Source of the DNA: Paenibacillus sp. VTT E-133291
GTDB taxonomy: Bacteria; Bacillota; Bacilli; Paenibacillales; Paenibacillaceae
Direction of reading: 5' to 3'
Length of the DNA: 64,000 nt
Assembly: GCF_002264395.1 (NCBI RefSeq)
Contig: NZ_NFVA01000021.1
Location: 1 to 64,000, forward strand
A model generated the notes under the pieces. The model was given only the letters and a program-made list of their open reading frames with translations, was not told the DNA's origin and ran no database searches. Numbering within the stretch: position 1 is the first letter of the stretch; each line of letters opens with the position of its first letter. Shown here piece by piece: positions 1 to 64,000 of the stretch. The position numbers were made by a program, and so were the translations under genes.

Positions 1-32
1 AGTTTCACTTTATACATTATCCTTATATTTTC

Positions 33-1976
<1,944 letters not shown>

Positions 1977-1990
1977 TTACTAAACGTAAG

Positions 1991-2239
1991 TTATATTTCG
2001 AGCAAAATTTTGGCTCTTTTTTTGAGAGTGGAGGAGGAAATGGGGGAGTAATACACGATATTTTTAGTTACGACAATAGATTTTGCTTCCTCTTCACCAA
2101 TCCGCTCAAGCTTCTTGTCCTGCTCAGAGTGAATGACGAATTGCTTAGACACCTTGGAAGATTTCTCAATCGAAATATCAAATATTGCAATTAACTCCGA
2201 AGAGCGAATAATCTTCTCCCCGCCCAAATGAATATACAT
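1991..2239 (-). CDS. remB: Extracellular matrix regulator RemB (YaaB, DUF370 family)
   Basis: Protein of 82 aa beginning MYIHLGGEKIIRSSELIAIFD, the N-terminus typical of the DUF370 family. In Bacillus subtilis the gene between recF and gyrB is yaaB/remB, linked to matrix gene control; the same position is kept here. The start at 2239 was chosen over an upstream in-frame ATG because GGAGGAAGATC immediately precedes it and the length then matches the family. Function is inferred from position and similarity only. Confidence 0.85.
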   Translation of the reverse strand: MYIHLGGEKIIRSSELIAIFDISIEKSSKVSKQFVIHSEQDKKLERIGEEEAKSIVVTKNIVYYSPISSSTLKKRAKILLEI

Positions 2240-2255
2240 GATCTTCCTCCGCTCT

Positions 2256-3374
2256 TTATAACTCCACTTTTCCATCATGAACATGATATAGGCTGGCGCC
2301 CTTTAATTTATCGGCATTCAGACCCTCAATCCCAGTAGCGGTAATGAATGTCTGTACCTTGCTTTGAAAGGTTTCAATAAGCTGGGTCTGTCGGTAAGGA
2401 TCAAGCTCGGATAAAACATCATCAAGAAGCAGCACAGGATATTCTCCGATTTCTTCATGGATCAGCTCGATTTCCGCCAGCTTGAGCGATAAAGCCGTTG
2501 TACGCTGCTGTCCCTGAGAACCGTAGACCTGAGCTTCCCTTCCGTTGATAAAAAAGGACAGGTCATCCCGATGGGGACCCGTCAGCGTCATGCCGCGCCT
2601 GATTTCTTGTTCTCTCGTTTGTGATAACTTTAACATAAAATTGTCTAATAAGACAGCTTCATCTTCCTCATCCCGATCGCCGAAAGAGGGGACATAGAGC
2701 AATTTCAGTTCTTCTCCGCCGTTCGTAATCCCCCGGTGTATGCTTTCAGCCCATATTTGCAGCTTCTTTATGAATTGTTTCCTTTTTTTTACGATTTTAA
2801 CACCGTGCTCCACAAGTTGAGCATCCCAGATTTCCAAAAGGTCTTTTCCCGCTGCCTCTTTTCCCCACAACTGCTTTAGCAAATTGCCCCTTTGTAAGAG
2901 GATTTTTTGATACTGCTGGAGGTGAAAGAGATAACTAGGCTGGACTTGGCCAATCTCCATATCGAGAAAACGCCGTCTGATCCCAGGTGTGCCTTTTACG
3001 ATCTCTAAATCTTCCGGTGCGAACATGACCACATTGAGTGATCCCACAAACTCACTAAGACGTCGTTGTTCTAAACCGTTAATCTTAGCTTTTTTACCTT
3101 TGGCAGATAGGGTGAGCTCTAGCTTGAGATCGCCGTACTTACGTTCTACCTCAGCAATGATCTGAGCAGCGTCTCCAGGGGCATCGAATGAGATAAGTTC
3201 GCGATCCTTCGAGGTGCGGTGGCTTTTGGTCATCGCCAGGACGAACAATGCCTCCATGAGGTTTGTTTTGCCTTGGGCGTTCTGACCCAGAATCAGATTC
3301 ACATCGCCCAGGCTCTCCAGACGCAGCAGCCCGTAATTTCGATAATGCTGCAGACCGATATTTTTAACAAACAC
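2256..3374 (-). CDS. recF: DNA replication/repair protein RecF
   Basis: SMC-like ABC ATPase of 372 aa that loads RecA at single-strand gaps. Seen: an N-terminal strand then Walker A GQNAQGKTN (about residues 30-38), ABC-type signature region YGSQGQQRT (about 285), and Walker B LLLDDVLSELD followed by the D-loop. Length is normal. It lies 20 bases downstream of rlbA and upstream of remB, the standard origin-region order. Confidence 0.97.
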   Translation of the reverse strand: MFVKNIGLQHYRNYGLLRLESLGDVNLILGQNAQGKTNLMEALFVLAMTKSHRTSKDRELISFDAPGDAAQIIAEVERKYGDLKLELTLSAKGKKAKINGLEQRRLSEFVGSLNVVMFAPEDLEIVKGTPGIRRRFLDMEIGQVQPSYLFHLQQYQKILLQRGNLLKQLWGKEAAGKDLLEIWDAQLVEHGVKIVKKRKQFIKKLQIWAESIHRGITNGGEELKLLYVPSFGDRDEEDEAVLLDNFMLKLSQTREQEIRRGMTLTGPHRDDLSFFINGREAQVYGSQGQQRTTALSLKLAEIELIHEEIGEYPVLLLDDVLSELDPYRQTQLIETFQSKVQTFITATGIEGLNADKLKGASLYHVHDGKVEL

Positions 3375-3394
3375 GAAATGGTTCCTCCCCTAGC

Positions 3395-3625
3395 CTACTC
3401 CTCTTTAACTCCTCCGCCTTCAACCTGAAATGTGCCGTTATCCTGCACTTCAATTTGATCACCCGGATAAAGCTTTCTTCCACGCCGTTCCTCTACTTCT
3501 CCGTTAACCAGCACATGTCCTTCTTGCAATAAAGCTTTAGCCATTCCACCTGTGGATACACAATCGGAAAGTTTCAGGAATTGATCTAGCTTGATATATC
3601 CACTGTGGATAAGTATTTTTTTCAT
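3395..3625 (-). CDS. rlbA: S4-domain RNA-binding protein RlbA/YaaA
   Basis: Small S4 protein of 76 aa (MKKILIHSGYIKLDQFLKLSD...), with the S4 RNA-binding fold spanning most of the sequence (IKLDQFLKLSDCVSTGGMAK, then ALLQEGHVLVNGEVEERRGRKLYPGD). The start at 3625 follows AAAGGATAAAAATC and removes a seven-residue extension that has no ribosome site. It sits between dnaN and recF as yaaA does in B. subtilis, where it is connected with ribosome assembly; that role is inferred here. Confidence 0.88.
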   Translation of the reverse strand: MKKILIHSGYIKLDQFLKLSDCVSTGGMAKALLQEGHVLVNGEVEERRGRKLYPGDQIEVQDNGTFQVEGGGVKEE

Positions 3626-3673
3626 GATTTTTATCCTTTCAGCCACTTATCCACATGTTCATGAATGTTGGCA

Positions 3674-4816
3674 TTAATTTGTTGTACGGTAAGGCAAAAT
3701 GATATACAAGCTATTGGTTTGATCGAGTGGCTTCAAAATGATCGGACTCATCATCCCTGTGAAGGCTATAACAAGCTGCTCACTCTCAATAACTTTTAGG
3801 ACATCGAGCATATATTTGGAGTTGAAAGATATTTTGAGTGGTTCACCTTTGAAATCAATGACTTCAAGTTCCTCACGAACTTTACCAAGCTCGGAAGAGC
3901 TAGAAGAAATTTCAATGCCGCCTTGATCAAGTGTCTGCATGCGCACAATATTCGTTTTTTCTTCACGGGACAGCAAATAAGCACGATCAATTGATTCACT
4001 TAATTTTTTTGTGTCCAAAGTTAGTTCTGTTTTGTAGGTTGTTGGAATAATTCTAGAAGTATCCGGATAAATTCCATCGAGGATCCGTGAATAGAACAGA
4101 ACTTTGTCGAGTTTAAAAAGAACTTGATTGTCCGCAACGACAATATCAACGAGCATATTTTGATCAGGGATAATTTTGCTTAGCTCATTAAGGGTTTTAC
4201 CAGCGATTACGATATTGGCAAATTGAACATTCTCCGTACCTTCTAGTCTTGCTGCTCTTGTAGCTAAGCGGTGACGGTCAGTCGCTGTAAACTTAAATTC
4301 ATTATCGGCCAGATTCCACAGTATACCTGTTAAAATCGGAGTTGTCTCTTGGGTAGAAATAGAAAAAGCAGTTTGTTTAATCATATTTTTCAGCAAATCA
4401 CCTGGTATAGAGATAGTTTCGTTCTCCTCAATACTCGGTAGCACCGGGAATTCTTCAGGGTCTAAACCTACAATCTGAATCTCAGTGGATCCAGAAGAAA
4501 TATATGTTTGGAATCCTTCTTTAACTTCCATGTGAATCTCTTTGGAGGGCAGCTTCTTAATAATCTCTACGAAAAATTTAGCGGGAAGAACAACACTTCC
4601 GGGCTGATCTATTTTCACGATCGTATGGCTGTCATTCTCTGCTGGAATAAACGATTGGATGGAAATATCGGTGTCGCTTGCAGTTAATGTGACGCCTTGA
4701 TGGCTAACTTCCAGCTTAATACCGGTCAGAATAGGGATGGTTGTTCTACTGGAGATTGCTTTGGATACGTGTTGAATGGATTCGTTGAGTTCATTTTTAA
4801 GAATGCTTATTTTCAT
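3674..4816 (-). CDS. dnaN: DNA polymerase III beta sliding clamp
   Basis: Ring-shaped processivity clamp of 380 aa, three clamp domains, normal length. Typical segments: the start MKISILKNELNESIQHVSKAI, the middle TATDRHRLA, and the C-terminal end YIILPYRTTN resembling the family's MPMR block. AGGAGTGAAATC precedes the ATG. The intergenic stretch to dnaA (4817-5014) holds the candidate unwinding site, so dnaN is read away from the origin core. Confidence 0.98.
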   Translation of the reverse strand: MKISILKNELNESIQHVSKAISSRTTIPILTGIKLEVSHQGVTLTASDTDISIQSFIPAENDSHTIVKIDQPGSVVLPAKFFVEIIKKLPSKEIHMEVKEGFQTYISSGSTEIQIVGLDPEEFPVLPSIEENETISIPGDLLKNMIKQTAFSISTQETTPILTGILWNLADNEFKFTATDRHRLATRAARLEGTENVQFANIVIAGKTLNELSKIIPDQNMLVDIVVADNQVLFKLDKVLFYSRILDGIYPDTSRIIPTTYKTELTLDTKKLSESIDRAYLLSREEKTNIVRMQTLDQGGIEISSSSSELGKVREELEVIDFKGEPLKISFNSKYMLDVLKVIESEQLVIAFTGMMSPIILKPLDQTNSLYIILPYRTTN

Positions 4817-4869
4817 GATTTCACTCCTAGCTGAAAAATTGGGAATTTCGTTGTATTTTGTTGCTCGTT

Positions 4870-4945
4870 ATTACGCGTCTTTACATGATGAATTATTATA
4901 GTTATTTAATAGTATTAGTAGTAGGGGCGTCTAATATGTGGATAA
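4870..4945. other. Origin unwinding site: DnaA box plus DnaA-trio run
   Basis: Between dnaA and dnaN. A perfect DnaA box (TGTGGATAA, 4937-4945) is followed on the minus strand by a GC-rich spacer and then, at 4907-4924, six consecutive triplets read on the minus strand as CTA CTA CTA ATA CTA TTA. Very AT-rich DNA lies beyond (about 4870-4906). This matches the basal unwinding system described for B. subtilis oriC, where DnaA loads from the box onto DnaA-trios to open the AT-rich tract. Strand separation here is inferred. Confidence 0.8.
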
Positions 4946-5014
4946 CCCTATCAAATAGCATAAAATTAAGCCTACCCACATGTGTATAGATTGTGTATAG
5001 GCTCTTTGTTCCTC

Positions 5015-6361
5015 TTAGGAAGGATTTTTAATTTTCTCCGCAAGATTATTTACCACTTTGTACAACTCCTGATCGACCTTTAATGACTGTGTAATTTTAT
5101 CATGCGCGTGAATTACGGTCGTATGGTCACGTCCTCCGAACGCCTCACCAATCTTAGGCAGCGAATAATCCGTTAGTTCACGGGAGAGATACATTGCGAT
5201 TTGACGTGGAAACGCTACGGCTTTTGTACGTTTTCGTGCTTTGAAGTCTTCAAGGCGCAAATTGTAGTATTCACCGACTTTTTGCTGAATATCAGCGATG
5301 GTAATCATTTTTGGGCGGCTGGAAGGAATGATATCCTTGAGTGCTTCAGCTGCCAAATGTGTGGTTACATCCTGGTTGGTTAGCGAAGAGTAAGCAACAA
5401 CCCGGATTAATGCACCCTCAAGCTCACGAATATTGGTATCAATCTGATTAGCAATATACATCATGGCCTCATTAGGGATATCAAGGTTCTCTGCCTTCGC
5501 CTTTTTGCGCAAAATCGCAATTCGGGTTTCTAGATCGGGTGGTTGAATATCCGTAATCAAGCCCCACTCGAACCGTGAACGCAGCCGTTCTTCCAGTGTG
5601 GGAATTTCCTTTGGCGGTCGGTCGCTGGAGATGATAATTTGCTTGCGTTCTTCGTGGAGCGCATTGAACGTATGAAAAAATTCCTCCTGCGTGGACTCTT
5701 TTCCGGCGAGGAATTGAATATCGTCAATAAGCAAAATGTCAACGTTACGATACTTATTGCGGAAGCTTTCACCGCGGTTATCACGGATCGAATTGATAAA
5801 TTCATTCGTGAATTTCTCTGATGAGATGTAAATAACCTTGTTATTCGGGTTATGTTCTAGAACATAGTGCCCAATGGCATGCATTAAATGGGTTTTGCCC
5901 AGACCTACACCACCATATAAAAACAAGGGATTGTATGCTTTGGCCGGCGCTTCGGCTACTGCCAGTGAGGCTGCATGCGCAAAACGGTTGCCGGAGCCGA
6001 TTACAAAAGTGTCAAAAGTGTACTTTGGATTGAGGAGATGCGTTTGCGCTTCTTCTCGTGATACTACGGGAGTGGGGGCGGATTGTTGAACCACAAGCTC
6101 AGGTGGCTTGCTTTCTTCAATCACGAATTTTACATCCACTTGTTTCCCAGTGACTTCGTAGACCGTTGCTCCTACTAGTTTGGTGTAGCGACTTTCCAGC
6201 CATTCTACTGCGAACGTTGTAGGTGCCGAGATAATGAGAACCTGGGAGTTGAAGGTTATCGCTTTAGTAGCCTTAAACCAGGTATCAAAGCTCGGCTTGC
6301 TTAATTTGGTTTGAATAATCGATAAAATTTGCTGCCATAATTCGGAAGTATGGCTGTCCAC
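5015..6361 (-). CDS. dnaA: Chromosomal replication initiator DnaA
   Basis: AAA+ initiator, 448 aa. Domain I is at residues 1-85, a variable linker follows, then AAA+ with Walker [10 protein letters not shown] and Walker [12 protein letters not shown], and the C-terminal DNA-binding domain carries the DnaA signature [15 protein letters not shown]. The start codon is GTG at 6361, with AAGGAG nine bases upstream. DnaA boxes lie on both sides of the gene, so autoregulation is likely. Confidence 0.99.
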
Positions 6362-6443
6362 AGACTGTCACTCCTTTAAATCTTCCAAATGTGGCATCAG
6401 CCATGAAGTGGAAATGTCGAAGAAAATAGGTTGGTGCTGATAT

Positions 6444-6827
6444 TTATCCCCAGTAGGCAATATGAAGAGACAAAAAAATATGGATAAATTTGATTTGTTC
6501 ACAACTTTATCCACAGCTTGTTGATAATTAAGAGAACAAACAAATCTATTCACATTCAAAAGTAATACCATCATAGCAAAACGCCCCTTATTTTTCAATG
6601 AGCAGGGCTATTTTATCCACAAATTCAAGCACTTGTGTACAATTATTAGGAACACCACTACATATTGTTGATAATTTGTTTACGGTTCGACACTTTACGC
6701 CAAAGCTTCGATAATTTTATACACAGGTTGTGCTCATCTGTGAGTAGTCGACTTTATTTTTTGATCACAGGTGGATAACTGTCATATCTTGTGGATTACT
6801 TTTTTTTCTAATGGGAGTTGTGGACAA
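6444..6827. other. oriC DnaA-box cluster upstream of dnaA
   Basis: The 674-base gap between dnaA and rpmH holds two perfect DnaA boxes (6507-6515, 6613-6621) and at least eight with one mismatch: 6444-6452, 6479-6487, 6519-6527, 6666-6674, 6717-6725, 6770-6778, 6790-6798, 6819-6827. Orientation changes within the cluster: the two perfect boxes read TTATCCACA on the plus strand, and the last three read on the minus strand. The location corresponds to the upstream half of the bipartite B. subtilis origin. No gene is seen; the leftward dnaA promoter must lie here but was not pinned down. Confidence 0.85.
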
Positions 6828-6867
6828 GCAGCTTAAATTAGAGGGAGGCTCTGGAGCCAGCAGTAGG

Positions 6868-6896
6868 TTGACTTTTGCGCATAAAATATGTTTAAA
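6868..6896 (+). promoter_or_regulatory. Candidate sigma-A promoter of rpmH
   Basis: TTGACT (6868-6873), 17-base spacer, TTTAAA (6891-6896); an 18-base spacer would give TTAAAT. This leaves an untranslated leader of roughly 130 bases before rpmH. Assigned from sequence similarity only. Confidence 0.4.
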
Positions 6897-7035
6897 TATA
6901 TAAAGGTGTTTTCTGTAAGGATATGTCTCGATAATTAATTGATGATTCATGTAGATACTGTCCCTACTATAAGGACGGCTTAGACCGTTTCTGCTTATAT
7001 GACAGTAATTAAGTTCCTGTAAGGGAGGTGCAATT

Positions 7036-7170
7036 ATGAGACCGACATTTAGACCAAATGTGAGCAAACGTAAGAAGGTTCACGGTTTCCGTAAAAGAAT
7101 GAGCACGAAAAACGGCCGTAAAGTGCTGGCAGCTCGCCGCTTGAAAGGCAGAAAAGTTTTGAGTGCGTAA
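7036..7170 (+). CDS. rpmH: 50S ribosomal protein L34
   Basis: Translated directly from the sequence: 44 residues beginning [19 protein letters not shown] and ending [11 protein letters not shown], a textbook L34 that is very rich in Arg and Lys. Start ATG at 7036 with a strong AGGGAGGTG site seven bases upstream. It is the first rightward gene after the origin, followed by a terminator and then rnpA, the conserved rpmH-rnpA order. Confidence 0.98.
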
Positions 7171-7185
7171 GTTAGGCCACTAAGG

Positions 7186-7208
7186 GACCACTCCGGTGGT
7201 CTTTTTTT
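7186..7208 (+). terminator. Terminator after rpmH
   Basis: Stem GACCAC/GTGGTC with loop TCCG (7186-7201) followed by seven T residues. Confidence 0.85.
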
Positions 7209-7461
7209 ACTGCTTTTTATTATTTTTTGCTCTGCAAACGACTAGGATCTCGCTTAATGCGCTAGCTACACTTTGCGGGGCTATTTAACGTATATACAGA
7301 ATTATTTTGTGAGAAGTTGAGAATATTTTTCTTTCTATAATATAGAAGGGAAATTCCAGCGTTGTAGTCGCGGTCGTTTATAGCGACATCCAAATGACTA
7401 TACTATTAGAAGAAAAAAATTCGGAAGGATACTTTTAACCGGATTTATGAAGGAGATTCCC

Positions 7462-7812
7462 GTGCACAAAAAGTTACGATTACGAAACCGTGCCGACTTC
7501 AGTCGTGTATACCGCCATGGGAAGTCTTTTGCGAATCATCAATTTGTAGTGTATTGGTTTAGCAAAAAAGAGGTAGAGCGTTTTAGAGTTGGGGTATCGG
7601 TCAGTAAGAAGGTTGGAAACGCGGTTGTCCGTAACCGAATGAGAAGATTGGTGAAGGAAATCGTTCGTCATCATGAACCTGAAATCGCAGGTGGACTCGA
7701 TATGGTGTTTATCGTAAGAAAAGGAGCACTTTCCATGGAATACGCAGAGCTCGAAAAAAGCGTGCTGCATGTACTGCGCAAAGCCAAGCTACTCAAGGCT
7801 TCCCGCAAATAA
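7462..7812 (+). CDS. rnpA: Ribonuclease P protein component
   Basis: Protein subunit of RNase P, 116 aa, which assists the RNA subunit in maturing tRNA 5' ends. Seen: N-terminal KKLRLRNRADFSRVYRHGKSF, the conserved RNR box KKVGNAVVRNRMRRLVKE (about residues 50-67), and family-typical length. The GTG at 7462 is preferred to an ATG 15 bases upstream, because AAGGAG lies six bases before the GTG and overlaps that ATG. A short hairpin (arms GTCGC/GCGAC) sits in the leader near 7366-7386. Confidence 0.96.
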   Translation: MHKKLRLRNRADFSRVYRHGKSFANHQFVVYWFSKKEVERFRVGVSVSKKVGNAVVRNRMRRLVKEIVRHHEPEIAGGLDMVFIVRKGALSMEYAELEKSVLHVLRKAKLLKASRK

Positions 7813-7898
7813 AGGACGCATAAGAGGCTTGTTTATTTGTATTCATAATTATGGTATGATTTACGGTGGAATGGAATGTTCAAGAGAGGGGTTTTGAA

Positions 7899-8768
7899 GT
7901 GTCTCTAATGAAGACTAGACGGGGAAAATGGTTTCTCCTCATCACAGTGATGGTGTTGTCGTTAGCTGTTCTGTCGGGATGCGCTCCGTCAGCTGCTGTT
8001 ACGCACACTACGGAGGATTTAAAGAATGGAGGCTTCTGGCAAAGTAATGTAGTGTATTATTTCGCCATTGCCTTGGACAAGTTTGCTGATTGGTTTAACG
8101 GAGAATATGGTTTAGCCGTACTTGTGATGGTTATTATTGTCCGCACGTTGATTCTTCCGCTTACGATTAAACAGGTGAAGAGCTCGCGGGCAATGCAAGC
8201 CATTCAACCGGAACTCCAAAAGATCCAGAAAAAATATAAAGACACACCTGAAAAGGTGCAGCAAGAAACGATGCGTTTGTTCCAAGAGAATAAGGTTAAT
8301 CCAATGGCGGGTTGTTTACCGCTGATCGTACAAATGCCTATCTTTATCGCTCTCTACAACTCGATCTACTATAATCCACATCTACGGGAGCACTCCTTCT
8401 TATGGCTGGAGCTAGGTAAGCCGGATCATCTGTTTATCTTACCGGTGCTAGCAGCATTAACAACATTTATACAAACCAGAATGATGACTAAAATGAACCC
8501 GATGCAACAACAAGGGCCAATGCAGTTCATGATGATGATTTATCCAGTTCTGATTTTCGTTATGTCCTACAACTTCCCAGCAGCATTGCCGCTGTACTGG
8601 GTATACAGTAACATTTACACTATTGTTCAGAACTATTTCTTATATCGCAACAATGATAAACACAAATTGGCAATCGCAAGTGCTGTGAAAAGTACAGATG
8701 ACTCAAGCCCTGCTCCGAAGAGCAAAAGCGGCAACAAGTCATCGAAGGGAGCCAAAAAGTCAAAATGA
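7899..8768 (+). CDS. yidC: Membrane protein insertase YidC (SpoIIIJ/OxaA type)
   Basis: Insertase of 289 aa. Seen: lipoprotein signal with lipobox LSGC, a positively charged hydrophilic loop (QVKSSRAMQAIQPELQKIQKKYKD), and five predicted membrane segments ending with a basic tail (KSKSGNKSSKGAKKSK). Gram-positive YidC proteins are usually lipoproteins. The GTG at 7899 was chosen because GAGAGGGG lies seven bases upstream; the upstream GTG at 7866 and the ATG at 7908 have poorer sites. Its stop overlaps the khpB start. Confidence 0.95.
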   Translation: MSLMKTRRGKWFLLITVMVLSLAVLSGCAPSAAVTHTTEDLKNGGFWQSNVVYYFAIALDKFADWFNGEYGLAVLVMVIIVRTLILPLTIKQVKSSRAMQAIQPELQKIQKKYKDTPEKVQQETMRLFQENKVNPMAGCLPLIVQMPIFIALYNSIYYNPHLREHSFLWLELGKPDHLFILPVLAALTTFIQTRMMTKMNPMQQQGPMQFMMMIYPVLIFVMSYNFPAALPLYWVYSNIYTIVQNYFLYRNNDKHKLAIASAVKSTDDSSPAPKSKSGNKSSKGAKKSK

Positions 8769-9499
8769 GCAAAGTCGTCGCAACAGGGAAAACCATTGAA
8801 GAAGCTGTAGAACGGGGACTAACCCAGCTTGGAGTTCAAAAGGACCGGGTAACGGTCAACGTACTTGAGCAGCCATCAAGAGGATTCCTGGGATTGATCG
8901 GTGCGAAAGGTGCCAAGGTTGAGTTAACCTTGATAGCCGAAGCCGCACCGGCATCAGCGGCGAGTGCTCCGTCACTGCCTCAGCAGTCAACCAGAGAGAG
9001 CAAACAGGAGGCTAACGGCGGTGTGCCACGCCAAGATTCCGGACAACCGGTGGAGGAAGCTTACCAAGAAGCCGTTCATTTCATTGTGGATGTCGCTAAG
9101 AGCATGGGGCTCGAAGTGGAAGTAGAAATCGTCCACACCAAGGAATCCACGATTCTGCAGATATCAGGTCCAGATTTGGGACTGTTGATTGGTAGAAGAG
9201 GACAAACTCTCGATGCTCTGCAGTATTTGGCTAATATCGTAGCTAATCGTTACTCCGACAGTTTTATACGGCTTGTGCTAGATGCGGAGAACTTCCGTGA
9301 GCGGCGTAAAAAAACTCTCGAAGAGCTGGCTGATCGTTTAGCCAGTCGTGTCATTCGGACTCGTAAAGAGGTAGTACTGGAACCGATGTCACCTCAGGAG
9401 CGGAAAATTATTCACTCCAGATTACAGGATCATCGGCAAGTGAATACCCTTAGTAAGGGCGAAGAGCCAAATCGCCGCGTCGTTATAACTTTGAAGTAA
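8765..9499 (+). CDS. khpB: RNA-binding protein KhpB (Jag)
   Basis: Cytosolic RNA-binding protein, 244 aa: Jag N-terminal domain (about 1-50), low-complexity Ala/Ser/Gln linker (about 60-95), KH domain with LIGRRGQTLDALQYLANIVAN (about 140-160), and C-terminal R3H domain (RKIIHSRLQDHRQVNTLSKGEEPNRRVVI). ATGA overlap with yidC suggests translational coupling, the usual yidC-jag pairing. In other Gram-positives KhpB works with KhpA in RNA binding and cell elongation; that is inferred here. Confidence 0.94.
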   Translation: MSKVVATGKTIEEAVERGLTQLGVQKDRVTVNVLEQPSRGFLGLIGAKGAKVELTLIAEAAPASAASAPSLPQQSTRESKQEANGGVPRQDSGQPVEEAYQEAVHFIVDVAKSMGLEVEVEIVHTKESTILQISGPDLGLLIGRRGQTLDALQYLANIVANRYSDSFIRLVLDAENFRERRKKTLEELADRLASRVIRTRKEVVLEPMSPQERKIIHSRLQDHRQVNTLSKGEEPNRRVVITLK

Positions 9500-9511
9500 A
9501 GACTATATGAT

Positions 9512-9552
9512 GCAATGACTCCTTGACCAATGTAAGGGGTCATTGCTTTTTT
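9512..9552 (+). terminator. Terminator after khpB
   Basis: Thirteen-base-pair stem (9512-9524 with 9534-9546, one G-T pair), nine-base loop, then a T run. It ends the rnpA-yidC-khpB group. Confidence 0.88.
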
Positions 9553-9607
9553 AAAAATATAAGACCGTTTATAATCAAAAAATACAGGTTTTGGGGTGAA
9601 AAACAGC

Positions 9608-10984
9608 ATGCTTAGTGACACCATTGCTGCCGTATCAACGGCATTAGGCGAGGGAGGAATTGCTATTATTCGGGTAAGTGGCCCACAGGCTATTTCCCAA
9701 GTGGCTCCTTTGTTTCGTAGCCGAGTTCCGTTAACTGAAGCGGAATCGCATACCGTTCATTATGGGCATATCGTTAGTCCGGATAACGGGGAGAAGCTGG
9801 AAGAAGTACTTGTAACCGTAATGAAGGGCCCACGTTCTTTTACTACTGAGGATGTAGTAGAGATCAGTGCTCATGGTGGTGTAATTTCTGTAAGAAGGGT
9901 GATGGATTTACTTCTTCAGCAGGAGATAAGGTTAGCCGAGCCGGGTGAGTTCACCAAGCGTGCTTTCTTGGGTGGACGTATAGATTTATCACAGGCTGAG
10001 GCGGTTATTGATCTCATTCGCTCGAAGTCGGATCGCGCGTTTTCGGTGGCTTTAAAGCAGGTCAGTGGATCCTTGTCGGATCGAATTCATGCTTTGCGTC
10101 ATACACTTATTGAGATGCTGGCTCATATCGAAGTGAATATAGATTATCCAGAGCACGATGTAGAATCCATGACAGCTGAATTTATTAAAGATAAAAGCAG
10201 TGAAGTGATGGAAGGAATCACAAAGCTTCTTAAGACTTCTAATGAAGGAAAAATTCTTCGTGAGGGGATAACGACAGCTATAGTTGGTCGTCCCAATGTT
10301 GGTAAATCTTCATTATTAAACGCGTTAGCACGTGATAACAAAGCGATTGTAACAGATATTCCTGGAACAACACGTGATGTCATCGAAGAATATATAACGA
10401 TAAACAACATTCCGCTTAAGTTGCTTGATACGGCGGGAATTCGTGAAACGATGGATGTAGTCGAGAAGATTGGCGTAGAACGTTCCAAGGCGGCAGTTAG
10501 TGATGCGGATCTGATTCTACTTGTGTTAAATGCTAACGAAGAGCTGCATGAGGACGAATTGGCATTGATGGAACAAATCCACGGTAGACAATGCCTAGTG
10601 ATCATGAATAAAATGGACTTACCACCCAAACTGGATAAGGATAAGTTGCTCTCGTACTTTGAGGAGTCCAACATCGTACCGATGTCCGTTCTGGAAGAGG
10701 AAGGTCTAGACAAACTTGAAGATGCCATTTCGACACTCTTTTTTGGTGGAAAGCTGGAATCGGGTGACTTGACATATGTAAGTAATGTGAGACATATTGC
10801 CTTGCTCAAAAAAGCTTATAAATCGCTACAAGATTCATACGATGCGGCGGAACAGTATATACCGATTGATATGATTCAAATCGATGTACGGCTAGCATGG
10901 GAACAGCTGGGTGAAATTATTGGTGATACAGCAGCGGACTCGTTGTTAGACCAAATATTCTCGCAATTTTGTTTAGGAAAATAA
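9608..10984 (+). CDS. mnmE: tRNA uridine-5-carboxymethylaminomethyl GTPase MnmE
   Basis: GTPase that works with MnmG to modify U34 of several tRNAs, 458 aa. Seen: N-terminal tetrahydrofolate-binding domain (LSDTIAAVSTALGEGGIAIIRVSG), G domain with VGRPNVGKSS (P-loop), DIPGTTRD, DTAGIRE and NKMD, and the terminal CLGK motif carrying the essential Cys. ATG 9608 was preferred to GTG 9596, since GGGGTG lies nine bases upstream and homologues start this way. Confidence 0.97.
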   Translation: MLSDTIAAVSTALGEGGIAIIRVSGPQAISQVAPLFRSRVPLTEAESHTVHYGHIVSPDNGEKLEEVLVTVMKGPRSFTTEDVVEISAHGGVISVRRVMDLLLQQEIRLAEPGEFTKRAFLGGRIDLSQAEAVIDLIRSKSDRAFSVALKQVSGSLSDRIHALRHTLIEMLAHIEVNIDYPEHDVESMTAEFIKDKSSEVMEGITKLLKTSNEGKILREGITTAIVGRPNVGKSSLLNALARDNKAIVTDIPGTTRDVIEEYITINNIPLKLLDTAGIRETMDVVEKIGVERSKAAVSDADLILLVLNANEELHEDELALMEQIHGRQCLVIMNKMDLPPKLDKDKLLSYFEESNIVPMSVLEEEGLDKLEDAISTLFFGGKLESGDLTYVSNVRHIALLKKAYKSLQDSYDAAEQYIPIDMIQIDVRLAWEQLGEIIGDTAADSLLDQIFSQFCLGK

Positions 10985-11023
10985 GCTTTACATTTTAATA
11001 TAACAATTAGGGGGAAACAGGAC

Positions 11024-12910
11024 ATGAGTTATGATGGAGGCAACTATGACGTAATCGTCATTGGCGCCGGTCATGCCGGTTGTGAAGCGGCTTTAGCATC
11101 AGCACGGATGGGCTGCAGCACATTGATGATCACAATTAACCTGGATATGGTTGCATTCATGCCCTGCAATCCGTCCATAGGCGGACCAGCCAAAGGACAT
11201 GTAGTGCGTGAGATTGATGCGCTAGGCGGAGAAATGGGCCGTAATATAGATAAGACATTTATTCAGCTTCGTATGCTTAACACAGGGAAGGGACCTGCGG
11301 TGCATGCATTGCGTGCACAAGCGGATAAGTTTCTGTACCAACATGCAATGAAAGAAACCATGGAAAAAACGCCTAACCTAACGCTTCGTCAAGGCATGGT
11401 TGAGCGTCTAATCGTTGAGGATGGACGTTGTGTGGGTGTAGTTACGAAGACAGGAACGGAATACCATAGTAAGACCGTTATTTTGACCACAGGTACTTAC
11501 CTGCGGGGTAAAGTGATTATGGGTGAATTGACGTATGAGAGCGGACCTAACAATCAGCAGCCATCAGTGAAGCTATCTGAGAATTTGCGGGAGCTTGGTT
11601 TTGAATTGGTGCGTTTTAAGACAGGTACACCACCACGTGTACATCGTGATACGATCGATTTCTCGAAGACAGAAATTCAACCGGGCGACGATGAGCCTAA
11701 ATTCTTTTCGTTTGAGACGAAATCATCCAACAATGAACAGCTACCTTGTTGGTTGACCTATACCTCTGAGGTTACTCATCAGATTATTAATGACAACCTT
11801 CATCGTGCGCCGATGTTTACGGGTATTATTGAAGGAACAGGTCCACGTTATTGCCCATCAATTGAAGATAAAGTAGTAAGATTTAGTGATAAATCTAAGC
11901 ATCAGATCTTTTTAGAGCCAGAAGGAAAAAATACATCGGAATACTATGTACAAGGTCTGTCGACTAGTCTTCCTGAGGATGTACAGCTAGCGATTCTGCG
12001 TTCCATCCCTGGTATGGAAAAGGTAGAGATGATGCGTAACGGCTATGCTATTGAATATGATGCAATGGTTCCTACACAGCTATGGCCATCTCTTGAAACT
12101 AAACGTCTACCAGGTTTGTTCACTGCTGGACAAATCAATGGTACTTCCGGTTATGAGGAAGCGGCTGGCCAAGGTGTAATGGCTGGAATTAATGCAGCGC
12201 GCAAAGTGCAAGACAAAGAACCCGTAATCTTAGATCGTTCACAGGGATACATTGGTGTACTCATTGATGATCTGGTGACTAAGGGGACTAATGAACCGTA
12301 TCGTCTGCTAACCTCACGTGCGGAATATCGTTTGCTGCTCCGTCATGACAATGCAGATCTAAGACTTACGCCTATCGGTTATGATATTGGTTTGATCGCT
12401 CAAGAGCGTTTCGATAACTTTGTAGACAAGAAGGAACGGGTGGAACGTGAAATTGTCCGCCTACAAGAGAAAAAGGTTAAACCTGTTGAGGTAAATGATA
12501 TTCTAGCACAATATGAATCAGCGCCTATAGTAGATGGCAGCAATTTGCTTGTTCTAATGCGTCGTCCGGAGCTTGATTATAGCTTTGTAGATCAAGTTTC
12601 ACCATCACCCGAAATGCTAGACGCAGAGATGAAGGAACAAGTGGAAATTCAAATTAAATATGCCGGATATATCGAAAAACAGCTTCAACATGTGGAGCGC
12701 CTGCAAAAGATGGAAAAGAAGAAAATTCCGGATGACATTAACTATAATGAGATTCATGGATTAGCGATGGAAGCGCGGCAAAAGATGACTAAGATTCGCC
12801 CGATCTCTATCGGTCAGGCTTCTCGGATAGCAGGGGTTACACCTGCAGATATTTCTATTCTTCTCGTATATCTTGAGCATTACAACCGGGTAACCGCGGC
12901 GAAAGGATAA
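11024..12910 (+). CDS. mnmG: tRNA uridine-5-carboxymethylaminomethyl enzyme MnmG
   Basis: FAD-dependent partner of MnmE, 628 aa, full length. Seen: N-terminal dinucleotide-binding motif [12 protein letters not shown] (about 15-26), the GidA signatures [22 protein letters not shown] and [19 protein letters not shown], and the C-terminal helical domain that contacts MnmE. It follows mnmE by 39 bases and precedes rsmG by three, one apparent transcription unit. Confidence 0.98.
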
Positions 12911-12913
12911 TCT

Positions 12914-13639
12914 ATGGATAATACGGAACTACAATTCACACAGCTTTTACAGGAACGAGGGATTACACTTACAGCGGAACAATTGAAGCAATTTGATCTC
13001 TACTATAAAGAACTCGTATCCTGGAATGAAAAAATGAATCTTACCGGAATAACAGAGCGTGAGCAGGTTTACACGAAACATTTTTATGATTCGATTTCGC
13101 TAGCTTTTTTCATTAATATCAATGAGATAAACAATTTGGCAGACATTGGATCGGGAGCTGGATTTCCAGGGATTCCGCTTAAAATTTGTTTTCCACATTT
13201 GAAGCTTACGATTGTTGATTCATTGAGTAAACGAATCTCTTTTCTGCAGCATGTCTGTACGACGTTAAAATTAACGGATGTGCAATTGATTCATGGTCGT
13301 GCGGAGGATATTGCCCGGCAATTTAAGCATCGTGATGCTTATGATTTGGTGACCGCACGTGCAGTGGCAAGATTATCCTTGTTGAATGAATTCTGCCTTC
13401 CTTTTACACGTAAGGATGGATTTTTCGCTGCCATGAAGGGGAGCGATCCATCAGAAGAATTAAGTGAGGCGAAGTACAGTTTAAAAGAGCTTCGTGCTCA
13501 ACTTAGTAAAGTGGAGTCTTTCAGCTTGCCTGTGGAAGAGTCGGCGCGACATATTGTCATTATTCGTAAGACAGGTGCTACTCCTGCTAAGTACCCACGA
13601 AAAGCGGGAATTCCTGCCAAAACACCACTTATCAAATAA
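12914..13639 (+). CDS. rsmG: 16S rRNA (guanine527-N7)-methyltransferase RsmG
   Basis: SAM-dependent methyltransferase of 241 aa. Seen: the SAM-binding glycine motif ADIGSGAGFPGIPLKI (about 76-91), VDSLSKRISFL, and TARAVARLSLLNEF. It modifies G527 in the decoding region; loss in other species gives low-level streptomycin resistance. A perfect parS site begins one base after its stop codon. Confidence 0.97.
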   Translation: MDNTELQFTQLLQERGITLTAEQLKQFDLYYKELVSWNEKMNLTGITEREQVYTKHFYDSISLAFFININEINNLADIGSGAGFPGIPLKICFPHLKLTIVDSLSKRISFLQHVCTTLKLTDVQLIHGRAEDIARQFKHRDAYDLVTARAVARLSLLNEFCLPFTRKDGFFAAMKGSDPSEELSEAKYSLKELRAQLSKVESFSLPVEESARHIVIIRKTGATPAKYPRKAGIPAKTPLIK

Positions 13640-13655
13640 TGTTTCACGTGAAACA
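13640..13655. promoter_or_regulatory. parS: parS centromere site (perfect)
   Basis: TGTTTCACGTGAAACA, a perfect 16-bp palindrome equal to the Bacillus parS consensus bound by ParB/Spo0J. It lies directly after rsmG and 2.2 kb before parB. Confidence 0.95.
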
Positions 13656-13676
13656 TTGGCATAGGTAAATATATTT

Positions 13677-13715
13677 AAGGTCATCCTCTATCTTAAAAGG
13701 GGATGACCTTTTTTT
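13677..13715 (+). terminator. Terminator after rsmG
   Basis: Stem 13677-13688 with 13699-13710 (AAGGTCATCCTC against GGGGATGACCTT, one G-T pair) and a T run. Confidence 0.88.
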
Positions 13716-13891
13716 GTGGGGAATTGCGATAGCGATCTCTAATGAACATTAATTAAAAGATAAACTAAATTGATATGTTTATTAGGCTGTTATCATTATG
13801 AAAATGCAGGAAAAATAGGTCTTTACGGAGAATATGATTATGTAGAGAAAAGTGATAGAATAGCATAGTAGACTTTTAATTTTGTATATAA

Positions 13892-14024
13892 CTCCTTCTC
13901 TGTACTCTTGTTCGAAAGAAGGAGAGATTATGATGCCTGATAGTAGCAGGTGATTTCATAATATCAGAATGTTTTTTATTGCTGTACGATACACTTTCCG
14001 AAAAGAAGGTCAAGAAGATCGTAC
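13892..14024 (+). promoter_or_regulatory. Structured leader upstream of noc with mini-ORF
   Basis: The gap 13716-14053 has two inverted repeats. CTCCTTCT (13892-13899) pairs with AGAAGGAG (13917-13924), and the second arm is the ribosome site of a seven-codon reading frame (13930-13953, MMPDSSR). GTACGAT (13984-13990) pairs with ATCGTAC (14018-14024) just before noc. These could be operators or RNA hairpins. No clear sigma-A promoter was found in the gap. Confidence 0.35.
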
Positions 14025-14053
14025 TATAACGAAATTAGGTGGTTATGAACGGA

Positions 14054-14869
14054 ATGAAAGAACAATTTACCAAGCTATTTGGATTTAACGAGCGGAGCAG
14101 CGGAGAAGAAATCAAACAAATACCAGTTCATGAGGTCATTAGCAGTCCTTACCAACCACGGACTATATTCGATGACGAAAAAATCGATGAGTTATGCCAG
14201 ACGATTAAAACTCATGGTGTCATTCAACCCATAGTTGTACGCATGCGCGATTCCGTGTACGAAATCATCGCAGGTGAACGACGCTGGCGAGCGGTTAAAA
14301 AACTTGGTTTAGAGACGATTCCAGCCATTGTTCGTGAATTCAATGATTCACAGGCCGCATCCATTGCGCTTATAGAAAACTTACAGCGTGAAGGTTTGAC
14401 CTCCATTGAAGAAGCTGTAGCTTATCAAAAGTTAATTGATCTTCATCAATTGACGCAAGAAAGCTTGGCGCAACGATTAGGTAAAAGTCAGTCTACCATA
14501 GCTAATAAAATTCGCTTACTCAATTTGCCTGAAGAGGTTAAGATGGCATTGATGGAGCGCAAGATTTCCGAAAGACATGCACGTTCATTATTATCGCTAG
14601 ATAGTGTGGAGATGCAGCTGAAAGTGTTAGCAGAGATCATTGCAAAAGGATTAAATGTTAAACAAACAGAAGCTCGTATTGCTTTCTACAAACAAGTCTC
14701 ACAAACTAAAAAGTCAAAACGGGTTTCCTATACCAAGGATGTTCGTCTAGCTCTTAATACAATTCGTCAATCTATTGATATGGTGACAGGCTCAGGAATG
14801 GAAATCAAAACGTCAGAAAATGACCGCGGTGACCATTACGAGATTGTAATCCAAATCCCCAAAAGATAA
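14054..14869 (+). CDS. noc: Nucleoid occlusion protein Noc
   Basis: ParB-family CTP-dependent DNA-binding protein, 271 aa, that prevents division over the nucleoid. Seen: ParB N-domain ([42 protein letters not shown]), [18 protein letters not shown], helix-turn-helix [24 protein letters not shown], and an N-terminal [11 protein letters not shown] resembling the membrane-targeting helix of Noc. The start at 14054 is chosen because homologues begin here; GTG 14039 and ATG 14045 are alternatives. Paralogue of parB, which lies 1 kb downstream. Confidence 0.92.
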
Positions 14870-14885
14870 ATTGTTTCAAAAGCTG

Positions 14886-14916
14886 AAGGCGGCCCTGAGG
14901 TGATTGGCCGCCTTTT
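14886..14916 (+). terminator. Terminator after noc
   Basis: Nine-base-pair GC-rich stem AAGGCGGCC/GGCCGCCTT, then four T residues. Confidence 0.82.
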
Positions 14917-15076
14917 GTGTGGCTATAACCGGGATGTTGGCAAAACTTATAATTTAGAGTTTCAGTATTCAAAAGTTGTCTATATTCTTCATAAAGTGTG
15001 ACGCAACATCAGCGTCAGGAACATTTGTACTTGCGATCTACGAGAAGATTCTTCCTAACTATTCGAGGTGAAATAA

Positions 15077-15838
15077 GTGTCCAAGATTATTGCCATAGCA
15101 AATCAAAAAGGCGGTGTCGGTAAAACAACAACCTCCGTGAACCTAGGTGCCGGTATGGCTACATTAGGAAAAAGAGTGCTTCTAGTTGATATCGATCCTC
15201 AAGGTAACACTACTAGCGGCGTTGGCATCAACAAGGCTGACGTGGCGAATTGTATATATGACATTCTTATAAATGAGGTAAATCCTCTAGAAACCATACT
15301 GGAAACTCAAAATGAAGGGCTGCATATCATTCCGGCGACGATTCAATTGGCAGGCGCGGAGATTGAGTTGGTATCAACGATTTCCAGAGAGCTAAAGCTA
15401 AAGAAGGCGCTAAATGCGGTTAAAAATAATTATGATTATATTATCATCGATTGTCCGCCTTCCCTGGGAATTTTGACGATCAATTCCCTTACTGCAGCGG
15501 ATTCGGTAATCATCCCGATCCAATGTGAATATTATGCGCTTGAGGGCTTGAGTCAGCTATTAAACACCGTTCGTCTGGTGCAAAAAAATCTCAACCCGCA
15601 TCTGAAGATAGAGGGAGTATTATTGACTATGCTTGATGCCCGTACCAATCTGGGAATTCAAGTGATAGAAGAGGTTAAGAAGTATTTCCAAGAAAAAGTA
15701 TATAGAACGATTATTCCTCGGAATGTCCGGTTAAGTGAGGCGCCGTCTCATGGGCAATCCATTATTACTTATGATCCTCGCTCTAAAGGAGCAGAAGTGT
15801 ATTTAGAGTTGGCAAAGGAAGTGATTTCTTATGAGTAA
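15077..15838 (+). CDS. parA: Chromosome-partitioning ATPase ParA (Soj)
   Basis: Walker-type ATPase of 253 aa. Seen: deviant Walker A KGGVGKTT (about 11-18), Walker A' VDIDPQGN, and Walker B IIIDCPPSLG. It acts with ParB and parS in segregation and, in B. subtilis, also regulates DnaA. GTG start with AGGTGA upstream. It overlaps parB by eight bases. Confidence 0.97.
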   Translation: MSKIIAIANQKGGVGKTTTSVNLGAGMATLGKRVLLVDIDPQGNTTSGVGINKADVANCIYDILINEVNPLETILETQNEGLHIIPATIQLAGAEIELVSTISRELKLKKALNAVKNNYDYIIIDCPPSLGILTINSLTAADSVIIPIQCEYYALEGLSQLLNTVRLVQKNLNPHLKIEGVLLTMLDARTNLGIQVIEEVKKYFQEKVYRTIIPRNVRLSEAPSHGQSIITYDPRSKGAEVYLELAKEVISYE

Positions 15839-16673
15839 ACGTTTAGGAAAAGGTCTGGATGCGCTAATCCCTTCTTTATCAATTAATGAAGATGATAAGG
15901 TAGTTGAGATCCCTTTAGCTCAACTCCGGGCTAATCCATATCAACCGCGCAAAGATTTTAATGAAGAGGCCATTCAAGAACTAGCAGAATCGATCAGACA
16001 ACATGGCGTGATCCAGCCGATCATTGTTCGTAGCGTATTGAAGGGGTATGAGATCATTGCCGGTGAACGCAGATTCCGGGCCTCGCAATATTGTGGCAAA
16101 GCTACAATTCCAGCAGTCGTTAGAAATCTTAGTGATCAACAGGTCATGGAGATTGCATTAATCGAAAACTTGCAACGTGAGAACTTAAATGCAATGGAAA
16201 TTGCTGTGGCTTACCAAGGCCTAATGGATCAATTTTCACTTACGCAGGAAGAACTCTCGCTTAAGGTAGGAAAGTCCAGATCACATATCGCCAACTTCCT
16301 GAGATTGCTTTCTTTACCTGAAGAAGTAAAAGAATATGTTTCACGTGGAACAATGTCAATGGGGCATGCACGGGCGATTGTTGCTTTAAAGGATCCAGAA
16401 GTGATTAAACAACTGGCCGAACAATGCGTGGAACAACAGTGGAGCGTCAGAGAATTAGAAGAAACAGTGAAGAACTTAGACCGTAAACCTGCAAATGGAA
16501 TTAAAGTGAAAGTTGTTAAACGTGATCCCTATATTGATAATGTAGAGGAAGTATTGCGTGAACGTTTTAAAACAACGGTGAAAATAAAACAGGGTAAGGA
16601 AAAAGGGAAGATTGAACTGAATTACTACAGTGCTCAGGATTTAGAAAGATTGTTGGAATTATTGGGTAACTAA
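15831..16673 (+). CDS. parB: Chromosome-partitioning protein ParB (Spo0J)
   Basis: CTP-dependent DNA clamp, 280 aa. Seen: N-terminal LGKGLDALIPS (the ParA-stimulating type of N-terminus), NPYQPRKDF, GVIQPIIVR, CTPase box GERRFRAS, IENLQRENLNAMEIA, and helix-turn-helix LTQEELSLKVGKSRSHIANFLRLL. It loads at parS and spreads. A near-perfect parS site lies inside the gene, as in B. subtilis spo0J. Confidence 0.97.
   Translation: MSKRLGKGLDALIPSLSINEDDKVVEIPLAQLRANPYQPRKDFNEEAIQELAESIRQHGVIQPIIVRSVLKGYEIIAGERRFRASQYCGKATIPAVVRNLSDQQVMEIALIENLQRENLNAMEIAVAYQGLMDQFSLTQEELSLKVGKSRSHIANFLRLLSLPEEVKEYVSRGTMSMGHARAIVALKDPEVIKQLAEQCVEQQWSVRELEETVKNLDRKPANGIKVKVVKRDPYIDNVEEVLRERFKTTVKIKQGKEKGKIELNYYSAQDLERLLELLGN
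16337..16352. promoter_or_regulatory. parS: parS-type site inside parB (one mismatch)
   Basis: TGTTTCACGTGGAACA differs from the palindrome at one position. B. subtilis also carries a parS within spo0J. Codons in this stretch (YVSRGTM) are not constrained to give the palindrome. Confidence 0.85.
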
Positions 16674-16691
16674 ATGGGTATCTATGCTAAG

Positions 16692-16740
16692 AACATATCC
16701 TGAGATATCCTTAATCGGATAATTAGGGGTATGTTTTTTT
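16692..16740 (+). terminator. Terminator after parB
   Basis: Imperfect outer stem (AACATATCC against GGGGTATGTT) with an inner TATCC/GGATA hairpin, followed by a T run. Confidence 0.65.
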
Positions 16741-16783
16741 GAATAAGTTGATTAAAAAAGGGTAATAGACGAGGAGCGAGGTT

Positions 16784-17944
16784 ATGGAAGACTTCGTATA
16801 TCTGGATCATGCAGCTACCTCATGGCCTAAACCACCAGAGGTTGCAGATGCGATGATGAATGCTCTGCAGTCAGGAGCGAATGCTGGTAGAGGGAATTAC
16901 TCGCTAGCGATAGGAAGTGGCCGAGTGTTAGTAAGAACACGGAGTGCGCTGGCTAAGTTGTTCGGTGTATCTAATGCGCAAGATATAGCTTTTACCCATA
17001 ATACTACGATGAGTTTAAATATGGCGATCAGAGGGACGCTTAAAGCGGGAGATCACGTGATTTCAACCATGACAGAACACAATTCTGTGAGACGGCCGCT
17101 GGAATACTTGCGTAAGACTCTAGGGATAAAAGTGGACTATCTAAAAGTAGATCGTGAAGGACAATTGGATTTACTAGAACTCGAAAATGCTTTTCGCTTA
17201 AACACCAAACTGGTCATTTGCAATCATAGCTCTAATTTACTTGGAAGCATACTGCCTATTAGCGATATTGGCGATATCGTTAAATCTCATGGCGCCGTAT
17301 TTCTGGTAGATGCAGCTCAAAGCGCGGGTTCACTTGATATTGATGTTAAAAAAATGAATATAGACTTGTTGGCATTTCCGGGGCATAAAGGACTACTTGG
17401 ACCACAAGGAACCGGCGGACTTTATATATCACCTGAATTGGATCTTGAACCCTTAATGTATGGAGGGACAGGTAGTCAATCGGAAAATAGCGAACAGCCC
17501 AATGTTCGTCCAGATCGGTATGAAGCAGGGACGCAAAATACGGTAGGGATTGCCGGTTTACTAGCAGGTGTTCAAAAGGTACAATCTTTAGGGATGAGCG
17601 TTATTCATGAGAGAGAGTGGGCGTTAACTCAAAGGCTAATGGAGGGTTTGTCTCACATCCCGAGCATTAGACTATTAGGACCCTCACTAGGCGCTCCAAG
17701 AACGGGTATTGTATCGTTTGTGGTGGATGGAGAAGAGTCAGCGAATATCGCTCACCGTCTAGATCGTGATTATAAAATAGCGGTTAGAGCAGGTATGCAT
17801 TGTACCCCTTTGGCACATAAGGCAGTTGATACGCTAGAGAGTGGTGCTGTTCGGGCGAGTGTAGGTGTAGATACGACAGAGCATAATATAAGCAGAATGC
17901 TGGCTGCTATGGATGAGTTATATGGCAATGCCCGCAGCAGATGA
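16784..17944 (+). CDS. Class V aminotransferase-fold cysteine desulfurase family protein
   Basis: PLP enzyme of 386 aa. Seen: start DFVYLDHAATSWPKP, pyridoxal site AFPGHKGLLGPQGTGGLY with the Schiff-base Lys (near residue 203), and the mobile-loop Cys in VRAGMHCTPLAHKA (near 345), which is needed for sulfur transfer. It resembles the subfamily of cysteine desulfurase-like proteins found near origins in Bacillota rather than IscS/NifS or SufS. No scaffold protein gene is adjacent, so substrate and acceptor are unknown. Confidence 0.85.
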   Translation: MEDFVYLDHAATSWPKPPEVADAMMNALQSGANAGRGNYSLAIGSGRVLVRTRSALAKLFGVSNAQDIAFTHNTTMSLNMAIRGTLKAGDHVISTMTEHNSVRRPLEYLRKTLGIKVDYLKVDREGQLDLLELENAFRLNTKLVICNHSSNLLGSILPISDIGDIVKSHGAVFLVDAAQSAGSLDIDVKKMNIDLLAFPGHKGLLGPQGTGGLYISPELDLEPLMYGGTGSQSENSEQPNVRPDRYEAGTQNTVGIAGLLAGVQKVQSLGMSVIHEREWALTQRLMEGLSHIPSIRLLGPSLGAPRTGIVSFVVDGEESANIAHRLDRDYKIAVRAGMHCTPLAHKAVDTLESGAVRASVGVDTTEHNISRMLAAMDELYGNARSR

Positions 17945-17964
17945 ATAAAAAGGATGGTCCATTC

Positions 17965-18465
17965 ATGTCTGAATTAAATCAATTAATTAGTGAGCAGTTG
18001 AAGTGGTTTGTGTTTGGTTTTACAGTAATTATGTTGGTGCTGGTAATCACTGTGATCGCCCAGGGAGCTAAGCTGCGTGCTATGCGGCGTAAATATGAGG
18101 CCATGATGGCTGGGAACGGTGTGGAGGATCTGGAAGGCCTTCTAATTGATCTGAAGAACCAAAGCGACATGCTGGAAGAAGAACAACGTGAGCAAAAAGC
18201 CGTATTAGAAGCAACTCAAACTAGAATGCGTGGCATGAAGTCCAATATTGCGCTGAAGCGTTATAATGCCTTTGGTGAACGTGGCAATGATCTGAGTTTC
18301 TCAGTCGCTATACTGGATGACAACAGCAGTGGTATTGTATTAACCAGTCTTCATAATCGTGAGAATTCTTACATTTACTCTAAACCTATGCAGAATGGTG
18401 AATCACAATATGTGCTATCACCTGAAGAAAAAGAAGTCGTTACTCTCGCGTTGCAGCGGACCTAG
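17965..18465 (+). CDS. DUF4446 family membrane-anchored protein
   Basis: Protein of 166 aa. One N-terminal membrane helix (WFVFGFTVIMLVLVITVIAQ), a coiled-coil stretch (LKNQSDMLEEEQREQKAVLEATQTR), and a conserved C-terminal domain with YNAFGERGNDLSFSVAILDD. Function unknown. The start at 17965 is supported by GGATGG; an in-frame ATG at 17941 overlapping the previous stop has no site. Its 3' end overlaps the end of yyaC, read on the other strand, by 26 bases. Confidence 0.82.
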   Translation: MSELNQLISEQLKWFVFGFTVIMLVLVITVIAQGAKLRAMRRKYEAMMAGNGVEDLEGLLIDLKNQSDMLEEEQREQKAVLEATQTRMRGMKSNIALKRYNAFGERGNDLSFSVAILDDNSSGIVLTSLHNRENSYIYSKPMQNGESQYVLSPEEKEVVTLALQRT

Positions 18466-19045
18466 CATGAAGATTCCATTGCTTTAAGGCAGAATATAGA
18501 CTTGTCGCTATAATATCAGATAATCGCATCACTAAACTTAATCGCGTGTTCTGTAATACGAAATACTCCATAAAGCCGCCGACATTAACGATTCCTGTCA
18601 AATGGATATCACCTACCGGCGGCAATTGTTTATTTACGCCAGCGCCCGGTCGTAGAGGTCCTTCAACAACTTGGATACAGCCCACGCTAGTAGAGTGACC
18701 TAAACAAGCATCTATACCGATGACAAAAGGGTTGCTATATTTTTCATTGATTAGGGTCAAAGTTTCCTCAAGATTAACGGCATGGACAGGATTTTCAAGC
18801 GTTCCATATAAATGAAACAGCGGACTATGAAAACGTGACAATGCAGTACCAACTAAAGGACCAAGAGAGTCTCCTGTGGATCGGTCTGTACCCACACAAA
18901 TGACGACAATCTGTGTCTCAGGGCGTGTACGTGCAAAATGGAAAAGTAGTCGGTGTGTAATAGCAGAATAGATATCGGGATCGGTATGTGATATTTTTAA
19001 ACAGGATGTTTCTTGCGCTGATGTAGCTTTGGATGGAAAATTCAT
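18440..19045 (-). CDS. yyaC: Spore protease-like protein YyaC
   Basis: Protein of 201 aa with the YyaC family blocks IVVICVGTDRSTGDSLGPLVG, FVIGIDACLGHSTSVG and VGDIHLTGIVNVGGFMEYFVLQNTRL. The fold is shared with germination and hydrogenase maturation proteases. In B. subtilis yyaC is a sporulation gene; it signals a spore former. It converges with the DUF4446 gene, sharing 26 bases. Confidence 0.87.
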   Translation of the reverse strand: MNFPSKATSAQETSCLKISHTDPDIYSAITHRLLFHFARTRPETQIVVICVGTDRSTGDSLGPLVGTALSRFHSPLFHLYGTLENPVHAVNLEETLTLINEKYSNPFVIGIDACLGHSTSVGCIQVVEGPLRPGAGVNKQLPPVGDIHLTGIVNVGGFMEYFVLQNTRLSLVMRLSDIIATSLYSALKQWNLHARSAATRE

Positions 19046-19086
19046 ACTATCTTCCTTTCTGAGGCTGATTCTATTTGATGGTATCT

Positions 19087-19115
19087 AGTATATGGATAGA
19101 AGAGGGGTTTTATAC
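19087..19115 (-). promoter_or_regulatory. Candidate sporulation sigma-factor promoter of yyaC
   Basis: Minus strand: GTATAA (19115-19110), 15-base spacer, CATATACT (19094-19087). The -10 fits the sigma-E pattern CATAYANT and loosely that of sigma-G. Inferred only. Confidence 0.35.
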
Positions 19116-19163
19116 TACAACGGCAAGAGATAGGACGATAAACCTATGGGAGGCGTAACGTAA

Positions 19164-19415
19164 ATGCAAGAAGAGATGTTGATCGCGTTTGACTCTACCC
19201 AGCAGGCGCTTCGTGCTGAAATGTTGCTTGAATATGCAGAAATTGAGATTGATATATTCCCGACCCCGAAAGAGATCACGGCAGGGTGCGCGATATCGAT
19301 TCAGTTTTATCCAAGTGCGCTGGTAGAGGTGCAGAGGATTGTAACTGAGCAGAATATCGAGATTCGCGGTATCTACGGAAAACACAACGAGAACTACATA
19401 CTGATTGAGAGGTAG
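19164..19415 (+). CDS. DUF3343 domain protein
   Basis: Small protein of 83 aa with the DUF3343 pattern: MLIAFDSTQQALRAEMLLEYAEIEIDIFPTPKEITAGCAISIQF. These proteins are often encoded near cysteine desulfurase-like and sulfur-handling genes, and one such gene is 1.2 kb upstream. Whether they work together is not shown. It is followed 15 bases later by the MscS gene. Confidence 0.8.
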   Translation: MQEEMLIAFDSTQQALRAEMLLEYAEIEIDIFPTPKEITAGCAISIQFYPSALVEVQRIVTEQNIEIRGIYGKHNENYILIER

Positions 19416-19430
19416 GGAGGAATACACGAT

Positions 19431-20459
19431 ATGAATAGGTGGATATTGGAGGCTGCTACTCCCGGTGATGCTGTAAAAGATGCTTTACGTTTTAAAGATA
19501 AGGTGTGGAATTGGTTTACCGATGCTGATATGTGGGCTAATGTCTTATTCGCAAGTTTGCGAATTCTTATTATTTTCCTCTTAACGAGGGTTATCATTAA
19601 GATTGTTTCTAATATTATTGATCGTTCGCTTGAGCGTAAAACTGGTGGCAGAATTCTCTCTAACACGCGAAGATTTACTACGGTAGGCGAATTGATGAAA
19701 AATGTAGTAACGGTTATCTGTAATTTTGTGATGATCATGATCGTTCTTTCAGAGTTCCACTTCGACTTAGCACCCTTGTTGGCCGGAGCGGGTGTGCTCG
19801 GTCTCGCAATAGGTTTTGGAGCACAAAGTCTGGTGAAGGATGTTATTACCGGCTTCTTTATTATTTTGGAGGACCAATTTGCAGTGGGTGATGTGATTCA
19901 GACAGGTACTTATAAAGGAACTGTTGAATTAATCGGATTACGAACAACAAGACTTCTTAGTGCTACCGGAGAAGTATTTATTATCCCTAATGGACTAATT
20001 ACGAATGTGACGAACTATTCTCTTTCCAATGCATTGGCTGTAGTTGATGTTCCTGTTAAAATGGAGCGAAGCTTGGAAGCTACGTTAGGATTAATTGGCG
20101 AGGCGCTAAAAGGAATAGAAGAGCGCAACTCCAATGTGCTTGCTTACCCTAATGTGCTCGGTATACAGTCCATGAGTACCTCGGAATATGTGATTCGTAT
20201 AGCAGCCAGTTGTGCTCCTAATGCAAGAGATGCAGCGGAAAGACAAATTCAAAACGATATCAAACAGGCACTTGAGAAACAAAACACACTGGAACAGGCT
20301 CAAGCGGAAGAGGAAGCACGTAAGAAAGCAGAAGCAGAGGCGAAGGCTGAAATAGATCTTGCAAAAACTGAACATGCACTAGAAGTTACAGGGTCGGCAA
20401 ACACTGGATCAAGACGGCAAATCGCAGCTGCACAAGAAGGAGAAGAGGGGGAAGAATAG
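19431..20459 (+). CDS. MscS-family mechanosensitive ion channel
   Basis: Membrane protein of 342 aa. Three N-terminal membrane helices, the pore-lining TM3 pattern LAPLLAGAGVLGLAIGFGAQSLVKDVITGFFIILEDQ with Gly/Ala spacing, then the beta domain (FAVGDVIQTGTYKGTVELIGLRTTRL). The C-terminal 60 residues are highly charged (EEEARKKAEAEAKAEIDLAK...) and probably helical. It releases solutes on hypo-osmotic shock. Strong GGGAGG site before the ATG. Confidence 0.92.
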   Translation: MNRWILEAATPGDAVKDALRFKDKVWNWFTDADMWANVLFASLRILIIFLLTRVIIKIVSNIIDRSLERKTGGRILSNTRRFTTVGELMKNVVTVICNFVMIMIVLSEFHFDLAPLLAGAGVLGLAIGFGAQSLVKDVITGFFIILEDQFAVGDVIQTGTYKGTVELIGLRTTRLLSATGEVFIIPNGLITNVTNYSLSNALAVVDVPVKMERSLEATLGLIGEALKGIEERNSNVLAYPNVLGIQSMSTSEYVIRIAASCAPNARDAAERQIQNDIKQALEKQNTLEQAQAEEEARKKAEAEAKAEIDLAKTEHALEVTGSANTGSRRQIAAAQEGEEGEE

Positions 20460-20671
20460 TGGAACGTAAAGTTTTTCAGCTTGGGGATATAGTACAAATG
20501 AAGAAGCAGCATCCTTGTGGATCTAATGAAATGGAAATTATTCGCATGGGGATGGATATCCGAATAAAATGTACAGGCTGTCAGCATAGTGTCCTGATTC
20601 CCCGTGCCAAATTCGAGAAGAATATGAAGAAGGTACTGCGTTCTTTGGAGGAAAATACAGACAATAATTAA
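20459..20671 (+). CDS. DUF951 family protein
   Basis: Protein of 70 aa beginning MERKVFQLGDIVQMKKQHPCGSNEMEIIRMGMDIRIKCTGC, the DUF951 pattern, with Cys pairs that may bind metal. GTG start overlapping the last base of the MscS stop codon, so translation is probably coupled. In other Bacillota the family sits in the same yyaC-ychF-rpsF region; ychF is absent between here and rpsF. Confidence 0.85.
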   Translation: MERKVFQLGDIVQMKKQHPCGSNEMEIIRMGMDIRIKCTGCQHSVLIPRAKFEKNMKKVLRSLEENTDNN

Positions 20672-20714
20672 GCTTGCAAATGGCATGTCTGCATGATACA
20701 ATTATTTTTGCTGC

Positions 20715-20805
20715 GGAGAGGTACCCAAGAGGCCCAAGGGGGCTGACTCGAAATCAGTTAGGCGTGTCAAAGCGTGCGTGGGTTCGAATCCCACCCTCTC
20801 CGCCA
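20715..20805 (+). tRNA. tRNA-Ser(CGA)
   Basis: Seven-base acceptor stem GGAGAGG/CCTCTCC, discriminator G, encoded CCA (20803-20805), anticodon loop with CGA, a long variable arm typical of class II tRNA, and T-loop GGTTCGAATCC. 91 bases. Confidence 0.97.
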
Positions 20806-20833
20806 CTTCAGCATAATATAACCTTTAATGAAT

Positions 20834-20861
20834 CCTTCGTTCCTGCAACGGAGGTTTTTTT
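20834..20861 (+). terminator. Terminator after tRNA-Ser
   Basis: Stem CCTTCGTT/AACGGAGG, short loop, then seven T residues. Confidence 0.85.
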
Positions 20862-20899
20862 GTGTCTATAATAGCCTATAAACGAATTCTATACAACAC

Positions 20900-20930
20900 A
20901 AAAAGAAGGCCCCTTTCGGGTCCTTCTTCA
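20900..20930 (-). terminator. Terminator of the YjzC-like gene (minus strand)
   Basis: On the minus strand the stem GAAGGACCC/GGGGCCTTC is followed by TTTTT. The T run is only on that side, so it serves the leftward gene at 21177-21374. The 245 bases between hold no other recognisable feature. Confidence 0.75.
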
Positions 20931-21176
20931 GGAGGCAGTACATCAATGATGTTTGGAATTTCTCTGTTTATAGCGACTAAAGTGAATTAGGCGTTGCTGA
21001 GGCTAATGCTTTTTTAAGGCAATAACCCACTACTCTTCCCAGCTTACAATAGATGCTGAATCAGATCTCCTGTGATTGTGTTCGTCTACGACGGCCAACG
21101 GAACCACACCTCTCTTTTGTACTGCCTGAGTATAGTATGTGTATTATCGATTTTTTTATACACATTTATTTTTCAA

Positions 21177-21374
21177 TTAATGTACCCGTGCCTTTTCAAC
21201 CTTTTTCCACTTCCGATTTTTGTTGGTGGTCTCAGGGAAGGTGTCCCCTTTTTCCATCTTGATGTGCTGTGGATTCGAAATCTCAGTATGGAAGCTTCGC
21301 GCTTCGCCTACCTCTGTATACATGCCTGGATTGGGGGCTTTGTCGCCTTCTTCATATTCCGTCTTCTCACCCAT
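21177..21374 (-). CDS. YjzC-like protein
   Basis: Small protein of 65 aa. Start GEKTEYEEGDKAPNPGMYTEVGE and the segment KMEKGDTFPETTNKNRKWKKVEKA match the YjzC family known in Bacillus, function unknown. An excellent GGAGG lies seven bases before the ATG. It is the only leftward gene between the tRNA and rpsF and has its own terminator. Overlapping rightward reading frames at 21053-21398 are rejected. Confidence 0.8.
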   Translation of the reverse strand: MGEKTEYEEGDKAPNPGMYTEVGEARSFHTEISNPQHIKMEKGDTFPETTNKNRKWKKVEKARVH

Positions 21375-21478
21375 TATTATTCCTCCTTTTTAATGTAGAT
21401 GAATTCGTAATTATTGTGCGCAGGTAGTGTTTTTTTCATGTAAAAAGAGGGTGATGGATTGTCCTGTATTAATATTGC

Positions 21479-21588
21479 TTGCACTCTGCTGTTCATTTTG
21501 GTATATTAATCAGGTGCGAGTCTATGTTTGTGCTCGTTCCTTGCTCCTGACGTGATTAGGGGCCTCAGACCATAAGGAGGTGAAAATT
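21479..21588 (+). promoter_or_regulatory. rpsF promoter and structured leader
   Basis: TTGCAC (21479-21484), 17-base spacer, extended -10 TGG-TATATT (21502-21507), giving a leader of about 75 bases. The leader has a CGAG/CTCG hairpin and then GGGGCCTCAGACCATAAGGAGG around the ribosome site. Many bacteria regulate rpsF with an S6:S18-binding leader; this may be one, but I could not confirm the conserved motif. Confidence 0.5.
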
Positions 21589-21873
21589 ATGCGCAAATAT
21601 GAAGTGATGTACATTATTCGTCCTGACATTGAACAAGAAGCCGTTCAAGCAGCAGTCGATAAATTCCAAGGCATCATCTCCAATGGCGGGGAAATTACAA
21701 AGCACGAAGTGCAAGGTAAACGCCGTCTTGCGTATGAGATCAAGAAATTCCGTGATGGCGTTTATGTTTTGGTTAACTTCAATGCAGAACCTGCAGTAGT
21801 TACTGAATTAGAACGTCTTATGAAGATTTCTGACGAAGTTATTCGTTATCTCATTACGAACGACGTTGCTTAA
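21589..21873 (+). CDS. rpsF: 30S ribosomal protein S6
   Basis: 94 aa, MRKYEVMYIIRPDIEQEAVQ..., normal for S6, with the RRLAYEIKKFRDGVYVLVNF block. ATG at 21589 chosen because AAGGAGGTG is eight bases upstream. First gene of rpsF-ssb-rpsR. Confidence 0.97.
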   Translation: MRKYEVMYIIRPDIEQEAVQAAVDKFQGIISNGGEITKHEVQGKRRLAYEIKKFRDGVYVLVNFNAEPAVVTELERLMKISDEVIRYLITNDVA

Positions 21874-21921
21874 GATCTTGACAAGCTTTGTAATGAATCG
21901 CTCTAAAGGAGGGGACCAGAA

Positions 21922-22428
21922 TTGTTGAACCGTATCATTTTGATCGGACGGTTGACCCGTGACCCGGAACTTCGTTATACTCCCGCTGGTGTTGCCGTAA
22001 CGCAATTTACGCTAGCCGTAGATCGTAACTTTACGGGCCAGAACGGTGAACGTGAGGCTGACTTCATCCCGGTTGTAACCTGGAGACAGCTAGCAGAAAC
22101 CTGTGCCAATTACTTGCGCAAAGGTCGTCTGACAGCAGTGGAAGGACGCATCCAAGTGCGGAATTATGAGAATAACGAAGGCAAACGTGTATACGTAACT
22201 GAAGTTATTGCTGATAATGTTCGTTTCCTGGAATCTTCACAGAGCCGTGAAGGTGGAAATACTTCAAGTGGTGCAAGTAGTATGCCTGAAGAGCCAGCAT
22301 ATGGTGGCGGTGGTAACGCTGGACGCGGAAATAACAACAATAATTTCTCGCGTAACAACAATACTCAAGATCCTTTTTCGGGCGATGGTAAACCGATTGA
22401 TATATCGGATGATGATTTGCCATTTTAA
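21922..22428 (+). CDS. ssb: Single-stranded DNA-binding protein
   Basis: 168 aa: N-terminal OB fold ([20 protein letters not shown]..., [26 protein letters not shown]), Gly/Asn-rich linker (about 120-150), and acidic tip ending DISDDDLPF that recruits repair and replication proteins. TTG start (21922) with GGAGG nine bases upstream. Encoded between the two ribosomal proteins, as in B. subtilis ssbA. Confidence 0.97.
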
Positions 22429-22449
22429 TTAGGAAGGACTGAAAAGAAT

Positions 22450-22722
22450 ATGGCTTTTAAACCAAGAGAAGGCGCCGACAACGACAAAAGACCGGCACGT
22501 CGTGGTGGACGCAACAAGCGTAAAAAAGTTTGCTTTTTCACTGTGAACAAGATTACTCACATTGATTATAAAGATACCGAACTTCTTAAGAAGTTCATCA
22601 GCGAACGTGGAAAGATTTTGCCACGTCGTGTAACAGGTACTAGTGCAAAATACCAACGCGCTCTTACCATTGCTGTAAAACGCTCGCGTCAAATCGCGTT
22701 GCTTCCTTACACAACGGAATAG
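22450..22722 (+). CDS. rpsR: 30S ribosomal protein S18
   Basis: 90 aa with a basic N-terminal extension ([21 protein letters not shown]) and the S18 core ([46 protein letters not shown]). It binds as a dimer with S6 in the ribosome. Confidence 0.97.
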
Positions 22723-22733
22723 GACGTTTTATA

Positions 22734-22763
22734 AAAGCAGTCGGGAAACCGGCTGCTTTTTTT
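22734..22763 (+). terminator. Terminator after rpsR
   Basis: Stem AAAGCAGTCGG/CCGGCTGCTTT (one G-T pair), GAAA loop, T run. Confidence 0.88.
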
Positions 22764-22830
22764 GTATGCAGAAAAGGAAGCATTATTAGTGCGGTAAGCA
22801 TGAAATTAAATCATTTGGATGTGGAATCGT

Positions 22831-22859
22831 TTGACGTTGGCACTGTTATGTGTTAAATT
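22831..22859 (+). promoter_or_regulatory. Sigma-A promoter of a candidate ncRNA
   Basis: TTGACG (22831-22836), exactly 17 bases, TAAATT (22854-22859). It faces a 250-base stretch with no credible gene that ends in a terminator (23090-23117). Confidence 0.65.
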
Positions 22860-23117
22860 ACAGCTATCCTATAACTAAAGGGGAAATTTTGATGTCGGTG
22901 AACGTTCTTAACTAGCAATTTCATAACACTTGATTAGGAAGACTTTAGCAGGCTCGTCATGAGGCGATTACGTGCTTTATTTGCGTTCGTATTACGCAGC
23001 AGTCTGTTGTTCCTTACGGGTGGATGATTTAGTTAAGAACACACGAAGCGTCAAATGGCCTCTTTACGGCTGTTGTTCTCTTTGTAATTAACCGTGCTCT
23101 TATGCACGGTTTTTTTG
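22860..23117 (+). ncRNA. Candidate structured RNA, 6S RNA-like
   Basis: The promoter at 22831 and the terminator at 23090-23117 (AACCGTGC/GCACGGTT, then T run) delimit about 250 bases. Nested complementary blocks make a long interrupted rod: 22860-22864/23069-23073, 22877-22883/23059-23065, 22888-22892/23051-23055, 22904-22914/23030-23040 (11 perfect pairs), then an unpaired bubble (22915-22936, 23014-23029), then 22937-22944 with 23001-23013 and an apical hairpin 22983-22997. A rod with a central bubble is the layout of 6S RNA. It could instead be an attenuator of the MutS2-like gene. The only reading frame is seven codons (MSVNVLN). Confidence 0.5.
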
Positions 23118-23176
23118 TTTTTCGGCACCTGTTTTCAATTTCGGGAGCCTTAGAACCATAGGGGGCATCAGCATAA

Positions 23177-23221
23177 AAAGAAGGGCAAGGACTGCCATAG
23201 TGGCATTCTTTGCCCTTCTTT
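23177..23221. repeat. Strong hairpin before the MutS2-like gene
   Basis: AAAGAAGGGCAAGG pairs with CTTTGCCCTTCTTT and the inner TGCCA with TGGCA around a three-base loop. T-rich only on the minus-strand exit, so it would terminate leftward transcription best; no leftward gene is seen. Confidence 0.6.
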
Positions 23222-23276
23222 GCGTTAAGGAGAATTAGGTCTAAGCCAATAATAGAGATTTGAAGGAGGATTTGCT

Positions 23277-25232
23277 GTGAACTTACAAAGCTTAAGCACA
23301 TTGGAATACGAAATGATTAAAACTGAACTTGGTCGTCATGCAGTATCTTATGTAGGGAAAAAAGCTGTAGGAGAGCTTATGCCAATGACCTCTCTGCCGA
23401 CGATTCAAAGAGCAATGGAGGAAACTTCTGAAGCTAAAGAACTGCTGGAACGAGGATCGAGTGTACCCATTCCTTCATTAGAAGGCATTGAATGGATTAT
23501 GTCCTTAATGGGGACTGGATATTTGTATAGTGAGCAAGATTTCACTGCGGTTGCTACATTTCTTAAGAGCTGTAGTCAACTGCGCAAATATATGGCCTCT
23601 AAAGAACAGAGTGCTCCACGGATTGCAGCATATGCATCCTCGCTGATGGAGTTAAATGACGTGAGGGAGGCTATTGATCGCTGTATCCGTTTTGGTGCGA
23701 TTGACGATGGGGCAAGTAAGGGGTTAGAGCGAGTTCGTAAACGGATTGTAGTGGCTAAAGAACGTCTTCATAAAAAAATTGACGGAATTATGTCACGCCA
23801 TCAATCGATTTTACAGGAGAATATCTACAGCCAGCGGGGTGGGCGTTATGTTATCCCCGTAAAACGAGAATATCATAAGCAAATAAAAGGATCTGTTCTT
23901 GATCAATCCACAAGTGGACAGACGGTGTTTATCGAACCAGACGAGATCGCTGCCCTCCAGATAGAGCTTGATTTACTATTAGGGGAAGAGGCGCGAGAAG
24001 AAGCTGTAATCCTCAGCATGCTAACTAGCTTGGTAGAACAGGAACAGACCGCACTGCAGCTTAATATTGAGGTTACGGGCACCTATGATTTTATTTTTGC
24101 CAAAGCTAAATATGCGCGAACGCTGGGGGCATCTGCTGTTACTCTGAACGCGAGAGGATTTCTTAAGATGAACGGAGGCAGACACCCCATGCTGAAGGGG
24201 ATGATTCCGATCAATTTGGAGGTGGGTAAGGGCTATAAATCCCTCATTATTACAGGTCCGAATACAGGCGGCAAAACTGTAGTCCTCAAGACACTGGGGC
24301 TACTGACGATCATGGCTCAATCAGGGCTGTTAATTCCGGTCGAGGAGGGCAGCGAATTTACTGTTTTTACAGATGTGATCAGTGTAATCGGCGACGGACA
24401 AAGTTTGGCACAATCACTTAGTACGTTTTCGGCGCAAATGAAGAGTATTGAGGGGATGCTGAGAGATGCATCTAAAGGTGTGCTGCTGCTCATTGACGAG
24501 CTGGCGGCTGGTACGGATCCCGGGGAAGGCATTGCGCTCTCTATCGCGATTCTGGAAGAGCTGAGCCGTAAAGGGGCAAATATTATTGTTACCACACATT
24601 TTAATGAGTTAAAAGCCTTTGCTGCTGCAACGACTGGCTTTCAAAACGCAAGAATGGAATTCGACAAAGAAACACTACAGCCGTTGTATCGATTAACGAT
24701 TGGAGAAGCGGGGGAGAGTTACGCGCTGCAAATTGCAAAGAAGCTGGGGATACAGGATAACGTTATCAAGCGATCATGGGAAATCGTAGAGGCGCAGCAA
24801 CAAAGGTTGCAGAAAGGCGGCGGTGAGGCTTGGGGAAGTCTTTTTAGCAAAGAGGGAGAGAAGGGGCATGTTAAGCACGCCGTAGAGGCAAATGACAACA
24901 CAGAAGAGGAGGTTACTCCATCCGTCAGCAGCAAGGAGAAGCTGGTCGTCCAATTTGAAATTGGAGATGCAGTTGTGGTAACTTCACTCGGCCGGACAGG
25001 GATCGTGTATGAGAAGAGAGATCATTTAGGAATGGTTGGCGTGATGATCCAGAAGCAAAAGCTGAGAATTAACCATAAGCGGTTGAAGCCATATCTTTCA
25101 AAAGAGGAGTTATATCCGGAGGAGTATGACTTTGATATTATTTTTGAGAGTAAAGATACTCGTAAAAAGCGCAAATTGATGCAGCGTAAACATGTTGAGG
25201 GTCTAAGGATTACGCATAGAGAGGAAGAATAA
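23277..25232 (+). CDS. MutS2-like ATPase lacking the Smr nuclease domain
   Basis: 651 aa. N-terminal helical lever and clamp region (QENIYSQRGGRYVIPVKREYHKQIKG, DQSTSGQTVFIEP), then the MutS ATPase with Walker A TGPNTGGKT (about 325-333), Walker B LLLIDELAAGTDPGEG and the THFNELK switch. MutS2 proteins usually have about 780 residues and end in an Smr endonuclease domain. This one ends about 130 residues early, after a KOW-like stretch (VQFEIGDAVVVTSLGRTGIV). GTG start with GGAGG seven bases upstream. It probably acts on branched DNA or stalled ribosomes without cutting; that is inferred. A full-length MutS2 is expected elsewhere in the genome. Confidence 0.85.
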   Translation: MNLQSLSTLEYEMIKTELGRHAVSYVGKKAVGELMPMTSLPTIQRAMEETSEAKELLERGSSVPIPSLEGIEWIMSLMGTGYLYSEQDFTAVATFLKSCSQLRKYMASKEQSAPRIAAYASSLMELNDVREAIDRCIRFGAIDDGASKGLERVRKRIVVAKERLHKKIDGIMSRHQSILQENIYSQRGGRYVIPVKREYHKQIKGSVLDQSTSGQTVFIEPDEIAALQIELDLLLGEEAREEAVILSMLTSLVEQEQTALQLNIEVTGTYDFIFAKAKYARTLGASAVTLNARGFLKMNGGRHPMLKGMIPINLEVGKGYKSLIITGPNTGGKTVVLKTLGLLTIMAQSGLLIPVEEGSEFTVFTDVISVIGDGQSLAQSLSTFSAQMKSIEGMLRDASKGVLLLIDELAAGTDPGEGIALSIAILEELSRKGANIIVTTHFNELKAFAAATTGFQNARMEFDKETLQPLYRLTIGEAGESYALQIAKKLGIQDNVIKRSWEIVEAQQQRLQKGGGEAWGSLFSKEGEKGHVKHAVEANDNTEEEVTPSVSSKEKLVVQFEIGDAVVVTSLGRTGIVYEKRDHLGMVGVMIQKQKLRINHKRLKPYLSKEELYPEEYDFDIIFESKDTRKKRKLMQRKHVEGLRITHREEE

Positions 25233-25251
25233 AGGAAGAATAAATGCAATG

Positions 25252-25282
25252 AAGATCTGTCCAAAAGACAGGTCTTTTTTTT
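25252..25282 (+). terminator. Terminator after the MutS2-like gene
   Basis: Stem AGATCTGTC/GACAGGTCT followed by eight T residues. Confidence 0.85.
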
Positions 25283-25433
25283 AGATATAACGAAATATGT
25301 GAAATTCAAGCAGGAGTAAAGGCCTAGGGCTTAGAAGTTATTGTAACGCCAGAAAAACTTTGTTACAGTAAAACTATTTATATTCCATAGCTTATATGTA
25401 GATATATGTTCAACTAGAGAAGGGAAGAAACAC

Positions 25434-27164
25434 ATGAATAATAAGAAAATATGCAGGTTGTTGTTAACGCTGCTCGTGATGGCAACTTTATTGTCAGCAT
25501 GTAGTAGGGCAACTTCCAGCAGTAATCCATTATCTTCGCGCCATAATTTAGTAGACGATAAGCCACAGGCTGGTGGAGTAGTTACCTACGGATTCTCCTC
25601 ACCATTTACGGGTTTGTTTGAGCCTGCTTTTTATGAAGGGGAAGATGATTTTCATGTGCTGGAGTTTATTACTGAGCCGATGTTTCAGGTAAATGATGAA
25701 CTAGTGACGGTTCCTAATATCGCCTCTTGGCAGGAATCTGATGATCATAAAGTATTTACCTTTAAAATTAAACCGGGCATCCGTTGGCATAATGGTGATG
25801 AATTAACGGTAGAGGATTGGAAATTCGCAATTGAAACGATTGCTAGTCCAGATTATACGGGCTCGCATTATTATAGTGTTGAAATGATTCAGGGTGCAGA
25901 AGCCTATCATGAGGGAGAAGCGAAGAGCATATCGGGATTGAAGGTCATAGATCCTTATACTTTGAAAATAACTGTAACGGCTGCACGGGTAAACACAATC
26001 GATAGTCTGTGGCCCTATCCGATGAATAAAAAATATTATACTGGAATTGCTGTTAAAGATATGCCTGAAAGTGACCAGATGCGGAAATCTCCTATAGGCA
26101 TTGGTGCTTTTGAGGTTGAACATATTCAGCCTGGCCAGAGGGTAGAAATGAAACGTTTTGATCAATATTATAAGGGCAAAGCCCTATTGGATGGGATAGT
26201 GTATAAGGCATTTGACGATAAGGAAGTGACTGAACGCTTTCAAACAGGAGAAATCGATATAGAGTCAGCCCCTCGTGATGCTTATGATGATCTAAATAAA
26301 CTGGAGAATGTAAACATCCTGCAAACTGCTGAGCTGGGCTATGAATATATAGGTTTTAAGTTCGGGCATTGGGATACGAAAACCGAAAAAATTGTAATGG
26401 ATAACCCTAAATTTAAAGATAAAAGATTACGGCAAGCTATGTATTATGCTTTAGATCGTGAAGGAATCATTAAAGCATATTCCCACGGTCTAGCTGAGCC
26501 TATAGAGACTCCAATATCTAGCACTAGCTGGGCGAAGATTCCTGATACTGAGATTAATACTTACCTTTATAATCCTACTAAGGCTAAAGAACTGCTGGAT
26601 GCTGCCGGGTTCTTGGATCTAGACGGTGATGGATTACGGGAAGACCCAAAGGGTCAGAAGCTGAAGATCCATTTTGATTCTATGCTAGGCAGTCAAACAG
26701 CAGAGCTACGTGCCAAAGCTATTTTAAGAAATTGGCGTGATGTTGGACTAGATGTACAGCTAAACGGTGGAGCATTAAAGGAATTCCACAACTTTTACGA
26801 CGCAGTGGAAGCCGACGATCCGTCAATTGAACTCTTTTACGGAGTATGGGGGCTTGCGAGTGATCCCGATCCAACAGGTCTATGGAGAGAAAATGATCTA
26901 TGGAACTATCCACGTTGGTCTTCAGAGCGGAATGAAGAGCTGATTCGTGAAGGCGTAAGTATGAAGGCATACGACATGGATTATCGTAAAGAAATATATT
27001 ATGAGTGGCAGAAGCTGGTTAATGAAGAGGTACCTATGATCTTTTTTGCCGAACGAAAAGCCATTGTTCCAGTAAATAAGCGCCTACAGGGCGTTCGTGT
27101 GAATTCTATCAGTACGATTATAGACCCTTATAAATGGTGGATTAAGGAAGATGACGAAAAATAA
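25434..27164 (+). CDS. Oligopeptide ABC transporter substrate-binding lipoprotein (OppA/AppA family)
   Basis: 576 aa, family 5 extracellular binding protein. Signal peptide with lipobox LLSACS (Cys near residue 23), then a SBP_bac_5 domain (VFTFKIKPGIRWHNGDELTVEDWKFAIE, KDKRLRQAMYYALDREGII, YNPTKAKELLDAAGFLD). It would capture peptides at the cell surface. No permease or ATPase gene lies nearby, so it is an orphan binding protein that must use components encoded elsewhere or act as a sensor. An inverted repeat TGTAAC/GTTACA (25342-25367) lies upstream. Confidence 0.88.
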   Translation: MNNKKICRLLLTLLVMATLLSACSRATSSSNPLSSRHNLVDDKPQAGGVVTYGFSSPFTGLFEPAFYEGEDDFHVLEFITEPMFQVNDELVTVPNIASWQESDDHKVFTFKIKPGIRWHNGDELTVEDWKFAIETIASPDYTGSHYYSVEMIQGAEAYHEGEAKSISGLKVIDPYTLKITVTAARVNTIDSLWPYPMNKKYYTGIAVKDMPESDQMRKSPIGIGAFEVEHIQPGQRVEMKRFDQYYKGKALLDGIVYKAFDDKEVTERFQTGEIDIESAPRDAYDDLNKLENVNILQTAELGYEYIGFKFGHWDTKTEKIVMDNPKFKDKRLRQAMYYALDREGIIKAYSHGLAEPIETPISSTSWAKIPDTEINTYLYNPTKAKELLDAAGFLDLDGDGLREDPKGQKLKIHFDSMLGSQTAELRAKAILRNWRDVGLDVQLNGGALKEFHNFYDAVEADDPSIELFYGVWGLASDPDPTGLWRENDLWNYPRWSSERNEELIREGVSMKAYDMDYRKEIYYEWQKLVNEEVPMIFFAERKAIVPVNKRLQGVRVNSISTIIDPYKWWIKEDDEK

Positions 27165-27238
27165 AATAATAATTTTTTGTGAAAAGTGAAATCAAATTGT
27201 AGTTTCATTCGTCATATATAGTATGGAGGATGACGACG

Positions 27239-28183
27239 ATGAAGAGACGGATAGTAGTGGGGGCAATCGCAGCTGTATTAGTCGTTGTCTTGATTGCGGT
27301 ATGGAGGCCAACAGGGCTTGGTTTTAAACCGAATATTGACGCGGAATCAGCAGTGCTTCTAGATATGGATACCGGAGATATATGGGTGGATATTAATGGT
27401 GATGTACCCATGCCACCGGCCAGTGTATCTAAATTAATGACAGAAATGATTGTGCTGGATCAAATCTCCTCTGGAATGATTAGATGGGAGGATAGAGTCC
27501 CAATTAGTGCCTATGCAAGTAAAATGGGCGGCACAAGTCTCTCATTGAAGCGGGGAGAATTCTATACTATAAGGGAATTATTTGAAGGAGTCACTATATA
27601 TTCTGCGAACGATGCTACTGTTGCATTGGCAGAGTATATGGCTGGTTCAGAAGCCTCTTTTGTGCTCATGATGAACGACAAGGCACGTAGTCTAGGTTTA
27701 TCTACTCGCACAATATTTACTAATGCAACGGGACTATCAGGTAAGGATCTTGGTTTCACTGATCCGAATATGCATGTCAGCGGTGAGACAATGATGACAG
27801 CTCGTGATACCGCTAAACTGGCTGCCGCACTAATCTATCATCATCCGGATATTCTCAATATTTCTAGCCGTACACAAATGCATTTGAAGGATAAGGGGTT
27901 ATATGTAAGTAATAGCAATTTCATGTTGCCAGCTATGGGTGGCATTTACGCTTATGAGGGTACAGATGGTTTAAAGACTGGACACAATACCCGGGCAGGA
28001 TACTGCATTGCAGGCTCGGCTCAGCGGGATGGGCATAGGCTTATTGCAGTTGTTATGGGGGCAAAGACATATGAGAGCCGATTTGAAGGTGCAGCAAAAT
28101 TATTTGATTACGGATTTTTTCGTGGTTTACAATCCGGAGATCGGGTTAAACATATGATGAATCCGCTCACAATTAGGAACTAA
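27239..28183 (+). CDS. D-alanyl-D-alanine carboxypeptidase (DacF-like, S11 family)
   Basis: 314 aa. N-terminal membrane segment (about 4-22), then a penicillin-binding domain with SxxK (S62-K65 in PASVSKL), SxN (YSAN, S122-N124) and KTG (246-248). It trims the last D-Ala of peptidoglycan stem peptides outside the membrane. The ATG at 27239 is nine bases after GGAGG; the ATG at 27230 would touch it. Related to the sporulation/vegetative DacF group; lacks a long C-terminal anchor domain. Confidence 0.88.
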   Translation: MKRRIVVGAIAAVLVVVLIAVWRPTGLGFKPNIDAESAVLLDMDTGDIWVDINGDVPMPPASVSKLMTEMIVLDQISSGMIRWEDRVPISAYASKMGGTSLSLKRGEFYTIRELFEGVTIYSANDATVALAEYMAGSEASFVLMMNDKARSLGLSTRTIFTNATGLSGKDLGFTDPNMHVSGETMMTARDTAKLAAALIYHHPDILNISSRTQMHLKDKGLYVSNSNFMLPAMGGIYAYEGTDGLKTGHNTRAGYCIAGSAQRDGHRLIAVVMGAKTYESRFEGAAKLFDYGFFRGLQSGDRVKHMMNPLTIRN

Positions 28184-28189
28184 AGTCGG

Positions 28190-28229
28190 AGCGCCATACC
28201 AGTATTTATTACTTGGTTTGGTGCTTTTT
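28190..28229 (+). terminator. Terminator after the carboxypeptidase gene
   Basis: Stem AGCGCCA/TGGTGCT extended by ACCA/TGGT, then five T residues. Confidence 0.7.
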
Positions 28230-28334
28230 CCCTATTCATGTCGTTATTTGTGGTTTCTTTTTATCCATTTAGTGATTACAATAGAAATATTGTTTTAGTC
28301 CACATTATTTTAGAGCCGCCAAAAACTTTTTTTC

Positions 28335-28448
28335 TATAATTTTGAATGACCTGAATTTCCTGAAAGGGGGGACAATAAGATAATGGAATAAGGAACAGTT
28401 GATCGCCGTGAGAAATAAAGTCATGACTGCCTGATAAAGATTCAGGAA
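28335..28448 (+). promoter_or_regulatory. -10 box and closed leader element upstream of the LCP gene
   Basis: TATAAT (28335-28340) without a good -35 is followed by TTCCTGAA (28357-28364), which pairs perfectly with TTCAGGAA (28441-28448). The two arms enclose 76 purine-rich bases. The shape resembles the closing stem of a cis-acting RNA, but I do not recognise any known riboswitch class in it. Confidence 0.35.
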
Positions 28449-28498
28449 GCATTATATATATGGCAAGCAATTATTCTACAATAAAGAAGGAATCAAAA

Positions 28499-29539
28499 AT
28501 GAAGCAATCAAAGATGAAAAAAATAAAGAAAAGATATATCGCCCTCATTGTTCTCGTTGTTATTATAGCGGGAGGCTTTCTGTTTCGGAATTCCCTGGCT
28601 GTATTAGCCTTCGACCTCTTTTTGTCTGATCGGGTTGAAACTAAGCTAAAGGAAGAATCTTACCAGCCACTCAAGGATGATAACAAGGTTAAGCCAGAAC
28701 CGGTTGTGTACAAGAGCGATCCGTTCTCAATCATGCTCTTAGGTACCGATCAACGTGATAATGAAACGGCACGTTCAGATACCATGATGTACGCTGTTGT
28801 TCGTCCTGAGGACTATAAGATCCTGCTTATTTCTATTCCGCGTGATACGTATACAGAAATTATAGGTCATAAGGATAATAAAAAGGATAAGATTACACAT
28901 GCCTATGCTTTTGGGGGGCAACAGATGGCCAAGGATTCCCTAGAAGCACTGCTTGGTCATGATATTCAATATTATGCGACAATAAATTTCCAAGGACTCA
29001 AGGATGCTGTAGATGCTATTGGAGGCGTTCCGCTGCCGATTAAGAAAGACATTGTGAACAAAGGTAAGGATCATGAAAAGTTTACAATTGAAGCTAACAA
29101 GTCGCTTTATAACGGACAAGAAGCACTGAACTATACGCGTTATCGTGAGGATAGTGACTTTAACCGTACCAAACGTCAACAGGTTTTTATTGATGTCGTA
29201 GCAAATAAAATGTTATCCATCAGTCAAATTGGCAACATTCCGAAGTTGTTGGATATTATGGGAGATAATTTCAAAACTGATATAGAGCCTTCGATGATCA
29301 TCAGTCTAGCCAAAAAATTCATGGGCGGAAAAGGCATGGATATCTCAAGCTTCACAGTCATGGGCGAAGGTAAACGTATGGATGGTGTTTATTATGATAT
29401 CGTTGATGAAGAGGATTTGAGTGAAGCTAAGGCGATGATCGACAACTGGATGAGTGCGGCAACACCTGTAGATCAGCTAATTGAGCCGGGAAAAGCAAGT
29501 AATGCACTGGAGCCTAAATCAACAGCAGTTACGCAATAA
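28499..29539 (+). CDS. LytR-CpsA-Psr (LCP) family wall-polymer transferase
   Basis: 346 aa. Short basic N-terminus, one membrane helix (YIALIVLVVIIAGGFLF), then the extracellular LCP domain: LLGTDQRDNETARSDTMMYAVV, LISIPRDTYTEI, DAIGGVPL, and NYTRYREDSDFNRTKRQQ with the conserved Arg residues that bind polyprenyl-phosphate. LCP enzymes attach teichoic acid-type polymers to peptidoglycan. The start at 28499 follows AAGGA; an upstream ATG at 28460 is possible. Its neighbour on the left is another cell-wall enzyme. Confidence 0.9.
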   Translation: MKQSKMKKIKKRYIALIVLVVIIAGGFLFRNSLAVLAFDLFLSDRVETKLKEESYQPLKDDNKVKPEPVVYKSDPFSIMLLGTDQRDNETARSDTMMYAVVRPEDYKILLISIPRDTYTEIIGHKDNKKDKITHAYAFGGQQMAKDSLEALLGHDIQYYATINFQGLKDAVDAIGGVPLPIKKDIVNKGKDHEKFTIEANKSLYNGQEALNYTRYREDSDFNRTKRQQVFIDVVANKMLSISQIGNIPKLLDIMGDNFKTDIEPSMIISLAKKFMGGKGMDISSFTVMGEGKRMDGVYYDIVDEEDLSEAKAMIDNWMSAATPVDQLIEPGKASNALEPKSTAVTQ

Positions 29540-29573
29540 TTCTAAAGTGGAGTTCAAACTCATATAATTAATT

Positions 29574-29605
29574 GCAGCAGCCATTCACATTCTTATGGCT
29601 GCTGC
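29574..29605 (+). terminator. Hairpin after the LCP gene
   Basis: Perfect 11-bp stem GCAGCAGCCAT/ATGGCTGCTGC, weak T tract. Probable terminator. Confidence 0.65.
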
Positions 29606-29732
29606 TTACTGTCTTCATGCTATAATGTATTGGAACTATTATTAAGCTGCCACGTATTAATAATTTTGCATGGAAGTAAAAGGAAGTTAAAGAACCGTAA
29701 TTCCTTCGGAACTCTTTGAGGAGGATCAAGAG

Positions 29733-30158
29733 ATGAATATTGCATTTTTTTTACTTCCGAAACAGGAAGTCGCTTGCGTAACGATCGATTCAACGCTACG
29801 CCAAACGTTGGAGAGGATGGAGTATCACCGTTATACTGCTGTCCCTATTCTTAACCGAAATGGAGAATATGCTGGTACGGTTACAGAGGGTGATCTGCTC
29901 TGGTATATGAAGGAATCCGAGGGCAAGGTTACTTTCGAGAACGCTTCAAAATTCTTGCTTAAAGATTTGCCGTTAAGAATGAATAACAGACCTGTCTCGA
30001 TTGATGCGGATATGGAAGATCTGATTAATTTGGCTAAGGTACAGAACTTTGTTCCTGTAGTCGATGATATGAACCGGTTTATTGGCATCGTTCGCCGGAG
30101 TCAAGTCATAGAATATTGTGAGAAATTTGTATCAAAACAATCACAAGAGTCATTATAG
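29733..30158 (+). CDS. CBS-pair domain protein
   Basis: 141 aa, essentially two CBS motifs: residues about 5-60 (TLERMEYHRYTAVPILNRNGEYAGTVTEGDLLWYM) and about 75-130 (RPVSIDADMEDLINLAKVQNFVPVVDDMNRFIGIVRRSQVIEY). Such stand-alone pairs bind adenine nucleotides, including c-di-AMP in some relatives. The c-di-AMP phosphodiesterase gene gdpP is 1.5 kb downstream, which makes that ligand worth testing, but nothing in the sequence proves it. Confidence 0.85.
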   Translation: MNIAFFLLPKQEVACVTIDSTLRQTLERMEYHRYTAVPILNRNGEYAGTVTEGDLLWYMKESEGKVTFENASKFLLKDLPLRMNNRPVSIDADMEDLINLAKVQNFVPVVDDMNRFIGIVRRSQVIEYCEKFVSKQSQESL

Positions 30159-30194
30159 CCCAATTTATTCGCGGTAATAGAAGCATTCGGAACA

Positions 30195-30235
30195 AGGCCT
30201 GTATTTCCGGCGATAACGGAAAGCAGGTCTTTTTT
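30195..30235 (+). terminator. Terminator after the CBS gene
   Basis: Outer stem AGGCCTG/CAGGTCT with inner TTCCG/CGGAA, then six T residues. Confidence 0.8.
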
Positions 30236-30362
30236 AAAAATGTAAGAAGTACTAGTTCATCCCTTGTTGAAGCATACTTAAGGTGCGCGGGGCGCCCTTG
30301 TGTGACACGGAATTTTTTATGCTATAATTGAGAATAAAGCTTTTTGCCGGAGGTAGAGAGAC

Positions 30363-30674
30363 GTGTCCAATGTGCCGAAGGATCTGGATGTAGCTAAACG
30401 CGCCAAGGTAATTGAATGGTTAAAAACAGAAGTGATTGACCAAGTTTCTCGGTTATTTAAAGCGTTATGGGAAGGCAGTACTACCCGTGTGGGGGACAGC
30501 CTGGCTAGTTTGATTATGAGCTCTTATATTTTGGGCCGCAGACTAGGGATTCCTTATCGGCAATTAGATGACTTGCTACTCGAGAAGCTCAGAAAGCATA
30601 AGCAGGAAGGGCATCAACTGGAAGAATGGTATCAAGATATATCTGCTTTAGAAGAACATATGCGTAAGAGGTGA
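30363..30674 (+). CDS. MazG-like family protein
   Basis: 103 aa, helical. DVAKRAKVIEWLKTEVIDQVSRLFKALWEGSTTRVGDSLASLIMSSYILGRRLGI resembles the MazG-like group conserved ahead of yybS in Paenibacillus. Typical MazG metal-binding ExxE motifs are not obvious, so pyrophosphatase activity is uncertain. GTG start with GGAGG nine bases upstream. It ends seven bases before yybS. Confidence 0.75.
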   Translation: MSNVPKDLDVAKRAKVIEWLKTEVIDQVSRLFKALWEGSTTRVGDSLASLIMSSYILGRRLGIPYRQLDDLLLEKLRKHKQEGHQLEEWYQDISALEEHMRKR

Positions 30675-30680
30675 ATACTG

Positions 30681-31598
30681 TTGAAATTTCGCTGGTCATC
30701 TGTGGCTTGGAGCGTAGCGTACTTACTTTTGCTGCTAAGTTTAACGACTCCATTGCTCATCATCACTACCCTATTTATGATTGTTCCGGCAGTAGTGTTA
30801 TTCACTACGCTGAACACCAAACAATTCGTTCTACATGTATTACCGGTGTTGCTGATTGTTGGTCTGATTACACCTATTTATGTGCTGATCGCGGCGTATT
30901 TCTTAATACCTGCTCTGGTTATGGGACGTTGGTATAAAAGACATGCTTCAGCAGTATCTACCGTGATTGCAGGTACAGTTACGATTCTTGGAGAATTCCT
31001 GGTACTCTTATTACTCGGTACGGCGTTATTTAATTTTGATTTGTCTACCTATGTGAACGATGTGCTGCAGATGGTTAACTCGCCTCTGTCTGATTTGGGT
31101 ACCGCTAATCCACTGTTTACGGACCTTGGTTTTACGACTGAGGATGTAAACAAGCTAAGTCATATGACGGTTCAAATGATCCCAATGACTCTAATCGTAA
31201 GCTCTTTCATGATAGCTGTCATTACGCATTCTATTGTTCGTCCGATTCTGAACAGTATGAATTATGCAGTGCCTAAGATGAAGCCTGCTCGTGAATGGAG
31301 ACTTTCGAGATCGTTTATTTGGTATTATTTGATTGGTGTGGTTCTTCAGCTCTTCTTCTCAGGATCAGAGAATAATTACATCCTCATGATTTCTGCCAAT
31401 CTACTGCCGTTGCTGCGAATTGGCTTTATGATTCAGGCGATTGGATTTTTCTTCTTCCTGGCGCATGAACGCAAATGGAACAAGATGGTTGCCATTTTGC
31501 TAGCAATACCGGTCATTTTGCTGCCGCCGCTACGCATTATCGGTATTATTGATCTTGCTTTCCCGCTGCGGGAGTATGTGACGAAATCGAAACGATAG
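30681..31598 (+). CDS. yybS: YybS family membrane protein (DUF2232)
   Basis: 305 aa with about eight hydrophobic segments and the DUF2232 layout. In Bacillota yybS regularly precedes gdpP-rplI-dnaC, as here; function unknown. TTG start preceded by GAGGTG. It is 11 bases from gdpP. Confidence 0.87.
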   Translation: MKFRWSSVAWSVAYLLLLLSLTTPLLIITTLFMIVPAVVLFTTLNTKQFVLHVLPVLLIVGLITPIYVLIAAYFLIPALVMGRWYKRHASAVSTVIAGTVTILGEFLVLLLLGTALFNFDLSTYVNDVLQMVNSPLSDLGTANPLFTDLGFTTEDVNKLSHMTVQMIPMTLIVSSFMIAVITHSIVRPILNSMNYAVPKMKPAREWRLSRSFIWYYLIGVVLQLFFSGSENNYILMISANLLPLLRIGFMIQAIGFFFFLAHERKWNKMVAILLAIPVILLPPLRIIGIIDLAFPLREYVTKSKR

Positions 31599-31609
31599 GG
31601 TGAGAGTTC

Positions 31610-33616
31610 ATGCCTAAATTTCTGCAAAGACGCTGGCACGGCTATCATACCGTATGGGCGTTCATGCTGCTGTTGGCCCTTATTATAATTGTTAGTATTT
31701 ATAACTGGGCTCTTGGGGTCGTCAGCCTGTTTCTGGCAGGTACATTATGCTTCTATATGCTAAAGACGGAGATTTCGTTCCGCCGCAATCTGGTGGAATA
31801 TATTAATGGATTAACTTTTCGTATTAAGCGAGTGGAGGGAGAAGCAGTGAGTATGCTGCCCCTCGGTATCATTCTGTTTAGTGAAGATCGAACGGTAGAA
31901 TGGAATAACCGCTACGCGGGTGATATTTTTGCACGCAAGTCTTTAGTGGGAGAACCGCTACTGGAATTGCTGCCGGATATGCAGTCTTTTTTTACGACAA
32001 ATGTCTCGGGAAAACGGGATGTCCACAAAGAAGGCGTACTGCATGACACTCGCCTTGAGCTCACTGTGGATGAACGATTTTATCAAGCCGTCATTATTCC
32101 AAGTGAACGTATTCTTTACATGTATGACATCACTGAGCTTGTGGTGCTACGGGAACGTTATGAGGATGAGAAGCTGGCGATTGGCATAGTGATGATGGAT
32201 AATCTAGATGAATCTGCTCAAGGAATGGATGATCAACAGCGCACTTCTCTGATCGCTAAGGTAGCGAGTGAGATCACCGAATGGAGTAAACAGTTTGAAG
32301 TTTACCTGCGGCGTCTGTCGTCTGAGCGGTATCTAATGCTACTTAATCATCGCAGTCTGCAAGCTCTGGAAGAAAGTCGTTTCGTTATTCTTGATGAGAT
32401 TAGGGAAATGACGGCCGACCTTAAAGTGCCAATGACACTGAGTATTGGAATGGCTTTTGGAGCGGACTCTGCAAGCGAGCTAGGTGCCTTAGCACAATCC
32501 AGTTTGGATATGGCGCTCGGCCGAGGTGGAGATCAGGCTGCGGTAAAAGCAGGTCAGAGGTTGTCTTTTTACGGTGGAAAGAGTAATGCAGCGGAGAAGC
32601 GTACACGAGTGCGGGCACGAGTCATTGCGCATGCGCTGCGTGATTTAATGCAGGAGAGCGACCGTGTGCTGATCCTCGGTCACCGGACACCAGATATCGA
32701 TGCTGTTGGTGCTGCGATAGGCCTTCTGAGAGCCGCACAGATGTATAATGTAGAGGCTAGCATTGTGATGGAGACGCCTAATCCTTCCATAACGAACATG
32801 ATGGAGCAGATTCGGAAAGATGATGAATTGTATAAGTCATTCATCACAACGGAGCAGTCTTTACAAGTGATGACGGAGCATACACTGCTTATTGTTGTGG
32901 ACACCCATAAGGCGTCTATGACAATGGAACCGCGGCTTGTGCAATATGCGAGTAGAATCGTGGTGGTGGATCATCACCGTAGAGGTGAAGAGTTCATCAA
33001 TGATGCTGTACTTGTCTATTTAGAGCCTTATGCTTCATCAACCTGTGAGCTGGTGACAGAGTTGCTTCAATATATCCATGAGAAGGTAAAGATTAGTCCA
33101 TTGGATGCTACAATGCTTTTAGCGGGAATTACTGTAGATACGAAGCACTTTGCACTGCATACAGGCTCACGTACATTTGAAGCTGCAGGGTTTCTGCGCC
33201 GAAATGGTGCGGATACCGTTCTTATTCAGCGTATGCTGAAGGAGGATTTACAGGAGTATATTTCAAAAGCCGAGATTATCAAACATGCGCGTATGATTTA
33301 TGATCAAATCGCATTAGTCGTTACGGCACCAGGTATGAAGATTCCACAGCTACTTATCGCTCAGACTGCGGATACATTACTTGGGATGACAAACGTAGTT
33401 GCTTCATTTGTCATTAGCGAGCGACCAGACGGCCTGATAAGCATTAGTGCTCGATCACTTGGGCGTATGAACGTACAGGTCGTGATGGAAAAAATGGGTG
33501 GCGGTGGGCATCTATCGAACGCCGCCGTACAGCTAGAAGGAACATGTAAAGAAGCAGAAGCCAGACTGCTGCAGGTGCTGGCTGAAATCGAATCGAAAGA
33601 GGGTTTATTCGAATGA
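31610..33616 (+). CDS. gdpP: Cyclic-di-AMP phosphodiesterase GdpP
   Basis: 668 aa. Two N-terminal membrane helices (about 15-55), PAS domain (about 85-150), degenerate GGDEF domain (about 170-300), then DHH/DHHA1 phosphodiesterase with [27 protein letters not shown] and C-terminal [10 protein letters not shown]. It degrades c-di-AMP to pApA and so affects wall stress and potassium homeostasis. The start of rplI overlaps its stop codon. Confidence 0.96.
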
Positions 33617-34059
33617 AGGTCATTTTCATAAAAGATGTTAAGGGTCAAGGTAAAAAAGGTCAGGTTAAAGAGGTATCCGAAGGTTATGCTTCGAACTTCC
33701 TATTACCACGTGGATTAGTTCGTCCGGCAACGGAAGGTAATGTGAAGACGCTTGAGAATCAAGCAGCTGCTGAACAACGCCGTAAAGATAACGAAAAAGA
33801 AGAAGCTCAGCAACTGGGCAAGAAGATAGATGAGCTTACCTTGACTATGAAAGCAAAAGCAGGTGAAGGCGGCCGTCTATTCGGCGCAATCACGAGCAAA
33901 CAAATTGCTGAAACGCTAGCTGCCACGCAAAGCATTTCCATTGATAAGCGCAAGATTGAGCTAGGAGAGCCGATTCGTCATTTGGGAGTATTTCAAGTAA
34001 GTATAAAACTACACACTGAAGTAAAGGCTACCCTTAAGGTTCAGGTAACGGAGGAGTAA
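33613..34059 (+). CDS. rplI: 50S ribosomal protein L9
   Basis: 148 aa: N-terminal rRNA-binding domain ([36 protein letters not shown]), long connecting helix, C-terminal domain with [14 protein letters not shown]. Four-base overlap with gdpP and two bases from dnaB, so one operon. Confidence 0.97.
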
Positions 34060-34060
34060 C

Positions 34061-35428
34061 ATGGGTGGAGATCTCTTTTTCGATCGGGTTCCCCCGCAGA
34101 ATCTTGAGGCGGAGCAAGCGGTAATTGGTGCTGTTCTGTTGCAGGATGAAGCGCTCATTACTGCAATGGAACGGGTGAATACCGAAGACTTCTACGATAA
34201 AGCGCATCAAATGATTTTTGAGGCGATGGTGCAGCTCGGAGAAGAGAGCCAGCCGATTGATCTTGTTACGCTTACTTCTAGACTGCAGGACAAGGGAGAA
34301 CTCGAAGATATTGGTGGTGTTAGCTACCTAGCTAAGCTGGCGCATGCTGTGCCTACTGCGGCTAACGTAGAATACTACGCGCAGATTATTGAAGAAAAGG
34401 CTATGCTACGACGTTTGATTCGTACAGCGACGCAGATCGTAAGCGAGGGTTACACCGGTGGCGAAGATGTAGCCGATATGCTGAGTGATGCAGAACGGCG
34501 AATTCTTGAAATCTCTAACCGGCGCAGTGGCAGTGGATTTATCGCAATCCGCGATGTATTGATGGAAGTATTTGATAAGGTTGAACTCCTTCATCAGAAT
34601 AAAGATAAGGGCGGCATGTCAGGTATACCAACAGGATTTGTGGATTTAGACCATATGACTAATGGATTTCAGCGCAATGATTTGATCATTGTTGCAGCCC
34701 GTCCTTCTGTAGGTAAGACAGCATTCGCGCTAAATATTGCTCAGAATGTGGCCGTACGTGCCAAAGAGACGGTTGCCATATTTAGTCTGGAAATGTCTGC
34801 GCCGCAGCTAGTTCAACGGATGATTTGTGCGGAAGCTAATCTCGATGCGAATACTATGCGTACCGGTGACTTCAAGAGTGATGATGATTGGTCGAAGCTG
34901 ACTATGGGCATTCAGTCCCTATCGGAGGCGGAGATTTATATCGATGATACAGCAGGGATTACTGTAACGGATATTCGTGCGAAATGCCGGAGGCTCAAGA
35001 AGGAAAAGGGCCTGGGGATGATTGTCATTGACTACTTGCAGCTCATTCAGGGCCGCGGTAAAGGCGGGGAAAACCGTCAGCAGGAAGTATCGGATATATC
35101 CCGTACACTGAAGCAGATCGCCCGTGAATTGGACGTGCCGGTTATCGCCCTGTCCCAGCTTAGCCGGGGTGTGGAACAACGTCAGGATAAACGACCGATG
35201 ATGAGTGACTTGCGTGAATCCGGTTCTATCGAGCAGGATGCCGACATTGTTGCGTTCCTGTATCGTGACGACTATTACAATCAGGACACTGAGAAGAAAA
35301 ATATTATTGAAATTATTATAGCTAAACAGCGTAATGGTCCCGTTGGGACGGTAGAGCTTGTCTTCCTCAAAAATTTCAACAAGTTCGTTAACTACGAGCG
35401 AGCACATGCAGAACCATTTGCTGGGTAA
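34061..35428 (+). CDS. dnaB: Replicative DNA helicase (DnaB; DnaC in B. subtilis)
   Basis: 455 aa. N-terminal primase-interacting domain (RVPPQNLEAEQAVIGAVLLQDEAL), RecA-like motor with Walker A ARPSVGKTAFALN (about 208-220), Walker B MIVIDYLQLIQG, and the arginine-finger region SDLRESGSIEQDADIV. Hexameric 5'-3' helicase at the fork. It is the last gene before a strong terminator. Confidence 0.98.
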   Translation: MGGDLFFDRVPPQNLEAEQAVIGAVLLQDEALITAMERVNTEDFYDKAHQMIFEAMVQLGEESQPIDLVTLTSRLQDKGELEDIGGVSYLAKLAHAVPTAANVEYYAQIIEEKAMLRRLIRTATQIVSEGYTGGEDVADMLSDAERRILEISNRRSGSGFIAIRDVLMEVFDKVELLHQNKDKGGMSGIPTGFVDLDHMTNGFQRNDLIIVAARPSVGKTAFALNIAQNVAVRAKETVAIFSLEMSAPQLVQRMICAEANLDANTMRTGDFKSDDDWSKLTMGIQSLSEAEIYIDDTAGITVTDIRAKCRRLKKEKGLGMIVIDYLQLIQGRGKGGENRQQEVSDISRTLKQIARELDVPVIALSQLSRGVEQRQDKRPMMSDLRESGSIEQDADIVAFLYRDDYYNQDTEKKNIIEIIIAKQRNGPVGTVELVFLKNFNKFVNYERAHAEPFAG

Positions 35429-35441
35429 CCTGTCATGTATG

Positions 35442-35486
35442 ATATCCGAACGATTGCACATTTCTTTGTGTAATCGTTCGTTTTAT
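35442..35486 (+). terminator. dnaB terminator overlapping a candidate PurR operator
   Basis: Fourteen-base-pair stem (35447-35460 with 35467-35480, one G-T pair) and T-rich exit. The same DNA reads as two inverted PurBox-like elements: 35442-35454 matches AWWWCCGAACWWT at 12 of 13 positions, and the inverted partner at about 35473-35485 matches at 10 of 13. They lie immediately upstream of the purA -35 box, as in B. subtilis PurR targets. Confidence 0.8.
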
Positions 35487-35515
35487 TTGACTTTGAAAAA
35501 AACGGCTGTTACACT
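35487..35515 (+). promoter_or_regulatory. purA promoter
   Basis: TTGACT (35487-35492), 17 bases, TACACT (35510-35515). The -35 begins inside the T-rich tail of the dnaB terminator. It gives a leader of about 115 bases before purA. Confidence 0.7.
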
Positions 35516-35637
35516 GAGTATTGTCCTTTAGTGGGTAAATCCGCTTGGAGTCCGGAGGGCTACGTACATAAGAATGACGTACAGGGCCCATATTATGAAA
35601 AATAATGGTGCTGGCTAGCACCTACGGAGGAATGAAC

Positions 35638-36924
35638 ATGTCAACGGTAGTCGTCGTGGGAACACAATGGGGAGACGAAGGTAAAGGGAAAATCACTGAC
35701 TTTCTAGCGGAAAGTGCAGATGTGGTTGCCCGTTATCAAGGGGGCAATAATGCCGGTCACACGATTCTGATTGACGGTGAGAAGTTTAAGCTCAGCTTAA
35801 TCCCTTCTGGTGTATTTTATAAAGAAAAGACTTGTGTGATTGGTAACGGGATGGTTATTAATCCAGCTGCCTTGATCCAAGAAATTAATTATATTCACGA
35901 GAACGGTTTTGACACTAAGAACTTAGTGATCAGCGATCGTGCTCATGTTATTATGCCTTATCACATGGTACTGGATGCTCTGGAAGAAGACCGCAAGGGT
36001 CCGAACAAGATTGGTACAACACGCAAAGGTATCGGTCCATGTTACATGGATAAGGCTGCACGTAACGGTATCCGTATTGCTGACCTGATGGACGCTGAGG
36101 AATTCGAATTGAGACTTCGTCACTTGATGGAAGAGAAGAACCAAGTGATTACTCAAGTATATGGCGCGGAAGCTCTTGACGTTGAAGAGATTCTGACTCA
36201 GTACCTGGAATATGCGGAAGTGCTACGTAATTATGTGACAGATACGTCGGTCATTCTTAATGAAGCTATTGATGCAGACCGCAAAGTATTGTTTGAAGGT
36301 GCACAAGGGGTAATGCTTGATATCGATCAAGGTACGTATCCGTTTGTTACTTCTTCTAACCCTTCTGCAGGTGGCGTATGCATAGGTTCTGGTGTTGGAC
36401 CTTCTAAGATTAAACAGGTTATCGGGGTTGCTAAAGCCTACACTACTCGTGTTGGAGATGGCCCGTTCCCTACAGAACTGAATGATGCAACGGGTGATTA
36501 TATCCGTGAAACAGGTCATGAATATGGCACAGTTACAGGACGTGCTCGTCGTGTAGGTTGGTTCGACAGTGTTGTTGTAAGTCACGCTCGTCGTGTAAGT
36601 GGAATCACAGGCTTGTCTCTTAACTCGCTGGATGTGCTGAGCGGACTTGAGACTGTGAAGATCTGCACAGGCTACAAATACCGTGGTGAAGTAATCACGC
36701 ATTACCCAGCTAGCCTTAAGATGCTGGCAGAGTGTGAAGCGGTATATGAGGAGCTTCCAGGTTGGAGCGAAGATATTACTTCCGCAAAAACATTGGACGA
36801 TCTGCCAGCAAATACACGCAGATATGTTGAACGTGTATCTGAGCTTACAGGGATTCCGATCGCCATCTTCTCAGTAGGCCGTAACCGTGAGCAGACGAAT
36901 CAAGTAACGCCAATTTATATTTAA
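35638..36924 (+). CDS. purA: Adenylosuccinate synthetase
   Basis: GTP-dependent enzyme converting IMP and aspartate to adenylosuccinate, 428 aa, normal length. Seen: [16 protein letters not shown] (P-loop), [24 protein letters not shown], and C-terminal [10 protein letters not shown]. The ATG at 35638 follows GGAGGAATGAAC. Monocistronic, between two terminators; likely controlled by PurR. Confidence 0.98.
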
Positions 36925-36944
36925 ATAAATTTACTCATTTATAA

Positions 36945-36970
36945 GGGACCTCGCGAGAGGTCTCTTTTTT
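36945..36970 (+). terminator. Terminator after purA
   Basis: Stem GACCTC/GAGGTC with GCGA loop and six T residues. Confidence 0.85.
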
Positions 36971-37086
36971 ATGTTTACTTTTATGCGTATGTTTCCCGAA
37001 GCCGGTTCTAGTCAATACTGGAACTATAGAAAAACATGGAAAAAATATACCAGATAGACTTGGACATAGGTGAGAGGAGAGAAGAA

Positions 37087-37737
37087 ATGAAGATCGTGAA
37101 GCGTGCACTGGGAGTATGTCTAATTGTAGTACTCGCAAGTACACTTTCAATTCTAACTACAGGCGTGGTTGTAAATGCTTATATTCAGTCGGTGCTGGCA
37201 AGCTTCGATATTAAAGTGGATAGTCCAGGCCCAGGTTTAGGCGGGATGGTCAAGAGTATTATTGGCATGGATAGCCAATCGGATACCAATAAAGTAAATA
37301 AAGAAGCGACGACAACAGGCAGCACGGTAAACAAGGATAAAGATAACAGTAAGGATACACCTGAAAAAGGGGAGCCGGTGGAGGAAAAAGCACCCGAGGA
37401 TGCTTTACCGGTTATGGGCCAAGCCTCAAATGAGTCTTCTACTAACGAAAGCCAGAGCGGGAGTTCTGAGGATCAAAAATTGGTAATGACACCTGAGGCA
37501 ATAGGTGACTTAAAAGATAATCTTCCTTCGGCGGAGAAGGTAAATATATTCAATATCTTGATGTCCAAGCTACCGCAGGATGAGATGCAGAAAATTTCCA
37601 CAGCTATGGAGGATGGATTAACAGAGGATGAGGTTAAGGAGCTGCAACAAGTCATTGCCAAATATGTTGATCCTGATGAATACGAGAGTATAATGAAAAT
37701 GCTTACACCAACTACAGGAACTCTACAGCAACCATAG
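37087..37737 (+). CDS. Hypothetical membrane-anchored protein
   Basis: 216 aa, not recognised. One N-terminal membrane segment (ALGVCLIVVLASTLSILTTGVVV, about 6-30). Then a short conserved-looking stretch with GPGLGGMVKSIIGM (about 50-63), a low-complexity Lys/Glu/Asp/Ser/Thr linker (about 70-145), and a C-terminal helical domain of about 75 residues (VNIFNILMSKLPQDEMQKISTAMEDGLTEDEVKELQQVIAKYVDPDEYESIM). The start at 37087 follows GGAGAGAAGAA. It may expose the C-terminal domain outside the membrane; role unknown. Confidence 0.7.
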   Translation: MKIVKRALGVCLIVVLASTLSILTTGVVVNAYIQSVLASFDIKVDSPGPGLGGMVKSIIGMDSQSDTNKVNKEATTTGSTVNKDKDNSKDTPEKGEPVEEKAPEDALPVMGQASNESSTNESQSGSSEDQKLVMTPEAIGDLKDNLPSAEKVNIFNILMSKLPQDEMQKISTAMEDGLTEDEVKELQQVIAKYVDPDEYESIMKMLTPTTGTLQQP

Positions 37738-37791
37738 TAATTGTCAATTTATAGACACAAGAAAAAGGCTAAATTTTCATATTTGCGCAAA

Positions 37792-37818
37792 AAACCCGCG
37801 TATTTCGTGGGTTTTTTT
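37792..37818 (+). terminator. Terminator after the hypothetical gene
   Basis: Stem AAACCCGCG/CGTGGGTTT (one G-T pair) followed by a T run. Confidence 0.8.
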
Positions 37819-38035
37819 ATGTGTACAAAGTTGAAATTTTTTGCTCAGCTATGGTACATTAGACAAGGATGTCAAAGGGTTAATTTTTTGTAACCTTTTT
37901 GAGGGTCCATTAGAAGCAGGAATTTAGAACTAGGATAAGCAGAAACATTCATGGTCGTAATCTATATAATCGAGATCGTACAACTAGCTTGGCCGTTCAT
38001 ATCAGATGACAGAGCGGACTGAAAGGGAGAGTTTC

Positions 38036-39580
38036 ATGAAGGGATTTAAGTTCATGCGCCGGATGGGGAAACTGCGGGATATTGATACAGCAGAATCCGG
38101 AGCAGATGTTCAGCAGAGCCACAATTTCGATCACGACTCCACACACTTTCATCAAGAAAAAGGGACTCGTAGATTCCGGCGCTCTTGGATCTTGGGAGCT
38201 GTTGGCATGGTACTTCTAACCACTGTGTTAATCGGTGCAGAGAAAAAGTATGTAGCAGCCAATACCGAAACCTACTACCAAGTATTGGTGAAGGGGAAGG
38301 AGATCGGGAAGCTTAACGATCAGGCACAGCTTAACCAGCTGTATGATAAGAAGCAACAGGAATATCAGGATAAGTATCCGGCTTCAACGATGGTGCTTCA
38401 GACAGAAGGCATTACAATTAAACAGGAGAAAGCGTACAAGCCGGAAGTTGATAGTGAAGCAACGCTTAATAAGTTAGATGGTATGCTGAAGGCCTACGCT
38501 GTAGGTGTGGAATTAATGGTAGATGGCAAAGCCGTTGGCATTGTTAAGGATCAAGAGACCGCAAATGCGGTACTCGAAGGGGTCAAGAATCATTATGTTC
38601 CACAAACTGAAGTAGCAACAGCGAGTAAGCTCACAAGAACGGCTGCCTCAAGCTCAAGCGCTGCGAAAGCGAAAGCTGCTAAACAAGTGGAGTCCGTTAA
38701 GATTAGTGAAGAGGTCTCTATTGTTCCTGTGAAGACAGATCCTAACAAAGTGTTGGATGTGGAGGAAGCAGTCAAGACACTTACCGAGGGTAAAGAAGCG
38801 CCACTTCTTTATACCGTTCAAGAGGGCGATACGATTTCGGGGATTGCTAAACGGTTTGAAATTACACAAAAAGAGGTCTACAGTAACAACCCGGATGTGA
38901 AAGAGCTAACGTTGAAGATTGGAGATACACTGAAGCTGAAGGTACCACAGCCAGATGTTACAGTTGTTACTGTAGAGCAAGTGTCAGAGCAGGTGGTTAC
39001 TGAGCCTGAAGTGATCGTACGGAAGAGCGACCAGTTACCAGCAGGCAAAAGTAAGGTCGTTCGTCCAGGACAAACGGGCCTTAAAGAAATGCAGTACCGG
39101 TTAACAAAGAAAAACGGAATGGTCGTACAAGAAGAGTGGTTGGGTCAGACCGTTATTAAATCTTCTCTTCCTGAAGTGGTTTATCGGGGTACAAAGGTAG
39201 TTGGTGAAGGAACAGGCATGTTCAGTTGGCCAGTAAGCGGAGCAACCCTTACTAGTAGTTTCGGTGAGCGCTGGAGCCGTGCTCATAAGGGTCTAGATAT
39301 GGTATCTGGCAACCGGAACATTAAAGCCTCTGATGCCGGAACTGTAATCTTTGCTGGTGTGAAGAGTGGATATGGAAATGTGGTTATTGTGGATCACCGT
39401 AACGGATACGAAACCTATTATGGCCACTTAAACAGCATCTCCGTTTCTACGGGACAGCGTTTGGAGCAAGGCGCCAAAATTGGTGTAATGGGCAATACTG
39501 GACGCTCGACAGGAACACATCTGCATTTTGAGATTCGGAAGAATGGCACTGCAGTAAATCCAATGAAGTATTTGCGATAA
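38036..39580 (+). CDS. M23 peptidase with LysM and G5 domains
   Basis: 514 aa. Cytoplasmic basic region, a membrane segment near residues 50-70 (SWILGAVGMVLLTTVLIGA), then an extended region, a LysM motif (LYTVQEGDTISGIAKRFEITQKEVYSNNP, about 260-310), a G5 domain (about 325-390), and a C-terminal M23 domain with HKGLDM, YGHL and THLHFEI zinc/catalytic residues. It likely cleaves peptidoglycan cross-links. It sits next to walRK; WalR controls wall hydrolases in relatives, but no clear WalR box was found in the 298-base gap upstream. Confidence 0.9.
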   Translation: MKGFKFMRRMGKLRDIDTAESGADVQQSHNFDHDSTHFHQEKGTRRFRRSWILGAVGMVLLTTVLIGAEKKYVAANTETYYQVLVKGKEIGKLNDQAQLNQLYDKKQQEYQDKYPASTMVLQTEGITIKQEKAYKPEVDSEATLNKLDGMLKAYAVGVELMVDGKAVGIVKDQETANAVLEGVKNHYVPQTEVATASKLTRTAASSSSAAKAKAAKQVESVKISEEVSIVPVKTDPNKVLDVEEAVKTLTEGKEAPLLYTVQEGDTISGIAKRFEITQKEVYSNNPDVKELTLKIGDTLKLKVPQPDVTVVTVEQVSEQVVTEPEVIVRKSDQLPAGKSKVVRPGQTGLKEMQYRLTKKNGMVVQEEWLGQTVIKSSLPEVVYRGTKVVGEGTGMFSWPVSGATLTSSFGERWSRAHKGLDMVSGNRNIKASDAGTVIFAGVKSGYGNVVIVDHRNGYETYYGHLNSISVSTGQRLEQGAKIGVMGNTGRSTGTHLHFEIRKNGTAVNPMKYLR

Positions 39581-39596
39581 TTCATACATTAACCTC

Positions 39597-39630
39597 AACT
39601 GCTCGATTAAACTCGAGCGGTTTTATTTTT
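39597..39630 (+). terminator. Terminator after the M23 gene
   Basis: Ten-base-pair stem AACTGCTCGA/TCGAGCGGTT (one G-T pair), T-rich exit. Confidence 0.85.
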
Positions 39631-39770
39631 TTTAAATATAGGAATGACGATATAGCTGTTTCATTTTGCTGGGGAAGCCGATTCCTTATTTCGTAGGATG
39701 TGACGTTAAGACAGGTATGTTAAAATAAAGGAATGATCTTTAAGTAGGGATAGGAAGGTGAAGCTGAGAC

Positions 39771-40502
39771 ATGCAGATGGGAACGATTCTGGTAGTAGAC
39801 GATGAACAGCCTATTGCTGATATATTGAAGTTTAATCTAGAAAAAGAAGGCTACGAGGTTATTTGTGCTTTTGATGGTAACAGTGCAGTAGAATTGGCAT
39901 TGTCCAAAAAGCCTGATCTAATGCTGCTTGATCTTATGCTGCCTGGTAAGGACGGGATGGATGTTTGTCGTGAGGTTCGTTCTGCACATTTGGATATTCC
40001 TATCATTATGCTTACTGCCAAAGACGGAGAGATTGATAAGGTGCTTGGTCTAGAGCTTGGTGCGGATGACTATGTGACCAAACCTTTTAGTACACGTGAG
40101 CTACTCGCCAGAGTGAAAGCCCAAATGCGGAGACAGCACAAACCGTCACCGCCGGGAACGGCGAATGAACCTGCAGAGACTAGACAGGGTATTTACCATT
40201 TTGATCTATTTATTGATACAGATATGTATCTGGTATATAAGGGTGGGGAGCCGCTTGATTTGACCCATCGTGAATATGAGTTGCTCTACTATATGATTAA
40301 ACATGCGGGTAAGGTAATGACCCGGGAGCATTTACTGCAGGCCGTGTGGGGATTCGAGTATTTCGGCGATGTGCGGACCGTAGACGTGACGATCCGTCGT
40401 TTAAGAGAGAAAATTGAGGAGAATCCCAGCAAGCCGGAATATATTTATACTCGGCGCGGACTTGGCTATTTGATGCATAGCCCTAAAAGCGGAGGATTGT
40501 GA
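39771..40502 (+). CDS. walR: Response regulator WalR (YycF)
   Basis: 243 aa OmpR-type regulator. Receiver domain with acidic pair VVDDEQ, phosphoacceptor Asp in [13 protein letters not shown] (near 55), and Lys in TKPFS; winged-helix domain with [13 protein letters not shown] and [11 protein letters not shown]...[10 protein letters not shown]. Essential regulator of wall metabolism in low-GC Gram-positives. It overlaps walK by one base. Confidence 0.96.
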
Positions 40503-42331
40503 TGAAATGGTGGTCCTTTTTCCGGACAATTCAGGCCAAGCTTATTATTATTTATGTGCTGCTGATTCTGATAGCTATGCAGTTAATTGGAGTCTATTTT
40601 GTCAGTTCGATGAAGAACTCGTTAACGGATAACTTCACGAAGGATCTTAAAGCACGTGCGGAGATGCTGTCCATCCTGACTGCTGATAAATTTGGCAGTG
40701 AAGCTGGCACCGCGGACGAGGAAACGGCAGTAGAAAGTCTGCGCGGTATGGTTAATAATCTTTACATTAACGGGGCTGAAATTCAAGTGCTTGATGCCAG
40801 CGGCAAAATCATTACCACATCCGTGCCCTCGCAAAATGACTATGTCGGACAGCGCAATACTCAGACCGTAGTCAATCGCGCCTTGCAGGGGATCAGCGAT
40901 AATGAAGAATATATTATTGCCGATGATAATGTTCGAAAAAAGGTTGTGGCCAAGCCGGTACTTTCCGGTGACAAGGTAGTAGGTGCAATCTATATTGCTG
41001 CTGACATGAAGGATTTATATGCGACTATGGGCAGGATCAACAGTGTATTCATCTCTGGTTTGCTGTTAGCCTTGGGACTGACGGTTGTCCTATGTGTTAT
41101 TCTTGCACACACCATTACGCAGCCGATTAAAGAAATGACTAGGCATGCAACAGCTGTTGCTGAGGGTCGGTTCAATCGAAAAATGCCCGTACTCGGCAAC
41201 GATGAAATTGGACAACTCAGTCAGGCATTCAATTATATGACCGGCAGATTGCGTGAGGCGCTCTCTCAGAATGAGGAAGAGAAAGAGAAGCTTACCTCTA
41301 TTCTGACGAATATGAGCGACGGTGTGGTAGCCACGGATGAGAATGGTGTAGTCATTCTTATGAACCTTCGAGCAGCACTTATGCTGGGAACAGAAGGTCC
41401 GTTGCCGGAAGGTGCCCCCCTGGATAAATTGCTAGGTCTTGATTATGAGCAGAGCGGTTCCTTGGCTAAAGGCAATGCCCAGTCTGCAATGCTGCATCTT
41501 ACACATATGGGTGGAGAAGATTCTAATATCGTGAGAGTTACGTTTACTCCGATTCATCGCCGTGAAGGCGGCATTGCCGGTACGATTGCTGTACTGCAGG
41601 ATGTAACTGAGCAAGAGAACCTGGAGGAATCACGCCGAGAGTTCGTTGCGAACGTTTCGCATGAGCTAAGAACGCCACTTACAACGATTAAGAGCTATGT
41701 GGAGGCACTTGATGATGGAGCGCTTGAGGATCCGCAGTTAGCGGTTCGTTTTGTTGGGGTTATTCGTAACGAAACCGAGCGTATGATTCGTCTGGTTACA
41801 GATCTACTGCATCTTTCGCGTCTGGATTCCAAGGAGGCACTTCTCAGAATTCAGCAGACGGATATTACAGAGATGCTGGAGGATGTAGCAGACCGCTTTT
41901 CTTTTCAGATTCGGCAGAAGCGGATCGACATTAGTACAAGGGTCCGTAGGGATGTCAGCACAGCATGGCTCGATCGTGATCAAATTGATCAGGTCTTGGG
42001 GAATTTGGTCTCCAATGCATTAAAATATACGCCAGAAGGCGGTACGATTGAATTGGAAGCCATGAAAAGTGAGGATGGAATGCTCTCCATTTCTGTACGT
42101 GATTCCGGGATTGGTATTCCGAAAAAAGACATCGAGCGGATCTTTGAACGGTTTTATCGGGTGGATAAGGCGCGCTCACGGAATATGGGAGGCACCGGAC
42201 TTGGCCTTTCCATTGCCCGGGAAATTGTGAAAGCCCATGGAGGCTCTATTTCCCTGCAATCCGAGCTTAATGAAGGCTCTAAGGTAACCTTTACGCTACC
42301 TCTGAATGCGCAAAGGGGGAGTGAGACATGA
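40502..42331 (+). CDS. walK: Sensor histidine kinase WalK (YycG)
   Basis: 609 aa. Two membrane helices flank an extracellular domain (about 30-180), followed by HAMP, PAS (about 260-360), HisKA with phospho-His in FVANVSHELRTPL, and HATPase with NALKYTPEGG, DSGIGIP and GGTGLGLSI. ATG 40502 is six bases after GGAGG and better than GTG 40499. It pairs with WalR. Confidence 0.96.
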   Translation: MKWWSFFRTIQAKLIIIYVLLILIAMQLIGVYFVSSMKNSLTDNFTKDLKARAEMLSILTADKFGSEAGTADEETAVESLRGMVNNLYINGAEIQVLDASGKIITTSVPSQNDYVGQRNTQTVVNRALQGISDNEEYIIADDNVRKKVVAKPVLSGDKVVGAIYIAADMKDLYATMGRINSVFISGLLLALGLTVVLCVILAHTITQPIKEMTRHATAVAEGRFNRKMPVLGNDEIGQLSQAFNYMTGRLREALSQNEEEKEKLTSILTNMSDGVVATDENGVVILMNLRAALMLGTEGPLPEGAPLDKLLGLDYEQSGSLAKGNAQSAMLHLTHMGGEDSNIVRVTFTPIHRREGGIAGTIAVLQDVTEQENLEESRREFVANVSHELRTPLTTIKSYVEALDDGALEDPQLAVRFVGVIRNETERMIRLVTDLLHLSRLDSKEALLRIQQTDITEMLEDVADRFSFQIRQKRIDISTRVRRDVSTAWLDRDQIDQVLGNLVSNALKYTPEGGTIELEAMKSEDGMLSISVRDSGIGIPKKDIERIFERFYRVDKARSRNMGGTGLGLSIAREIVKAHGGSISLQSELNEGSKVTFTLPLNAQRGSET

Positions 42332-43620
42332 AGGAGAGATTGAAGTCATGGATTCTAGCCTTGCTCGTGCTGGGAAGCCTTGTTGAGAGTTACTATTTGA
42401 TTTACCGCTTGCCTGGTGCAGACTCTGCGGTACTCTCCGAGAATCTATATGTGAAGACAGACAATATGGGACCGGAGGAAAAGGTCGAGAACCTGCTGTA
42501 CCCTGATAAAATGATCATCCATATGGGCGAAAACAAGCATACGCTTTTTTATCCAGACTCAACGTTCTATAGCTTGATTATGAATCGGCTAAAAGGGCGT
42601 GGATTTGAAAGCTTCCAGCGGCACTCGGTACAGGATTATGACTGGGATAAGATTCGCAATGAGAATCCGGGGATTGAGCTTTCGTTCGGATCCGGCATTC
42701 CGGTAACGTTACTTCAGCGGGTTATGCAGCTGTCACCTGATTCCCTATTTGAAGGAGAAAGCATCGATCGCATTTGGATCTATAACATTAAGAATGATTC
42801 CAAAGCGCATGCCATTTTCTTCAGCACGAGAGGCGACATTATATATGAAGCAGCAAAAGCGGATTTAACTGTGCAAGACGTGCAGCAGCATGTGGATTTC
42901 GGCAAGAATTGGACGCCTTACAAGTCCGTAGATGGTGATTATTATGTGCCAGACAGCAAGATTTCTCTGGTTCAGGTTGAGATGCCCTCAGGCATGTATA
43001 CCATAGAACAGATGCAGAACAATCTTTTCTTCGATGTTGGAAGCACTAGATATATTCGCGAGAAAAATGGCTCGGAGATTTATACGGATAGCAAACGGAG
43101 TCTTCAGGTCGATAAGGAACGGAATTGGATGAGCTATAGCGATCCTGCCGCGCTTCCAGCCGGAGACAGTACACCTGCCAAGGATGCGCTTGAAGCTGTA
43201 GAATTTGTGAACCAACATGGTGGATGGAATGGAACCTATCGTCTTGAAGCCACAGAGGAGGGGAGACAGGAGAGAAAGGTCTCTTTTCAACAATATTATG
43301 GCTCCTATCCATATGGTTCCTATCCGATCATGAGTAATTCGCAGCTGCAGTATGGTGTAATTAATCTGGAATTGCAGCAAGGCACCGTATCCTCTTACGA
43401 ACGCTCGTTAATCTATATTGATGAGAGTAAAGCAGTGAAGAAAATCGTAGAGCTGTCTGGAGGCGTGGAGCTAGAGAATCAATTGTCTGCGGTTAGTAAA
43501 ACTTCGGCAGTGAAGGATTTAACGCCTGCGTATGTACCTGTAGTGAAAGAAGAAAAGCTGCAACTACTTCCAGTCTGGAAGGTTACACTTATTGACGGCA
43601 GCGTTCTTACATTAAATTAA
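42328..43620 (+). CDS. yycH: WalK regulatory protein YycH
   Basis: 430 aa with one N-terminal membrane helix (SWILALLVLGSLVESYYLIY) and a large extracytoplasmic region. Sequence is poorly conserved across species; the assignment rests on length, topology and position directly after walK (four-base overlap). With YycI it modulates WalK at the membrane in B. subtilis. Confidence 0.88.
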   Translation: MKERLKSWILALLVLGSLVESYYLIYRLPGADSAVLSENLYVKTDNMGPEEKVENLLYPDKMIIHMGENKHTLFYPDSTFYSLIMNRLKGRGFESFQRHSVQDYDWDKIRNENPGIELSFGSGIPVTLLQRVMQLSPDSLFEGESIDRIWIYNIKNDSKAHAIFFSTRGDIIYEAAKADLTVQDVQQHVDFGKNWTPYKSVDGDYYVPDSKISLVQVEMPSGMYTIEQMQNNLFFDVGSTRYIREKNGSEIYTDSKRSLQVDKERNWMSYSDPAALPAGDSTPAKDALEAVEFVNQHGGWNGTYRLEATEEGRQERKVSFQQYYGSYPYGSYPIMSNSQLQYGVINLELQQGTVSSYERSLIYIDESKAVKKIVELSGGVELENQLSAVSKTSAVKDLTPAYVPVVKEEKLQLLPVWKVTLIDGSVLTLN

Positions 43621-43658
43621 TGTACAAGTTGTTCATATAACATTTAGGAGGTAAGGGT

Positions 43659-44399
43659 ATGGATTGGGGAAGAGCCAAAAATGTACTAATTTGCGCCTTT
43701 TTAGGTCTAAATCTGCTGCTATGTTATCAGCTGTGGATTGATTTGCGCGATCAGGTTAGTGCCAATCTCGATTTCACTTCCCTGTCCGAAGAAACCCAGG
43801 CGGTCATGGAGCAGAAAGGGATTCGTGTGTTGTGTCCCATTCCGGCTTCTACCCCGCAGCTTCCTAATATCACTTATCGATATTCTGCTGAAGAGCAGAA
43901 TGAACCACCCATTAAATTAGATGTTCCTATAGATAGCAAGCTGATCTATTCTTCCTTCACCGAGCTTAGCAAGGCGCTTGAGAGTCAAATACCGGATATC
44001 GCAAATTATCGTTTTGATTCTCAAGAAAGTGAAGTTGGGAAGTTCGTGCTTCACCCGCTAGTTCAGAATCAGTGGTCGCTATTCCGAGTTAGGTTAGAGT
44101 TGATTAATAGTGATCAGAAGATTGTAGCTTTCCGCTCACCTAAGATTGAGATAGGGGCAAGCAGTAGCGATAAGGAACAGAAGGTACTGCCGGCATCGCA
44201 AGCGCTTAGCAGTTTGATTGAAAAATATTTTCCGGCAGACTCCGTAGTGAAGGAGATTGAGCTTGGTTATTATGGTGAGTTGTTCAACTCCGAAAGTCAG
44301 GTAGCGTCACCGATGTGGCGGTTCATGCTGGAGAACGGCAATGCCTATTATGTGGATGCTATAAGTGCGGACATCATCAGTCCGAAGACAACAGATTAG
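43659..44399 (+). CDS. yycI: WalK regulatory protein YycI
   Basis: 246 aa, N-terminal membrane helix (NVLICAFLGLNLLLCYQLWI) and extracytoplasmic domain. It starts MDWGRAKN, common in YycI proteins. AGGAGGTAAGGGT precedes the start. Between yycH and walJ, the conserved order. Confidence 0.88.
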   Translation: MDWGRAKNVLICAFLGLNLLLCYQLWIDLRDQVSANLDFTSLSEETQAVMEQKGIRVLCPIPASTPQLPNITYRYSAEEQNEPPIKLDVPIDSKLIYSSFTELSKALESQIPDIANYRFDSQESEVGKFVLHPLVQNQWSLFRVRLELINSDQKIVAFRSPKIEIGASSSDKEQKVLPASQALSSLIEKYFPADSVVKEIELGYYGELFNSESQVASPMWRFMLENGNAYYVDAISADIISPKTTD

Positions 44400-44413
44400 A
44401 AGGAGTAAGGAAA

Positions 44414-45223
44414 ATGGGGATTTCATTTACAGTACTGTCCAGTGGTTCTACCGGAAATGTAACGGTGGTACGGAACGGGGAGACAACACTTATGATTGAC
44501 GCGGGACTAAGTGCCAAGCGGATCGATGAGCTGTTGGCCATGCGCGAGCTAACGGGTAATGAGATAGACGGGATTCTAGTCACACACGAGCATTCCGATC
44601 ATATTAAAGGACTCGGGGCAATGGCCCGTAAATACGATCTTCCGATTTATGCGAACACCAATACCTGGGGAGCCATTGAAAAAGGCATTGGAAAAATACC
44701 CGACTATAACCGAATCATTATGGAATCGGGACAGCATAGGGATTTTGGCAGTATGCGTGTAGAATCGTTTGCAATTTCTCATGATGCGGCGGAGCCGGTG
44801 GGCTACAATTTTTATGATGGAAAAGAAAAGCTGTGTGTAGCTACAGACCTGGGGTATGTTAGCGACAAGGTAAGAGATGCGATTTCAGAGGCGGACGTAT
44901 TGGTGCTGGAGGCGAATCATGATATTGAAATGCTGAGGATGGGACGTTATCCGTGGAATACGAAACGACGTATACTTGGCGACATGGGTCACCTTTCTAA
45001 TGAAGCAGCCGGAGCGGCACTAAGTGAAATTCTCACAGGACGGACTAAACGTACCTATTTAGCGCATTTAAGCCGGGATCATAATATGATGGATTTGGCC
45101 AAAATGTCGGTGCGTTGCGCAATGGAGGATCGGGGCTGTTTCTTTAAAGATAGTGAGTTTAAGCTTTGCGATACCTATTATGACCAACCTACGCCATGGG
45201 ATAAGTTGAGCCAGTTGTCATAA
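44414..45223 (+). CDS. walJ: MBL-fold metallohydrolase WalJ (YycJ)
   Basis: 269 aa metallo-beta-lactamase-fold enzyme. Metal ligands visible in VTHEHSDHIKGLG (HxHxDH) and in later FAISHDAAEP, ATDLG and HLSRDHN. Family members are DNA exonuclease-like and linked to coordinating wall synthesis with replication. The start at 44414 follows GGAGTAAGG; the longer frame inside yycI is not used. Confidence 0.93.
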   Translation: MGISFTVLSSGSTGNVTVVRNGETTLMIDAGLSAKRIDELLAMRELTGNEIDGILVTHEHSDHIKGLGAMARKYDLPIYANTNTWGAIEKGIGKIPDYNRIIMESGQHRDFGSMRVESFAISHDAAEPVGYNFYDGKEKLCVATDLGYVSDKVRDAISEADVLVLEANHDIEMLRMGRYPWNTKRRILGDMGHLSNEAAGAALSEILTGRTKRTYLAHLSRDHNMMDLAKMSVRCAMEDRGCFFKDSEFKLCDTYYDQPTPWDKLSQLS

Positions 45224-45398
45224 GCTGATCAAGCTCGGCAGTCTTTCGTTGTAATTCTTGGCGGGAGATCAGGCCTTTATCGATCATCAATTCGATCATT
45301 GCACTGAAGGCAAGGGTCATATGGTAATGTTCATCCTTTAAATCACCAAGCTTACCGATAAACTCGACCAGATCCATACTTGTGGAAAAAGAATTCAT
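45189..45398 (-). CDS. Small hypothetical protein, convergent with walJ
   Basis: 69 aa, acidic and helical (MDLVEFIGKLGDLKDEHYHMTLAFSAMIELMIDKGLISRQELQRKTAELDQLM). Not recognised as a named family. A near-consensus TAAGGAGG lies eight bases before its ATG, which argues it is real. Its last 35 bases overlap the end of walJ on the other strand, so the two messages are complementary at their 3' ends. Confidence 0.7.
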   Translation of the reverse strand: MNSFSTSMDLVEFIGKLGDLKDEHYHMTLAFSAMIELMIDKGLISRQELQRKTAELDQLMTTGSTYPMA

Positions 45399-45478
45399 AA
45401 TTATACCTCCTTATATAGGATAAGCAGAACTGGAGTTGTAAAAAATTCGCAGGCTTTTTACCTCAGGAAAATCACGAA

Positions 45479-45507
45479 TTGACGGTTGCCTGTGATACAA
45501 TTATAGA
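45479..45507 (+). promoter_or_regulatory. Candidate promoter of htrA
   Basis: TTGACG (45479-45484), 17 bases, TATAGA (45502-45507). The 374-base gap 45399-45772 holds otherwise only a weak GAAAG/CTTTC hairpin near 45595 and no supported gene, so the leader would be about 260 bases. Confidence 0.5.
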
Positions 45508-45772
45508 CGTGATAAGCAAACTCTAAATTTAAGGAACCTTTCTATTAGTGTAGTCTTTTAAGTTACAAAATATTCCTAGTAGAGAAGATATATTGAAAGA
45601 TTCTAAAATTCTTTCGATTAACTGAAACTATTGTGTGGTTAATGGATAAAGTGAAACTTTTTAGTGATTGTTGGAGTCTAAAGGATGCAGAGGTATATGC
45701 TTGGAACGTGATTGCTAGAGGTTCAGGTTTTAAATACTGTGAACGGTTGGCAATAGAAGGGGGAGATTTTCG

Positions 45773-47017
45773 GTGGGATTGTTTGATGACGATTTCTATT
45801 CAACTAAAGTATCACGGTCCAGAGGGGATGAAGCATCAAAGGGATCATTTGCTAACCGCAAGCATTCTGTGCGAAGATCGCGCAAGGGCTTAGCTACTTG
45901 GCAAATATCCGCCGTCTGCTCCTTAATCAGTGCTGTGGTGGCAGTGTTTTTATTCAGTATGCTTACTGGACAAATGAGTCACGAAACTACCCCGAATTCG
46001 GTAGTAACAACTGGGGAGGTTGCCCCAAGCAGTGATCCGTTTGACCGTATCATTCAAGCCGCTGCTAGAGTCCGTCCTGCAGTAGTAAGTATTATCAATC
46101 ATAAAGAAGATAATAAAGAATTGAACATTCTGGATGAGTCAGCATTAGGCTCTGGAGTGATTTATAAAAAGGTAGATAATAAGGCATTTATCATTACTAA
46201 TAACCATGTCATCGAAGACTCTAGCAATCTTGAAGTCGTAACAGTAGATGGCGAGACACGTAAAGCTACACTCGTTGGAACGGATAAAGTGAGTGACATT
46301 GCGGTGCTTTCAATTGACGCCAAGGGTATCAATACAATCGCAGAGCTCGGAGATTCCTCGAAGCTTCGTCTAGGTGAAACGGTCATTGCCATCGGAAACC
46401 CGTTAGGACTTGGTGACACATTAACTTCAGGTATTGTTAGCTACACTGAACGGAAGGTTCCCGTATCCTTGAATCAGGATGGCGTATATGATTGGGAGCA
46501 AGAGGTCATTCAGACCGATGCGGCAATCAATGAAGGCAATAGCGGCGGAGCGCTTGTGGATTTGGATGGTAAGGTGATCGGTATTAACACGATGAAAATC
46601 TCCGATACAGGTGTAGAAGGGCTGGGTTTTGCTATTCCAGCTAACCATGTGATAGACACCGCTAATGAACTGGCTGAGAAAGGACGGATTGCTCGTTCCT
46701 ACTTAGGCGTATATTCGGTAGATTTAAACAATCCTTACGTTCCTCTCGCAGAGGACCAACGCAAGGAACTGAACCTACCGAACAATGTTAAGGATGGGGT
46801 TGTCGTTCTGGATGCTGTTGGACCTGCACAGGAAGCGGGAATACAGTTCAATGATGTGATTACGAAATTTAATGATCAACCTATTACATCTACGCTTTCC
46901 CTTCGCAAGTATTTATATAATCAGACGAAGATTGGTGAGGATCTGAAGATTACCTATTACCGAAATGGGAAAGTCAATCAAGCCACAGTTAAACTTCTTG
47001 AAAAACCAGAGGAATAA
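45773..47017 (+). CDS. htrA: HtrA-type serine protease (S1C, PDZ)
   Basis: 414 aa. Cytoplasmic N-terminus, one membrane helix (ISAVCSLISAVVAVFLFSML, about 43-62), trypsin-like domain with the triad His in ITNNHVIE, Asp in VSDIAVLSI and Ser in NEGNSGGAL, and a C-terminal PDZ domain. Surface quality-control protease; corresponds to HtrC/YyxA, which follows walJ in Bacillus. GTG start with GGGGGAG upstream. Confidence 0.94.
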   Translation: MGLFDDDFYSTKVSRSRGDEASKGSFANRKHSVRRSRKGLATWQISAVCSLISAVVAVFLFSMLTGQMSHETTPNSVVTTGEVAPSSDPFDRIIQAAARVRPAVVSIINHKEDNKELNILDESALGSGVIYKKVDNKAFIITNNHVIEDSSNLEVVTVDGETRKATLVGTDKVSDIAVLSIDAKGINTIAELGDSSKLRLGETVIAIGNPLGLGDTLTSGIVSYTERKVPVSLNQDGVYDWEQEVIQTDAAINEGNSGGALVDLDGKVIGINTMKISDTGVEGLGFAIPANHVIDTANELAEKGRIARSYLGVYSVDLNNPYVPLAEDQRKELNLPNNVKDGVVVLDAVGPAQEAGIQFNDVITKFNDQPITSTLSLRKYLYNQTKIGEDLKITYYRNGKVNQATVKLLEKPEE

Positions 47018-47104
47018 TATGCTGGAAGTCGGCATATAATGATATAGCAGTAATGACAAGTAGAGCGGACTACCCCTTCAGTTGAGAAGGTAGAGCTTCC
47101 TGAA

Positions 47105-47127
47105 ATAGCGATACTCTGTATCGCTAT
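47105..47127 (+). terminator. Hairpin after htrA
   Basis: Perfect nine-base stem ATAGCGATA/TATCGCTAT with a five-base loop; no strong T run follows. Possible terminator or RNA-stabilising end. Confidence 0.45.
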
Positions 47128-47263
47128 CGGGGATCTGTTTCTTCTAAATTTTTGATAAATATGGCAATTATAAGCTGATTTAATGAATTTTGGGCTGACT
47201 GGCAACCCTTACATTGGAAGGTAATACTTATTAGGGTAGAAACGGATATATACGGATGCCAGC

Positions 47264-47436
47264 TTGCCTTTGCTAATCAGGTGTGGTAATATGATATCAA
47301 TCATACATTTAGTCCCTAATTTTCGCATTGAAAAGGGCTGTTATATTCGGAAATACAACCTTTTTCAATGTGTGAATTTTTTCTTTGTTTGAAGATAAAA
47401 AGAACATATTAATTTAAATTTGTGGAGGTAACACAC
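47264..47436 (+). promoter_or_regulatory. Cold-shock gene promoter and structured leader
   Basis: TTGCCT (47264-47269), 17 bases, extended -10 TGG-TAATAT (47287-47292). The predicted leader of about 137 bases carries a long hairpin, CATTGAAAAGG (47326-47336) with CCTTTTTCAATG (47359-47370). Long folded leaders that change shape with temperature are typical of csp genes. The preceding 47128-47263 shows no other feature. Confidence 0.6.
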
Positions 47437-47637
47437 ATGCAAACAGGTACAGTTAAATGGTTCAACGCAGAAAAAGGATTCGGTTTTATCGAAGTTGAAG
47501 GCGGAAGCGACGTATTCGTTCACTTCAGCGCAATCACTGGCGACGGCTTCAAAACTTTGGACGAAGGCCAACGCGTTGAATTCAACGTTGTTCAAGGCAA
47601 CCGTGGACCACAAGCCGAAAACGTTGTAAAACTGTAA
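47437..47637 (+). CDS. Cold-shock protein (CspA/CspB family)
   Basis: 66 aa OB-fold RNA chaperone with both RNP motifs: KGFGFIEV and [24 protein letters not shown] start preceded by GGAGG. It melts RNA structure. Downstream neighbour ydjO is also cold-associated. Confidence 0.96.
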
Positions 47638-47648
47638 TAATAGAAGAA

Positions 47649-47685
47649 ACCGTCCCAGCTTGTGAAAGTTGGGACGGTCTTTTTA
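47649..47685 (+). terminator. Terminator after csp
   Basis: Twelve-base-pair stem ACCGTCCCAGCT/AGTTGGGACGGT (one G-T pair), short loop, then CTTTTT. Confidence 0.9.
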
Positions 47686-47729
47686 TATCTAGTTAGTCAC
47701 TATTGACTTACAGGATGGGAGGAACGGCA

Positions 47730-47960
47730 ATGAACTACCGGAAGAAACCTTTGGAAGAAATACCGGAAGAAAATACCGCGATTTGGGCGTGTACCAATGA
47801 TGGATGCAACGGATGGATGAGGGATAATTTCGCATTTGAACATGCGCCTTCTTGCCGTCTATGTGACTCTCCAATGGTTCGCAGCACGAAGATGCTACCA
47901 CAATTGCTTAATTCGAATGGCGATCTCAAATCGCTGAAGAAGGGTATTTCCATTACCTAA
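47730..47960 (+). CDS. Cold-inducible protein YdjO family
   Basis: 76 aa with the YdjO pattern WACTNDGCNGWMRDNFAFEHAPSCRLCDSPMV: four Cys in two CxxxxC/CxxC pairs, likely a zinc ribbon. YdjO is cold-induced in B. subtilis and commonly encoded next to csp genes. The start at 47730 follows GGGAGG; an upstream in-frame start at 47703 lacks one. Confidence 0.85.
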   Translation: MNYRKKPLEEIPEENTAIWACTNDGCNGWMRDNFAFEHAPSCRLCDSPMVRSTKMLPQLLNSNGDLKSLKKGISIT

Positions 47961-48007
47961 CCAATGCCTTTATGAGTCAAGCTTGTTATAGAGCAGTGAA
48001 CAACTTC

Positions 48008-48035
48008 AAGACGGTCAAACCGTCTTATTTTTTTT
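48008..48035 (+). terminator. Terminator after ydjO
   Basis: Stem AAGACGGT/ACCGTCTT with three-base loop and a long T run. Confidence 0.88.
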
Positions 48036-48052
48036 GCTTTTTTTAAGGTAAA

Positions 48053-48070
48053 TTGTGATTTTTGTCACAA
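48053..48070. promoter_or_regulatory. Rex operator upstream of cydA
   Basis: TTGTGA-N6-TCACAA, perfect six-base arms, the binding pattern of the NADH-sensing repressor Rex. It is about 95 bases upstream of the cydA -10 box. Confidence 0.8.
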
Positions 48071-48104
48071 ATCATTTGAATTTTACCGTTAATAGTACCC
48101 CTTT

Positions 48105-48153
48105 GTGTGACATATATCACAAAATAACGTCTAAATTTTTGACACAATATAAT
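48105..48153 (+). promoter_or_regulatory. Second Rex/Fnr-type site and -10 box of cydA
   Basis: TGTGA-CATATA-TCACA (48106-48121) fits the Fnr/CRP palindrome and, with one mismatch, the Rex operator. TATAAT follows at 48148-48153 without a proper -35, as expected for an activator-dependent promoter. The centre of the site is about 46 bases before the predicted start of transcription, slightly further than the classical -41.5. Confidence 0.6.
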
Positions 48154-48183
48154 TAACGAAAAGGGGAGAAGGAAGGGACAAAT

Positions 48184-49578
48184 ATGGATACAGTAATGCT
48201 GTCGCGTATACAATTTGCGTCGACGACAATATTCCACTATTTCTTTGTACCGGTATCAATCGGACTAGCGCTCTTGATTGCGATTATGGAGACCATGTAC
48301 GTTAGAAAAGGCAATGAAGAGTACAAAAGAATGGCGCAGTTCTGGGGAAAGCTGTTTCTCATCAACTTTGCAGTAGGGGTAGTTACAGGGATTTTGCAGG
48401 AATTTCAGTTCGGCATGAACTGGTCTGATTATTCACGTTTTGTGGGTGATGTATTCGGGGCTCCGCTTGCAGTTGAAGCATTGGCAGCCTTTTTTCTGGA
48501 GTCTACTTTTATTGGAATCTGGATATTCGGCTGGGACAAAGTGTCCAAGAGAGTGCACCTATTGTCCATCTGGCTGGTAGCATTCGGAACGATGTTATCT
48601 GCTTTCTGGATCCTAGCAGCGAACTCTTTTATGCAGCATCCTGTGGGTTTTGCGATTAATAATGGACGTGCAGAAATGAATGATTTCTTCGCGCTGATTA
48701 CGAACGGACAATTGCTGGTTGAATTCCCGCACACGGTTCTTGCTGCGTATGCAACAGGCGCCTTCCTCGTAACGGGGATTAGTGCGTACAAGATATTGAA
48801 GAAACAAGATGTATCTTTTTTTAAGAAATCTTTTCAAATTGCAGCGATCGTAGGGATCATTTCTTCGATTGGTGTAGCAGTGGCAGGTCATGCGCAAGCA
48901 CAGTATTTGGTTGAAACTCAACCTATGAAGATGGCGGCTTCCGAAGGACTGTGGGGTAAGAGTGGTGACCCAGCACCTTGGACCGTATGGGCAAATATTG
49001 ATCCTGAGAAGCAAGAAAGTACAGGTGAATTTCAAATTCCGTACATGCTGAGCTTCCTTTCATACAGTAAATTTTCCGGTGAAGTTAAAGGTATGCTTGA
49101 GCTGCAGGCTGAGTATGAGCAAACCTATGGCCCCGGTGACTATATTCCACCTGTACGTACGACATTCTGGAGTTTCCGGATCATGGTTCTAGCAGGAACG
49201 TTAATGATTGTACTGGGTATGTACGCAATGTATTTAATGTGGCGCAAAAAGATGGACCGTCCTAACACTTGGTTTATGCGGTTTATGTTATGGGGACTAT
49301 TGCTTCCTCCAATCGCGAATACAGCGGGGTGGGTCATGACCGAATTCGGGCGTCAGCCATGGACGGTATTCGGACTGATGACAACGGAAGACAGTGTGTC
49401 ACCTAATATTACGAGTGGTCAGGTTCTATTCTCTGTTATTTCTTTTACAGCGATTTACGCCATTCTCGGATTAGTTCTGATTGGTTTGTTTATGAAAGTG
49501 ATTAAAAAAGGTCCTTATGCGATGGATAACGATCACGGGGATTCGCATGATCCATATAACGAGGAGGGCGCCCAATGA
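48184..49578 (+). CDS. cydA: Cytochrome bd ubiquinol oxidase subunit I
   Basis: 464 aa membrane protein. Haem ligands: His in the first membrane segment (RIQFASTTIFHYFFVPVSIG), a later His (AGHAQAQYLVETQPMKMAA) and Met in the GMNW region. The quinol loop holds the KGMLELQ block, and the sequence GRQPWTVFGLMTTEDSVSP is typical. High-affinity oxygen reduction under low oxygen. Overlaps cydB by four bases. Confidence 0.97.
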   Translation: MDTVMLSRIQFASTTIFHYFFVPVSIGLALLIAIMETMYVRKGNEEYKRMAQFWGKLFLINFAVGVVTGILQEFQFGMNWSDYSRFVGDVFGAPLAVEALAAFFLESTFIGIWIFGWDKVSKRVHLLSIWLVAFGTMLSAFWILAANSFMQHPVGFAINNGRAEMNDFFALITNGQLLVEFPHTVLAAYATGAFLVTGISAYKILKKQDVSFFKKSFQIAAIVGIISSIGVAVAGHAQAQYLVETQPMKMAASEGLWGKSGDPAPWTVWANIDPEKQESTGEFQIPYMLSFLSYSKFSGEVKGMLELQAEYEQTYGPGDYIPPVRTTFWSFRIMVLAGTLMIVLGMYAMYLMWRKKMDRPNTWFMRFMLWGLLLPPIANTAGWVMTEFGRQPWTVFGLMTTEDSVSPNITSGQVLFSVISFTAIYAILGLVLIGLFMKVIKKGPYAMDNDHGDSHDPYNEEGAQ

Positions 49579-50591
49579 TTTCTCTTAATGAATTGTGGTT
49601 TGTGCTCATTGCAGTTCTGTTTATAGGGTTCTTCTTCCTGGAGGGTTTCGATTTCGGCGTAGGGATGGAAACACAAATTCTGGCTAAAAATGATACAGAG
49701 CGTCGGATTTTGATTAACTCGATCGGACCCTTCTGGGATGGAAATGAGGTATGGCTAATTACTGCTGCGGGTGCAATGTTTGCGGCTTTCCCTGAGTGGT
49801 ATGCAACATTGTTTAGTGGATTCTATATTCCTTTTGTCTTTGCTTTATTAGCTTTGATTGCACGTGGTGTTGCTTTTGAATTCAGAGGCAAACGGGATTC
49901 TGTAGCTTGGAAAAAAACTTGGGATGTGTGCATCTTTTTCGGCAGCTTCCTCCCACCGTTCCTCCTTGCTGTGGTGTTCGCCAGCTTCATCAAAGGTTTG
50001 CCGATTGATGGGGATATGCAAATGTACGCAGGTTTTACTGATATCGTAAATGTGTATACCGTAGTGGCTGGTGTGACTGTTGTTCTTCTTTGCTTGGTAC
50101 ATGGACTAATGTTCACTACCCTGCGTACAGTAGGTGATCTACAGGCTCGTGCTCGAAAAATGGCGCAAAGATTGCTTTTGCCACTTGGAGCTTTATTGCT
50201 TGCTTTCGTGGTAATGACTTATTATATGACTGATATTTTCGAACAACGTGGTTTAGTTCTTATGATTATAGTAGCGCTAGGAATTATCGCATTCATATTA
50301 TCGGGTTATTTCATGACAAAGAAGAAGGATGGCTATGCTTTTGGCATGACAGGAGCGGTAATAGCATTGTCCGTGACTTCTATCTTTGTAGGATTGTTCC
50401 CACGTGTTATGATTAGTTCAATAGATCAAGCCTTTAATTTGACAATCACTAATGCGGCTTCCGGTCATTACTCTTTAAAGGTAATGACGATTGTGGCACT
50501 GACCATCCTTCCATTCGTATTGGGATATCAGATTTGGAGTTACTTTGTCTTTCATAAACGCGTTCACGAGAAGGAGCATCTTGAATACTGA
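49575..50591 (+). CDS. cydB: Cytochrome bd ubiquinol oxidase subunit II
   Basis: 338 aa with eight or nine membrane helices; start WFVLIAVLFIGFFFLEGFDFGVGM and FWDGNEVWLITAAGAMFAAFPEWYA are diagnostic. It partners CydA in the membrane. One-base overlap with cydD. Confidence 0.97.
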   Translation: MISLNELWFVLIAVLFIGFFFLEGFDFGVGMETQILAKNDTERRILINSIGPFWDGNEVWLITAAGAMFAAFPEWYATLFSGFYIPFVFALLALIARGVAFEFRGKRDSVAWKKTWDVCIFFGSFLPPFLLAVVFASFIKGLPIDGDMQMYAGFTDIVNVYTVVAGVTVVLLCLVHGLMFTTLRTVGDLQARARKMAQRLLLPLGALLLAFVVMTYYMTDIFEQRGLVLMIIVALGIIAFILSGYFMTKKKDGYAFGMTGAVIALSVTSIFVGLFPRVMISSIDQAFNLTITNAASGHYSLKVMTIVALTILPFVLGYQIWSYFVFHKRVHEKEHLEY

Positions 50592-52357
50592 TGGATAAAA
50601 ATTTGCTTGGGTATAAAGGAGTTAAGCCGGTCTTTCTGATCGTTGGTCTCCTTACCCTGGTGCAAAGCTTGTCCATACTTCTGCTGGCCAAATGGCTGGC
50701 AGAAGTTATCTCTGCGCTATTTGCGGGAGAACCTCTGAAGGAACAATGGGCTACTTCGCTATTGTTCCTTCTTGCATTTCTAGTGCGCCATGCTTGCGCC
50801 ATGCTGATGAGCCGTATCTCTTACCGCTTTGCGGAAGCAACGGGCAGCAATATGCGGAGGGAAATGATGGATAAGCTCTTCCAGCTCGGACCCAGAATGG
50901 TGGGCGGGCGTGGAACCGGGGATCTTGTTACACTTGTGCTGGAAGGCGTAACAAAGTTCCGCACATATCTGGAAGCGATTATCCCTAGAATGGTAGGGAT
51001 GTCAATTACACCGATTTTGGTACTTATTTATATCTACAAGATGGATACTGCGAGTGGGATTATTCTTACGATTACCATGCCAATTATTATTGTTTTTATG
51101 ATTTTGATCGGGATGACCGCTCGCAAGCAGATGGACCGTCAGCTGAAATCTTATCGCACATTGTCTAATCATTTTGTGGATTCCCTCCGTGGGCTAGAGA
51201 CGCTGAAATTTCTGGGCCGCAGTCGTAGTCATAGCAAGAGTATTGCTACGGTCAGCGATCGATATCGCTCGGCGACGATGCGAACCCTGCGAGTAGCCTT
51301 TTTGTCCTCGTTTGCTCTGGACTTCTTTACAATGTTATCGGTTGCTTCCGTAGCGGTAAGTCTTGGGTTGCGGCTGGTGAACGATCAGATGACTCTTGTT
51401 ACGGGCTTAACCATTCTGATCTTGGCGCCGGAATATTTCCTGCCTGTCAGACTGGTAGGTTCAGATTTCCATGCTACTTTGGATGGGAAGGAAGCCGCTG
51501 AAGCAATGAAGAGTATCATAGACCAGGAAGAAGTGAAGGCTGAAGTAATAGGTTCAAACGGTAATCAAACCTTGGATTCAGTATCAAAAACATCCGAAGA
51601 GATATTCACTTGGCATGAGAATAGCGTGCTCACATTAAAGGAAGTCAGTGTGAAATATGAGGAAGCGGGCCTTTCTTCGCTGGAAGCGGTGAACCTGCAA
51701 TTTAAAGGAGCAAGTAAAATTGGGATTATCGGAGAGAGTGGGGCCGGTAAATCTACACTAGTCGATATCTTGGGTGGTTTCTTACACCCTACTTCAGGAA
51801 GTATCACAGTAAACGGTACAAAGGTTAGCGCATTAACGGATGAGGCTTGGCGAAAGCAGACCTCGTATATCCCGCAGCGCCCTTATATTTTTAGCGGTAC
51901 ATTGGCTGATAATATTCGCTTCTATTACCCTGAAGCTTCTATGGAAGCTGTGGCTGCAGCTGTGAAAGCTACCGGATTATCAGAGCTGGTGGCAACCCTT
52001 CCGAATGGTCTGGATGAGATGATCGGCGGCGGGGGTCGTTCGTTCAGTGGTGGGCAGGAGCAGCGTGTAGCCTTAGCCCGGGCCTTACTCAGCAGTCGTC
52101 CGATTATGTTATTAGACGAGCCAACGGCACATCTGGATATTGAAACCGAATATGAGCTGAAGGAGACGATGGTGCCTCTTTTTGAAGGAAAGCTGGTCTT
52201 CCTGGCTACACATCGCCTGCACTGGATGCTTGATATGGACATGATTGTAGTAATGAAGCAAGGACAAGTGGCAGAAATCGGTACCCATCAGGAGTTGCTT
52301 GCCCGCAAGGGTGCGTATTATGAATTGATTGGGTCGCAATTGGAGGGAATCCATTGA
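50591..52357 (+). CDS. cydD: Thiol reductant ABC exporter subunit CydD
   Basis: 588 aa: six-helix membrane domain (1-310) then ABC domain with Walker A GESGAGKSTLVD (about 380), signature SFSGGQEQR, and Walker B IMLLDEPTAHLD. CydDC exports cysteine/glutathione or handles haem so that cytochrome bd can assemble. Four-base overlap with cydC. Confidence 0.93.
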   Translation: MDKNLLGYKGVKPVFLIVGLLTLVQSLSILLLAKWLAEVISALFAGEPLKEQWATSLLFLLAFLVRHACAMLMSRISYRFAEATGSNMRREMMDKLFQLGPRMVGGRGTGDLVTLVLEGVTKFRTYLEAIIPRMVGMSITPILVLIYIYKMDTASGIILTITMPIIIVFMILIGMTARKQMDRQLKSYRTLSNHFVDSLRGLETLKFLGRSRSHSKSIATVSDRYRSATMRTLRVAFLSSFALDFFTMLSVASVAVSLGLRLVNDQMTLVTGLTILILAPEYFLPVRLVGSDFHATLDGKEAAEAMKSIIDQEEVKAEVIGSNGNQTLDSVSKTSEEIFTWHENSVLTLKEVSVKYEEAGLSSLEAVNLQFKGASKIGIIGESGAGKSTLVDILGGFLHPTSGSITVNGTKVSALTDEAWRKQTSYIPQRPYIFSGTLADNIRFYYPEASMEAVAAAVKATGLSELVATLPNGLDEMIGGGGRSFSGGQEQRVALARALLSSRPIMLLDEPTAHLDIETEYELKETMVPLFEGKLVFLATHRLHWMLDMDMIVVMKQGQVAEIGTHQELLARKGAYYELIGSQLEGIH

Positions 52358-54111
52358 AACGTGAAGGATGGTTTGCTCCGTATGTATCGTCGTATTTTTG
52401 GCGTTTTGTGCTTATTATTGCGCTTGGGGCGTTGACGATTTTTACCGCCTCATCATTAATGTATACTTCAGGATTTCTGATCTCAAAAGCATCTACACCG
52501 GTTGAAAATATTCTAATGATCTATGTACCGATTGTGGGTGTGCGTACGTTCGGGACGAGTCGGGCTGTAATTCATTATGTGGAACGCCTAGTTGGGCATG
52601 ACACGATTTTGCGAATTCTATCTAAGATGCGTGTGCGTTTGTACAATATTTTGGAGCCACAGGCTTTGTTCCTGTCGTCACGCTTCCGCACTGGGGATAT
52701 TCTCGGGATGCTTGCGGATGACATTGAATATTTGCAAAATGTATATCTGCGCACCGTGTTTCCAAGCATCATTGCTTTGCTGATTTATGGAGCAGCTGTG
52801 ATTGCACTGGGTACTTTTGATATCGCTTTTGCGTTATTGATGGCTCTGTATATATTGGTGTTAGTGGTGGTGCTACCGTTCTTATCTTTGTTGTTCACAC
52901 AGAAGCGCCAACGTGAAGTGAAAGTAGAGCGTAATCGTCTCTATCAAAAGCTGACTGACGCCGTGCTTGGCATGGGTGATTGGGTCATTAGTGGACGGCA
53001 AAGCCAGTTCGTAGAGACGTATGAAGCAGATGAGAGAAAAGTGGCTCAAACCGATGCAGCGTTACGCAGTTGGGCACGTCTTCGCACATTCATTGGGCAA
53101 GCGGTAATTGGGGTTGGTGTGCTTTCAATGCTGTATTGGGCTGCTGGAGAATTTGCGGATGGTGCGATTGCGGGTACGTTGATTGCGGCGTTCGTATTGG
53201 TTGTTTTTCCTGTTGCAGATGCCTTTCTGCCAGTGTCCGAAGCGGTGGAGAAAATCCCACAGTACCGTAACTCCTTGGAGCGGTTGTCTGGTGTAGATGG
53301 ACATGGGCAGAACATCGTGTCTAAAAAAGCATCTGTATCTGTAGTCGATGCTCTACCTCATGCGATGAAGAGTACTCACATCAGGCTCGAAAAGGTAGGT
53401 TACCATTATGGATCAGCGGATAACTGGTCGGTTCGCGATCTCAGCCTCGATATTCCACAAGGTAAAAAGATTGCGATCATCGGCCGAAGTGGTGCGGGTA
53501 AATCGACGTTATTGAAGGCGATTCAAGGTGTTATTGAACCCTCAGCAGGCTCGGTTATGATTAATGGTCTCGCTGCTGCGGCTTATGGTGAACATATTCC
53601 TTCTATTATTGCGGTGTTAAATCAGAGCCCCCACTTATTCGATACTACGGTAGCGAACAATATTCGTATGGGTGATCCGAAGGCTTCCGAACAAGCGATC
53701 AAGGAAGCTGGAGCATTAGCGAAAATGGATACGTTGATCTCCTCGTTGCCAGATGGATATGATACCTTTGTCCGTGAAGCGGGGCAACGTTTCTCGGGTG
53801 GGGAGCGCCAGCGGATAGCGTTAGCTCGTATTTTGCTGCAAAATACACCTGTCGTCATTCTCGACGAACCGACTGTAGGGCTGGACCCGCGGACGGAACG
53901 TGATCTTTTGAAGACAATGTTCGAAGCCATGAAGGGTAAGTCACTAATTTGGGTAACGCATCATTTGGTCGGTGCGGAGCAGATGGATGAAGTGATTTTT
54001 ATGGAAAACGGCTCGGTAGAAATGCGTGGAACCCATGCGGAACTGATGAAAAAAGAACCACGTTACCGCAGATTGTATGAGCTGGATCGTCCGATGGAGT
54101 TTATAGGGTAG
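52354..54111 (+). CDS. cydC: Thiol reductant ABC exporter subunit CydC
   Basis: 585 aa, same architecture as CydD: membrane domain then ATPase with Walker A GRSGAGKSTLLK, signature RFSGGERQR, Walker B VVILDEPTVGLD, and H-loop WVTHHLVG. Forms a heterodimer with CydD. Last gene of the cyd operon. Confidence 0.93.
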   Translation: MKREGWFAPYVSSYFWRFVLIIALGALTIFTASSLMYTSGFLISKASTPVENILMIYVPIVGVRTFGTSRAVIHYVERLVGHDTILRILSKMRVRLYNILEPQALFLSSRFRTGDILGMLADDIEYLQNVYLRTVFPSIIALLIYGAAVIALGTFDIAFALLMALYILVLVVVLPFLSLLFTQKRQREVKVERNRLYQKLTDAVLGMGDWVISGRQSQFVETYEADERKVAQTDAALRSWARLRTFIGQAVIGVGVLSMLYWAAGEFADGAIAGTLIAAFVLVVFPVADAFLPVSEAVEKIPQYRNSLERLSGVDGHGQNIVSKKASVSVVDALPHAMKSTHIRLEKVGYHYGSADNWSVRDLSLDIPQGKKIAIIGRSGAGKSTLLKAIQGVIEPSAGSVMINGLAAAAYGEHIPSIIAVLNQSPHLFDTTVANNIRMGDPKASEQAIKEAGALAKMDTLISSLPDGYDTFVREAGQRFSGGERQRIALARILLQNTPVVILDEPTVGLDPRTERDLLKTMFEAMKGKSLIWVTHHLVGAEQMDEVIFMENGSVEMRGTHAELMKKEPRYRRLYELDRPMEFIG

Positions 54112-54164
54112 GATGGGGAGTTTTGAGATAATATGATATATAAAATAGAGAGGTATGCGTGTAG

Positions 54165-54204
54165 AGATTCCTTTTGCCCATTGGGGTGAGAGGAATCTTT
54201 TTTT
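54165..54204 (+). terminator. Terminator of the cyd operon
   Basis: AGATTCCT/AGGAATCT stem with inner CCC/GGG, then seven T residues. Confidence 0.85.
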
Positions 54205-54342
54205 GTAGGAGGGCAAGAATATAGACAATGGATGAACAGATCGCTGGAATCGGCAGATAGGAGTTCCTTTTTCGTGGGAAGTATGGTAGAACAATAGAAG
54301 GAGTATTAGGCCGTAGCGGCACAGAAAGGGATGCTTGGTTGA

Positions 54343-54510
54343 ATGTATGTAGTATGTAAAGAACATGTAGAATTAGCCATCGACAAATTTGTGGACGAGT
54401 ATGAGGATGCACCAGATATTGTGGACTTGAAGGAGACCGAGTTCTCGGACTGGGACCCGCCGGCCAAATGTGTGGAATGTGAGAAGAATGCGGAATATTT
54501 GGTGGTCTAA
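54343..54510 (+). CDS. CxxH/CxxC protein, YyzF family
   Basis: Found by direct translation: 55 aa, MYVVCKEHVELAIDKFVDEY..., with CKEH near the start and CVECEKNAEY near the end. The CxxH and CxxC pairs probably bind one metal ion. An in-frame stop lies just upstream, so the ATG at 54343 is the only start; the ribosome site is weak (AAAGGG 12 bases away). In Bacillus yyzF also lies near rlmH. Confidence 0.85.
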   Translation: MYVVCKEHVELAIDKFVDEYEDAPDIVDLKETEFSDWDPPAKCVECEKNAEYLVV

Positions 54511-54527
54511 AGACCGTTAAGACTTAT

Positions 54528-54570
54528 AAAAAACACCTTGCAGTCCCGTAATGGGCTGTAAGGTGTTTTT
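54528..54570. terminator. Bidirectional terminator between yyzF and the MFS gene
   Basis: AAAAACACCTTGCAGTCCC pairs with GGGCTGTAAGGTGTTTTT around a short loop, T-rich in both directions; it serves the two convergent genes. Confidence 0.88.
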
Positions 54571-54604
54571 GCGTTTAATACTGTATGGAATTAAAGGATT
54601 AATC

Positions 54605-56017
54605 TTAGGCATCTGCTGCGTCTGCCATGTTGGCTGGTGAACCCCCGCGGTTGCTCTTGCGGTAGAGAATGGCTGAGATGATGGCAAGCAGTGCGGCAAT
54701 CGAGAGTCCCCAGTAAATGTTGGAGTAGGCCGTCCAGAGCGGCAGCCCGCGCTGCCATTCGAGTGCGCTTGCGGCCATAGCTACGCTGAAGGCACCGCTA
54801 AAGAATTGCAGCAATTGGAACAGTCCCATTCCGGAGCCGATCTGCGAAGATGGCAGAATCCGAGAGATTTCATTGGAGACACTACTGGACAACGTCGTGA
54901 AGGCAAGACTCATAATCATATAGATGAGCATGACGGCAACCCAGGATCGCCCGGCAAAAAAAGCGAACAGTACAGTAGCGGTCAGCACTAGCAGTGGAGC
55001 AAAGCGTAAAATCCCTGCATTACCATAACGGTCGATGATTCTTCCGACGGAACGGGATACGAAAATGGCGAGCAGCGAGCCCGGAAAGATCACAAGTCCA
55101 GCATGGCTTGCGCTGAAGCCAAAGCGATGAGTCAGAATCTGTGGCAGCAGGAACAGGGTAGCGAAGCTGCACAGATAGGAGGCGATTCCGACCAGCGCCA
55201 GGACGAGATAGGAGCGGTTGCGGAAAAGCGCAGGCAGCACAAAAGGGTCTGGCGTGCTGCGGATGCGGCCAACAAATAAAGCAATGGCTACAATTCCGGC
55301 GACCAAGGCCACCCACAGCCCACTGGTTAGGAACAGCAGCAGCCCAGTGGTGCCGACGCCCAAGAGCAGCCCACCAAGGACATCGAAGGAGCCACGTGTG
55401 GGTACCTCTTTGGGCAGCAGGATAAGGAACAGCGGCACGAGAAGCAAAATTGCTGCTGTAACAGCGAACAACCAGATCCAGCCGAGATATTCGACGATGG
55501 CTCCGCCCGCTACCGGCCCAAGCCCTAGACCGAGTGAAACGGCTGACATAATCGTCGCCATCGCTTTTCCCCGACGGGCTTGTGGAATATAGCGGGTAAA
55601 CAGGACAAGCGATAAGGACATGACTGCGCCCGCGCCCGACGCTTGTAGAATGCGTACGATTAGCAGAAAGACAAAGTTGGTGCTGAAAAATCCAGCAACA
55701 GCCGCAAAACCTAGCGTCAACAGCCCGATTACTAACAGGCGGCGGATCGGCAGAAAGTCAGAGAGACGACTGTACGTGATGGAGGCAATTGAGAACATAA
55801 TGGAATACCCGGTAACAATCCAAGAAGCGGATGCAGCCGTAATCCCAAAGGCTTCAGTTACATCAGGCAGTGCCAGATTGAACATGGCCGTATTCATGAT
55901 GACGAGAACTACAGCGATGCTGAACAGCAGAGTCAGCAAGCCTTCCCGTGGAAGAGTCGCTTCCGGAGCGGAGGCTTCATGATCCGCGTTTGCGGAAAGG
56001 TTATTTACAGAAGTCAT
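54605..56017 (-). CDS. MFS drug exporter (14-helix DHA2-like)
   Basis: 470 aa, highly hydrophobic with about 14 segments. Motif C-like GLGLGPVAGGAIVEYLGWIWLF and motif A-like YSRLSDFLPIRRLLVIGLLTLG resemble the EmrB/QacA and TetA(L) group of proton-coupled exporters. Substrate unknown. Coding DNA is visibly richer in G+C than its neighbours. Divergent from an ArsR-type regulator that probably controls it. Confidence 0.88.
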   Translation of the reverse strand: MTSVNNLSANADHEASAPEATLPREGLLTLLFSIAVVLVIMNTAMFNLALPDVTEAFGITAASASWIVTGYSIMFSIASITYSRLSDFLPIRRLLVIGLLTLGFAAVAGFFSTNFVFLLIVRILQASGAGAVMSLSLVLFTRYIPQARRGKAMATIMSAVSLGLGLGPVAGGAIVEYLGWIWLFAVTAAILLLVPLFLILLPKEVPTRGSFDVLGGLLLGVGTTGLLLFLTSGLWVALVAGIVAIALFVGRIRSTPDPFVLPALFRNRSYLVLALVGIASYLCSFATLFLLPQILTHRFGFSASHAGLVIFPGSLLAIFVSRSVGRIIDRYGNAGILRFAPLLVLTATVLFAFFAGRSWVAVMLIYMIMSLAFTTLSSSVSNEISRILPSSQIGSGMGLFQLLQFFSGAFSVAMAASALEWQRGLPLWTAYSNIYWGLSIAALLAIISAILYRKSNRGGSPANMADAADA

Positions 56018-56049
56018 GTGTGAAGCACTCCTTTTATTATTGTTTAATA

Positions 56050-56067
56050 GTTCGATTACTTACGAAC
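56050..56067. promoter_or_regulatory. Candidate operator between the MFS and ArsR genes
   Basis: Inverted repeat GTTCG-N8-CGAAC in the 141-base divergent intergenic region, 33 bases before the MFS start. Probable ArsR-type repressor site. Confidence 0.45.
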
Positions 56068-56158
56068 AATTGAAATATAGCATGCGTTGATATAAAATGC
56101 AATTAGGAACAACAATATTTTTTTCGTATGAATTGTAGGACAAAGGGGATAATCATCC

Positions 56159-56509
56159 ATGAAAATACTATTTCATCCGGACCGCAAGGACATTCAGCTT
56201 GCTTCCATATTGTATGCGCTCAGCGATCCGATTCGCCTTCATATCGTCTCGGATATTCACTTAAATGGAGAGCAGGCTTGCAACGGCTTCAACGTTCCAA
56301 TTGCAAAGTCCACCATGTCCCACCATGCCCGTACTTTGCGTGAGTCAGGGGTAGTTTTTACGCGGGTACAAGGAACACAGCGCATACTGTCGCTGCGGAC
56401 GGAAGATCTTAACGCAAGGTTCCCAGGTTTGCTGGATTCCATATTAAGTGCTTATGAAGCTGGAGAAAAACCGGATTTTGCGATGGAGGAGCGGGAGGAA
56501 GGGAAGTAA
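56159..56509 (+). CDS. ArsR-family winged-helix regulator
   Basis: 116 aa. ALSDPIRLHIVSDI, then the recognition region VPIAKSTMSHHARTLRESGVVFTRVQGTQRILSLR, typical of ArsR proteins. Only one Cys is present (GEQACNGF), so metal sensing through a Cys cluster is unlikely; organic ligands are more probable. Divergent from the MFS exporter. Confidence 0.87.
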   Translation: MKILFHPDRKDIQLASILYALSDPIRLHIVSDIHLNGEQACNGFNVPIAKSTMSHHARTLRESGVVFTRVQGTQRILSLRTEDLNARFPGLLDSILSAYEAGEKPDFAMEEREEGK

Positions 56510-56652
56510 CGGATTGACCTATGAGGACAGGGAATACATGAAACACAAGATATATAAGGATTGGGCGAGAGAAGGTACTTACTAAAACTATAAGGGACGC
56601 CTAGAGCGCGTCCTTTTGCTATTTCTATAGAGGACTATAATAGGAGGTATTT

Positions 56653-57132
56653 ATGCTTATTCAACTTATTGGCGTAGGAAAATTGAAGGAAAAGTACTTG
56701 ATTAGTGGCATCGCAGAGTATGCTAAACGACTGACGCCGTACCTGAAATTTCAGGTGATTGAGGTGGCAGATGAAAAAGCGCCCGACTCTCTAAGCGAAG
56801 CAGAGGTCGGTATTGTTAAGGCGCGCGAGGGGGAACGCATCCTCGCGCACATTAAGAGCGAGGCGCATGTCATTGCGCTCGCGATCGACGGCAAGCTGTG
56901 GAGCTCGGAAGAGCTTGCCGCAGAAATTGACCGGCTCGGCACCTATGGGACGAGCCATGTCGTGTTCGTCATCGGAGGGAGCCATGGGCTCTCCGACGAG
57001 GTCATGCGCCGCGCGCAGCAGCGCATGAGCTTCGGGCGCATGACGCTGCCTCATCAGCTCATGCGCCTGGTGCTGGTGGAGCAGATTTATCGCGCGGTGA
57101 AGATAAATCGGGGGGAACCGTACCATAAATGA
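56653..57132 (+). CDS. rlmH: 23S rRNA (pseudouridine1915-N3)-methyltransferase RlmH
   Basis: 159 aa SPOUT methyltransferase. Seen: N-terminal [19 protein letters not shown]-binding knot [33 protein letters not shown], and terminal RGEPYHK. The protein is intact. The coding DNA changes sharply from about 45% G+C in the first 55 codons to roughly 65% after 56820. The last codons overlap a 23-bp repeat shared with the end of a 5.1-kb accessory block. In staphylococci this same spot (orfX) is the SCC integration site. Confidence 0.97.
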
Positions 57133-57140
57133 GGCGAAAA
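57118..57140 (+). repeat. Left terminal repeat of a putative rlmH-targeted element
   Basis: 23 bases starting CCGTACCATAAAT and ending GGCGAAAA, spanning the rlmH stop codon. The reverse complement of 62192-62214 matches it at 20 of 23 positions. The 161 bases after it hold a 28-codon frame from 57129 and nothing recognisable. Confidence 0.75.
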
Positions 57141-57301
57141 GGGGGTGAGCTACCCACGACTGGCGGAAAAGCCGAATTAAACGGGCTGCTGCGTGTTTCT
57201 TGGAGGTACAGATAAAGGGAAAGACCGGTTCAGTCCCTTGTCGTTTTCGAATATACAGCATGGACAGTGCCCAGAGAAGCGATCAAGTTAACGAGGCTTT
57301 A

Positions 57302-57751
57302 CTAGAGGCTAGGGTCGCTTTTTGTTCTTTCCGCAAGCTTCGTAATCGATTCAATGTCTTGATCGGTTAATTGATCCAGAAAATACTTGCGTATTGCCAT
57401 TGAGACGATGGGCAGGGCCTCATCCAAAGCTGCTTTTCCTGCAGAAGTAATGATGACCTGGACACCACGATCTGCGTCTAATGGCCCCCTTTTAACAAGG
57501 CCCCGTTTTTCCATCCGCGTCAAATGATGGGATAATCTGCTCTTATCCCAGTTCATCGAGTCGGCTAGTTCCTGTTGGCGAAGCTTGCCATCTCCGAATT
57601 GGATTAACCGATCTAGTATTCCAAAGTCTCCTTCTGATAGTCCTGTACGTTCAGAAAGCTCCTTAACAACGCGACCGAAGATTCGTTTAAAGGAGCCTTT
57701 CCACATATTCCATATTCGCATTTCATCTTCGTTTACTTTGTTGATATCCAT
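57302..57751 (-). CDS. MarR-family transcriptional regulator
   Basis: 149 aa winged helix: ERTGLSEGDFGILDRLIQF, LRQQELADSMNWDKSRLSHHLTRMEKRGLVKRGPLDADRGVQVIITSAGK. The wing motif DADRG is typical. No ribosome-binding site precedes the ATG; an extended -10 (TGA-TATTAT) ends six bases before it, so the message is probably leaderless. Three palindromic operators lie between it and the divergent SDR gene. Confidence 0.9.
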   Translation of the reverse strand: MDINKVNEDEMRIWNMWKGSFKRIFGRVVKELSERTGLSEGDFGILDRLIQFGDGKLRQQELADSMNWDKSRLSHHLTRMEKRGLVKRGPLDADRGVQVIITSAGKAALDEALPIVSMAIRKYFLDQLTDQDIESITKLAERTKSDPSL

Positions 57752-57767
57752 GCATGTATAATATCAT

Positions 57768-57859
57768 GGTTGACACATCAACCACAAGGTGTTAGCCTAT
57801 ATTCAAGTTGATATGTCAACCTCAAAGAAAACTGTCGAGTACCAAGTTGATGTATTAAC
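57768..57859. promoter_or_regulatory. Three palindromic MarR operators
   Basis: GGTTGACACATCAACC (57768-57783), GTTGATATGTCAAC (57807-57820) and GTTGATGTATTAAC (57846-57859) share the arms GTTGA/TCAAC (TTAAC in the third). Their centres are 38 and 39 bases apart. The first overlaps the spacer/-35 region of the marR promoter. Confidence 0.8.
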
Positions 57860-57900
57860 CTGTATCGAACAGTAAATCCCCACTAAAGGAGTTGTTTCTT

Positions 57901-58653
57901 ATGCAGGATAAACCCGTGGCCTTGGTCACCGGAGCCAATAAAGGAATTGGTCTTCAAATCGCCAAAGATCTCACGGCTCACGGCTTCACTGTGCTCGTCG
58001 GCTCCCGCAATCTCGAGAAAGGGGAGACGGCCGCGAAGAGTATCGGAGCGGATGCCCATGGCCTCCAACTCGACGTTACAAAGCAGGATTCTATCTCCGC
58101 CGCGGCAGAGCGCATCCGGAGTGAGCTCGGTCGTCTCGATGTGCTCGTGAACAATGCGGGCATATCGCACCAAGGTCAGCTGGGCAGGCCTCTTGAGGAG
58201 GTCGGGAAGTCGGGGCGCCCAAGCGTAGCCTCTCTAGAAGAGGTGCGAGCAGTGTTCGAGACGAACGTGTTCGGCGTCATCGCCGTCACGCAAGCGATGC
58301 TGCCGCTCCTTCGTGAAGCGCCGACAGCGCGTATCGTCAACGTATCAAGCGGTTCGGGCTCGCTGACGTTGAACGCGAATCCGACTAATTCACATCGCGA
58401 GATGTTCGGCGCCGTTTACAGCCCTTCGAAGACGGCTCTCAATGCGATTACGCTCGCCTTTGCCATTGAACTCGAGTCGACAGGCATTAAGGTCAATGCG
58501 GTATGCCCGGGCTTCACCGCGACGGATCTCAACAACTTTGAGGGCACGGGCACCGTCGTGCAAGCCGCGCGACATCCCGTGCGCCTTGCACTCCTCAACG
58601 AGGACGGTCCGACGGGCACATTCTCAAACGAAAGACGCCAACTCCCGTGGTGA
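57901..58653 (+). CDS. Short-chain dehydrogenase/reductase
   Basis: 250 aa. NAD(P)-binding TGANKGIG (about 12-19), NNAG, catalytic Ser in VNVSSGSG, and YSPSK (YxxxK). The C-terminal GPTGTF...LPW resembles carbonyl reductase-like SDRs. Substrate unknown. The ATG at 57901 follows AAGGAG. Markedly G+C-rich for this window, suggesting transfer. Probably repressed by the divergent MarR protein. Confidence 0.9.
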   Translation: MQDKPVALVTGANKGIGLQIAKDLTAHGFTVLVGSRNLEKGETAAKSIGADAHGLQLDVTKQDSISAAAERIRSELGRLDVLVNNAGISHQGQLGRPLEEVGKSGRPSVASLEEVRAVFETNVFGVIAVTQAMLPLLREAPTARIVNVSSGSGSLTLNANPTNSHREMFGAVYSPSKTALNAITLAFAIELESTGIKVNAVCPGFTATDLNNFEGTGTVVQAARHPVRLALLNEDGPTGTFSNERRQLPW

Positions 58654-58746
58654 CGTAGTCTCGAGTGGCACTGGCTCACGGAGATATGTGTAGATAACCT
58701 GAAGGCTTGAATGCCTTCCCAATATCCTTAAGGAGTGTGCAATCAA

Positions 58747-59718
58747 TTGGAATATGTAAAACTTGGACGCAGCGGGTTAGAGGTCTCAAGGTTAAGTCTT
58801 GGAACCATGAGCTTCGGAGTACCTGAACGCGGCAATACCCCATGGTCTCTGGATGAGGAGCAAAGCAGACCGATCATTAAGAAGGCACTCGAATCGGGCA
58901 TCAACTTTTTCAGCACCGCCAACATGTATTCCGACGGAACAAGCGAAGAAATTCTCGGGCGTGCTCTAAAGGACTTTGCTCAACGTGACGAAGTCGTCAT
59001 AGCAACAAAGGTATTTGTTCCGATGCGCAAAGGTCCGAATGCTGTGGGACTTTCCCGTAAAGCTATCATGACCGAAATTGATAACAGTCTAAGACGACTC
59101 GGAACAGACTATGTCGATTTGTACCAGATCCATCGGTGGGATCCTAATACGCCAATTGAGGAGACCATGGAGGCTCTTCACGATTTAGTTAAGGCGGGCA
59201 AGGTCAGATACATCGGAGCATCCTCCATGCTGGCATGGCAGTTTGCGAAAGCTCAGCATGTCGCAGAGCGCAACGGCTGGAAACGGTTCGTTTCCATGGA
59301 GAATAGATTAAACCTGCTCTATCGGGAAGAAGAACGAGAAATGCTCCCCCTTTGCAGAGACGAGGGAGTTGGCGTCACTCCTTACCTGCCTTTGGCTGCA
59401 GGCCGGTTAACTCGGGATTGGAATGAGCAGACCGCGCGATCAGAGAAGGACCAGGTAGCAAAGGCTTTGTTTAATAAAACGGAAGAGGCTGATCGCAAAG
59501 TCGCGGAAAGAGTTGTGGAAATTGCCGCTAACCGGGGAATTTCGCGCGCACAAATTGCACTTGCATGGTTGCTGCAAAAGGAAGAGGTCACAGCGCCGAT
59601 TATGGGTTCGACCAAAATCAGCCATCTGGAAGATGCGGTTTTGGCGTTGTCGATTAAATTGACTTCTGAAGAAATTACCCGTTTAGAAGAACTGTATATT
59701 CCACATCCATTTGTATAA
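58747..59718 (+). CDS. Aldo/keto reductase with altered catalytic Asp
   Basis: 323 aa TIM-barrel enzyme. Start EYVKLGRSGLEVSRLSLGTMSFG, tetrad Tyr in NMYSDG, Lys in IATKVF, His in YQIHRWD, and the C-terminal nucleotide site (PIMGSTKISHLEDAV). The position normally occupied by the tetrad Asp (FDTA) is Ser (FFSTA). TTG at 58747 chosen as start: it is 11 bases after AAGGAG and gives the usual N-terminus. Follows the SDR by 93 bases. Confidence 0.88.
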   Translation: MEYVKLGRSGLEVSRLSLGTMSFGVPERGNTPWSLDEEQSRPIIKKALESGINFFSTANMYSDGTSEEILGRALKDFAQRDEVVIATKVFVPMRKGPNAVGLSRKAIMTEIDNSLRRLGTDYVDLYQIHRWDPNTPIEETMEALHDLVKAGKVRYIGASSMLAWQFAKAQHVAERNGWKRFVSMENRLNLLYREEEREMLPLCRDEGVGVTPYLPLAAGRLTRDWNEQTARSEKDQVAKALFNKTEEADRKVAERVVEIAANRGISRAQIALAWLLQKEEVTAPIMGSTKISHLEDAVLALSIKLTSEEITRLEELYIPHPFV

Positions 59719-59784
59719 ATTTGACGCAAGTAAGGTGTGCATCTGCTAATCATGCAAAGCCTAACTCTTGTTCAATTCTATGGG

Positions 59785-59829
59785 AAGAACTCTTCATGCT
59801 ATTTCTCATGAAGAGTTCTTTTACTTTTG
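59785..59829 (+). terminator. Terminator after the aldo/keto reductase gene
   Basis: Perfect 14-base-pair stem AAGAACTCTTCATG/CATGAAGAGTTCTT followed by a T-rich tract. Confidence 0.9.
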
Positions 59830-60090
59830 TGGCGATATGGTGAACCTTATCATAAGTAAGGCGTAATTCTGGCCTGAAAGTCTTGGAGATACTGAAAGTT
59901 GCTTGTAATTGGGGCAGTGGAGTACGAGAGCACTAAGGGTTAATAGATACGATGGATTTTTTTTGCATTTTTACGTCATTGAAAAGATGGGCGACATCGC
60001 GCTTATAAAGCGGGGGTCGGTGGAAGATAGGGATGCAGCGGATAAACAACTCGTCCGTGCCACATGCATGGAATCAAAATAAAAACTCAC
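59830..60090 (+). pseudogene. Possible gene relic beside the IS remnant
   Basis: This 260-base stretch has no intact gene. The frame from 59965 to about 60080 reads HFYVIEKMGDIALIKRGS... and ends CMESK, which looks protein-like, but it is cut upstream by frame breaks around a poly-T tract. It stops just where the inverted repeat around the IS begins. Family not recognised. Confidence 0.25.
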
Positions 60091-60123
60091 TCTCTAATAA
60101 ACTGTACCCTATGTAAAGGACAT

Positions 60124-60661
60124 TTAAAAAAAGTCTAAGCAGATTGAAGAAGATGATCTCTGTATTGAACATTGAACAGGGGTCATCTTTTTTAAATCCC
60201 ATTGATACCTGTAGTGGTTATAGTAGGTCATGTAATCCTTAATCTCCTGTTTCAACTCAATCAAAGTCAAACAAGGCTTAATGGAATCTTGATCTTTAAA
60301 ATGACCAAAAAAAGATTCTTGTGGGGCATTATCCCAGCAGTTTCCCCGCCTGGACATGGATTGTTTTAATTTCATTTTCTTAAGCATTTTTGAAAATCCG
60401 GATGTGTATAATGAGATCCCTGATCAGAGTGAATGAAGGCACCGTCAGCTCGCTTAAACCTTCGGTTTTTCTTAAGTTTCAAGAGAGTATCTATCGCAAG
60501 ATCCATTGTGATTCGATCTGACACATGATATGCCAGGATCTCATTGGTTGAACTATCTTTGATTGTGGATAAATAGGCTTTTTTACCCGATCCGTAAAAT
60601 AAATAAGTGATTTTCTCGATGGTGGTATGAATAAAGACAAATTTCTGGCTAGATGAAAGTG
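60124..60661 (-). pseudogene. IS3-type transposase orfB remnant
   Basis: Reading leftward from about 60660, the first part encodes HTTIEKITYLFYGSGKKAYLSTIKDSS and AFIHSDQGSHYTHPDFQK, the middle of an rve integrase domain. A one-base loss in an A-run near 60393 then shifts the frame to MLKKMKLKQSMSRRGNCWDNAPQESFF...YYNHYRYQWDLKKMTPVQ, the C-terminal part with its DDE Glu. The first roughly 130 residues of a normal orfB are missing, so there is both an internal deletion and a frameshift. Not functional. Confidence 0.88.
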
Positions 60662-61078
60662 CTATCCTTTGTTCTGCCTCCTTTCCATGAAACGAATCTT
60701 TTTTAACAGTTCATTCTCCGCTCGTAGCAAGGCATTCTGAGCCTCCAGTTTGGCATTCTTCTCTTCGAGCGTTAGCTCCCGTTTAAGGGGTCTTCCTGAG
60801 GCGTGGCTTCTTGTATCTTGCAAACCTAAGATTCCGTTCTCTTGGTAGCTCGCACGCCATCTCTTTCTTGAAGATTCGACTCTTTGGAGCCCGATAACGG
60901 TTACGTCAAAACCACATTCTTCAAATATTTCTCTCGGTGGATTCCCCTTATTATTCTCTGAGATAAACAATTGCTTAAACGCATCTGTATATGTAATTGC
61001 CTTTGAAGATACGGACCTCACATACGGATTATTAGATAACTGCTTGATCTCTTTATCTGTAAATATTTTCTTGCTCAT
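60662..61078 (-). CDS. IS3-family transposase orfA (helix-turn-helix)
   Basis: 138 aa. N-terminal HTH-type region, basic centre (VESSRKRWRASYQENGILGLQDTRSHASGRPLKRELTLEE) and a leucine-zipper-like end (KNAKLEAQNALLRAENELLKKIRFMER). Start ATG 61078 with AGAGGAATGAT upstream. Intact in frame, but its partner orfB is destroyed, so the element cannot move by itself. Confidence 0.85.
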   Translation of the reverse strand: MSKKIFTDKEIKQLSNNPYVRSVSSKAITYTDAFKQLFISENNKGNPPREIFEECGFDVTVIGLQRVESSRKRWRASYQENGILGLQDTRSHASGRPLKRELTLEEKNAKLEAQNALLRAENELLKKIRFMERRQNKG

Positions 61079-61209
61079 ATCATTCCTCTTCCCTATCTTC
61101 TTCGTTATAAACAAAAATACCCTACCGAGAGACTTTTTAAAAGTGTCTACTCGATAGGGTACAGTTTATAAAGGGTGAGTTTTTATTTTCTGTCTAAAGA
61201 AGAATATTT

Positions 61210-61683
61210 CTATGCATTTTCCAGGCCGTGTTTTTCGACGATTTGATCGTTTGATTGAGGCTGGCCTATACCCTCGCTAATCAAGCTTCGCAGGCTGCCA
61301 TTGATGTTTAAGCCCCAGGCGTCCGAGCAGACGGCGTAGCATTCGTACGCTGGGACGAGCCCTACGTGCGTAAAGTTAACCTCCGTTTTGTCGCCCTTCT
61401 TGACGATTTCAAAGATTACGTCAGTATCTTTCCATTCGCTATTGTCCTCTATGAAGTTGAAATAGTTGTCTACGATGTGCCAAACCACCTTTTTACCTGG
61501 AACGAGTTCAGTGATCTGGAGGGTGCAACGGTGGATATCCTGGTAGTGATGCTTAAATTGACCGAGCTCGTCGGTCTTGCCTTCAATTTCTTCTGACCAC
61601 CATCCGCGGACATTATTAATGGCGCCGTATACCTCCTCAGGGCTCTGATCTACCATGAAAGAAGTCCTGTAACTATGATTCAT
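61210..61683 (-). CDS. SRPBCC (AHSA1-like) domain protein
   Basis: 157 aa START-like fold: YRTSFMVDQSPEEVYGAINNVRGWWSEEIEGKTDELG, LVPGKKVVWHIVD, and KGDKTEVNFTHVGLVPAYECYAVCSDAWG. Such proteins bind small hydrophobic ligands in a deep cavity. GAAGGAG precedes the ATG. Divergent from an HxlR regulator with which it shares an operator. Confidence 0.88.
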   Translation of the reverse strand: MNHSYRTSFMVDQSPEEVYGAINNVRGWWSEEIEGKTDELGQFKHHYQDIHRCTLQITELVPGKKVVWHIVDNYFNFIEDNSEWKDTDVIFEIVKKGDKTEVNFTHVGLVPAYECYAVCSDAWGLNINGSLRSLISEGIGQPQSNDQIVEKHGLENA

Positions 61684-61723
61684 GTGAGTGATCTCCTTCG
61701 CTCATTTGTTGAGTTGCAAACAG

Positions 61724-61768
61724 AGTATAGAATACGTACTTGTAAAATGCAAGTACAAATAGTATAAT
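61724..61768. promoter_or_regulatory. Overlapping divergent promoters with shared palindromic operator
   Basis: Rightward: TTGTAA (61740-61745), 17 bases, TATAAT (61763-61768). Leftward: TTGCAT (61752-61747), 17 bases, TATACT (61729-61724). The palindrome GTACTTG-N7-CAAGTAC (61736-61756) covers both -35 boxes, so a single bound HxlR dimer could block both. Confidence 0.8.
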
Positions 61769-61775
61769 TGTGCTC

Positions 61776-62189
61776 ATGAAAAAGCGAACTTCAACCGTTT
61801 GTCCCATCGTCTATGCGCTCGATATATGGGGAGACCCGTGGAGCCTGATCATCCTTCGTGACGTCCTAATCCATAACAAGCGGTATTACCGCGAGTTTCT
61901 TGCTTCAACAGAGCGCATCTCTACCAATATTTTGAGTGCGCGGCTCCAATCGCTCATTGAAGCAGGCCTGCTCATCAAAACAGAAGGCAAATCAAACCGC
62001 GCACAAACGATGTTTCGCCCAACGCAAAAGGCACTTGATCTGTTTCCAGTCGTATTTGCCATTATGCACTGGGGTCTTAAATACAATATCAATACCGATA
62101 TGAGCATTCCAATCATGCAGGAGCTAACAACAAACGAAGAAGGGTTGAAGCAGCGCCTTTTGCGGAATTTCGACGATTGTACTTTCTAA
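61776..62189 (+). CDS. HxlR-family transcriptional regulator
   Basis: 137 aa. CPIVYALDIWGDPWSLIILRDVLIHNKRYYREFLASTERISTNILSARLQSLIEAGLL is the HxlR winged helix. Start ATG 61776 lies seven bases after the -10 TATAAT, with no room for a ribosome site, so the transcript appears leaderless. A GTG six bases upstream would fall outside the message. Its stop is two bases before the right terminal repeat. Confidence 0.9.
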   Translation: MKKRTSTVCPIVYALDIWGDPWSLIILRDVLIHNKRYYREFLASTERISTNILSARLQSLIEAGLLIKTEGKSNRAQTMFRPTQKALDLFPVVFAIMHWGLKYNINTDMSIPIMQELTTNEEGLKQRLLRNFDDCTF

Positions 62190-62191
62190 AA

Positions 62192-62214
62192 TTTTCGCCC
62201 TATTTATGATACGG
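62192..62214 (-). repeat. Right terminal repeat of a putative rlmH-targeted element
   Basis: Inverted copy (20 of 23 identical) of the repeat at the rlmH 3' end, TTTTCGCC...ATTTATGATACGG. The two copies bound 57118-62214, with AAAA on the inner side at both ends. The following 169 bases show no gene. Confidence 0.75.
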
Positions 62215-62383
62215 AGATGTTTCGGGAGAAATCTGGATACCGGTGAAGAAAAAATAACGCTCTTATGCGAGCGAAATATAGGCGTTAACGAAGATGACAA
62301 CTGAACAAATCTAGATTAATAAAGGGTCATCCCCAAATCCTCTGTTCGACTTAGGTATGGTTTAACTGAAAAGAGTAAGAAAT

Positions 62384-62414
62384 AAAAAACACTAAGAATC
62401 AACTTAGTGTTTTT
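62384..62414. terminator. Bidirectional terminator
   Basis: AAAAACACTAAG/CTTAGTGTTTTT with a six-base loop, T-rich both ways. It ends the leftward hydrolase gene. Confidence 0.85.
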
Positions 62415-62433
62415 CGTTATACAAAGGAAAGCC

Positions 62434-63285
62434 TCAATTGTCCTCAAGGATCCACTTGCTTAGCTCTTTGTCAAAGATTCGAGGTTCTTCAAACATTGGG
62501 TTGTGACCACTATGCTCAAAGATCACTTTTTTGACGTGCTTATAGGTTTCATTAACAGAATTCCAAAGTGAAACAGGCGCTACCAAATAATCATACCTGC
62601 CTAAACCGATAAATACTGGTTTGTTGAAGTTATTGATTGATTGTATAAGATTCAATTCTGCGAATGCTTCTCCCCACAGATAATCGATAATTGGCATATT
62701 CGTATATACATCTTCCCACATGTAAGCTGCGTCAAATGTATAATCATAAAAGCTTTGGGCTCCCATCCGAATACACATGTGAACGAATCGCCGTTCAGGA
62801 TCTTTCTGAATGTCGCTTTCTAACAAAGCAATATCCATCTCGAACTGTCTTTTTCTCTCCGGACTTGCTGTCTCATTAAAAAATGCAAAACTTTGACGCT
62901 GTCTTTCCCCGCTATTTGTAGGTGCTGAATTCAATAAGGCAACTTTTTGGACATGATAGGGATATTTTTTAGCATATTCCAAAGCCATGAAAGCATGTCC
63001 TGAATGCCCTAATAAGATGAAATTTGTTAAGTTAAGATCTTGCCTTGCCGTCTCTATATCATCTAATACTTTCTCCAATCTATAATCTTCCGGTTGCAGA
63101 GTTCGGGGCGGCTTCACAAATCCTCTATGATCAAGGAAAATAAATTGAAATGTATCATATAAATCTTCTGAGAATAATTGAGGATAATAAACACTGCTGC
63201 CTATCACCAAAATAGGTTTTCCAGTTCCTTTTACACAATAATTCAGTTCAAATCCATCACTATTTATAGCTTGGTATTTATTCAT
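62434..63285 (-). CDS. Alpha/beta hydrolase
   Basis: 283 aa. Nucleophile elbow GHSGH (Ser near 95), oxyanion region GKPILVIGSSVYYPQLFSE, late His in FEHSGHNPMFEEP, and acid probably in GRYDYLV. Resembles proline iminopeptidase/hydrolase-type folds; substrate unknown. The ATG at 63285 follows AAGGA by eight bases; upstream in-frame starts overlap that site. Confidence 0.85.
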   Translation of the reverse strand: MNKYQAINSDGFELNYCVKGTGKPILVIGSSVYYPQLFSEDLYDTFQFIFLDHRGFVKPPRTLQPEDYRLEKVLDDIETARQDLNLTNFILLGHSGHAFMALEYAKKYPYHVQKVALLNSAPTNSGERQRQSFAFFNETASPERKRQFEMDIALLESDIQKDPERRFVHMCIRMGAQSFYDYTFDAAYMWEDVYTNMPIIDYLWGEAFAELNLIQSINNFNKPVFIGLGRYDYLVAPVSLWNSVNETYKHVKKVIFEHSGHNPMFEEPRIFDKELSKWILEDN

Positions 63286-63430
63286 TGTCATCATCCTTTT
63301 TTCATTTTTATTTTACACATCACTCCTTCCCTTCACGGATTCCATTACATTCTCCATAGAACGCTCTAACATTCCGATCACCTCAAATTTTGTGGCTTAT
63401 AATAAATATTATGGCAGCATACTTTTCACT

Positions 63431-63493
63431 GTTAATCGAAACCGTGCTCTTCGGAAAGAGAGCGGCTTGTCCCAGGAAGCCCAGCTCATTTGA
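63431..63493 (+). pseudogene. Possible relic of an XRE-type regulator
   Basis: A 20-codon frame reads VNRNRALRKESGLSQEAQLI then stops. RALRKESGLSQEA is like the first two helices of an XRE helix-turn-helix. No rest of the gene follows. Could be chance. Confidence 0.25.
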
Positions 63494-63514
63494 GGAGCTA
63501 AGCCGGGCCTTTTA
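63479..63514 (+). terminator. Hairpin with T run
   Basis: GCCC and AGCTC (63479-63487) pair with GAGCT (63495-63499) and GGGC (63505-63508), followed by TTTT. It lies downstream of the deiminase gene on the other strand and after the XRE-like relic. Confidence 0.45.
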
Positions 63515-63569
63515 AAGGATACCGAGAGTCCATTAGTTTTCAAGTCGTAAAGGTCACTGCAACAAGCAA

Positions 63570-64000
63570 TCACTTTAAACGGACGGGCTGTTGTTGTGTG
63601 ACACAATGAATCATACCGCCTTCTTTATAGAGCTCCCTTACATCAATTCCAATAACTTTGCGGTCAGGGTATAGTTTTTGGATAATATCGTTTGCTGCCT
63701 TGTCATTAGGATCATTGTAATTCGGGACTAATACAACTGTATTCCCAATGTAGTAATTAATATATGAACCCTTGTACCCCAAGTTTTCACCATTATCAAG
63801 CACTACATTGTTTTTACTAATTGGTAGATACACATACTGATAAGGCTTGTCGAAGGCATTTTTAGCGCTCATTAAGGTTTGGATATCCTTATTAGTGACA
63901 CCCCATTCTGCTAAGTCATTCTTTTTCATTGTCATTATTGTAGATTTTTCATGAATTTTAACGAATCCATCAATATGAAAATCCGTAATATCAAGATCTG
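63570..64000 (-). CDS. Agmatine deiminase family protein (partial, runs off the window)
   Basis: C-terminal 143 residues; the 5' part lies beyond the right edge. Reading in frame from the edge: DLDITDFHIDGFVKIHEKST contains the catalytic Asp/His pattern, and GGMIHCVTQQQP holds the catalytic Cys of the agmatine/peptidyl-arginine deiminase family. Products would be N-carbamoylputrescine and ammonia if it is a true agmatine deiminase. An internal ATG at 63935 is not the start. Confidence 0.85.
   Translation of the reverse strand, partial: DLDITDFHIDGFVKIHEKSTIMTMKKNDLAEWGVTNKDIQTLMSAKNAFDKPYQYVYLPISKNNVVLDNGENLGYKGSYINYYIGNTVVLVPNYNDPNDKAANDIIQKLYPDRKVIGIDVRELYKEGGMIHCVTQQQPVRLK

Follow-up and report, generated by a model that had tools for sequence, protein, structure and literature searches.

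The interval from 22860 to 23276 of the window, i.e., of the whole 64,000-nucleotide stretch of Paenibacillus sp. VTT E-133291 DNA analysed here, is very probably the 5' leader of a mutS2-like gene and, as judged from sequence comparison, would act as a ribosome-mediated transcription attenuator. It most likely represents a new sequence family of such attenuators, one that would be common to two unrelated target genes. Comparison among relatives supports four parts of this reading: a short leader ORF, a long RNA rod that contains it, an intrinsic terminator (T1) and the linkage with the two genes.

A previous, sequence-only reading had proposed 6S RNA or another structured RNA for this interval, and had named beforehand a role as a mutS2 attenuator as the alternative that would speak against 6S. 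It is this alternative that the comparative evidence favours; the wider proposal of a structured RNA stands, while the 6S part of it falls for want of an RF00013 match and with the genome's 6S locus lying elsewhere.

Organization of the leader in the window

The features of the locus are as follows, all on the forward strand (+).

22831..22859 (+), sigma-A-type promoter: -35 TTGACG, 17-nt spacer, -10 TAAATT, with TG ahead of the -10
22876-22883 (+), rod helix P1, 5' strand, including the leader Shine-Dalgarno sequence (window fold)
22877..22883 (+), Shine-Dalgarno sequence of the leader ORF, AAAGGGG (AAGGAG in other clades; from sequence)
22889..22894 (+), rod helix P2, 5' strand, spanning the leader start codon (80.3% of cells paired)
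22892..22915 (+), leader ORF MSVNVLN*, seven codons and stop, within the rod 5' strand
22904..22914 (+), rod helix P3, 5' strand GTTCTTAACTA, running from codon 5 to two bases into the stop (98.4% of cells paired)
23030..23040 (+), rod helix P3, 3' strand TAGTTAAGAAC (window fold and alignment of relatives)
23033..23045 (+), TTAAG...CACG, a candidate antiterminator strand that shares bases with the P3 3' strand (alifold)
23049..23054 (+), rod helix P2, 3' strand CGTCAA (window fold and alignment of relatives)
23059..23066 (+), rod helix P1, 3' strand CCTCTTTA, partner of the leader Shine-Dalgarno sequence (fold of the window only)
23090..23117 (+), intrinsic terminator T1, AACCGTGC...GCACGGTT and then a T-run (hairpin 23090-23111, 8 bp)
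23093..23102 (+), candidate antiterminator partner CGTG.TCTTA, overlapping the T1 5' arm and loop (alifold)
23180..23218 (+), T2, the second long hairpin, past T1 and ahead of the gene (from sequence)
23263..23269 (+), Shine-Dalgarno sequence AAGGAGG of the mutS2-like gene (from sequence)
23277..25232 (+), mutS2-like target gene, a Smr-less MutS2 paralogue of 651 aa with a GTG start

The promoter TTGACG-17-TAAATT had 9 of 12 consensus matches. Promoter-like sites between 22000 and 24000 were not more frequent than in shuffled sequences (two seen, 3.3 expected), and the promoter call therefore rests on conservation: the -35 TTGAC was kept in the aligned homologues except in one (L005), where it is masked. 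RNAfold analysis of 22860-23117 gave a minimum free energy (MFE) of -82.9 kcal/mol compared with -60.1 +/- 4.3 kcal/mol for 200 dinucleotide shuffles (z -5.29), none of which was as good (0/200). The rod is a succession of helices that includes an 11-bp perfect block, GUUCUUAACUA/UAGUUAAGAAC. The sigma-A promoter, the long rod with its perfect block, and the terminator with eight pairs followed by a T-run had all been described by the sequence-only reading, and each was borne out. The statement that no gene is present was not, as a conserved seven-codon ORF with its Shine-Dalgarno sequence lies in the rod 5' strand. Another leader ORF, lying in the 3' half, was also considered and was rejected, its frame being broken by indels in the homologue alignment.

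Comparison with 6S RNA

6S RNA is a rod with a large central bubble between two long stems. The leader resembles it in being a long rod with a promoter and a terminator, and might on this account be taken for a mimic of an open promoter, either 6S RNA itself or a diverged paralogue of it. This explanation has practically no chance of being correct. Internal loops within the MFE fold of the rod do not exceed 5 nt per side, and only a lopsided 10-nt/1-nt loop adjoins its outermost stem, so that the central bubble previously claimed was not confirmed: the fold has no large two-sided one. An Rfam scan of the window gave no family at gathering score except one tRNA, and the covariance comparison with the 6S model that had been suggested as a check produced no match, RF00013 being absent among the eight weak Rfam matches at E <= 10 in 22780-23270. 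One proper 6S locus is present in the genome, on another contig (L001, 1501-1692; G000:C199), where it scored 80.6 bits, above the cut-off of 46.4 bits of the RF00013 covariance model. Moreover, the leader is linked in cis to two specific downstream genes. On the grounds of the missing match, the 6S locus elsewhere and this linkage, 6S RNA was rejected.

Distribution of the leader and its linked genes

In a DNA search, the element was found in 42 of 60 relatives, belonging to 4 of 17 genera. The mutS2-like gene was located downstream in 30/30 homologous loci, even where rpsR was not found upstream. Since the mutS2-like gene is constant and rpsR is not, rpsR is taken to be no more than a neighbour at this locus, and the RNA to belong to the mutS2-like gene as its leader. 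The combined pattern of Shine-Dalgarno sequence and ORF was detected in 212 of 392 genomes of the order, 51 of 398 genomes of the class, and 5 of 398 genomes of the phylum sample, the last all in the family of the window; the reversed pattern, used as a control, gave 0 for every group listed in the three scans.

A scan of named genomes with the same pattern, blind to genes, gave at least 119 loci. The 80 loci with titles were mostly from Paenibacillus and Brevibacillus; Neobacillus mesonae, Geosporobacter ferrireducens and two Tissierella were, among others, also recovered. Among the 119 loci listed, the downstream gene was mutS2-like in 81, of the BpsA family in 25 and both in 8, and the 5 loci without either gene had <500 nt of DNA available. 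The first gene began 300-685 nt (median 348) after the ORF start. It could be argued that the leader transcript ended at the terminator (about 250 nt) is itself the functional product, a small RNA working in trans, and that any read-through is secondary; its own promoter, strong terminator and stable rod would all fit this. Such a role is nevertheless very unlikely, as the same two genes follow in 114/119 listed loci, with too little DNA for a decision at the other five, and the linkage holds whatever the upstream neighbour; in addition, the conserved Shine-Dalgarno sequence and ORF would be superfluous for a rod that acts in trans.

Both target genes were arranged behind one leader, as an operon, at locus L131, and the same arrangement with the leader was found in Brevibacillus panacihumi (L151). 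At another locus (L146), only the end of a mutS2-like gene was matched between the leader and the bpsA-type gene, which has the look of a deletion.

The search was also made from the gene. Among the matches listed for 119 genomes of the order, mutS2-like proteins (E <= 3e-125) were separated from those resembling full-length MutS2 (E >= 1.7e-113), and 20 upstream regions of mutS2-like genes in genomes without a pattern match were taken from the matches listed. The leader was present in 15 of these 20 regions in forms missed by the pattern, with ORF variants including MAEVVLN, MARVVLI, MSAGVLN, MSAVTLN, MFVGVLNS, MSGVVLN, MSEVVFN, and others. In the MARVVLI leader the partner strand compensates (GTTCTTATCT / AGATAAGAAC); in L297 codon 7 is ATC in place of AAC and the partner strand is altered to match. 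Two further regions, L300 and L304, had a rod of similar kind with a short ORF that has diverged: MSVAGFQQ[A/V]-stop seems to replace VLN-stop in two families, and its codons are predicted to be able to pair downstream too. Of the remaining three regions, one was without any sign of a leader, one (L292) had in its place a sequence that resembles an intron or retroelement, and one lay on a contig that was too short.

The mutS2-like protein was also encoded in four plasmid records, and the leader was present in both of the two that were inspected. The 690-kb plasmid of Cytobacillus spongiae, found through the protein only, carries a leader MLGVVLN-stop with its partner strand. The 115-kb plasmid pHD01 of Paenibacillus sp. 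IHB B 3084 (L308) carries the leader and the mutS2-like gene. A tyrosine-recombinase gene lies about 1 kb past the mutS2-like gene of pHD01, and the annotation of the 20 kb around this locus includes no resistance genes.

Conservation of the leader ORF and the rod

The leader ORF of the window reads ATG TCG GTG AAC GTT CTT AAC TAG (22892-22915), and together with its Shine-Dalgarno sequence it forms the most conserved block of the alignment. A Shine-Dalgarno sequence followed by M-S/L-V-x-V-L-N-stop was found in 29 of the 30 homologues, the 30th being masked by N; these homologues were collected by DNA search without the ORF pattern and are thus unbiased for the ORF. Together with the 15/20 gene-first regions, which are likewise free of this bias, they point to a conserved short leader ORF with its own ribosome-binding site, as would be expected of an attenuator of this type.

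After removal of sequences with >90% identity, 250 rows were reduced to 158 distinct leaders. Of these, 138 had TAA as the stop at codon 8, 12 had TAG and 4 had TGA; in the remaining 4 the stop was displaced, by one codon in 3; one-codon shifts were seen in MSVIVLNS, MSVVVLNS, and MFVGVLNS. The leader Shine-Dalgarno sequence was of the GGGG or GGAG type, and both it and the stop were kept despite base changes. Codons 5-7 and the stop position were the most conserved part of the ORF, although conservation across the 158 leaders is partly by construction, the loci having been picked in part with the ORF pattern. Codons 5-7 were nearly invariant, synonymous sites included, which is to be expected because these codons also form an RNA strand.

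The same near-invariance could be read differently. If the short ORF were fortuitous, a protein or ligand that binds the rod could control T1 in the manner of a riboswitch, and the conserved synonymous sites of codons 5-7 do indicate a constraint on the RNA sequence, with the reservation that the loci were partly chosen by pattern. This is, however, very unlikely, as the spacing of the Shine-Dalgarno sequence, the start and the in-frame stop survive changes of the Shine-Dalgarno sequence and the use of three stop codons, and the ORF itself survives one-codon stop shifts and a divergent form in two families.

The rod was compared in a structural alignment of 83 of the 158 distinct leaders. Pairing was retained in 98.4% of cells for P3, 80.3% for P2, and 92.0% for P2 and P3 together; with the partner strand slid by 1-3 columns as a control, 22-46% of cells were paired. 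Cells changed on both sides numbered 5 compared with 1.2 in shuffles. No excess was seen in these 83 leaders in the number of P2/P3 pairs with two-sided change (2 compared with 1.1 shuffled) or in pair types (12 compared with 11.2 shuffled). Covariation in P3 is thin because P3 is near-constant. An ORF-containing rod that would serve as an anti-antiterminator is supported by P1-P3 in the window and by P2 and P3 in the relatives.

Terminators and the candidate antiterminator

A T1-like hairpin followed by a T-run was present in 148 of the 158 distinct leaders, which argues for an intrinsic terminator ahead of the gene. A T2-like hairpin with a T-run was present in 122 of the 152 leaders with the T1 arm motif. 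In many relatives the conserved apex of T2 reads GAATGACGT..GTTCATTC, and a T-run comes after the hairpin.

The rod 3' strand is predicted to pair with the T1 5' arm, and the rod and T1 would hence be mutually exclusive with respect to this pairing. For constrained folding, 10 of the 158 leaders were dropped (2 without the 3' strand and 8 without T1), leaving 148; a slightly laxer T1 finder was used for the tests of strand complementarity, which likewise included 148 leaders. In constrained folding of the nascent RNA, T1-arm pairing rose only modestly in the stalled state, from 0.546 to 0.688, and shuffled spacers did nearly as well at 0.642. It went up by >0.2 in 59/148 leaders and down in 7. 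In the window itself, T1-arm pairing fell from 0.55 to 0.25 when the 5' part was masked, against the expectation for an antiterminator.

Complementarity between the T1 5' arm and the upstream strand was higher than in the controls: the best-helix score was 12.9 for own strands compared with 9.0 for shuffled and 10.5 for swapped ones, and the duplex energies were -10.6, -7.6, and -9.6 kcal/mol, respectively (148 leaders). The own duplex was better than the mean of its own swapped duplexes in only 94/148 leaders. The matching strand pairs vary by clade, e.g., ACGGAT/ATCCGT, GCGGAAAT/ATTTCCGC, ACAGC/GCTGT, and TACGGT/ACCGTG. The excess was clear for the T1 types ATCCGT, ATCCGC, GTCCGT, and TTCCGC (71/148 leaders) and absent for AACCGT, AGCCGT, and GACCGT (56/148 leaders). 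Among the latter types, AACCGT comprised 32 leaders, including the window, with a score of 11.2 for own and 10.8 for swapped strands, while AGCCGT comprised 16 leaders and GACCGT 8.

In the clade of the window, alifold of 19 sequences gave TTAAG..CACG with CGTG.TCTTA as an alternative candidate, a duplex of -7.5 kcal/mol in the window. The duplex energy in these 19 sequences was -8.2 kcal/mol for own T1s, compared with -9.8 for T1s of foreign clades and -7.6 for shuffled sequences; own T1s did no better than foreign ones. An association between upstream GAACAC and GTGCTCTT in T1 was also seen, with both present in 24 leaders, only one in 18 and 16, and neither in 90; the Fisher test (p 7e-7) ignores relatedness and makes this association only suggestive. 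An antiterminator is therefore likely in many relatives by these comparisons, and the case for it in the window's own clade is weak.

Proposed mechanism

The leader would work as follows. RNA polymerase would start near 22866, as predicted from the promoter, and a ribosome would enter the seven-codon ORF MSVNVLN. When the ribosome finishes fast, the ORF strand would pair with the distal strand through P1-P3. The rod so formed would be an anti-antiterminator, by which the antiterminator strand is locked away, T1 forms and transcription stops. When the ribosome is held on the ORF, most likely by an antibiotic that blocks initiation or elongation, the rod would not form, and the freed rod 3' strand would pair with the T1 5' arm, so that T1 fails; this antiterminator step is supported in part by the complementarity described above. 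Failure of T1 would allow the polymerase to read into the mutS2-like gene, or into the BpsA-type gene in relatives. The Smr-less, KOW-bearing MutS2 ATPase might then help to clear stalled ribosomes. We infer both the stalling of the ribosome on the ORF and this activity of the protein, and the inducers would probably be translation-blocking antibiotics.

Proteins encoded by the target genes

The 651-aa product scored 578.3 bits with TIGR01069 (cut-off 400) and 121.1 bits with MutS_V, and it aligned with Bacillus subtilis MutS2 (PDB 7qv3, 8r55) over residues 4-508 (E 3.3e-105). It differs from B. subtilis MutS2 in that a Pfam scan found no Smr domain; the product terminates after a KOW-like domain and a basic tail. 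The tail that stands in the place of Smr (24867-25229) is conserved as approximately SKENRKKRKLMxRKHVEGLxI in 27 aligned sequences. In an AlphaFold model of the C-terminus the barrel had a pLDDT of about 92, and the best PDB match by Foldseek was 8r55_z (E 9.7e-4, 59 columns, TM-score 0.39), 8r55 being B. subtilis MutS2 on a collided disome. A KOW domain, which the Pfam scan did not report in the product at E <= 0.001, is thus predicted from the model. A further MutS2 match in the genome, in a frame of 788 aa, is taken to be full-length MutS2.

According to the published account of B. subtilis MutS2 (PMC10897456), its ATPase splits collided ribosomes, and its loss renders the bacterium sensitive to chloramphenicol, tetracycline, and erythromycin. 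The same account reports that deletion of Smr strongly lowers ribosome binding, and its authors suggest that contact between KOW and uS10 may suffice for partial activity. Since B. subtilis MutS2 needs Smr for strong ribosome binding, the Smr-less paralogue may act differently.

The second target, represented by the protein of L073, matched PF01861, the C-terminal domain of BpsA, with 146.4 bits. This target also matches the solved BpsA (PDB 5xnc), a branched-chain polyamine synthase, and the GDDD motif, described as indispensable in the BpsA report (PMC12979288), was kept in the sequences examined. It differs from BpsA in being found in Bacilli and a few Clostridia and in having cysteine pairs near the end that look like a zinc ribbon; as judged from sequence, it is a putative enzyme whose activity may be of the BpsA kind. 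The first target is assigned by sequence to a translation-rescue family, and the two targets appear mutually unrelated.

The relationship of one target family to a branched-chain polyamine synthase, with its GDDD motif, raises the question of whether the attenuator responds instead to a metabolite, e.g., a polyamine, or to slower termination or elongation in general, the ribosome being held on VLN-stop. The strong conservation of codons 5-7 and the stop position would agree with this. We consider it unlikely, because the commoner target is related to an ATPase that splits ribosomes and is not known to have anything to do with polyamines, and because the nucleotides of codons 5-7 also serve the rod and their conservation need not imply a peptide signal.

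Relationship to known attenuators and biological meaning

Ribosome-mediated attenuation by antibiotics, the preferred reading of the leader, has its closest likeness in vmlR of B. subtilis, which encodes an ARE-ABCF protein. As described for vmlR (PMC9226507), a three-codon ORF lies inside an anti-antiterminator hairpin, and translation of the ORF was shown experimentally to be required for induction. In the model of its authors, a ribosome held there by lincomycin allows the antiterminator to form, and transcription reaches the gene (PMC9226507). The leader shares with vmlR an ORF in a 5' anti-antiterminator hairpin and an intrinsic terminator, with a candidate antiterminator, in the same order. 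The vmlR product is described as protecting ribosomes. The vmlR ORF is reported as MIN (MDN, MDK, and MRK also work), whereas the present leader has seven codons with a conserved VLN-stop, a longer rod, the T2 hairpin and targets that are not ABCF proteins.

Conserved short ORFs are also reported for the cplR, vmlR2, and lsaA leaders (PMC10201436), and in cplR the ORF is concealed within a 5' hairpin, after which comes a terminator. These leaders differ from the present one in the reported consensus ORFs (MR[I/M], MK[L/Q], and MAGN) and in the genes concerned (PMC10201436). Ribosome-mediated transcription attenuation in Bacilli is further reported for bmrCD of B. subtilis, where the leader controls a drug transporter (PMC4191407). 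No family of Rfam 15 matches the leader, and no account of it was found among the open-access papers listed in the literature searches.

Through regulation, the leader offers a hint at what two protein families, both poorly understood, may do. It is possible, if somewhat doubtful, that in Bacilli and some Clostridia the genes behind the seven-codon sensor ORF make up a regulon for translation stress. Drug-held ribosomes would then induce both targets, the one a dedicated MutS2 paralogue that splits ribosomes without a Smr domain and the other an enzyme that makes branched polyamines (or modifies ribosomes), and together these would form a resistance class outside the known ABCF, Erm, and HflX types. 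If the leader answers ribosome drugs, the MutS2 paralogue could be tested as an inducible factor of ribosome rescue, and a role in translation stress outside thermophiles would emerge for the BpsA-type enzyme. If the attenuator reading is true, a ribosome-rescue-like protein would be made only when ribosomes stall, e.g., in the presence of antibiotics.
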